A stretch of DNA of 33,894 nt, taken from NCBI GenBank assembly GCA_025463055.1, contig JAOAPV010000029.1:1-33894 (forward strand), given 5' to 3'. The translations under genes and the position numbers were made by a program. Positions within the stretch are counted from its first letter, which is position 1; the number at the start of each line of letters is the position of its first letter. Source of the stretch: Candidatus Acidiferrum typicum. GTDB lineage: Bacteria > Acidobacteriota > Terriglobia > Acidiferrales > UBA7541. The notes beneath the pieces are model-generated. The model made no database searches, was not told the DNA's origin, and was given only the letters and a program-made list of their open reading frames with translations. Below, piece after piece: positions 1-33,894 of the stretch.

Positions 1-1269
1 GTACTCCGACTTCTTCATCCGGCCGTCTTCCCAGACGACCATGGAAGCCACGGTGTCCGTGCCTTGAATGTGCGAAATGTCGAAGCTTTCAATTCGGCGC
101 GGCTCTTCCAGCAGGTTCAGCGCGTTCTGCACCGCTTCTCCGATGGCCTTGGAAGTGGGCTTCAGGACGCGGAAGCGCTGCTCGAAAGAATGCTTGGCGT
201 TGTTCTCTACCAAGTCCAGGAAGGCGCGCTTGCTTCCGCGTTGCGGCGTGAAGATTTCCACCTTGTGGCCTGCCTGCTCGGCCAGAGCCTCCTCCAACAG
301 CGCGCGGTCTTCGAAATCAATGGGGACATGAATCGCTTTAGGCAGATAATCCGCGTCCAAATAGAACTGCTTGAGCAGCGAAGGCACAAATTCGTGAGGG
401 TCGAATTCTTCGAGGTCTTCCCAATAGAATTCGCGGCGGTCCACTACGCGGCCGCCACGCAGGTGAAAGAGGTTCGCGGAGACTAGCGGCGGCTCTGCGT
501 AATACGCGAAAACGTCGGTATCGTCACCTTGTGCTGCCGCGATGCGCTGGCGCTCTTCGATATCCTCCAACGTGCGAAGCAAATCGCGATATGCGGCGGC
601 CTGCTCGAAAAGCTCCTGCTCCGCGGCGGCGGCCATGCGCTCTTCCAGGCTCTTCATCAAATCGTGACGGCGGCCTTCGAGAAACATGCGCGCATCGCGC
701 GCCGCCTCTGCGTATTGCTCATCGCTGGTAAGCCCATTCACGCACGGCCCTTGGCAGCGCTTGATGTAATACTGCAGGCAGGGCCGCGGATGATTGCGCG
801 TCAGGTCCACCGTGCAGCTCGGCACCAGGAAGCGCTTGTGGATGAACTGGAGAATGCGCCGCGCCAAGCTCGCAGGGAAATACGGGCCGAAATAAAGCGA
901 ACCGTCCTTTTTGATACGCCGAGTGAAATACACGCGAGGGTATTTCTCCGCCGCGGTAAACTTAATATAGGGATACGTCTTATCATCGCGCAGCAGAACA
1001 TTGAATTTCGGGTGATAACGCTTGATGAGGTTATTTTCAAGCGCCAGTGCCTCGCGCTCGTTGTCCACGACAATCGTTTCCAGGTCGGCGATTTCGCGAA
1101 CCAGGGAACCGGTTTTCGCGTCCATCCAACGCGACTCGAGGAAATACGAGCGCACACGGCTGCGCAGCGATCCCGCTTTGCCCACGTACAACACGGAGCC
1201 CGCGGCGTCCTTGAACAGGTACACCCCGGCCGTTTCCGGCAGCGTAGCGGCTTTTTCACGAGGTTCCAT
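1..1269 (-). CDS. uvrC: UvrABC excinuclease subunit C, N-terminal 423 residues (partial)
   Basis: Nucleotide excision repair nuclease subunit that makes the 3' and 5' incisions around a lesion delivered by UvrA/UvrB. The frame is open from ATG at 1269 to the window edge, so the C-terminus (rest of the RNase H-like domain and the HhH domain) is missing. Visible in order: a GIY-YIG domain (AGVYLFKDAAG... LYVGKAGSLRSRV), four cysteines spaced as in the UvrC Fe-S cluster (SCTVDL...RPCLQYYIKRCQGPC), a UVR motif that binds UvrB (SLEERMAAAAEQELFEQAA), and near the edge IESFDISHIQGTDTVAS, which carries the catalytic Asp of the 5' endonuclease domain. uvrA lies about 4 kb away on the same strand but is not contiguous with it. 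The divergent neighbour starts at 1360. Confidence 0.96.
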   Translation of the reverse strand, partial: MEPREKAATLPETAGVYLFKDAAGSVLYVGKAGSLRSRVRSYFLESRWMDAKTGSLVREIADLETIVVDNEREALALENNLIKRYHPKFNVLLRDDKTYPYIKFTAAEKYPRVYFTRRIKKDGSLYFGPYFPASLARRILQFIHKRFLVPSCTVDLTRNHPRPCLQYYIKRCQGPCVNGLTSDEQYAEAARDARMFLEGRRHDLMKSLEERMAAAAEQELFEQAAAYRDLLRTLEDIEERQRIAAAQGDDTDVFAYYAEPPLVSANLFHLRGGRVVDRREFYWEDLEEFDPHEFVPSLLKQFYLDADYLPKAIHVPIDFEDRALLEEALAEQAGHKVEIFTPQRGSKRAFLDLVENNAKHSFEQRFRVLKPTSKAIGEAVQNALNLLEEPRRIESFDISHIQGTDTVASMVVWEDGRMKKSEY

Positions 1270-1359
1270 AAAGCAGAGTCTAATATCGGAGCTTAGGCTT
1301 CCGATTTCCGTGCAACTTCCATCATACTAGAGCAAATCCGACAGCGGAGAGGGCGGGAA

Positions 1360-1860
1360 TTGAGTCCGAAGATGCAACGAAAATCGCTACTTCATTGGAT
1401 GCTGGCAAGCGCCGGAATCATCCTTTTTTTGCCGGGGCTGCCGCTCCGCGCCCAGGACCCGGCGCCGGAGTCGTCGTCCAAGCCCGCTGATTCGCCCACA
1501 CCTAAGAAGCCGGACAAAAAACAAAAAAAATCAGACTCTGCCACGCAAAATGCTCCGGACCAACCCGCGTGGGACCCGTTGCGCGCCGAAAAAGACCTGG
1601 AAGTTGGCCAGTATTACATGCGGAAAGGGGACGTGGACGCGGCCATCGACCGCTTTCAAGATGCCACGACAGCAAAGCCCGGTTACGCAATTCCCTTCCG
1701 CTATTTGGGTGACGCGCAAGAGAAAAAGGGACTGAAGAAGCAGGCTATCGCTTCCTATTCGCGGTACCTCGAACTTTATCCGCACGCCGAAGATGGCGAC
1801 AAAATCCGCAAGAAAATCGACAAGCTGCGAAGTGAAGTCGAAAAAAAGAAGAAGTATTAG
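1360..1860 (+). CDS. Exported TPR-repeat protein
   Basis: Small secreted or periplasmic protein of 166 residues, function unknown. The N-terminus has a basic start and a hydrophobic stretch (LLHWMLASAGIILFLPGLPL) ending at a likely signal-peptidase site before AQ. A low-complexity Pro/Lys/Ser linker follows, then two TPR-like units (GQYYMRKGDVDAAIDRFQDA and FRYLGDAQEKKGLKKQAIAS) and a Lys-rich tail. TTG at 1360 is chosen because GGAGAG at 1346-1351 is well spaced for it. ATG at 1372 is a shorter alternative that keeps the signal peptide. Its stop codon overlaps that of the convergent metalloprotease gene. TPRs scaffold protein contacts, so the role could be in envelope assembly, but nothing specific is visible. 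Confidence 0.8.
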   Translation: MSPKMQRKSLLHWMLASAGIILFLPGLPLRAQDPAPESSSKPADSPTPKKPDKKQKKSDSATQNAPDQPAWDPLRAEKDLEVGQYYMRKGDVDAAIDRFQDATTAKPGYAIPFRYLGDAQEKKGLKKQAIASYSRYLELYPHAEDGDKIRKKIDKLRSEVEKKKKY

Positions 1861-2630
1861 CGCGCCAAACGGTCCAGCACTCGCCGCGCGCGCTCGAATT
1901 CCGCAAAGCGCTTCTCTTCCTCCCGGAACTCGCGTGAATGCGACACCAAGCTGCATCCGGAACGCCGCGTGGGATGCTTCACATGCAGCATCTCGTGATA
2001 CAAAACGTACTCCACCGCGAATTGCGGGACGCCCGGGCGGTCCATGCGCCGGTTCAGCAAAATGTGATTTGGCCCGGGATCGTAGCAGCCGAACTGCCGC
2101 CGCCAGCTTCGGTTGCTCCAGCCGATGTGCGGGCGTTGGAGCTTGCCATCGAAGTATCTGGCGTTGAGGCTCTCGAAAAGTTTTTCCAGATCAAAATGCC
2201 GCCCCTGAGGACCCGCCGCGCCGGGACGTATGCGCCGCCTGCGCATGTGATTGATGCGCTCGCGCGTGCGGTCCGAACGGGCATATTCCAAATATGGCGC
2301 TGTTAATGATGTCGGCGCTCTGCGCCGATACACGCGGGACAATAGCAGCGCCGCGGCACCTTCAAGCACGCTGAGCGGCGCTCGCCTCAAGAGATCTGAG
2401 AACCGCACCCAAACAGTTTCTTCGCGGCGGCGGATGGTCAGCACCAAGCTACTGTAGGGATAAAACTCGACGCGAAATCGCGGCGGCCGTCCCTCGCATC
2501 CCAGGCGCGTGTAAACCCGCTGGAATAATGCTGCGCCGCCGGGGACGATCACGCTCCCATTAGCCATGCGATGGGCGCTTTGAGGCTTCAATCCGCGCGT
2601 GCTCTCCTCAGCCTTAGTCTCGTAATTCAA
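1857..2630 (-). CDS. SprT-like zinc metalloprotease
   Basis: A 257-residue protein with a clear zinc-protease core in its C-terminal half. HEMLH at residues 212-216 gives two His ligands and the general-base Glu, and His231 in SHSREF is the likely third ligand, an arrangement of SprT-like domains. The preceding stretch LFESLNARYFDGKLQRPHIG is also typical of SprT-like proteins. The N-terminal ~140 residues are Arg-rich and unassigned, with no signal peptide, so a cytoplasmic location is likely. SprT relatives include DNA-protein crosslink proteases, and co-transcription with uvrA would fit, but this is inference. It is the last gene of the minus-strand run, 7 nt after the previous stop. The start is uncertain: TTG 2630 is used here, and ATG 2567 is possible. 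Confidence 0.75.
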   Translation of the reverse strand: MNYETKAEESTRGLKPQSAHRMANGSVIVPGGAALFQRVYTRLGCEGRPPRFRVEFYPYSSLVLTIRRREETVWVRFSDLLRRAPLSVLEGAAALLLSRVYRRRAPTSLTAPYLEYARSDRTRERINHMRRRRIRPGAAGPQGRHFDLEKLFESLNARYFDGKLQRPHIGWSNRSWRRQFGCYDPGPNHILLNRRMDRPGVPQFAVEYVLYHEMLHVKHPTRRSGCSLVSHSREFREEEKRFAEFERARRVLDRLAR

Positions 2631-2637
2631 ACCGGAC

Positions 2638-3156
2638 CTAATTCTTCCTCCTCACCGGGGGCGGCGCAACGGCCTTTTTGGCCTTTTCCGCGTCGTTCAT
2701 CGCGTCGCGCGTGCCATTGATCGCGTCGTCCAAATTGTCTTTGTAGATATCGATTTCCGTTCCGTCCGCAGAAAGCTTCTCCAGGATTGCGAGGAACTCC
2801 TTCGTTCGACCAGCCATCAAGTCGATTCCCGGCCGAATATTCTCCTGCTTCTGAATGCCAAGCTGCACGAGGTCTGCGGCATCGTCAACGCAGCCCACAT
2901 ACGCGTTCATCAGCGCATTTAGCATTTCGGGATGCTTATTCGAGGAAGGGTGCTGTAGTTCGTATTGAAACTTCTTCAATCGGTCGTCCGCAAACGTGAG
3001 AAACAGCTTGATGCGTTCATTCGTGGTCTCCGCATCGCGGATTTTGTCTGACTCAAGCGCGGACAAATAGTCCTTTTGAGCCTTGCTCGATGGTGCAGCA
3101 AGGAAGCTCGCGGCAATTGCCAACAGCGAGAAACATGAGAGCACGGTATATTTCAT
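2638..3156 (-). CDS. Small exported helical protein, unknown function
   Basis: A 172-residue protein not assigned to a named family. Residues 1-26 form a signal peptide (MKYTVLSCFSLLAIAASFLA, cleavage likely near SSKAQ). The mature part is rich in charged and Leu/Ala residues and looks fully helical, with a basic Pro-rich tail (APPPVRRKN). Its ATG overlaps the stop of the upstream gene by 4 nt (ATGA), so translation is probably coupled. It has the same length and overall plan as the upstream gene product (signal peptide, then helical acidic-basic segments), so the two may be distant paralogues acting as a pair. It is part of the uvrA-led minus-strand run. Confidence 0.75.
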   Translation of the reverse strand: MKYTVLSCFSLLAIAASFLAAPSSKAQKDYLSALESDKIRDAETTNERIKLFLTFADDRLKKFQYELQHPSSNKHPEMLNALMNAYVGCVDDAADLVQLGIQKQENIRPGIDLMAGRTKEFLAILEKLSADGTEIDIYKDNLDDAINGTRDAMNDAEKAKKAVAPPPVRRKN

Positions 3157-3671
3157 GGCGATACTCCTTCCCCGCCAGAGGTCTTGACCGCGGGCTTTTT
3201 CTCGTTAGGGTGGCGAGGAAACAATAGCTCCAGCAGCTCGTCATCCATATTCGCGAGATCGCGCCGCACGATCTCCAGCGGCGGACGATACTCATCCGGC
3301 GCGACAACCAGCACCTCGTCAACTTCGCGGAGGGACTTATGCACGTGAATCTGCAATTGCTTGAAGCCGCTGGTGTGCCGTTCAGCGTCTGGGTGGTCTT
3401 TCTTCAGTGCATCGACGGCCGCGCGCGCATTGTCGCGATATTTCTCCATCACTAGCCCGATTGTCTTGTAGTCGTTGGCCTGTGACGCTCGCCTGGTCAC
3501 GTCCAGCTGGGCATCGCCCAGCTTCTCTAGCAATTTGGCCTTGTGCACCGAATTCGTCTCGCGGTCAAAGCGTGTCTGCAGAGACTTCACGTCTTCCGTC
3601 GCAGCGCGGGCGATCCCCACGGCAACCATCGTACTCACAATCACCAGCAGGCTCGCCCCCCAGCGGCTCAT
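3153..3671 (-). CDS. Small exported helical protein, unknown function
   Basis: A 172-residue protein of no recognised family. The N-terminus MSRWGASLLVIVSTMVAVGI followed by ARA is a classic signal peptide. The mature region is helical and highly charged, with a central segment KSLREVDEVLVVAPDEYRPP and a Leu/Asp-rich stretch DLANMDDELLELLFPR, then a flexible Lys/Gly tail. The gene begins 1 nt after the TPR gene stop and overlaps the next gene by ATGA, so it sits inside a tightly packed transcription unit. A periplasmic helper of the adjacent TPR protein is a reasonable guess, but no catalytic motif is visible. Confidence 0.75.
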   Translation of the reverse strand: MSRWGASLLVIVSTMVAVGIARAATEDVKSLQTRFDRETNSVHKAKLLEKLGDAQLDVTRRASQANDYKTIGLVMEKYRDNARAAVDALKKDHPDAERHTSGFKQLQIHVHKSLREVDEVLVVAPDEYRPPLEIVRRDLANMDDELLELLFPRHPNEKKPAVKTSGGEGVSP

Positions 3672-3673
3672 GC

Positions 3674-5041
3674 TTATCTTTTCCCCTCCAGCATGTGCTT
3701 CAAGACTTTGCTTCGCTGCTGCGCCTGCCAGACTTGGTCGGATGTTTTGCCCTGCTCCAACGCCAAAAATTTATCATAAGCTTCGAGTGCCGGTTTGAAT
3801 TGGTGCAACTTATCGTAGCAGAGCGCGCGAATAAACCACGCGCCAGAACCGGGCGGTTCCGCTTTTGCAACTACGTCCAAAGTGGCGAGCGTCGCGGGAT
3901 AGTTGCCGGAAAGGTAGTACGTCGAACTAAGATCCTTCCAGTACACGGGATTATTTGGGTCGAGTTGGGTGGCTACCTTCAATTCCTTCTCTGCCAATGC
4001 GAAATCGCGCTTCTGCAAGTAAATACGGCCGAGCCCGCCAATCAGTTGAGCGTCGCGCGGCGCCAGCGTTATGGCTTGTTGCAGCGTCGCGACGGCGTCA
4101 TTCAATTTATTTTGCGCGATCTGGATATCTGCACGCATCCGCAGCGAATCAAGTGACGGCGGCTTGCCGCTATCCGCGCGGTCAAGTTCCGCAAGAGCGG
4201 CGTCGTATTCCTGATTGTATAGCAGTAACTTTATTAGGTGTCTCCGCGTGCCCGAATCCCCGGGCCTAATCGCCAGGTATTTCCGATACGCGTCCAAGGC
4301 TTCGGGTTTATTCTGCGCCTCCAAGCTCTGTGCCAAGCCCTGCAGGAGTTCGGGCGCATCGGGCTGAATTTGCAGTGCGTGGCGAAACCTTGCCTCGGCT
4401 TCCGCGAACTTGCCTCTGCGCAGGTCTAAATCGCCAAGGTAATGGTTGGCTGAAAGATCATTCGGCTCGAGATGCAAAACACCTTCAAAAGATCGTGCCG
4501 CACTTTCCTTATCTCCAGAGCGGTCCTGCGCAACAGCCAAAAGAGACCGTGGGCGGCCTTGCGCGGGAAGTAGCTCCACAGCCTTGCTTAGTGGAGTCAC
4601 TGCCGCCGCGTATTCCTGCTTATCCAAGAGGAGAATACCGAGATTCAAGTACGCCTCCGACATTTTCGGATCGAGCGCGATGGCGCGCTCGTATTCGGCT
4701 TGCGCATCATTGCTGCGCGTCAGCGCAGTGTAGGCGTAGCCCAATTGGAAATGCGCGAACGCGAGGTCCGGCTTTTCCGCAATGAATTTCTGAAGCGGGG
4801 CTAGTGCGGCCTCGAAATTGTTGGCATCGATGTCTCGCTGCGCTTCATCCAGAAGGTCGTTGAGTGGATTCGCGACTTTCTGTTGCCTGGCTTGCGTTTC
4901 CCGTTTCGCTTTGGAATCAGACTGCGGGAGAAGCGCGGCTCCGCCGCAGTTAACGGGCGCAGCTTGTATGGCGAACGCAATGATTAGGAGGGAAAGCGAG
5001 GCGTGCGGCACGACGCCTGCGCGCAGTTGAACATGCTTCAT
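3674..5041 (-). CDS. Exported TPR-repeat protein (455 aa)
   Basis: A large periplasmic tetratricopeptide protein. A signal peptide (HASLSLLIIAFAIQAAPVNC) is followed by a polar linker and then near-continuous 34-residue TPR units, for example AHFQLGYAYTALTRSNDAQA, AYLNLGILLLDKQEYAAAVT, ANHYLGDLDLRRGKFAEAEA and IGGLGRIYLQKRDFALAEKE, each with the usual Gly/Ala/Tyr/Pro pattern. The Cys in PVNCGG near the cleavage site could also make it a lipoprotein, although the lipobox is poor. ATG at 5041 overlaps the uvrA stop (ATGA), so it is translationally coupled to uvrA. This linkage of a repair gene with envelope proteins is odd. The function is probably protein-protein scaffolding. Confidence 0.88.
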   Translation of the reverse strand: MKHVQLRAGVVPHASLSLLIIAFAIQAAPVNCGGAALLPQSDSKAKRETQARQQKVANPLNDLLDEAQRDIDANNFEAALAPLQKFIAEKPDLAFAHFQLGYAYTALTRSNDAQAEYERAIALDPKMSEAYLNLGILLLDKQEYAAAVTPLSKAVELLPAQGRPRSLLAVAQDRSGDKESAARSFEGVLHLEPNDLSANHYLGDLDLRRGKFAEAEARFRHALQIQPDAPELLQGLAQSLEAQNKPEALDAYRKYLAIRPGDSGTRRHLIKLLLYNQEYDAALAELDRADSGKPPSLDSLRMRADIQIAQNKLNDAVATLQQAITLAPRDAQLIGGLGRIYLQKRDFALAEKELKVATQLDPNNPVYWKDLSSTYYLSGNYPATLATLDVVAKAEPPGSGAWFIRALCYDKLHQFKPALEAYDKFLALEQGKTSDQVWQAQQRSKVLKHMLEGKR

Positions 5042-8004
5042 GGTTCGGTGCCAGGAACGCCAACTCCATTTGGCGTTGTAGCCGGATGGCCTGCTGACTT
5101 GGATGCGCCATTCCCGGCGCGTTTTGCCTGGCCGTTCGGGTGGAGCGCCCGAGCTAGAAATCGCCCGGTGTGTGAGTGCTGGTTGCGCGCCACTTGTTCC
5201 GGCGTTCCCGTGGCGATCACTTTGCCGCCCATGTCGCCGCCCTCCGGCCCCATGTCGATCAGCCAGTCCGCGGACTTGATCACATCGAGATTGTGCTCGA
5301 TCACCAGCAGCGACGCGCCCGACTCAAGCAGCTTGCGGAATGCAGCCAGCAGCTTGGCGATGTCGTCGAAGTGCAGACCGGTCGTAGGCTCATCCAGAAT
5401 GTAAAGAATTCCGCGATTGTCCGCACGCGTGAGGTGCGACGCGAGTTTCAGCCGCTGCGCTTCGCCGACAGACAGCGTCGTTGCCGATTGCCCCAGCCGC
5501 AAGTAGCCAAGCCCGATTTCATTCATTACCTTCAACTTCGATACAATCTTCGGAGCGTTGCCAAAAAACACCAGCGCCTCGCGCACGGTGAGCCCCAGCA
5601 CCTCGTGAATGTTTTTCCCGTGGTAACGCACGTCCAACACGCTGCTCTTAAATCGCGTACCCCGGCACTCTTCGCAAATCAACTCCACGTCCGCCAAGAA
5701 CTGCATCTCAACCGTCACGGTGCCGTCGCCCTGGCACGTCTCGCATCGTCCACCCGGGACATTAAATGAAAAATGCCCAGCGGTGTACCCCTTGCGCTTG
5801 GCATCCGGAGTCTCGGCAAAAGTCTCGCGAATTGCGTCGAACGCTTTCAAGTACGTCGCCGGATTCGAACGCGGTGTGCGGCCAATCGGCGATTGGTCGA
5901 CAATCACCACGTCGGTGATCTGGTTGTCGCCCTCCAGACGATCGCAGAACTCCTTGACGCTTCCGCCGTTCCGCTTTGCGCCCAACGCGCGGTACAGCAC
6001 GTCGTGAACGAGCGTCGATTTTCCCGAGCCGCTCACGCCCGTAACGACCGTCAGAGTTCCCAGCGGAATCATCAGGTCGACATTCTGCAAATTGTGCAGC
6101 GTTGCCCCATACAGCCGCAGAAATTTGCCGCTCGGGCGGTGCCGGTTATTCGGCACGGGTATGCGCAGCTCGCCATTGAGATAGCGTCCGGTAAGCGATT
6201 TGGGTTCACTCAGCATCGCGTCGTAGGAGCCGGCGAAAAGCAGTTTCCCGCCTAGCTCTCCAGCTCCCGGACCAAGATCGATCACATGATCCGCAGCCTC
6301 AATCGTGTCCGGATCGTGCTCCACGACTAAAACTGTATTGCCCAGGTCGCGCAACGATTTCAGAATATCAATCAGCCGCTGCGTGTCACGCGGGTGCAGA
6401 CCAATCGACGGCTCATCCAGAACATACAGAGCGCCAACCAGGTGCGAGCCTAAAGAAGTAGCAAGCTGAATCCGTTGCGATTCACCGCCCGAAAGCGTCG
6501 AGGTCAATCGGTCCAGCGAAAGATAATCGAGCCCGACCTCATCCAAAAATTGCAGTCGCGAGCGAATTTCCTCGAGAATCTTGTCCGCAATCGTGCTTTG
6601 CGCCTGCGTCAGCTCCAATCCGGAGAAAAACGTCCGAGCCTCCTTCACAGTAAGCGCGCAAATCTCCGTAATCGACTTCCCCGCCACGCGCACGGCGCGC
6701 GCTTCCGCACGCAACCTCGTCCCACCACAGTCCGGACAAGTCGCATATCCACGAAAGCGGCTCAGAAACACGCGTACGTGCAGCTTGTACTTCTTGCGTT
6801 CCAGCCAATTGAAAAACCCCTTCACGCCGTCAAAATCATTTTCTGGATCGCCCTCAAGGATCAGCTTCCGCTGCTCCGCTGTCAGGTGTCGCCACGCCAC
6901 GTTCGTAGGAATATCCTGCGAGAGCGCCCACTTCTTCATCTCTTGAAACAACGTCTTGTAACGAGGCTTGCTCCACGGCTCAATCGCGCCGTCCTCCAAA
7001 GACTTGCTCGCGTCGGGCACGACCAGGTTCAAATCAAAATCGACGGTATTGCCGAAACCCTGGCAGCGCGGGCAAGCGCCATAAGGATTGTTGAAGGAGA
7101 ACAGCCGCGGCTCCGGCTCCTGATACAGCGTGCCATCGTTCTTGCATTCGAACCGCTCGTTGAAGACCAGCCGCTCCGCCGCATTTCCCGCCGAATCGCC
7201 GACAAATTCCAGAATCGCTTCCCCGCCCGCCTCGCGATAACAAATTTCAATCGAGTCCACCAGCCGAGCCCTCGATTCCGGGCTGACCGCCAACCGGTCC
7301 ACCACTACGTACACGGGCCGCGTAAAGTCCACGTCCAGCAGCGTTTCCGGAGAAGAAAATTCGTGCAGCCGTCCGTCCTGGTATAGCCGGTTGAAACCGC
7401 GCTTCTGAATATCGCTCAGCGCGTTGCGCAAAACCTCTTGGGAAGGCAGTGTCGGCTTTTTCTTTGCGCCGCGCCGGGCCGCGGCAGGCTGCGCCGGAAC
7501 GATTCGCAACTCATAAAGCACATAAAATCGCCGCCCGGGCACGAGCGAAAGAATCTTGTTCGCGATTTGCTCTGGATTGTCGCGGCGCACTTCCGCGCCA
7601 CACTTAATGCAAAACGTCTGCCCACATCGCGCGAACAGCAGCCGCAGATAATCGTAAATCTCGGTCGCAGTGGCCACCGTGGAACGCGGGTTGCGCGTGG
7701 AATTCTTCTGCCGAATGGCAACCGCCGGCGCAATCCCCGAAATCTCATCGACGTCCGGCTTTTCCATGCGCTCCAGAAATTGCCGCGCGTACGCGGACAG
7801 TGACTCCACATAACGCCGCTGCCCCTCGGCATAAATAGTGTCAAACGCCAGCGACGACTTGCCGGACCCGCTGACTCCCGTGACCACGGTAATAGCGTTA
7901 TGCGGCACCTCCAGGCTGATATTTTTCAGATTGTGGACACGAGCGCCACGGATGGAAATAACGTCTTGGCTCGTGTTTACCGGGATGAGTTCGTTGGTCG
8001 CCAC
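5038..8004 (-). CDS. uvrA: UvrABC excinuclease subunit A
   Basis: DNA-damage recognition ATPase of nucleotide excision repair, which works as a dimer that loads UvrB. All hallmarks are present: two Walker A motifs ([26 protein letters not shown]), Walker B/D-loops [11 protein letters not shown] and [11 protein letters not shown], and zinc-finger cysteine pairs (CPRC...CPDC in the first half, CETC...CEEC in the second). The first ABC signature is LSGGESQRI. The second reads LSVGEAQRL, with Val at residue 846 where Gly is usual (codon 5467-5469). GTG at 8004 is chosen (988 aa) because a strong promoter places transcription start near 8044, which would make the upstream TTG at 8043 leaderless. 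No clear Shine-Dalgarno site precedes either. It heads the minus-strand run down to 1857. Confidence 0.97.
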
Positions 8005-8016
8005 AGGGAAGCTCAG

Positions 8017-8039
8017 ACAGCGCGTTCCGCGAGCGCTGT
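8017..8039 (-). other. Hairpin in the uvrA 5' leader
   Basis: ACAGCGC at 8017-8023 and GCGCTGT at 8033-8039 form a perfect 7-bp stem within the short untranslated leader predicted between the uvrA promoter and the GTG start at 8004. An alternative inner pairing CGCG/CGCG also exists. It could influence initiation on this weak start, or have no function. Confidence 0.35.
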
Positions 8040-8050
8040 CCAAACTTTAA

Positions 8051-8079
8051 ATTATACGGTGACTACGCAGGCAGGGCAA
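8051..8079 (-). promoter_or_regulatory. Sigma-70 promoter of uvrA
   Basis: Reading the minus strand, TTGCCC (8079-8074) and a perfect TATAAT (8056-8051) are separated by 17 nt. The pair lies in the 45-nt gap between the toast-rack gene stop and uvrA, so uvrA and the genes after it can be transcribed independently. Predicted start of transcription is near 8044. Confidence 0.6.
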
Positions 8080-8088
8080 ACCAAGTGT

Positions 8089-9048
8089 TTAGGGCTCTTC
8101 GATCAGACTGATTTGCCCGATGCCGCCCTCGACCTTCAGATGAATCGTCGCGGGCGTCTTCCGGTAAGCCTCGTTTGTGTATTCGTCGTCTTCGTGGCGG
8201 AATCCGTGCGCACTGATAGAGCCGATGCCGCCAGAAGCGCGCACCACCACGCCAACTTTTCGTGGCAAGCGGATGGTGACCTGTCCCACTCCGCCTTCCA
8301 TATTCGCTATCAGATCACTCTTACGATCGCCCGTCAGGTCCACGTCCGCCTGGCCCGCCCCCATGGTCATCTCCAGCCGCGTCACAGGCAAATCACGAAG
8401 GCGCAGGCGCCCGCGCCCCGCGCCCATTTCTACTTTCAACTCCAGCGGCACGTCGTTCCCCAGTCGCAAATTCCACTCATTGTGCGACCTTCCAAAATGT
8501 GTGGTCGTATCGTCCTGCGAAATGTTCAGGTGGCCGACGCCGCCGTCTACGTTGTAATCAACGCGAGGCATCCCATAGGAATCGCTGTATTTGAAATCCG
8601 CATCAAGGAGATGGCTGGAACCTCCGCTGATGTTGAATTCACCCGCGCTCGTCTCCAGCGACACATGAACGGAATTCGCGCCTTGCAGGTCCACAGTGCG
8701 AGAGTGCTGCTCTTCCTGCCAATCGTTGGAAAAATGACGATCGCGCGTGAAGGCGCGGCCGTGCCAGAACAGAACCACCAACACTAAAACGAACGCCAAC
8801 GTGCCAAAGGTCCCTCCAAGAGAAACGCCGCCCGAGCGCGCCGTGCCGTCCGGATTTTGCCGCGCGCGCGTCGCATCCCACATTTTTCCCAGGCCGACAA
8901 ATACCAAAATCAGCGGCCAGTACGTTCGCAGAATCGGCCACGGATCAAATGCCGGCCGCCAGTTCGCGTACAAGAACATTGCTCCGATAGTGACGAGCAC
9001 AATCGGCAGCACAAGCGAATGTCGGCGCTGGAATTGACGGTCAGCCAT
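8089..9048 (-). CDS. LiaF/toast-rack-type membrane protein
   Basis: A 319-residue protein with the plan of LiaF-like envelope-stress or polymer-binding proteins. The N-terminus holds two hydrophobic segments around a WP turn ([19 protein letters not shown] and [19 protein letters not shown]), then a third membrane segment ([19 protein letters not shown]), matching DUF5668-type modules. The C-terminal ~180 residues form Gly-rich beta repeats ([83 protein letters not shown]), the regular pattern of the toast-rack fold. ATG at 9048 has a good ribosome site (AGAGGTG). Role in envelope sensing is inferred from the family. It is divergent from deoB. Confidence 0.85.
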
Positions 9049-9169
9049 TGCACACCTCTTCGTTCTTTACTACGCAGCGTCAGCGAAAAAAGTTCAGCAT
9101 TTCCAAGCGGGTCTTGCACACAGAGTATCCCCGAAACGCCCGCCATCGCAACGCCTCGGGCCGGCGCGC

Positions 9170-9199
9170 TATGCTAGAGTCGCGAAGACGTTCGCGAAC
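9170..9199 (+). promoter_or_regulatory. Candidate deoB promoter -10 and adjacent palindrome
   Basis: TATGCT at 9170-9175 could be a -10 box, but no good -35 is seen. It is followed by CGCGAA-GACG-TTCGCG (9181-9196) and the overlapping 10-bp palindrome GTTCGCGAAC (9190-9199), just ahead of the deoB ribosome site. Such placement suits an operator or a leader hairpin, but this is unproven. Confidence 0.35.
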
Positions 9200-9215
9200 T
9201 ACAGGGAGTGCCGGG

Positions 9216-10433
9216 ATGGCTGCGTGGGACAGAGTTATTTGGATCGTGTTGGACAGCGTAGGCATCGGCGAATTGCCAGACGCCGCGGATTACGACGACG
9301 TCGGACGCAACACCCTTGGGCACATTGCAGAATCACGCCCGCTGAACATTCCAAACCTTGTGCAGTTAGGCCTGGCAAACATCGCGCCGCTAAAGCATCT
9401 GCCAGCCGCGGCCGCGCCTCTTGGCGGCTATGGCAAAGGCGCGACTCGCTCGCCTGGGAAAGATACGACCACCGGACACTGGGAAATGGCCGGCGTGTGG
9501 CTGGACCAGGCATTTCCGGTCTACAAAGACGGATTCCCTGCCGAGCTCATAGCTGAGTTTGAACGCTTGATCGGGCGCAAGACCATTGGCAACAAGCCTG
9601 CTTCAGGCACGGAAATTATCAAGGAACTGGGCGAAGAACATGTGCGCACCGGCAAGCCCATCGTATATACCTCTGGCGATAGTGTTTTTCAGATTGCCGC
9701 GCATGAAGACGTGCTTCCAATCGCAGAACTCTATCGCATCTGTGAAATCGCGCGGAAGTTGCTGGACGGTCCGCATCGCGTGGGACGCGTTATCGCACGC
9801 CCATTCGCCGGTCCAACTGGCAATTTTGCGCGCACTTCGCGGCGCCACGATTACGCCGTCGATCCGCCCAAACCGATGCTGCTGGACGTTCTCCAAGAGC
9901 GCTGCGTCCCAGTTTTCGGCGTGGGCAAGATTCACGACATCTACAACGGCCGCGGCGTCGCGGACTATGTCACCACGAAGAGCAACGCCGATGGCATGGA
10001 GAAATTGACTACCGCCATTCGCGAACGCAAACAGGGGCTGATTTTCTGCAACCTAGTCGATTTCGACATGCTGTACGGCCACCGCAAAGACGTAGAAGGC
10101 TTTGCCAAGTCTCTGGAAGAATTCGATCGCGCTCTCACCAGCTTTTTGCCCCAACTCAGCCCCACGGATCTGCTGATGATTACGGCAGATCACGGCTGCG
10201 ATCCCGATCCACGCTGGCCCACCACCGACCATTCGCGCGAATATGTGCCGATCTTGGCGTACTCGCCTGGATCAGGCTCGGGCGGCGTGAACCTCGGCAC
10301 GCGCGAAACCCTAGCAGACATGGGCCAAACCACTGCAGAGAACTTTGGCGCAACGATTCCCCACGGCAAGAGCTTCTTAAGAGAAATAGCCCCGCAGATA
10401 GCGAGCGGTGAGCGCAGTCAAGAGGCTCGGTAG
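9216..10433 (+). CDS. deoB: Phosphopentomutase
   Basis: Interconverts ribose- or deoxyribose-1-phosphate and the 5-phosphate in nucleoside salvage, as a cytoplasmic alkaline-phosphatase-superfamily enzyme with two Mn ions. The sequence has [13 protein letters not shown] with the metal-binding Asp13, the phosphoacceptor threonine region [13 protein letters not shown] (Thr85 by position), and the C-terminal metal motif [20 protein letters not shown] with the DH...H ligands. The length of 405 residues is normal. ATG at 9216 is preceded by AGGGAG at 9203-9208. The open frame extends further upstream, but that part does not match the family. No deoA/deoC partners are in the window. Confidence 0.95.
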
Positions 10434-10598
10434 AACGCGCTGTTTCCCAGCCTGTTCGAGCGGGCAGTTCACCCCTCTGTTCGGTCGAGCAGGTATCTCT
10501 GCCCACACAAAAATTAAATAGAGCGGTTGCGCCGCGTTTTTGTTTCCAGAATGGAAGCAATGACGGGGGATGACTTTCCCGCCCGAGAGCAAGTCGCA

Positions 10599-11360
10599 AT
10601 GAACACTTTCAGGTTCGGCAGAAGATTTCAGCGCTTTTTCCCCACCTCTCTTCTGATTTCATTGGCAACACTATCTTCAGCGAGAGTTTGTGTGGGACAA
10701 GCGGATGCGCATGCTACCACGCACCAGTATGTTATATCCGTGCAAAACCTAAAGTTGGCACGCAAAGGCCGCGCGGCTTTCGAGAAAGGCAGCCAACTCT
10801 TGGACAAGGGCGACACTCTGGGCAGCATCGCATATCTCGAACACGCTATCGAGGAAAACCCTGAGCACTACATGGCCTACTACGACTTGGGCGTTGCGCA
10901 TTTTCGCTCGGCTCAACAACCAAAAGCCGAGCAGGCGTTTCAGAAAGCGATTGACCTCACTAAGGGAAATTTCGCTCCGCCCCAGGTCGGGCTCGGTGCA
11001 ATCCTTTGTCAGAAAGCCAACTTCCCGGAGGCGCTACCCCTTCTGGAGCGCGCGTTAGATCTCGAGCCGGGCTCGGCGATAGGCAAGTATTATTTGGGTT
11101 GGGCGCAGTTCGGATTGAATCGTCTGATCGAAGCAGAGCGAACTCTGGAGCAGGCGCTTTTACGCGATGCGAATTTCGCCCAGGCTTACTTCCTGCTGGC
11201 CAGAATCCACTATCGGCAACATAACCTACCCGCCATGCTCAAGGACTTGGAGTGCTACCTGAAACTCGAGCCTCGCAAGCAGCAGGTGCGAAGTTTGGCC
11301 GAGCAGGTCAAGCGCGAGATGGCGCAGGACACCAGTGTCTTCGCAACGGCTCGGCCGTAA
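10599..11360 (+). CDS. Exported TPR-repeat protein (253 aa)
   Basis: The third exported TPR protein of the window. The signal peptide FFPTSLLISLATLSSARVCV is cleaved near GQA. About five TPR units follow, with recognisable cores GSQLLDKGDTLGSIAYLEHA, AYYDLGVAHFRSAQQPKAEQ, GLGAILCQKANFPEALPLLE, KYYLGWAQFGLNRLIEAERT and AYFLLARIHYRQHNLPAMLK. ATG at 10599 gives the cleanest signal peptide. ATG 10551 or an upstream non-ATG start would only add a poorly conserved hydrophilic extension. It is convergent with the vWFA gene ending at 11401. The specific partner is unknown. Confidence 0.85.
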   Translation: MNTFRFGRRFQRFFPTSLLISLATLSSARVCVGQADAHATTHQYVISVQNLKLARKGRAAFEKGSQLLDKGDTLGSIAYLEHAIEENPEHYMAYYDLGVAHFRSAQQPKAEQAFQKAIDLTKGNFAPPQVGLGAILCQKANFPEALPLLERALDLEPGSAIGKYYLGWAQFGLNRLIEAERTLEQALLRDANFAQAYFLLARIHYRQHNLPAMLKDLECYLKLEPRKQQVRSLAEQVKREMAQDTSVFATARP

Positions 11361-11400
11361 GTCGCTTAAAAACTAGTGGAGAGTCTGGACGTCAGAAGCG

Positions 11401-12399
11401 CTAATTACCCGAAGCGCTAGAGTTAGGCCCGCCCGGCGCGTAATACCCGTTGCGGGTGCGTGCTTGCAGCTTGCCGCGGCCGCGCGGCGGGATGACTTCC
11501 ACCTGAACGGCGCGGAACGTGCCATCGCGCTTCGTGTTGGTGGGATAGTAAGCAAGCGTGTACTGATTTCGGATGTCATGCGCGACCTGCTCGCAAATAT
11601 TGTGCACGTCTTCCACGTTCTCCGGGAAGTAAGAGATCCCGCCCGAAGCCTTGGCGATTTCTTCGAGAGCACGCTTCGCACGCTTAGCGCTCTTTTTGCT
11701 CTCTTCGCTTAGCAAGCCGATCGTGTAAATAACCGTATCGGTCTTCTGAATTTCGCGCACCGTTTTCTCGAGCGAACTGTGACTCGTGTTGTCCTCGCCG
11801 TCCGTGACTATCAGAAGCACCTTCTTGTCCTTCTTGCCTTTCTTGACGTGGTCAAGCGAGCCGATGATCGCATCATAAAGCGCCGTGCTGCCGCGCGAAT
11901 CGATTCGCTCAAGCGCTTCTTTCAGTTCCGGGACGCTATTGGTGAAATCCTTATCCAGATCAAGATAAAAGTCGTCATTGAAGTTGACCACAAAAGCTTC
12001 ATCCTGGGGATTGCTGGCCTCGACCAGCGTTAGAGCCGCCTGATTCACCCGTGGCCGTTTGTCCCGCATACTGCCGCTATTGTCGATCACCAACCCCATG
12101 CTGACCGGAATATCTTCTCGCTTGAAGAGAGAGAGTTTCTGTTCGACTTTGTCTTCCAGGACCCGGAAATTTTCCTGCTTCAGTCCGTCGGCAAATCGGC
12201 CGCGATCGTCCATCACCGTCGTGTGCAGCACGACAAGGTTAACGTCCACACGAATCTTAGGATCTTGACCGGAGTAGCCTTGACCTGGAGGCGGCGGAGG
12301 AGCGCCAGGTACAGACGGAATTTGCGCCAGCGCGATTCCTACGCCAAAAAGAGCAGCAAACGAAACAAGCAGAGCCAGGAAGCCCCGCCGTGAGGGCAC
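11401..12399 (-). CDS. Exported vWFA-domain protein (acidobacterial type), copy 1
   Basis: A secreted protein with a von Willebrand factor A domain of the kind multiplied in Acidobacteria. The signal peptide GFLALLVSFAALFGVGIALA ends before a Pro-rich segment. A beta-strand segment VDVNLVVLHTTVMDDRGRF precedes the A domain. The metal-ion adhesion site is intact: DNSGS (Asp106, Ser108, Ser110), the distal Thr in RGSTALYDAI and the Asp in VTDGEDN. GTG at 12399, about 10 nt after the stop of the upstream paralogue, is chosen because it starts just before the signal peptide; upstream in-frame ATGs lie inside the previous gene. No Shine-Dalgarno site is visible, so coupling to the upstream gene is likely. 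Ligand unknown. Confidence 0.85.
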   Translation of the reverse strand: MPSRRGFLALLVSFAALFGVGIALAQIPSVPGAPPPPPGQGYSGQDPKIRVDVNLVVLHTTVMDDRGRFADGLKQENFRVLEDKVEQKLSLFKREDIPVSMGLVIDNSGSMRDKRPRVNQAALTLVEASNPQDEAFVVNFNDDFYLDLDKDFTNSVPELKEALERIDSRGSTALYDAIIGSLDHVKKGKKDKKVLLIVTDGEDNTSHSSLEKTVREIQKTDTVIYTIGLLSEESKKSAKRAKRALEEIAKASGGISYFPENVEDVHNICEQVAHDIRNQYTLAYYPTNTKRDGTFRAVQVEVIPPRGRGKLQARTRNGYYAPGGPNSSASGN

Positions 12400-12409
12400 A
12401 GATGCGTGA

Positions 12410-13492
12410 TCAGTGGCTGGGAGCGTAGTAGCCCGTCTTCGAGTACACGTTGAGGGGAGGAAGCCCCTTGGGCGCACGCAGCTTGATCTTGATTTTTCTC
12501 CAGCGCGCGTCATGCGTCTTATTGCTTGGCCGATATCCCAGGACATATTGATTTCGCAGCTCCATGCCGATTTTTGATGCGACGTCCGGAAGCTCGTTCA
12601 GGTTCTCAACCGCAAACACGCGGCCACCCGTCATTTCGGTGACCTCGCCTAGCAATGATGGACCGTTGAGTTCCTCGGGCGTCCGGTTACGGTACCCAAG
12701 CGGGTCAAAGATACCGATGGCATAGAGCTGGGTGTCGGCTTCCTTTACCAGTCGCTTGATATCGCTTTCATTGTACCTACTATGATTATCGCCTCCATCC
12801 GATAGGATGAGCAAGGCGCGCTTGCCGTTCTTTGCACCCCTCATCTGGCTCAGGCCCAGATAGATCGCATCCAGCAACGCCGTCCGCCCTTTGGGAGCGG
12901 TCATCATCATGCGGCTCTGCAGGTCCTCAATGCTATTCGTGAAGGCGCTCGTCAGCTCAGCGCGCTCGTTGAAGCTAACCAGGAAAAATTCGTCCTGCGG
13001 ATTAGCCGTCTTAAAAAATTGCAGCGCGGCCTCGCGGGCTTTTCCAATTTTGTTGGCCATGCTGCCGCTAAAATCAAAGATCACGCCGATCGAAATCGGC
13101 ACATCTTCGGAGGAAAACGTAACCACTTCCTGCTCTATGTTGTCTTCGTAAACGCGGAAGTTGTCGGGATCAAGCCCAGTCACCAGCCGATTGTAGGGGT
13201 CAGTTACCGTGACATTGATGAGCGCGAGGTCCACATCCATGTGCAACCCCGTTAAAGGCTTGACGACAAAGCCGGACGTATCTTTTTTCACGTCCTCTTT
13301 GGACTTCGCCGCATCTTTGGCTTTAGCTTCCTCTTTGGGTTTTTCGTCACCTTTGCCCGCAGGATTTTCCTCGGAGCCCGAAGGGCTTTGCGCAGCAGCG
13401 GGAATGGACGCGGAAAGAAGTAATGTTAGACAGACAGACAGGACGATAACGAACCAACTCAGAGGACGGAACTGATGTGCATCGCGCTTCAC
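12410..13492 (-). CDS. Exported vWFA-domain protein (acidobacterial type), copy 2
   Basis: A paralogue of the gene that follows it, with the same order of parts: a signal peptide (WFVIVLSVCLTLLLSASIPA), a long Glu/Lys/Ala-rich spacer (residues ~40-75), the pre-domain segment VDLALINVTVTDPYNRLVTG, then the A domain. MIDAS residues are complete: DFSGS (Asp140, Ser142, Ser144), the Thr in KGRTALLDAI and the Asp in LSDGGDN. GTG at 13492 is preceded by GAGGGAG at ideal spacing and starts just before the signal peptide. The open frame upstream of it has no such support. The charged spacer is specific to this copy. The tandem arrangement points to a duplication. Function in adhesion or protein interaction is inferred. 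Confidence 0.88.
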   Translation of the reverse strand: MKRDAHQFRPLSWFVIVLSVCLTLLLSASIPAAAQSPSGSEENPAGKGDEKPKEEAKAKDAAKSKEDVKKDTSGFVVKPLTGLHMDVDLALINVTVTDPYNRLVTGLDPDNFRVYEDNIEQEVVTFSSEDVPISIGVIFDFSGSMANKIGKAREAALQFFKTANPQDEFFLVSFNERAELTSAFTNSIEDLQSRMMMTAPKGRTALLDAIYLGLSQMRGAKNGKRALLILSDGGDNHSRYNESDIKRLVKEADTQLYAIGIFDPLGYRNRTPEELNGPSLLGEVTEMTGGRVFAVENLNELPDVASKIGMELRNQYVLGYRPSNKTHDARWRKIKIKLRAPKGLPPLNVYSKTGYYAPSH

Positions 13493-13548
13493 GGCTCCCT
13501 CACTCGACCCGGACCTGCAGGAACGGCCGCGCGGTAGGACTGGATCGA

Positions 13549-13623
13549 ATTCTATCACCGGCAATATACAAGACAAGAAGAATTGCTAAATGCTTCCCAG
13601 AAACTTTGTCAATCTTTTGTCAA
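13549..13623 (-). promoter_or_regulatory. Candidate promoters and direct repeats, vWFA/kdsB divergent region
   Basis: On the minus strand TTGTCT (13576-13571) and TAGAAT (13554-13549) are 16 nt apart and could drive the vWFA pair. Further upstream an exact 8-bp direct repeat TTTGTCAA occurs at 13605-13612 and 13616-13623 on the plus strand, an 11-nt period. Read on the minus strand it gives two TTGACA hexamers. One may be a second -35 box, or the pair may bind a regulator of either divergent gene. Confidence 0.4.
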
Positions 13624-13732
13624 GACGTCACTGTCGAACACACTGTGCCCGCCAAGCCCGCCGATTGGATGACTTGCTAGCGCTCGGAAGTTGCAGTAAA
13701 AGTCCCAGAAGAACACTGTAGGAAGGGCAACC

Positions 13733-14476
13733 ATGACTCCCCCCAAAGTAGTGGTCGTGATTCCGGCACGCTACGGCTCGACCCGGCTGCCCGGGAAGCC
13801 TCTCGTATCGCTCGCCGGGAAGTCCATGATCCAGCGCGTCTACGACCGTGCCAAACTGGCACAGCGGGTGAACCGCGTGATCGTAGCCACCGACGACGAG
13901 CGCATCGTCAAGGCCGTGCAGGAATTCGGCGGCGAAGCTCGCATGACCCGGCACGACCACCGGACCGGAACGGAACGCGTAGCGGAAGTTGCCGCGCATG
14001 AGGCCGGCGACATCTTCGTAAACGTGCAGGGCGACGAGCCGCTCCTCGACCCCGCGGCGGTAGACACGGCGGTGGGAGCTTTGCTCGAGGAGCCGCAGGC
14101 CGCGATTGCCACTGTGGCCACTCCCATCAGGACCCCCGCAGACATCATGGACCCCAACGTCTGTAAGGTGGTCCTGGACTTCGACGAGAACGCGCTCTAC
14201 TTTTCGCGAGCGCCCATTCCCTGGGTGCGGGATACAGGCGGCCACGTCCAGGCCCGCCACCTGAAGCACTTGGGCTTGTACGTGTTTCGCCGCGATGCCC
14301 TGCTCGAGTACCCTACGCTCCCGCAAGGCGAGCTGGAAAGGATCGAGCAGCTGGAACAGCTGCGTTGGCTAGAGAACGGTTGGAAGATCCGCGTAGCCCA
14401 AGTCGAGCACGACGCCATAAGCGTAGACGTGCCCGAAGACATAGCCCGCGTCGAAAAGCTGCTAGCCAGCCAGTAG
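13733..14476 (+). CDS. kdsB: 3-deoxy-manno-octulosonate cytidylyltransferase (CMP-Kdo synthetase)
   Basis: Activates Kdo with CTP to CMP-Kdo, releasing pyrophosphate, for transfer to lipid A in the cytoplasm. The N-terminal nucleotide-binding motif VVIPARYGSTRLPGKPL, the VIVATDDERI strand and FVNVQGDEPLLDP with catalytic-metal acidic residues are all present, as are CKVVLDFDENALYFSRAPIPW and the HLGLYVFRRDALL segment of this family. The length of 247 residues is standard. ATG at 13733 follows AGGAAGG (13720-13726). It is separated from the rest of the Kdo genes by a convergent minus-strand pair. CTP synthase is the next plus-strand gene. Confidence 0.96.
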   Translation: MTPPKVVVVIPARYGSTRLPGKPLVSLAGKSMIQRVYDRAKLAQRVNRVIVATDDERIVKAVQEFGGEARMTRHDHRTGTERVAEVAAHEAGDIFVNVQGDEPLLDPAAVDTAVGALLEEPQAAIATVATPIRTPADIMDPNVCKVVLDFDENALYFSRAPIPWVRDTGGHVQARHLKHLGLYVFRRDALLEYPTLPQGELERIEQLEQLRWLENGWKIRVAQVEHDAISVDVPEDIARVEKLLASQ

Positions 14477-14669
14477 CGTGTTTGTGGACTGCGGCGGTCT
14501 TGTTTATCCTTAGCCTCGAAGCACTCGCCTTTACGGCGTTAGCCACGGGCGCTCTTGACCCAACCCTCGAATCTGTGGCGCAACGCCCTCCAGCGTAGGC
14601 GGAGTCTCCGCACCTCGGCGGCCTTTGAACCGCGTCAACCGCGGCTCAATCGTCTCGCCTAAGGTTGAC

Positions 14670-16256
14670 CTAAGGCTGAAAGGACACGCTACCCGCGATC
14701 GTGTGCGCGTCGTCGGCATCCACTAGCAATATCAGATCCGGGTTGGCGATATACGCCTTGAAATGGTACGTCGTTTGAGGTGAACCACCAGTCGTTACAG
14801 TGTAATCATTGCTGCCCATCCCGTTGCCATTCAGCGTCAATGTGCCCGTAAGCGCCTGATTCAAGAACGCGGGACTGTGCTGGCTAGAGGAGCCTAGTTC
14901 CACAAAATCGATCGTCCCCGCAATCGCACCGGCGCTCGATAATGAGTGCTGACCAACAAAGTCTTCCTCGAACCTGAGATTCGCCGTTGAACCCAGGTTG
15001 ATCCCGCTCCAATTGAAAACGAAGTTCCCTGCCAAGCCAGCGCCTGAAAATGGGCCAGTCTGCGCGAACATCGTGCCATCACCGATGACCCCGTTGCTGG
15101 TGTCCTGGATAAACGCCTGGGTTGGCGAGATGAGATAAAACACGAAGGAAAAGTTCCCCAAATTCGGATTGCTGGACGCGGTGAAGCTCATCATTCCTCG
15201 CCCACTTCCGGCATTTACCGTATCAATGTCATAAATCGCGTTGCTGATGGCAGTCGAGCCAGTGATCGCCCTATGCGTGCCGTCATTATTGTCGTCCAGT
15301 ACGATGGCGCCGAGGTTCCCTCCGCCATCGGCCGTGAACGCAGCCGCCCGAGCGATAGGCCCGGCAGTCCCAAGAACCGATCCCCCTCCGATCAGAAACG
15401 TGAAATCACCCTTAAATGCAGAGTTTTGCAAGGCAACCGTGGCGCTCTGCTGCAGCGCATCGCCGAACGTGGCAAACTGACCGTCATCCTCCATCAACTT
15501 AAAGTGGCTTCCATCCACGATATAGAAAATGAATGAAAGATTCCCAAACCTAATTGTCCCGCGCCCGAAACTGGCGCCGTTCGCCGGATCCATCTGATAA
15601 GTGCCGCCTGCCGGGATTACCTGAGCGCTCAAGAGCTGTCCCGCGTCGTTTGAGTCGAATAACCCACCCTGAATGTTTCCTGCACCATTGGTATTGATCT
15701 GCCCGACAACCGAGGTCGGCCCACCCGCCGCCGTCGTCGTGCCCGTTATGGTGCCCGCTATATCGAAAACATAAGAACCGGCAATGGCCGTTTGCGTGAA
15801 CGCAGCTAGTGTTTGCCGCGTGAACGAGCCGCTCGAGGTGGCGTTAAGGTCCGTTTGGATCATCACGCCGGCATTCGCGGAATTCAGTGCAATGCTCATT
15901 TGCAAGCCGCCCGTCGTGCTGACCAGCGTCAGCGTACCTTTTCCATTCGCTTGAACCGAGTAGGTCCCGCCCGTAAATTGCACCAATTGCGGAAGGCTGC
16001 CGGCGTCCGTGACGTCTTCCAACGCCGTGGTAATATTGCCGTTCCCGTCCGCCGTGAAGCTACCCACGCGAGCAATGAACGCGCCGAAATTTACTCCTCC
16101 GTCCTCACCGCTCATCGAGAAAGCGTACGTTCCCTTCAGGTCCGCGTTGGAAAAACCGCCAGTCACGGGCGGAGGAACGGACGGCGCGTTATTGCTGCTG
16201 CATGCCGCGGCAAATAGGGCCGCGACCGCGGCGAGAACCACCGCTAGCGGCTTCAC
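14670..16256 (-). CDS. Repeat-containing lipoprotein, unknown function
   Basis: A 528-residue predicted lipoprotein. The signal sequence ends in a lipobox LFAAACSS, with Cys19 as the acylation site. The rest consists of about four degenerate repeats of ~120 residues (roughly 40-150, 158-275, 281-400, 407-528). Each begins with an (L/F/I)xG(T/S/D/N)(Y/F)xF strand, carries a Gly/Asn/Asp turn such as FTADGNGN or FTADGGGN, and ends with a strand like FIFYIVD or FVFYLIS followed by a Gly/Asp loop. The composition is Gly/Ala/Thr/Asn-rich with almost no charged clusters, typical of secreted beta proteins. It starts with GTG and overlaps the upstream gene by 4 nt (GTGA). No enzyme motif was recognised. 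Confidence 0.82.
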   Translation of the reverse strand: MKPLAVVLAAVAALFAAACSSNNAPSVPPPVTGGFSNADLKGTYAFSMSGEDGGVNFGAFIARVGSFTADGNGNITTALEDVTDAGSLPQLVQFTGGTYSVQANGKGTLTLVSTTGGLQMSIALNSANAGVMIQTDLNATSSGSFTRQTLAAFTQTAIAGSYVFDIAGTITGTTTAAGGPTSVVGQINTNGAGNIQGGLFDSNDAGQLLSAQVIPAGGTYQMDPANGASFGRGTIRFGNLSFIFYIVDGSHFKLMEDDGQFATFGDALQQSATVALQNSAFKGDFTFLIGGGSVLGTAGPIARAAAFTADGGGNLGAIVLDDNNDGTHRAITGSTAISNAIYDIDTVNAGSGRGMMSFTASSNPNLGNFSFVFYLISPTQAFIQDTSNGVIGDGTMFAQTGPFSGAGLAGNFVFNWSGINLGSTANLRFEEDFVGQHSLSSAGAIAGTIDFVELGSSSQHSPAFLNQALTGTLTLNGNGMGSNDYTVTTGGSPQTTYHFKAYIANPDLILLVDADDAHTIAGSVSFQP

Positions 16257-16708
16257 AGGACACCTGCTTCGGACTTGCCCGCTTTAGTTGTGGGCCGAAG
16301 CGGGAAGCCGCGCGTACTGCGCAGCGCCAAAGTCTGGCTGCCCTTCTGTATAATGCGCGCGAAAAATTGACTCCCCGTGCCGTGTGCAACGTTCTCGCCG
16401 ATCACCCGAACACTGTCGCCCGCGGCAAGCGTGAGGTGATTCGCCTTCAGCAATCTCGCGTCCCCGAGGTGAACGTCAACCGGCCCGGAAGCGGTCTGGA
16501 TTACAACGTGAGGCCCGAGCGGAGCAGTCGCAGAATTCTCCGTGAAACTAACCACCGTGCCCTGCAGAGAAACCTCTCGGCTCACTTCGTAAGCGCGCAT
16601 TTGCTGCGGAGCGCTTTGCGTCTTCTGCTGCGCGGCTGCACTTACGGACAATAAGAGAGCCCCGCAGAGCCAAGCTGAGAAACTGTTCCACCGAATCGGT
16701 CTGTTCAT
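16253..16708 (-). CDS. Small exported OB-fold-like protein
   Basis: A 151-residue secreted protein. The signal peptide FSAWLCGALLLSVSAAAQ is followed by a beta-rich domain (VSLQGTVVSFTENSA, HVVIQTASGPVDVHLGD, GDSVRVIGE, FFARIIQKGSQTLALR). That strand pattern resembles the small OB-fold modules used by periplasmic metal or carbohydrate-binding proteins, but the assignment is only by pattern. ATG at 16708 is preceded by GGAAGG; the longer open frame upstream has no signal peptide at its start. It is translationally coupled to the lipoprotein gene (GTGA overlap), so the two are probably made together in the envelope. Confidence 0.75.
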   Translation of the reverse strand: MNRPIRWNSFSAWLCGALLLSVSAAAQQKTQSAPQQMRAYEVSREVSLQGTVVSFTENSATAPLGPHVVIQTASGPVDVHLGDARLLKANHLTLAAGDSVRVIGENVAHGTGSQFFARIIQKGSQTLALRSTRGFPLRPTTKAGKSEAGVL

Positions 16709-17038
16709 TTGCCTTCCCCGGGAAGAATCGCGAATGCAGCCCTCGAATACACACGTAGGCCGCATTTCGGTACCGCACTCTTTTCTTTGTATTGCTAACT
16801 TGGATGGACGCCACGCCCAAAGCGTTTACGACGGAAGCGCGCGAGCGTTCCTAAGCGTAAACATCTGGGGGCGAAGCGACACCCTCGAAGCACCCGTGCA
16901 TAGGAACACGAGCGCGCAGAAAAGGTTTCTCGTTACCCGCCACTTAGAGTTGCGGAATGTCAAAGGTCCGTTGTGCGAACTAACTAGGCTCGTCCTTTAG
17001 GCCCCGGAAATTTGTTTCGGGGCATTCAGTAATCCGAT

Positions 17039-17067
17039 TTGACAGTTTTCGGCGTTCCGAACATAAT
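17039..17067 (+). promoter_or_regulatory. Near-consensus sigma-70 promoter of pyrG
   Basis: TTGACA at 17039-17044 and CATAAT at 17062-17067 with a 17-nt spacer. Predicted transcription start is near 17074, leaving a ~62-nt leader before the pyrG ATG. Confidence 0.65.
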
Positions 17068-17080
17068 TGATTGTACGTCA

Positions 17081-18806
<1,726 letters not shown>

Positions 18807-18922
18807 TTTCGAGTGCGGCGGACTTGCCGGCGCCTTTCCGCTGTAAGCCCAACGGCGCCCGCAGCCCGTAAAGGTCGTGCAATCCGCACGCCCAGAATCA
18901 TTGTCTCGCTTGAACCTCTGGC

Positions 18923-18952
18923 TTTGCCACCATCGTAAAAAAAAGCTAGTAT
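18923..18952 (+). promoter_or_regulatory. Candidate promoter for the DUF433/DUF5615 pair
   Basis: TTTGCC at 18923-18928, an 18-nt spacer rich in A, and TAGTAT at 18947-18952. Transcription would begin within a base or so of the ATG at 18959, which has no Shine-Dalgarno site, so the mRNA may be leaderless. The -35 box is weak. Confidence 0.4.
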
Positions 18953-18958
18953 CACCAC

Positions 18959-19183
18959 ATGCCGGTCGAATGGAAACACCACATCGTGAGCGACCCGGAG
19001 ATTCTCCGCGGCAAGCCGCGCCTTAAGGGAACACGTATTCCCGTCGGCCTCGTGTTGGGGTATTTGGCGGCCGGCAAGACCGCCGACGAAATCGTCGCTG
19101 AGTTCCCCGATCTCACACACGAGCAAATCGCCGCGTGCCTCGACTATGCTCGCGAATTGGCCGAATTTGAGTCCCTCGTCTGA
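18959..19183 (+). CDS. DUF433-family antitoxin-like protein
   Basis: A 74-residue protein of the DUF433 type, small winged/HTH-like DNA-binding proteins that act as antitoxins beside PIN-like partners. The diagnostic start HIVSDPEILRGKPRLKGTRI and the second helix region DEIVAEFPDLTHEQIAACLDYA match the family closely. It precedes the DUF5615 gene with a 1-nt stop/start overlap (TGATG), the usual antitoxin-first order. It probably represses its own operon, judging from family behaviour. Together the two genes form an insertion between pyrG and kdsA. Confidence 0.88.
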   Translation: MPVEWKHHIVSDPEILRGKPRLKGTRIPVGLVLGYLAAGKTADEIVAEFPDLTHEQIAACLDYARELAEFESLV

Positions 19184-19551
19184 TGGCCCTGCGGTTCCTG
19201 GCCGACCACTGCATCTCCAATACCATCGTTCAAACGCTTCGAGAAGCGAATCACGACGTTCTATGCCTTAGGGACGTCTTGCCGGTCGAGTCACCGGATG
19301 CAACTGTAATTGCGAAAGCGCAGGACCTCGATTGCATTCTGGTGTCTCTGAACGGAGACTTCGCCGATATCGTCACCTATCCTCCCTCCAGCTACAAAGG
19401 CATTGTTGCCCTTCAGATGCGCAACCACTCGGAAATCCTTCCTCAGTTGATGGCTAGACTCGTCGGATATCTAAAGCTCCAGCCAGCCATGGAGCATTAC
19501 CGCGGGAAACTATTCGTAGTCGAGGTTAACCGCATCCGCATTCGAGAATAA
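19183..19551 (+). CDS. DUF5615 PIN-like toxin-like protein
   Basis: A 122-residue PIN-like protein, the usual partner of DUF433 antitoxins. The N-terminal strand RFLADHCISNTIVQTLREAN carries the first conserved Asp. LPVESPDATVIAKAQDLDCIL and LVSLNGDFADIVTYPP supply the further acidic residues (the D of the S/TxDxDF-type motif appears here as NGDF). The family is predicted to be ribonucleases related to Mut7-C and VapC, but toxicity is inferred. It overlaps the antitoxin gene by 1 nt. Toxin-antitoxin pairs are often mobile, which would explain its position inside a biosynthetic cluster. Confidence 0.85.
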   Translation: MALRFLADHCISNTIVQTLREANHDVLCLRDVLPVESPDATVIAKAQDLDCILVSLNGDFADIVTYPPSSYKGIVALQMRNHSEILPQLMARLVGYLKLQPAMEHYRGKLFVVEVNRIRIRE

Positions 19552-19939
19552 GCGATCGCAGGCAGCCCCTCCGGCAACGCGCTAGGGGTTGTTGAGGCCG
19601 AACCGGTACGCGCCCAAGCTGAGCATAAGCTGTGTCTCGCCGAACCCTCTTTGTGTCCAAATCCTAAATACTAGTACCCTACTTAAATATTGACAACTTA
19701 GATAACGTGCCGTATCATTGCTCGTGAACTCTCGAAAAGAAGCGCTCGCCTCCGGCAACCACTCTCCCGCTCATTCTTTCTTACTGCTTTCTTCCAGGTA
19801 TCCCATTTACCCTCATACTGTTACGAACTCCTTGTCGTCGCCAAAAAAGTCAACTCTCTTGTTTTCAAGCGATTCCAAACTCTTTTACCTCAAACACCGG
19901 GGGTGGGTATCCCCTGCTCTCCATCCAAAGGACAAAACC
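19552..19939. other. Intergenic region and long leader before the Cys/His gene (388 bp)
   Basis: Contains the promoter at 19690-19718, then a ~215-nt pyrimidine-rich leader. Close to the gene is a G-run/C-run element (GGGGG at 19899-19903, CCCC at 19911-19914) that can form a short hairpin. The coding frame of the downstream gene stays open back to a TTG at 19718, but the composition is leader-like and no protein feature supports translation there. Nothing recognisable was found in 19552-19689. Confidence 0.5.
19690..19718 (+). promoter_or_regulatory. Near-consensus sigma-70 promoter
   Basis: TTGACA (19690-19695), a 17-nt spacer and TATCAT (19713-19718). It is one of the strongest promoter matches in the window and would transcribe the Cys/His-motif gene and probably read into kdsA, which starts about 24 nt after that gene. 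Confidence 0.65.
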
Positions 19940-20392
19940 ATGAAAGCTAAGTCACCCGACTCCATTTTCACTCCAGCGCGCTGCCAACATCGCACCGCCG
20001 CCGGCCGCCAATGTCGCTCCCTCGCCAGCGATCCTTCCTCCGGGTTCTGCCCCCACCACGCTGCCTACCTCGACGATGACCACACCGACTTCTTGGCGGC
20101 CCTGACCCAGAAAGCCTGCCGCTTTCAAAACGCTCAGGGCATCAACCATTCCCTCGGCGCGCTCTATACGCTCGCGGCCCAAGGACGTATCTCGCCTCGC
20201 CGCGCTAGCGTCCTCGCCTACATCAGCAGTTTGCTTCTCCGCTCGCTAACCGCAATCGACAACGATCTTTATCCCAAAGCCGGCCGCCCCGGGTTCAGCC
20301 CCAACGGCGAACCCATCGTGCAAGACGACGTCGACGCTATCGATGATGCAGGTCAAAGCGAGGACCCCGCCAAATCGCAAAAGCCTAACTGA
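19940..20392 (+). CDS. Cys/His-motif protein, unknown function
   Basis: A 150-residue protein with an N-terminal putative zinc-binding motif C-x-H-x8-C-x11-C-x2-H (CQH...GRQC...FCPHH). Similar short CxH...C...CxxH modules occur in many small uncharacterised acidobacterial proteins. That statement is from general recollection and needs a search. The middle is helical (FLAALTQKACRFQNAQGINH, SVLAYISSLLLRSLTAIDND) and the tail is acidic and disordered (DDVDAIDDAGQSEDPAK). No signal peptide. ATG at 19940 follows AAAGGA (19927-19932). The stop lies just before kdsA, so the gene can carry kdsA transcription. DNA or RNA binding is a guess. Confidence 0.7.
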   Translation: MKAKSPDSIFTPARCQHRTAAGRQCRSLASDPSSGFCPHHAAYLDDDHTDFLAALTQKACRFQNAQGINHSLGALYTLAAQGRISPRRASVLAYISSLLLRSLTAIDNDLYPKAGRPGFSPNGEPIVQDDVDAIDDAGQSEDPAKSQKPN

Positions 20393-20415
20393 CCGTGCTA
20401 TCTTCAATGCTCCGC

Positions 20416-21255
20416 ATGGATAGGACACGTGAAATTGCTGTCGGCGCACTACGGCTCGGGGGCGGAAACCCACTATTTCTAATCGCTGGGCCGTGCGTAA
20501 TCGAAAGCGAAGCCCACGCGCGCAAAATGGCCGAGCAAGTCGCGCGCACCGCCGCCGATGCAGGCGTGCCCTATGTCTTCAAGGCGTCCTACGACAAGGC
20601 TAACCGCTCTTCGGCAAAAGGCTTTCGCGGGCCTGGCCTGAAGGAAGGGCTGAGGATTCTGCAGAAGATTAAGGCGGAACTGAAGTTGCCGATTCTTACG
20701 GATATTCATGACGTGTCGCAGGCGGCGGAAGCCGCGCAAGTCTGCGACGTGCTGCAGATTCCAGCCTTCCTTTCGCGGCAAACTGACTTGCTGGTCGCGG
20801 CGGCAAAAACGGGCCGCGTCGTGAACGTAAAGAAGGGCCAGTTTCTGTCGCCCTGGGACATGAGCAACGTGGTGGAGAAAATCGCGAGCGCCGGAAATAC
20901 GAACATTGTCGTTACCGAGCGCGGCGCTTCTTTCGGCTATCAGAATCTGGTCGTGGATGTGCGCTCATTTCCGATTTTGCAGAAACTGGGTTATCCAGTA
21001 GTTTTCGACGTGACGCATTCCGTCCAGCTTCCCGGCGGACAAGGCCATGCCAGCGGCGGTCAGCCGGAATTTATCGAGCCGCTGGCGCGCGCCGCGGTGG
21101 CCGCTGGAGTAGACGGGATTTTTCTGGAGACGCACGACAATCCACCCGCAGCGCTTTCCGATGGAGCGAACGCCTTGCCGCTCCCGCAATTAGCCGGATT
21201 GCTCGCCCGACTCAAGGAATTGTCGACGGTCGTACGGCATTGGGAAAACTCGTGA
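20416..21255 (+). CDS. kdsA: Kdo-8-phosphate synthase
   Basis: Condenses PEP with arabinose-5-phosphate to Kdo-8-phosphate in the cytoplasm. Family segments are intact: FLIAGPCVIESEA, FKASYDKANRSS, GFRGPGL, LPILTDIHD, IPAFLSRQTDLL, VNVKKGQFLSPWDM, DVTHSVQLPGG and FLETHDNP. The Cys in GPCVIES (Cys27), with His201, Glu238 and Asp249, matches the metal ligands of the metal-dependent class seen in Aquifex, rather than the Asn-type metal-independent class of E. coli. ATG at 20416 gives a typical N-terminus (MDRTREIAVG). GTG 20395 and ATG 20407 are alternatives, and no strong ribosome site distinguishes them. Length is 279 residues. Confidence 0.95.
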   Translation: MDRTREIAVGALRLGGGNPLFLIAGPCVIESEAHARKMAEQVARTAADAGVPYVFKASYDKANRSSAKGFRGPGLKEGLRILQKIKAELKLPILTDIHDVSQAAEAAQVCDVLQIPAFLSRQTDLLVAAAKTGRVVNVKKGQFLSPWDMSNVVEKIASAGNTNIVVTERGASFGYQNLVVDVRSFPILQKLGYPVVFDVTHSVQLPGGQGHASGGQPEFIEPLARAAVAAGVDGIFLETHDNPPAALSDGANALPLPQLAGLLARLKELSTVVRHWENS

Positions 21256-21278
21256 ATCGGCGGGCGCAGCAGTTCGTA

Positions 21279-21301
21279 GGGGCGCAGCACTGCTGCGCCC
21301 C
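21279..21301. repeat. Perfect 23-bp palindromic element between kdsA and kdsD
   Basis: GGGGCGCAGCA (21279-21289) is followed by one central base and its exact reverse complement TGCTGCGCCCC (21291-21301). It makes a very stable hairpin with a tiny loop but has no T-run, so it is not a standard terminator. It looks like a REP-type intergenic palindrome, and its copy number elsewhere is unknown. Confidence 0.6.
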
Positions 21302-21336
21302 AGTTGAGAAGGCGTAACCATTATGCGGAGATTGCA

Positions 21337-22296
21337 GTGAGCCTGGAGACTGCGCGCAGAGTGCTAGCGATCGAGGCCCGCGCCATCGAAGAGGTCAAGG
21401 CTCGCCTCGACAGCAGCTTCGCCAAAGCCGTCGACGTGCTTCTTGCCTGCAAGGGGCGCGTAGCCGTCACCGGAATGGGCAAGTCCGGCCTCATCGGGCG
21501 CAAAATTTCGGCCACGTTCTCGAGCACGGGCACACCATCGTTCTTTCTTCATCCAGCCGAGGCCCTGCATGGCGATTTGGGAATGCTGGCGCGCGGCGAT
21601 GCGATGCTCGCGGTGTCCTATGGCGGCGAAACCGAAGAAATCATTCAGCTGCTGGAAGCCCTGAAGCGCCTGCAGATGCCGCTAGTGACGCTGACCGGCA
21701 AAATTGACTCAACGCTGGCCGAAGCGAGTGACGTTACGTTGGACGTAAGTGTCCGCGAAGAGGCCTGCTCCCTCAATTTGGCGCCCACGGCCAGCACAAC
21801 CGTAGCAATGGCGGTAGGCGATGCACTTGCGGTCGCCCTGCTAGAGCGCCGCGGATTTCGCCACGATGATTTTGCAGCGCTGCATCCGGCGGGACGGCTT
21901 GGCAAGAAACTTTTGCGCGTCGAACACTTAATGCACGCAGGGCAAGCCCTGCCACACGTGGCCGAGAGCACCTCCATGCCAGGTACATTTCACGAGATGA
22001 GCAACAAAGGCCTGGGAATGACCACGGTCCTACAAGCCGACGGGCGGCTGGCCGGAATTATCACCGACGGCGATTTGCGGCGCCTGATGGAAAAGCGTGG
22101 CGGTGCTACGCTGGAAATGAACGCAGGGGCGTGCATGACGCGAAACCCACAAACAATCGGCCCGCATGTCCTGGCAAGCGAAGCCCTAAACCTGATGGAG
22201 CGGCGCAAGATTACATCGATCGTCGTCGTGGATGAGGCAGGTGGAGTCCTGGGCGTGGTGCATTTGCACGATTTGTGGGGCCTGGAGCTGATTTAG
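21337..22296 (+). CDS. kdsD: Arabinose-5-phosphate isomerase (KdsD/KpsF family)
   Basis: Converts ribulose-5-phosphate to arabinose-5-phosphate, the first committed Kdo precursor. The N-terminal SIS sugar-isomerase domain (GRVAVTGMGKSGLIGRKISA, FFLHPAEALHGDLGML, LAVSYGGETEEIIQLLE, LNLAPTASTTVAMAVGDALA) is followed by FAALHPAGRLGKKLL and two CBS domains (from about residue 195: MPGTFHEMSNKGLGMTTVLQ, GIITDGDLRRLMEK, MTRNPQTIGPHVLASEALNL). The length is normal. GTG at 21337 is preceded by GGAG (21327-21330), so it is preferred to the TTG at 21304, giving 319 residues. It lies between kdsA and kdsC in pathway context. Confidence 0.95.
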   Translation: MSLETARRVLAIEARAIEEVKARLDSSFAKAVDVLLACKGRVAVTGMGKSGLIGRKISATFSSTGTPSFFLHPAEALHGDLGMLARGDAMLAVSYGGETEEIIQLLEALKRLQMPLVTLTGKIDSTLAEASDVTLDVSVREEACSLNLAPTASTTVAMAVGDALAVALLERRGFRHDDFAALHPAGRLGKKLLRVEHLMHAGQALPHVAESTSMPGTFHEMSNKGLGMTTVLQADGRLAGIITDGDLRRLMEKRGGATLEMNAGACMTRNPQTIGPHVLASEALNLMERRKITSIVVVDEAGGVLGVVHLHDLWGLELI

Positions 22297-22298
22297 TA

Positions 22299-22320
22299 GC
22301 ACAGCCACTCTTGGCTGTGC
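22299..22320. repeat. Hairpin after kdsD
   Basis: GCACAGCC (22299-22306) and GGCTGTGC (22313-22320) form a perfect 8-bp stem with a 6-nt loop, starting 2 nt after the kdsD stop. There is no following T-run. It may act as an mRNA-stabilising or partial termination element, or be a second dispersed palindrome family. Confidence 0.5.
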
Positions 22321-22456
22321 GGGGTTGAAGTTAGCTAAGCGGGCGACATCTAAGAAGCGTGCTCGCTGGACCGACTTCGATCGCCGGCACATGTAGCGGC
22401 CGCGGACCGTCGCCGGCGCCTTCTTATCAAGGGCGCTCGCGCAAAAAGGAGCAAGA

Positions 22457-23017
22457 TTGCTGAAGACCGGAAAGAAGATTTCACCCGCCGTGAAAAGGCG
22501 AGCCAAGCAGATACAGGTTCTTCTGATGGACGTGGACGGAACCATTACGCCAGGCACCGTTGCACTGCTCTCTCAGCCAGACGGAACAGCGTTGGAGATA
22601 AAGATATTTGACGCGCATGATGGCCAGGGAATTTCGCTGGCGCATACCGCTGGCATTCGCACAGGCGTAATCACCGGACGCGAAAGCGCCGCAATGCGCC
22701 GACGCGCGAAAGAGTTAAACATTGAATTCGTATACGAGAAGCAGCCAACAAAAATCGCCGCTTATGAAGAGATATTGCGGAAGACGGGTGCGCCGGAGTC
22801 CGCCGTCGCTTACCTGGGCGACGACCTGCCGGATTTGCCGATTATGCAGCGCGTGGGATTAGCGGTCGCGGTCGGGGACGCCGTACTCGAAGTAAAATTG
22901 GCAGCGCACTTCGTTACGAAAGCAATCGGAGGCAAAGGCGCCGCACGCGAGTTGGTGGAACTCATTTTGAAGAGCAAAGGAATTTGGGAAGAAATGATTG
23001 ATAAGGCGCGCGCTTGA
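22457..23017 (+). CDS. kdsC: Kdo-8-phosphate phosphatase (HAD family)
   Basis: Dephosphorylates Kdo-8-phosphate to Kdo. It is a cap-less C0 HAD phosphatase of 186 residues that usually acts as a tetramer. The nucleophile motif LLMDVDGTITPG (Asp25, Asp27), the KdsC-type segment IKIFDAHDGQGISLAHTAGI, motif II VITGRES, and motif IV LGDDLPDLPIM are clear, as is the KdsC tail region GGKGAARELVELIL. The TTG start at 22457 has AGGAG at 22447-22451. The preceding 160-nt gap (22297-22456) holds only the hairpin. Ppa follows after a 12-nt gap. Confidence 0.94.
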   Translation: MLKTGKKISPAVKRRAKQIQVLLMDVDGTITPGTVALLSQPDGTALEIKIFDAHDGQGISLAHTAGIRTGVITGRESAAMRRRAKELNIEFVYEKQPTKIAAYEEILRKTGAPESAVAYLGDDLPDLPIMQRVGLAVAVGDAVLEVKLAAHFVTKAIGGKGAARELVELILKSKGIWEEMIDKARA

Positions 23018-23029
23018 GAAAGGCTCATT

Positions 23030-23584
23030 GTGGTTAATGCATGGCACGACGTCTCACCCGGCAACGAGTTGCCGCGGGATTTTCAGGCGGTCATCGAAAT
23101 ACCGTTGGGGTCGAACGTAAAGTACGAGCTCGACAAAGCCACCGGCTTGCTGAAGGTGGATCGCATTATCCATTCCGCGGTTTTTTATCCCGCAAATTAT
23201 GGCTTCATTCCGCAGACGTATGCGGAAGACAACGACCCTCTCGACGTCTTGGTCTTGTGCCAGGAACCCGTGCAGCCGCTTGCGCTAATCCAGGCGCGCG
23301 CCATCGGCCTGATGACCATGATCGACTCCGGCGCGAGCGACGACAAAGTGATCGCCGTGGCCACCAACGATCCGGAGTTTAGCGGATACGTGGAGGCGCG
23401 AGATCTGCCGTCACACCGTATGTTAGTGGTGAAGCGCTTTTTCCAGGATTACAAGCAACTCGAGGGCAAGCGCGTCGAAGTCGAGGACATACGGCCAGCG
23501 TACGCCGCGCTCACCGTAATCGAGCGAGCTTTGGCGCGTTATAAGCAAGAACGCGAAAGGCTGCTTTCCAAGGAAAGCGGCTGA
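23030..23584 (+). CDS. ppa: Inorganic pyrophosphatase (family I)
   Basis: Hydrolyses pyrophosphate to two phosphates, pulling biosynthetic reactions such as the KdsB step forward. The family I segments are present: EIPLGSNVKYELDKATG, VDRIIHSAVFYPANYGFIPQ, the metal-binding signature EDNDPLDVLVL and MIDSGASDDKVIAVA, with DYKQLEGKRVEVE near the end. The 184-residue length is typical. GTG at 23030 with GAGAAAGG at 23016-23023 is the preferred start. It is only 12 nt after kdsC, so they are probably cotranscribed. Confidence 0.95.
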   Translation: MVNAWHDVSPGNELPRDFQAVIEIPLGSNVKYELDKATGLLKVDRIIHSAVFYPANYGFIPQTYAEDNDPLDVLVLCQEPVQPLALIQARAIGLMTMIDSGASDDKVIAVATNDPEFSGYVEARDLPSHRMLVVKRFFQDYKQLEGKRVEVEDIRPAYAALTVIERALARYKQERERLLSKESG

Positions 23585-23697
23585 CAAGGTTCCGGCGCGC
23601 GTCTAATGGTTAAACATTATTTTGCGGGCATCCAGTCAGTGCTATGGTTCGCGCGCAATTTCCTGGGCCAATCGAAAACTCAGGGGAACAACACAAG

Positions 23698-24396
23698 ATG
23701 AGCCGTTTCTGGAAATGGACGCTCGGCATCTTTCTGGGCCTAATGCTGATCGCGTTCGCCGGTCTGTCGTTCATGGCCGGCAGTCCTAAAGATGTCTACG
23801 GAATGGTGCGCTACGCCCTTCCCCACATGCACCGCGGCAAGCTGCGCGTCGGTGAAGATGCACCGGACGTGCGTCTGTTGGCCTTGGACGGATCGAACCA
23901 TTTTCATTTGCGCGAACGCACCGGCTCGCGCCCGCTGGTGGTGATCTTCGGCAGCTACACTTGACCGCCGTTCCGGCGCCACGTCGGCGACGTGGTCAAG
24001 ATTTATAACGACTACAAGGACCGCGCGGACTTTCTCACCGTTTACGTCCGCGAAGCGCATCCCACCGACGAGTGGCAGATGAAATCAAACGTGAAAGAAG
24101 ACGTCTGCTACGCGCAGCCGAAAACGTTGGAGCAGCGTGTGGCCATCGCGAACGATTTCGTGCAACGGCAGAAATATCCCCTTCCCTTCGGGATCGACGA
24201 CATGAACAACGCCGCCGACCTTGCATACTCCGCATGGCCGGAGCGGCTTTACGTGATCGACGAGCATGGCCGCATCGCGTTTGCCGGCGGCATGGGGCCC
24301 TTCAAGTATGACCCGGAAGAAGTACGCGCCTGGCTCGTTAAGCGCTTCGGTCCGGTGACACAAACCAGCTCCGCCGCCGCACCACCCAAGCCATGA
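23698..24396 (+). CDS. Iodothyronine-deiodinase-family selenoprotein (in-frame UGA, Sec89)
   Basis: A continuous frame of 233 codons interrupted once by TGA at 23962-23964, read here as selenocysteine. Residues 5-27 form a single membrane anchor (WTLGIFLGLMLIAFAGLSFM). The thioredoxin-like domain follows. Around the TGA it reads VVIFGSYT-U-PPFRRHV, the active-site signature of the deiodinase family, in which bacterial homologues often have Cys. Downstream, FLTVYVREAHPTDEW, DDMNNAADLAYSAWPERLYV and FAGGMGPFKYDPEEVRAWL continue the family pattern. ATG 23698 is preceded by AGGGGAA. Likely a thiol/selenol redox enzyme of the envelope. The substrate is unknown, and thyroid-hormone chemistry is not implied. 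The alternative, a TGC-to-TGA nonsense mutation, is unlikely given the intact downstream part and SECIS-like hairpin. Confidence 0.88.
23960..24000 (+). promoter_or_regulatory. Predicted bacterial SECIS element at the UGA
   Basis: CTTGACC (23960-23966), which contains the TGA, pairs perfectly with GGTCAAG (23994-24000). Inside it, ACGTC (23981-23985) and GACGT (23989-23993) close a GGC loop; without the outer stem this hairpin extends to 7 bp. GCCG/CGGC (23967-23970, 23974-23977) can form a side stem. The apical loop starts 22 nt after the TGA and begins with GG, within the spacing (about 16-37 nt) and loop-G preference described for bacterial SECIS elements that recruit SelB. Confidence 0.75.
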
Positions 24397-24899
24397 TCAT
24401 CGTGGTTATGGGGCCGACCGGCTCCGGGAAAACGACCATCGGTAGCCTCCTCGCGAAGCGGCTCGGCTGGGAATTTGTCGACGCCGACGAATTTCACTCT
24501 CCCGCCAACAAGGCAAAGATGCATCAAGGAATTCCGCTTACCGATGCCGACCGCATCCCCTGGCTCGAGGAAATTCACCGGAATATCCAACAGTGGCTCG
24601 CGGAAAATCGAAACGTTGTGCTGGCATGCTCGGCCTTGAAGGCAAGTTATCGCGAATTGCTCTGGCACAGCGGCGAAGTGAAGCTCGTCTATCTAAAGGG
24701 AACCTACGCCCTGATTTACGACCGGCTGCGTGCGCGGCAAGGCCATTTTACCGGCGAACAAATCCTCGCCTCGCAATTCGCCGCGCTGGAAGAGCCCACC
24801 GACGCCGTTACGGTGGACATTAGCGCTTCGCCCGAACAAATTGTCGATGAAATCTGTCGCCGCCTCGGACTCGACCCTAAACGCACAAACAGTGATTGA
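24393..24899 (+). CDS. gntK: Gluconokinase
   Basis: Phosphorylates gluconate to 6-phosphogluconate with ATP, feeding the pentose phosphate or Entner-Doudoroff route. The 168-residue length and motifs fit GntK: P-loop MGPTGSGKTT (residues 6-15), FVDADEFHSPANKAKMHQGI, PLTDADRIPWL, VVLACSALKASYRELL, and GHFTGEQILASQFAALEEP near the lid. The ATG overlaps the selenoprotein stop by 4 nt (ATGA), and the preceding 20 nt have no Shine-Dalgarno sequence, so initiation probably depends on ribosomes finishing the upstream gene, which requires UGA readthrough. 6-phosphogluconate can become ribulose-5-phosphate, the KdsD substrate, but any link is inference. Confidence 0.93.
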   Translation: MIIVVMGPTGSGKTTIGSLLAKRLGWEFVDADEFHSPANKAKMHQGIPLTDADRIPWLEEIHRNIQQWLAENRNVVLACSALKASYRELLWHSGEVKLVYLKGTYALIYDRLRARQGHFTGEQILASQFAALEEPTDAVTVDISASPEQIVDEICRRLGLDPKRTNSD

Positions 24900-24946
24900 G
24901 GTGGCGCAGCAATGCAGATAAGAGACGTAACGACCCAGAATCGGCC

Positions 24947-26092
24947 TTAGTGCCCGGGGCGCAGCAAAAGAATGACGTCGAGGGCAACGAGCACCGCGAC
25001 AACAACCTCCAGCACGAACATGCGGCGATCGTTGAATTGCGCGACCATGAACTCGTAGAGTTCGCCGGCCGTCTTCAGCTTTTCGCTGACCAGCCCCTTG
25101 TAATCTTGCACGCCGATCTTGGACGAGATGACTCTGTAAACGCGCGCATAATACGTGTCGCTGATGAATTTTACCGCGTACTCCGTCCGCTCCGCCAAAT
25201 CCATGATGTCGAGGCGGAGTCGGTTCACGCGGACAGCGCGGCGCGGCAGCCGCCAGCGGGAGAGAAAGCTTTCGTGACCCTCGAGCGAGCTGTACACGTT
25301 CGAAAGTAGATTGGTGAGGACTTCGTCGTAGTAGCGAAACTCCAGCAATTGCGTGTTCGCGTATTCGAGCAAATCGATAATCGCGGAAGTGGCGTCGGGC
25401 TTGTCGTAGACGAGAGCGGCCGCCCAACCGACCACAATCAAGTCGGTCGGATAGTAAGAGAGAGCGTCGCGAAGAATCTCGTCGCGCTCCGCAGCGGAGA
25501 GCGGAGTGAGTTCGCCGCGCACCAGTTCGGTGATCTGATCGCCATATTGCTTGAGCAACTCTTCCGCGGTTGGAGGGCGGCCGTCCTCGTGGCTCGCGGA
25601 TTGAATATCGATCACGAGATAGTCTTCATCGAGCCACTTTGTTGAAGGCCTGATAAGGGCGGGCTGGAAACGTTGCAAGCGCGCGCGCAACACATCTTCC
25701 GCGGCTTTTTCGACTTCGGGCGCATTCATCCAGCGGTACGAATCTCCGCACAGCGCGTTCAGGTCGCACTGGAACGGCGTAATTAATTCCACGCTGGCTA
25801 CGCCGAACCAATAATATTTAATTTTGCCTCCCAATTTTTCGCCACTGGAGAGAGTTACCGGCTCAAGCGGCTCTTCCAGCGGGGCATTCTGCGCTTGCGC
25901 GTATTCGGGAGTGAGATGAACGAATCCGGGAGAGCGGGGCGCCGCTTTCGAACCGAGCAGCACGCGCAACTTTTCCAAGTCAATTGCTTCCGAAATGTCA
26001 AAGAAGTTCAGCATGCGGAAGTAGCCGCGCGTGATCATTTTCGCGGGAGAGGCGTGCTGCAATTTGGATTCAGCCGGCGGTGCGATGGCCAT
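24947..26092 (-). CDS. DUF155/RMD1-like membrane protein
   Basis: A 381-residue protein with one C-terminal membrane segment (MFVLEVVVAVLVALDVILLL). The central to C-terminal part resembles RMD1/RMND1-type (DUF155) proteins: IVVGWAAALVYDKPDATSAI, LLEYANTQLLEFRYYDEVLT, LDIMDLAERTEYAVKFISDT, YYARVYRVISSKIGV and EKLKTAGELYEF precede the anchor. In eukaryotes this family is mitochondrial membrane-associated; bacterial roles are unclear. The assignment is by sequence pattern and is moderately secure. ATG at 26092 has AGAGGAT upstream. It is convergent with gntK (47-nt gap) and follows the alcohol dehydrogenase gene on the same strand after 93 nt. Confidence 0.65.
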   Translation of the reverse strand: MAIAPPAESKLQHASPAKMITRGYFRMLNFFDISEAIDLEKLRVLLGSKAAPRSPGFVHLTPEYAQAQNAPLEEPLEPVTLSSGEKLGGKIKYYWFGVASVELITPFQCDLNALCGDSYRWMNAPEVEKAAEDVLRARLQRFQPALIRPSTKWLDEDYLVIDIQSASHEDGRPPTAEELLKQYGDQITELVRGELTPLSAAERDEILRDALSYYPTDLIVVGWAAALVYDKPDATSAIIDLLEYANTQLLEFRYYDEVLTNLLSNVYSSLEGHESFLSRWRLPRRAVRVNRLRLDIMDLAERTEYAVKFISDTYYARVYRVISSKIGVQDYKGLVSEKLKTAGELYEFMVAQFNDRRMFVLEVVVAVLVALDVILLLRPGH

Positions 26093-26185
26093 CGTTCACT
26101 ATCCTCTACGTGAGATTGGATGCGCGGAGGAGTGCCGGGAGCACGCGGCGAAGAACAGAACTATGCCTGACGAGCCCCTGCGCGA

Positions 26186-27412
26186 TTATGCCGCGGGAAG
26201 GAGCTCTACTTTAATCCAACCGGGCTCGCGGCGGTCAAAAAGTTTATACGCTTCGATGGCGGACGTGAGCGGCTCCAGATTGGTGAGCACAGACGAGAGA
26301 TTGACAACGCCGGTGCGAATCAAATCGACGAGCTTCGGAATGTATTTGCGGTGATTGCAGTTGCCCTGGCGGATGCTGAGATTTTTGTTCATAGCCTTGC
26401 CAATGGGAAAGGTTTGCGCGGTTTCCGGGTAAACGCCGATGATGCTGAGCGTTCCCGCTTTCGCGAGCGCCTCAACGGCCCATTGCAACGCTTGCGACGG
26501 AGCTGCGCCGGGATTCCAGTTCGCGCCCTGGGGCTTGCGTTGAGGGGCAATCTTCTGCGCTTCTTTGTCAAACTCCTTATCCTTCTCTCGATCGCGCGCG
26601 GGCTCGCGATCGTGCGCGGGGCCGTTCGAAGGGCGATTGGCATCCACGCCTACGGCGTCCACGGCGCGATCGACGCCGATTCCATCCGTCAGTTCGCGAA
26701 TGGTTTCGACGGGATCCTCAGTACTGAAATTGATAATCTCGGCGCCTTGGTCCTGCGCCATTTCCAAGCGCGTGGAGATCGTATCGATGGCAATAATGCG
26801 GCCGGCGCCGAAGAGTTTGCAGCTTGCGATCACGAATTGCCCCACGGGACCGCAGCCAAAGACCGCCACTGTTGATCCCGGGTGAATATTTGCAATGTCT
26901 GCGCCGAAATAGCCCGTGGGGAAAATATCCGAGGTGAGGATGGCTTGATCGTCGGTCACTTCTTCAGGGAGCTTGATCAAGCCAACGTTGGCGAAAGGAA
27001 TGCGCGCGTACTCGGCTTGGAGACCATCGAATGGCCCGGTGTTCTTCGGGCCCCCGAAAAACGCGGTACCTGCGAGCTTGCCGTTTGGATTCGCGTTGTC
27101 GCATTGCGCATAGTAGCCGGCCCGGCAGTACGAGCAAGACCCGCACGCAATCGTGGACGCGATGACCACGCGATCTCCCGGCTTAACATTGCGAACCGCT
27201 TTGCCAACTTCTTCGACGACGCCTACGCCTTCATGACCGAGGATAGTGCCTTCTTGCATACCGGGCACGGTGCCACGCACGAAATGCAAATCGGTGCCGC
27301 AGATAGCGCTGGCGGTCAAACGCACAATGGCATCGAAGTCGTGCTTGATGGAAGGCTCTTTGACATTGTCCAGTCGAATATCTCCAACCCCATGGAAAAC
27401 GACGGCTTTCAT
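26186..27412 (-). CDS. Zinc-dependent alcohol dehydrogenase (MDR family)
   Basis: A 408-residue medium-chain dehydrogenase. The catalytic zinc ligands are in SAICGTDLHFVRG and GHEGVGVVEEVGK, the structural zinc cysteines in CGSCSYCRAGYYAQC, and the Rossmann motif in AVFGCGPVGQFVIASCKLFG followed by an Asp (IAIDTISTRLE) that favours NAD. The subfamily resembles glutathione-independent formaldehyde dehydrogenase-like enzymes. A charged insert (about residues 262-300, rich in Asp/Arg/Lys/Glu) precedes GALSIIGVY-type sequence (AGTLSIIGVYPETAQ) and appears to be a subfamily trait. The exact substrate cannot be read from sequence. ATG 27412 has GGAG 8 nt upstream. Confidence 0.9.
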   Translation of the reverse strand: MKAVVFHGVGDIRLDNVKEPSIKHDFDAIVRLTASAICGTDLHFVRGTVPGMQEGTILGHEGVGVVEEVGKAVRNVKPGDRVVIASTIACGSCSYCRAGYYAQCDNANPNGKLAGTAFFGGPKNTGPFDGLQAEYARIPFANVGLIKLPEEVTDDQAILTSDIFPTGYFGADIANIHPGSTVAVFGCGPVGQFVIASCKLFGAGRIIAIDTISTRLEMAQDQGAEIINFSTEDPVETIRELTDGIGVDRAVDAVGVDANRPSNGPAHDREPARDREKDKEFDKEAQKIAPQRKPQGANWNPGAAPSQALQWAVEALAKAGTLSIIGVYPETAQTFPIGKAMNKNLSIRQGNCNHRKYIPKLVDLIRTGVVNLSSVLTNLEPLTSAIEAYKLFDRREPGWIKVELLPAA

Positions 27413-27462
27413 AGTCTTTCTCCAGAAAAGTCATTTGGATTTTCTTGTCCTGGAAATGCGCG

Positions 27463-27624
27463 CTATCGTGACGCGCGCCGCTGCCGGGCGACCTTGGCGC
27501 CCCGCCTACCGAGAGCGGTGCGAACCGACTTCGGTAAATGGGCGATAGTGCGCTTGCGCTTGGCCGCTTGAGCCGCTTTCTTGCTATTTGTTCTAGCGGC
27601 TTTTTTTTGCTTTGCGGTTGCCAT
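27463..27624 (-). CDS. Small lysine/arginine-rich basic protein (53 aa)
   Basis: A short frame from ATG 27624 to TAG 27463 with an excellent ribosome site (AAGGAG, 7 nt before the ATG). The product begins MATAKQKKAARTNSKKAAQA and ends with ALGRRGAKVARQRRASR. About 40% of residues are Lys or Arg and Ala is abundant, as in histone H1-like tails and small nucleoid-associated proteins. No acidic residue is present. It could coat DNA or RNA or be a stress-induced small protein. Family membership is not recognised with certainty. It is transcribed upstream of the alcohol dehydrogenase (50-nt gap). Confidence 0.65.
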   Translation of the reverse strand: MATAKQKKAARTNSKKAAQAAKRKRTIAHLPKSVRTALGRRGAKVARQRRASR

Positions 27625-27699
27625 GACCATTCTCCTTTTCTGAGAAACAAAAGCCGCAGGGCTGCGAAGACTCCGCCCTGCGTTACAGGGGAAATATCC

Positions 27700-28455
27700 T
27701 CATTCGGTCTGGATGCCTAGTTCCTCGATGTGCTCAAGGAGGTCGGCTGGATCTTCATAGACGCGATATGCGCCGGCGCGCTCCAGCTCCGAGTCCGCAT
27801 AGCCGCCGCACAACAACCCTACGCCGAGAGCTTTCATGCGCTGGGCGGCGAGGAGATCCCAGGGACTATCGCCAATCACGATGGATTCCAGCGGCGAAAC
27901 ACCGAGGCGCTGCGCAGCCACAACGAAGGAATCGGGCGCCGGTTTCGCCGTTGCGACGTCGTCACCGGTTATCACCGGCACTGTGGAAGGAATGTCGAAG
28001 TTTTTGAGCAACTGCTCCACTTGCGCGCGTTCGCCGCTGGTGGCGATAGCCCAGCGAGCACCGATTCTTTCGAAACACTCCAACAACTCTTTCGCGCCGG
28101 CGTGGGTGCGAATCTCAGGTATTTTCTTTTTGAAGATGCCGCTGCGTACGCGTTCTATGGACTGGATTTCCGCCTTGTCAATATTTTTTCCGAGCTCGCG
28201 TAGAAGGGCGGGAAGGAACAGTTTGCCGCTCATCCCGATGCGGCGGTGAATTTTCCAGTTGGGCAAACGAATTTCGGCGTCTTCGAGGGCCTCGCGCCAA
28301 GCTACGACGTGTTCGTAGACGCTGTCAACCAGCGTGCCATCAAGATCAAGAAGAAGAGGGGGAATGGATTGCGCAGCGTCAGGCTTACGAACCACACGCA
28401 TGCCGCTATTGGCTTGTGTGCCGGGGCGAAGCCTGCTGTGAGTATTGTGCTGCAT
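27700..28455 (-). CDS. HAD-superfamily phosphatase
   Basis: A haloacid dehalogenase-type hydrolase with an alpha-helical C1 cap, similar to phosphoglycolate phosphatase or beta-phosphoglucomutase-like enzymes. Motif I is PLLLDLDGTLVDS with two catalytic Asp, motif II WAIATSG, and motif III/IV are the Lys in ATAKPAPDSFV and VIGDSPWDLLAA. The product is 251 residues from ATG 28455. The first ~30 residues are not conserved in pattern, and ATG 28401 would remove most of them. The substrate is unknown. The gap upstream (28456-28641) holds no gene that could be supported. Confidence 0.85.
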   Translation of the reverse strand: MQHNTHSRLRPGTQANSGMRVVRKPDAAQSIPPLLLDLDGTLVDSVYEHVVAWREALEDAEIRLPNWKIHRRIGMSGKLFLPALLRELGKNIDKAEIQSIERVRSGIFKKKIPEIRTHAGAKELLECFERIGARWAIATSGERAQVEQLLKNFDIPSTVPVITGDDVATAKPAPDSFVVAAQRLGVSPLESIVIGDSPWDLLAAQRMKALGVGLLCGGYADSELERAGAYRVYEDPADLLEHIEELGIQTE

Positions 28456-28641
28456 TCATCTGCCGCAGAACCTGTGCTGCGACCGCGTGTCCCAAGTCCA
28501 GTTTGGAGGAGTGGCTAAATGTTTCTATACCTAGTTCTTTGTATTTTTTTGAAAAGCGCAGACTTTCGCACTGTTAGTGACGACAGGCTGACATAGGACG
28601 AACAAAAAAGATGTGTGTGCGTCAACTTCTCGCCGCCGCGA

Positions 28642-29973
28642 CTACTTCTTGCCGGCAGCGGGAGTGGGCTTTACATCTGCGGCGAGCTTTTGAAGATCGG
28701 TAACGGCGGAGGAATCGAGTTGATAAAATGACGGGTCATTTTCGCGCTTTGCGATGTAGTTGTCGCCAGATTTTGAAATTGAAGCCTTTTCGACGCGCTT
28801 GCCGTCATTTGAAGTGACTGTCAATTCAATGACGGGTGTGGTGAAGCCAGAGTCAACAAATTTGCTGGCAGATAGCTCGCGAATTTTGTCGATCAGAGAT
28901 TGAACGCTCGCGGAGTCCAGCTTTTTGCTATCAGCGGACCACCAATCCTGCCCACCCTTAGTCAGAAAATAGGCTTTCGTGCCATCGCGGAGCTCAACCT
29001 TCGTGGGATCGTCATAGCCGAAATCGAAGAGTTTCTTGTTTCGAAAGTCGTCGACATTTTTGTCGACCCCGGAGCCCAGGTCACTTGGCACTTTGTAGAT
29101 GCCGGGAACCGCCGAGGATTTCGCGTAGTAGTCGCTTTTGCTCTTTCGGATTTGCAGGTCTTGCGTGCTGTCGCTGTCGGTGACTTTGGCGGTGGCGATT
29201 TGCGTTCCGGAGGCAAATGCGGCGGCGGCTTTCTTGGCATCCGCGTCGCTGGACGTGGCTTCCATCTTGGTCTCGCGCAGCTTGCGAACGATTTCCTCGA
29301 CTTGGAAATTATCGGCGCGGGATGGCTTGGGCTTGACGATTTGCCACTCCTGTTTGTTGCGGCCGAATTCGATGTCTTGCTTTTTCGTGACGAGTTCCAC
29401 TTGGCTGAGCTTGTCGAAATCGAGGGTGAGCAAACGCTTGTCTCGAAGATCGTTCGCAGTCTTGTCGAGGCTGGATTTGTTATAGCTCGCGACGGTGAAG
29501 ACGCGCGGGTCGCCTTCAAGCTTCGCGAAAACGGCGCTACCAGCAGGAGTGTCGTCGCCGAGGAGCAGCTTTTGCGGCTTGGAGTCTTTGCTTGTGACGC
29601 CGAGCTCAAGGGAAGGCTGCGTAAGGCCGTATTGGCCCAGGTCCGCTGCTTTATCTTCTACGAGGCGATCGGAATTCAGCGACGATACGCTGGAGAGCAG
29701 GCTTGAGACAGCTTCCTGGTCGGCGCCGAGTGGCTTGGGCGCGGTGATCTGCCACTTGCCGGCATCGCCTTTTGCGAGAGCCAACTCTTCCCCGCCCTTC
29801 TTCTTGATTTCAATTTTGGAAATGTCTTCCTGCTTCAGGTTGAGAATCTTTGGCGGTGTATCGATGGAAGCTTTGGCGGTGTTCTCGGACGCGGGGTGAC
29901 GATTGGACCAGTAGAGCACGCCGCTTAGAGCGGCGAGTACGACGGCAGCGATGAGCAGCCCGGTGTTTTTCAT
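28642..29973 (-). CDS. DUF4340 membrane-anchored protein of a Gld-type ABC system
   Basis: A 443-residue protein with an N-terminal anchor (GLLIAAVVLAALSGVLYWSN), followed by a long periplasmic region of repeated beta-rich DUF4340 modules (for example ILNLKQEDISKIEIKKKGGE, WQITAPKPLGADQEAVSSLL, KLLLGDDTPAGSAVFAKLEG, LLTLDFDKLSQVELVTKKQD). The repeating plan (backbone strand, WxI-P-x-AD, VxxLL, then GDxT/FA) is the family's signature. The tail is Ala/Pro/Lys-rich. It is the last gene of the four-gene set, 39 nt after the GldG-like gene. In other bacteria DUF4340 proteins accompany such ABC exporters, with role unknown. Confidence 0.9.
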   Translation of the reverse strand: MKNTGLLIAAVVLAALSGVLYWSNRHPASENTAKASIDTPPKILNLKQEDISKIEIKKKGGEELALAKGDAGKWQITAPKPLGADQEAVSSLLSSVSSLNSDRLVEDKAADLGQYGLTQPSLELGVTSKDSKPQKLLLGDDTPAGSAVFAKLEGDPRVFTVASYNKSSLDKTANDLRDKRLLTLDFDKLSQVELVTKKQDIEFGRNKQEWQIVKPKPSRADNFQVEEIVRKLRETKMEATSSDADAKKAAAAFASGTQIATAKVTDSDSTQDLQIRKSKSDYYAKSSAVPGIYKVPSDLGSGVDKNVDDFRNKKLFDFGYDDPTKVELRDGTKAYFLTKGGQDWWSADSKKLDSASVQSLIDKIRELSASKFVDSGFTTPVIELTVTSNDGKRVEKASISKSGDNYIAKRENDPSFYQLDSSAVTDLQKLAADVKPTPAAGKK

Positions 29974-30012
29974 GAGTTTGGTCCCGAGAGCGACAGTTTC
30001 ATCTCGCGCCTA

Positions 30013-31389
30013 CTACCTTCTACGCCACCACACCGAGACGCCGGCGAAGACGACGATCAGCGGCAGGAGGAATTGGCTAGTCAGGCGAACCCAATTCATT
30101 TGCGCGCGGGTGAGGGTGATGCGGCGGTCTTCCGGTTCTTTCGGGCGAATGGAGATCAAATCTTCGTCGGACGAAAGCCAGTTCATGGTATTGAGGGCCA
30201 AGTCGCGATTGCCGTTGAATCTGATGAAAGAATTGGCAGCCCATGCGGAACTGCCGATGACCACAAAGCGGCCCTGCGAATTTTCTTTGCCGGTGTTGTA
30301 GCTACCAGCGGCGGCGATGGTCATCGGGCCTTTTTTGTTCTTGGGGTCACTAGGATTGACCTCTGGCGAATTAAGTTTCTCAGTGGCCAGGCTGGACTCC
30401 GAAGAACCAAACAATTTTTGCACCGTGGTCTTTGAGCCGCTCTTTACGTCGATAGAGCGGGAAAGCGGAAAGCCTGTCGCGGTACCTTTCATTTCGCTGA
30501 CGATAGGATGTGAGTCGTAGCTGGTGACGAGAGCAACTTGAGGACCGAGCCCGGCAAGCTGACCGATGGGATTCATGTCCAGAATCAAATCTTTATCGAC
30601 CGCTACGCCCCAATCTTTCAGCACGGCAGTCAGCGCATCATTATCGGCGACTTCAGAGTGGCCCATTTTTAGCGGGGGATCGAGCATAAAGAGCGCGCGG
30701 CCCCCGTCTTCGACGAATTTCTTGATGGCATCGACTTCCGGCTGCTGATAATCGCCGCTCGGGCCGGCCACAACCAGGACCGTGCAGTCGCTGGGGATTT
30801 CCGCTTTTTGCAGGAGGTTAATGGATTTCGCAGCGTACTCGTCTTTGCCTAGCAATTCCTTGAACTGGGAATAGCCGCTGCGGCCGGAATCGTCGATCTG
30901 GTGCTCGCCGCTTCCGGTGACAAAGCAAACGGTACGCGTGGTGTTCTTCAGGTCGCGAATGAACGCGCCGGTGATGCCTTCTTCGTTCAAGCCTTTGGCT
31001 TCCTGTTTGTTGGCGCCAATCTGAACGATGGTGGTTCCGTAGTTCTTGATGCCGGCTTCGCGCGCCAGTTGGGGCTTTTTGTCGGGATCAACGTATTCGA
31101 CATGGACCTTGTGCGAGAGATTCGCGTAGAGATCGAGCTGGTCCTTTGCGGCTTGGAACCGGCTGGCCTGGTCATAGTAGGTGACCGTGGCGTCTTGCTT
31201 CAGGCCCTTGACGATCTTCACGGTCTGGTCGGAAAGGCTGTAACGCTTGTTGGAAGTCGTGTCGTACGACTTGTCGTAGCGATTAGCCAGGACGTTCGCG
31301 GTTGCAATGATAGCGACGACCACCAGGACATATGTGGCAGCGTATGCCGCGTACTTCGTTTGGCGGGCTTTCAAGAATTGAGCGCTCAC
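30013..31389 (-). CDS. GldG-like ABC auxiliary protein
   Basis: A 458-residue membrane protein of the GldG/ABC-transporter auxiliary family. An N-terminal membrane helix (YAAYAATYVLVVVAIIATAN) and one at the extreme C-terminus (FLLPLIVVFAGVSVWWRRR) flank a large periplasmic domain. Family features are DTTSNKRYSLSDQTVKIVKG after the first helix, VEYVDPDKKPQLAREAGI, CFVTGSGEHQIDDSGRSGY, and the glutamine-amidotransferase-like region TVLVVAGPSGDYQQPEVDAI with FVEDGGRALFMLDPPL. GTG at 31389 lies 1 nt after the permease stop, so coupling is likely. The cargo is unknown. In Bacteroidetes GldG acts with GldA/F in gliding, which cannot be assumed here. Confidence 0.9.
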   Translation of the reverse strand: MSAQFLKARQTKYAAYAATYVLVVVAIIATANVLANRYDKSYDTTSNKRYSLSDQTVKIVKGLKQDATVTYYDQASRFQAAKDQLDLYANLSHKVHVEYVDPDKKPQLAREAGIKNYGTTIVQIGANKQEAKGLNEEGITGAFIRDLKNTTRTVCFVTGSGEHQIDDSGRSGYSQFKELLGKDEYAAKSINLLQKAEIPSDCTVLVVAGPSGDYQQPEVDAIKKFVEDGGRALFMLDPPLKMGHSEVADNDALTAVLKDWGVAVDKDLILDMNPIGQLAGLGPQVALVTSYDSHPIVSEMKGTATGFPLSRSIDVKSGSKTTVQKLFGSSESSLATEKLNSPEVNPSDPKNKKGPMTIAAAGSYNTGKENSQGRFVVIGSSAWAANSFIRFNGNRDLALNTMNWLSSDEDLISIRPKEPEDRRITLTRAQMNWVRLTSQFLLPLIVVFAGVSVWWRRR

Positions 31390-31390
31390 G

Positions 31391-32158
31391 TTAGGACCTC
31401 CACCGCAGGGACTCCATGGAGCGAGCGGTCAGGAAGAGTCCGAAGAAAATTAGAGTGACGTAGAAAATAGCGTCCTTGGCGTCCAGCAATCCCTTTGCGA
31501 AAGACTCGAAATGGGTGATGACGGACATGTAGGACAGGACGCGGGCCCACGTGGCGGTCTCGTAGCCGCTGACCCATTCGAGGACCCACAGCAGCAAGCA
31601 GACGCCAAAGGTCGCCGCGCCGGCGATGATTTGGTTCTTCGTCAGCGTGGAAATGAATGTTCCGATGGCGAGCAGTGCCCCAGCTTGCAACAGCAAACCG
31701 AGATAGCCGATCACTAGCGGCTTCCAGTCCGGATGGCCGTACCTGAAAATAAAAAGAAAATTGATCGCGGTGAGCAGCAGCATGGAGGCGTACAGAACCA
31801 TGGCGGAAAGCCACTTGCCGAGGATTACTTCGACATCACTGACCGGCGACGTGGCGAGCAGCTCGATGGTGCCAGTACGCTTTTCTTCCGCAAACAGCCG
31901 CATGGTGATCATGGGGATGAGGAACAAGCCGATGACGCTGACGTTCGAGAGCAGCGGGCGGATGACTTCCTCGTTGACGTTCATCGGCATCATCTGGCCG
32001 CGCATCTGCGATTCCATGCCGCGGAAAACGAAGTAGCCGAGAATGTTCCAGAAGAAAAAGCCGAAGATGACGGCAAACATGGCCAGCAAAATATACGCAA
32101 CCGGAGAAACGAAATAGCTGCGCAGCTCTTTGCGGCAGATGATCCAGACGTTTCGCAT
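31391..32158 (-). CDS. ABC-2 type permease (GldF-like)
   Basis: A 255-residue integral membrane protein with about six hydrophobic helices, including VAYILLAMFAVIFGFFFWNI, VSVIGLFLIPMITMRLFAEE, MVLYASMLLLTAINFLFIF, LVIGYLGLLLQAGALLAIGT and FGVCLLLWVLEWVSG. The hallmark ABC-2 segment MRLFAEEKRTGTIELLATSP and SDVEVILGKWLSAM follow the second helix. The first periplasmic loop is Met-rich (MESQMRGQMMPMNVNEE). Its ATG directly abuts the ATPase stop codon, and its stop is 1 nt before the GldG-like start, so the three genes are tightly coupled. Confidence 0.92.
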   Translation of the reverse strand: MRNVWIICRKELRSYFVSPVAYILLAMFAVIFGFFFWNILGYFVFRGMESQMRGQMMPMNVNEEVIRPLLSNVSVIGLFLIPMITMRLFAEEKRTGTIELLATSPVSDVEVILGKWLSAMVLYASMLLLTAINFLFIFRYGHPDWKPLVIGYLGLLLQAGALLAIGTFISTLTKNQIIAGAATFGVCLLLWVLEWVSGYETATWARVLSYMSVITHFESFAKGLLDAKDAIFYVTLIFFGLFLTARSMESLRWRS

Positions 32159-33145
<987 letters not shown>

Positions 33146-33168
33146 AAGAATTTAGCTTTACACAACGA

Positions 33169-33186
33169 TGTACAACTTTTTGTACA
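33169..33186. promoter_or_regulatory. Perfect 7-4-7 inverted repeat, candidate operator
   Basis: TGTACAA (33169-33175), four bases, TTGTACA (33180-33186). It sits just upstream of the ABC operon and about 205 nt before the DUF2911 gene, where a dimeric repressor could block the minus-strand promoter. The regulator is not in the window. A possible minus-strand -35 (TTGTAC) overlaps the repeat. Confidence 0.5.
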
Positions 33187-33391
33187 ACTTGAAGCAACTC
33201 CAACCGCAGTTGCAAACAACTTTAATGCGAATGCTTATGTTAAGAAGTGAAGGCGTTCTTGTCAAACGGGTGGGGTCCAGGTTCATGCTCCGTGACCTGC
33301 TCACGAGTCTGCCGCACCGTCCGTCTATGCCAACAGCAATGTGTGGAATGCCGTGTTAAGAACGGTTCCCAATTGTGACGGGGAGGTGTGT

Positions 33392-33894
33392 ATGCGGAGA
33401 TTCTTTATTTCTTGTGCGAGCTTTGCGCTGGCCATCGGCGGTTTTGCCGGAGTTGCAGAGGCGCAATTCAAAAATGGCGGGCAGGCCGTGGAGCTGCGAC
33501 TTCCGACGCTCAGCCAGCGCGCCATCAGCACGCAGCGGATCGGACTTACGGATATCACCGTGAACTATTGCCGTCCGCTTGTGGGCGGGCGCGAAATTTG
33601 GGGCAAGGCAGTTCCCTACGGGCAGCCTTGGCGCTCGGGAGCGAATGAGAACACGACCATCTCGTTCACCGACGATGTTTCCGTCGAAGGGCACGCGCTG
33701 CCGGCCGGCACGTACGGCCTGCACAAGATTCCCGCGGCGGATCAATGGACGATTATTTTTTCCAAGAATTCCACGTCTTGGGGAAGCTTTAGCTATGACC
33801 AAAAAGAAGATGCGCTGCGCGTCACGGTTAAGCCTCATGCCGCCGAGTTTGTGGAGGCGCTGGCCTATTCCTTCGACGACCCCAAGCCTGATTC
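33392..33894 (+). CDS. DUF2911 exported protein (partial, C-terminus cut)
   Basis: The frame is open from ATG 33392, preceded by a strong ribosome site GGGAGGTG (33381-33388), to the window end, so 167 residues are visible. The signal peptide RRFFISCASFALAIGGFAGV is cleaved around AEA-Q. The DUF2911 domain follows: ITVNYCRPLVGGREIWGKAV, PYGQPWRSGANENTTISFTD, LPAGTYGLHKIP, WTIIFSKNSTSWGSFSYD and DALRVTVKP. The family is periplasmic or secreted and of unknown function, found mainly in Bacteroidetes and Acidobacteria. A TPR region follows in some members; here the 3' end is missing. Confidence 0.93.
   Translation, partial: MRRFFISCASFALAIGGFAGVAEAQFKNGGQAVELRLPTLSQRAISTQRIGLTDITVNYCRPLVGGREIWGKAVPYGQPWRSGANENTTISFTDDVSVEGHALPAGTYGLHKIPAADQWTIIFSKNSTSWGSFSYDQKEDALRVTVKPHAAEFVEALAYSFDDPKPD

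Follow-up and report, generated by a model that had tools for sequence, protein, structure and literature searches.

An in-frame UGA in a deiodinase-family gene of Candidatus Acidiferrum typicum is almost certainly decoded as selenocysteine (Sec89), with insertion predicted to proceed through SelB, charged tRNA-Sec and a SECIS hairpin, and the product is likely a membrane-tethered, thioredoxin-fold selenoprotein of the deiodinase family that may act as a thiol-type redox enzyme. Five lines of evidence agree on the selenocysteine reading: the Sec machinery of the genome, the conserved TGA, the SECIS signal, selection on the sequence beyond the UGA, and cysteine counterparts among homologues. 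The gene lies in contig JAOAPV010000029.1, of which 33,894 nucleotides were analysed (hereafter the window, meaning this whole stretch of DNA). The features of the gene and of its immediate neighbours are:

23030..23584, forward strand: inorganic pyrophosphatase, upstream neighbour (PF00719, 187.9 bits)
23698..24396, forward strand: PF00837 deiodinase-family selenoprotein gene, 232 residues with Sec89 (translation with TGA read as U)
23722..23778, forward strand: N-terminal hydrophobic segment, putative membrane anchor (residues 9-27)
23962..23964, forward strand: in-frame UGA, predicted Sec89 in FGSYTUPPFRR (from the translation, the family rows and Cys in homologues)
23978..23996, forward strand: predicted bacterial SECIS hairpin, 8-pair stem with a GGC apical loop at 23986-23988
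24043..24060, forward strand: Tyr116, Glu119 and His121, corresponding to DIO3 Tyr197, Glu200 and His202 (each in 139/139 homologues)
24106..24108, forward strand: Cys137, sole Cys codon of the protein, candidate resolving cysteine
24393..24899, forward strand: P-loop small-molecule kinase, downstream neighbour (best Pfam match SKI)

Reading of the UGA as selenocysteine

The reading frame starts at the ATG at 23698, is read through the TGA at 23962-23964 and ends at a second TGA (24394-24396), yielding a joined product with MSRFWK at its N-terminus, FGSYT-U89-PPFRR midway and PPKP at its C-terminus. A preliminary description of this DNA had proposed that the frame remains coding on both sides of the UGA, with a GSYT-stop-PPFR junction, and that the UGA occupies the Sec position of deiodinases; coordinates and junction were recovered as claimed, and PF00837 matches the joined product with 140.2 bits (cut-off 27; 8.5e-41) over residues 48-216, in an alignment that crosses the UGA. 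The genome contains one match to this family. NCBIfam model NF038285 (deiodinase_rel, deiodinase family protein) aligns with residues 50-211 (5.4e-58) at 197.1 bits, under its 250-bit cut-off, and differs from the protein in being longer (347 positions). Gene callers that stop at each UGA split genes of this kind in two.

Absence of the Sec machinery had been named as grounds for doubting this reading, and the 5.33-Mb genome assembly (98.9% complete) proved to encode all four components sought: selA (560.7 bits, cut-off 268), selB (353.8 bits, cut-off 242), selD (348.9 bits, cut-off 125) and a tRNA-Sec (65.2 bits, gathering threshold 47), the last also found by ARAGORN with anticodon tca. Two PF00384 molybdopterin-oxidoreductase genes of the same genome also carry an in-frame TGA, within NQARV-U-HGPTV and NQARI-U-HSSTV, after QARV or QARI, which we take to be the formate-dehydrogenase Sec position:

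G000:C144:79688-81226 (L204): formate-dehydrogenase-like gene with TGA, predicted selenoprotein
G000:C68:8241-9587 (L205): formate-dehydrogenase-like gene with TGA, predicted selenoprotein

Presence of the gene also tracks that of selA. In the family, selA exceeds its cut-off in 44 of 46 genomes with a deiodinase match and in 33 of the 43 without one (one-sided p = 0.0095); in the phylum sample the corresponding figures are 15 of 16 strong-positive genomes and 235 of the 380 remaining ones (p = 0.006). Both tests ignore relatedness among genomes. The TGA-bearing, deiodinase-positive genomes lacking selA over the cut-off were G044 (59% complete), G067 (55%) and G429 (97%). Weaker TGA rows over the PF00837 cut-off occurred in seven further genomes, six of them with selA; G402 (88% complete), with a weaker TGA row, is absent among the selA matches listed. 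As separate observations on selA, its match falls into two pieces inside one open frame in family genomes G061, G065, G080 and G085, and five of the six genomes of genus g12 (G081-G084 and G086, with G083 and G084 more than 90% complete) have no selA match; deiodinase matches are absent from all genomes of this genus.

To assess conservation of the UGA, we compared PF00837 matches across the family and the phylum. Within the family, matches are spread over 49 rows from 46 of 89 genomes. Exactly one TGA occurs in each of the 46 rows (from 45 genomes) that cover the site, and the other three, without TGA, are C-terminal pieces that begin at profile positions 160, 162 and 210 and fall short of the site. 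The phylum sample yielded matches in 38 of 396 genomes, with one TGA in all 16 rows of at least 91 bits and a mixture of rows with TGA or none below 91 bits; the row of the gene described here is counted both among the 46 family rows and among these 16. In the phylum of G485 (a record titled Planctomycetota), 118 of 392 sampled genomes match, and UGA is present in 55 of the 60 rows of at least 90 bits. The other five have no stop and, together with two weaker rows, read FGNxTCGPF, so that Sec aligns with Cys. The earlier statement that many bacterial homologues have Cys needs correcting for the closest homologues, which are mostly Sec-containing (16/16 and 55/60 rows at the two thresholds); natural Cys forms do exist.

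Comparison of the gene with ten relatives gave dN/dS values of 0.03-0.20 downstream of the UGA (nine computable pairs of ten) and 0.08-0.15 upstream (eight computable pairs), the downstream values being equally low; the ratios are rough because many dS values exceed 1. Judged by these values, the sequence downstream of the UGA is under purifying selection.

In eukaryotic deiodinases the SECIS is a 3' untranslated element, whereas the candidate hairpin of the bacterial gene lies within the coding sequence and follows the UGA at a distance of 21 nt. Folding of 23967-24000 gives this hairpin as the best structure, but in two longer stretches another hairpin that overlaps it has the minimum energy. 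The bacterial SECIS rule, as given in PMC13188914, places a G in the first two loop positions at 16-37 nt from the UGA. At least six of seven pairs form at either of two set positions (+17 or +21) in 61 of 106 non-redundant homologues (taken from 145), whereas 200 synonymous resamplings, in which the protein is unchanged, average 12.55 such homologues and never exceed 21; the two positions were picked from the same data and reach z of 9.4 and 6.9 among 48 stem models. The significance lies across homologues, since the hairpin of this gene alone is equalled by 11% of its own synonymous shuffles; the corresponding share is at most 5% for 68 of the 145 homologues taken one by one, and two of the 145 offer no qualifying hairpin. 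A search with Rfam at a relaxed threshold returned one sub-threshold match, on the other strand.

These results also bear on two readings in which the UGA would not encode selenocysteine, both of which we reject. A changed code with UGA as Trp or Cys would leave the frame open, yet is very improbable: the gene itself ends in TGA (24394-24396), as does its upstream neighbour (23582-23584), a tRNA-Sec with anticodon tca is present, and homologues have Cys at the site. A pseudogene or sequencing error (a true stop or a miscalled Cys codon), in favour of which no evidence emerged, has a negligible chance, given TGA in 46 family and 16 strong phylum rows, selection downstream, the machinery and the SECIS signal.

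Distribution and earlier reports of the family

A scan of genome contigs with an FGSxTUPPF-like DNA pattern, which requires TGA and is therefore blind to Cys forms, returned at least 117 stretches, 97 of which passed a homology filter (at least 55 residues after Sec and an [EAV][AVIE]H[PA] motif). The 20 stretches dropped comprised 12 of an FGCxTUPPF subgroup, seven that were short or arose by chance, and at least one true homologue, L126, lost to the filter with a motif that reads EAHS. The final alignment included 139 UPPF homologues, 91 of them from the pattern scan. These 91 represent at least 11 named phyla, with 24 from Acidobacteriota, 20 from Pseudomonadota, 19 from Planctomycetota, 12 from Chloroflexota, and the rest from seven other phyla and one unlabelled record; a spread over at least 11 phyla appears not to have been described before. 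Some labels are doubtful: the tree places the record named Nevskia soli with the Acidobacteriota. Matches listed from records without a MAG mark include Acidobacteriaceae bacterium KBS 83 and Desulfoluna spongiiphila AA1. The same kind of scan on a virus collection gave four matches, none of which reads as a homologue, and these were taken as chance.

A tree of 90 of the 139 homologues was generated with a quick method that left 42 of 97 inner branches open, and in it DIO2 and DIO3 share a 1.46-long stem that joins an open fork near the clade of the gene described here, so that we make no claim of transfer. Separately, EF-hand domains were observed in frame with deiodinase-family selenoproteins in L116, L117, L105 and L094 (Planctomycetota and Verrucomicrobiota records), the latter two belonging to the separate FGCxTUPPF subgroup; these resemble an EF-hand fusion of a deiodinase-like selenoprotein that is already known, as described in PMC9402790.

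Bacterial Sec-containing members had been called rarely described, a view at odds with the literature, where they have been in print since 2005 and recur in later surveys and reviews. Zhang, Fomenko and Gladyshev (2005; PMC1088965) reported four deiodinase-like selenoproteins from the Sargasso Sea and suggested a redox role; these share with the present gene PF00837, an active-site Sec and a bacterial SECIS, and differ in being a set of four marine sequences from unnamed bacteria. A 2008 ocean survey covers the family, with no motif listed in the part consulted (PMC2398784). In two reviews the tables give UxxC as the motif of the family (PMC9312934, PMC13188914), from which the U-PPF of the present protein differs in having no Cys at +3; the main text of neither review contains the terms Acidobacteri or Planctomycet. 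For Acidobacteria, a 2006 survey lists four selenoproteins from three families, the word deiodinase being absent from the portion consulted (PMC1794560), and a planctomycete genome paper places its selenoproteins in a supplement (PMC4807772). A Sec-containing deiodinase homologue is also reported from Dictyostelium, an organism without known thyroid hormones (PMC2375036). The bacterial deiodinase-like Sec protein is a kind already known, to which this gene adds one, and the literature searched, mostly outside subscription journals, yielded no bacterial member with an assayed function.

Fold, active site and second cysteine

We compared an AlphaFold2 model of the protein, computed with C substituted for U (mean pLDDT 90.4), with known structures. 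Its best matches are mouse DIO2 and DIO3 (PDB 9h48 and 4tr3; Z 23.0 each), followed by SdbA (Z 16.5), ResA (Z 15.7) and TlpA/ResA- and peroxiredoxin-like folds. Foldseek alignments with DIO2 and DIO3 show 35% identity, with the Sec-PPF, the Tyr/Glu/His core and an EAHPxDxW segment in common. Equivalents of DIO3 Thr169, Tyr197, Glu200 and His202 occur in 139/139 aligned UPPF homologues, and the Trp207 position holds Trp in 116/139 (Trp126 in this protein). The protein itself retains every one of the active-site Ser, Thr, Sec, Tyr, Glu, His and Trp residues, in a comparison made with DIO2 and DIO3 only. For several active-site residues of deiodinases mutational data exist (PMC7506546).

The bacterial proteins depart from the animal enzymes at other positions. 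DIO3 Phe258 is replaced by Pro in 136/139 bacterial homologues, with a gap in the other three, a substitution that appears not to have been described before and that presumably falls at the site of the thioredoxin cis-Pro. DIO3 His219 is Pro in 115/139 homologues (Pro141 in this protein), the position of DIO3 Arg275 has no conserved residue (Met199 in this protein), and the DIO3 Cys239 position is without Cys in this protein. Both His219 and Arg/Lys275 have been tied to substrate binding in deiodinases (PMC7506546).

At the N-terminus, residues 9-27 have a mean Kyte-Doolittle hydropathy of 2.29 over 19 residues and overlap a helix spanning residues 4-24 in the AlphaFold2 model; the membrane anchor that had been proposed is plausible. 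This helix probably tethers the protein to the membrane, with the catalytic domain perhaps outside it. A hydrophobic segment is present in 30 of 68 non-fusion homologues tested; an excess of K/R on its N side is seen in only 16 of these 30.

The U89-P-P-F92 motif is neither UxxC nor CxxC, with Phe92 at Sec +3. The alignment was surveyed for a second cysteine, classes being scored with one to two columns of slack. Cys154-type residues occur in 86 homologues, Cys137-type in 37, both in two and neither in 14, such that 125/139 have one type or the other; the Cys137 type is present in 30/30 rows of the gene's own family. In the model, the Cys154-type position sits in helix 144-158 and Cys137 in the loop before that helix. 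Among the 14 homologues without either type, four have a Cys at Sec -2, as in DIO1 and DIO3, five have a Cys six columns ahead of the 154 position, one has it three columns ahead, and four have none of these alternative places. Exactly one Cys besides Sec is found in 64 of 90 non-redundant cores, and an aligned core without any in 2/139. Cys137 alone occurs, among named records, in three homologues, all labelled Acidobacteriota, and on the tree this class forms essentially a single clade, implying one or few independent events for Cys137. The placement of the second cysteine at alternative positions appears not to have been described before. Human DIO1 depends on the Cys two positions ahead of Sec for its re-reduction by glutathione (PMC9141512); in the present protein, its single cysteine would be the residue that resolves oxidised selenium.

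Genomic context and possible function

Of the 139 loci, 16 have a pyrophosphatase homologue upstream in the same orientation, and 15 of these belong to the gene's own family, where the recurring neighbours are household genes (pyrophosphatase, pseudouridine synthase); the start of the downstream kinase overlaps the stop of the selenoprotein gene (ATGA). Further upstream, at 13733-23017, are same-strand genes that resemble those for 3-deoxy-manno-octulosonate (KDO) biosynthesis enzymes and CTP synthase. Beside this gene, no selA-selB, AhpD-like, AhpC-TSA-family, Rieske or TauD/TfdA genes were found.

Across the homologue loci, some of which span only ~3.5 kb so that neighbours are under-seen there, redox and Sec-related genes recur at low raw counts. 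Both selA and selB lie near a homologue in five loci each, from four labelled phyla (a raw count, uncorrected for background); nine of the ten proteins exceed their NCBIfam cut-offs, the tenth being a partial selA. None of these five loci yielded a tRNA-Sec (Rfam on five, ARAGORN on three), and a PF00384 gene with TGA is absent from four of the five genomes. AhpD-like genes lie near a homologue in five loci in total (raw count), of which three carry Sec. In the KBS 83 record (L090:1203-6017), selA, selB and a CPY-U CMD/AhpD-like gene are followed by the homologue 14 nt on; L125 has a CFY-U CMD/AhpD-like gene 25 nt from the homologue, and L193 a CPF-U one 582 nt from a truncated homologue that the filter had dropped. 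The relatives in L085 and L174 have CxxC in place of Sec. An AhpC-TSA-family gene with W-U-AGC lies ~1.2 kb from the L156 homologue, and the same motif occurs in L116. The six-frame list of neighbours with in-frame TGA is mostly noise, and only rows of recognisable families were used. Two additional observations from that list are a GRDB-like gene with V-U-ANCTR (L143:1547-2581) and a UGSC-family gene with N-U-GSCTA (L147:3040-3609), each near a homologue and each likely Sec-containing. Clusters of amino-acid permeases and of short-chain dehydrogenases were found in three loci each across phyla (representatives scanned).

In mycobacteria, AhpD reduces the peroxiredoxin AhpC. This couple, together with the AhpD-like and AhpC-TSA neighbours, is the basis for regarding the protein, which we favour as a membrane-tethered Sec/Cys redox enzyme, as probably peroxidase-like, a tentative assignment to which we give somewhat less than an even chance. 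Under this scheme, SelB, charged tRNA-Sec and the SECIS hairpin would insert Sec89, and the N-terminal hydrophobic helix would anchor the protein in the membrane; the Sec89 selenolate would then attack an electrophile, most likely a peroxide, Cys137 of the same protein would resolve the oxidised selenium into a selenenyl sulfide, and a thioredoxin-like or AhpD-like partner would reduce it. Thyroid hormone is presumably not the natural substrate. A redox role is consistent with the conserved Thr/Tyr/Glu/His, the Pro at the Phe258 position and the second Cys of 125/139 homologues; against it stand the 14/139 that lack the main second-Cys positions and the restriction of AhpD-like neighbours to five loci. 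The AhpC/AhpD system of peroxide reduction has a thioredoxin-like fold akin to that of the protein, and three loci have a CMD-family gene with CxxU near the homologue. Redoxin (PF08534) matches at 30.1 bits, over its cut-off of 26.6, and AhpC-TSA (PF00578) at 24.9 bits, under its cut-off of 26. The peroxiredoxin motif, PxxxTxxC, is absent, the corresponding stretch reading V82-I-F-G-S86-Y-T-U89.

A second group of neighbours points towards other substrates. In 4 of 139 loci (raw count), Rieske ring-hydroxylating genes (PF00848 or PF00355) occur at distances of 121-1208 nt from the homologue:

L066:49-735, Rieske gene near homologue
L149:2346-3599, Rieske gene near homologue
L151:54-773, Rieske gene near homologue
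L168:3-1202, Rieske gene near homologue

A TauD/TfdA-family gene cluster is found near the homologue in three further loci (L154, L158 and L179, of which L179 alone was scanned; raw count). Rieske and TauD/TfdA-family enzymes often act in aromatic breakdown, and such neighbours would suit an aromatic or halogenated substrate. Together with DIO2 and DIO3 as the best matches in both fold and sequence, and with the retained Ser/Thr/Sec/Tyr/Glu/His core and Trp126 (Trp at the Trp207 position in 116/139), they are compatible with a Sec-dependent enzyme that reductively dehalogenates aromatic iodo- or bromo-compounds and so performs, on natural organohalogens, a chemistry resembling that of the animal deiodinases. 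We nevertheless regard this as unlikely, in view of the Pro at His219 in 115/139 homologues, the lack of conservation at Arg275 and the replacement of active-site Phe258 by Pro; the Rieske and TauD/TfdA neighbours, moreover, lie mostly on the opposite strand to the homologue, and none was found beside this gene. The scan of these neighbours slightly raised our estimate for a dehalogenase and slightly lowered those for a peroxidase and a disulfide oxidoreductase. That the protein is a true Sec-dependent iodo- or bromo-aromatic dehalogenase, a living relative of the ancestor of thyroid-hormone deiodination in which the resolving Cys moved between two sites of the fold and Sec stayed fixed, is in our judgement quite unlikely.

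Improbable, too, is a thiol-disulfide or selenenyl-sulfide oxidoreductase of the TlpA/ResA type acting on protein disulfides. Its attraction lies in SdbA (Z 16.5) and ResA (Z 15.7) being the next folds after the deiodinases and in an NCBIfam ResA match at 4.3e-05; that match, however, scores 23.5 bits against a cut-off of 170, and the protein has no CxxC or UxxC, with Phe92 three residues after Sec. As a guide to function, the neighbours give weak and divided hints. The occurrence of selA-selB, Sec-containing AhpD-like genes and ring-hydroxylating dioxygenases near the homologue in a few loci appears to be undescribed.

The KBS 83 homologue, beside selA, selB and a Sec-containing AhpD-like gene, offers a compact system for testing. 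In Ca. Acidiferrum typicum, read-through of a stop signal apparently puts selenium into a bacterial protein that resembles the animal enzymes controlling thyroid hormone. Sec forms of the deiodinase fold are common among bacteria, in which no use of that hormone is expected, and the bacterial reaction, once known, would indicate the starting point of the animal enzyme and the purpose of Sec in these bacteria.
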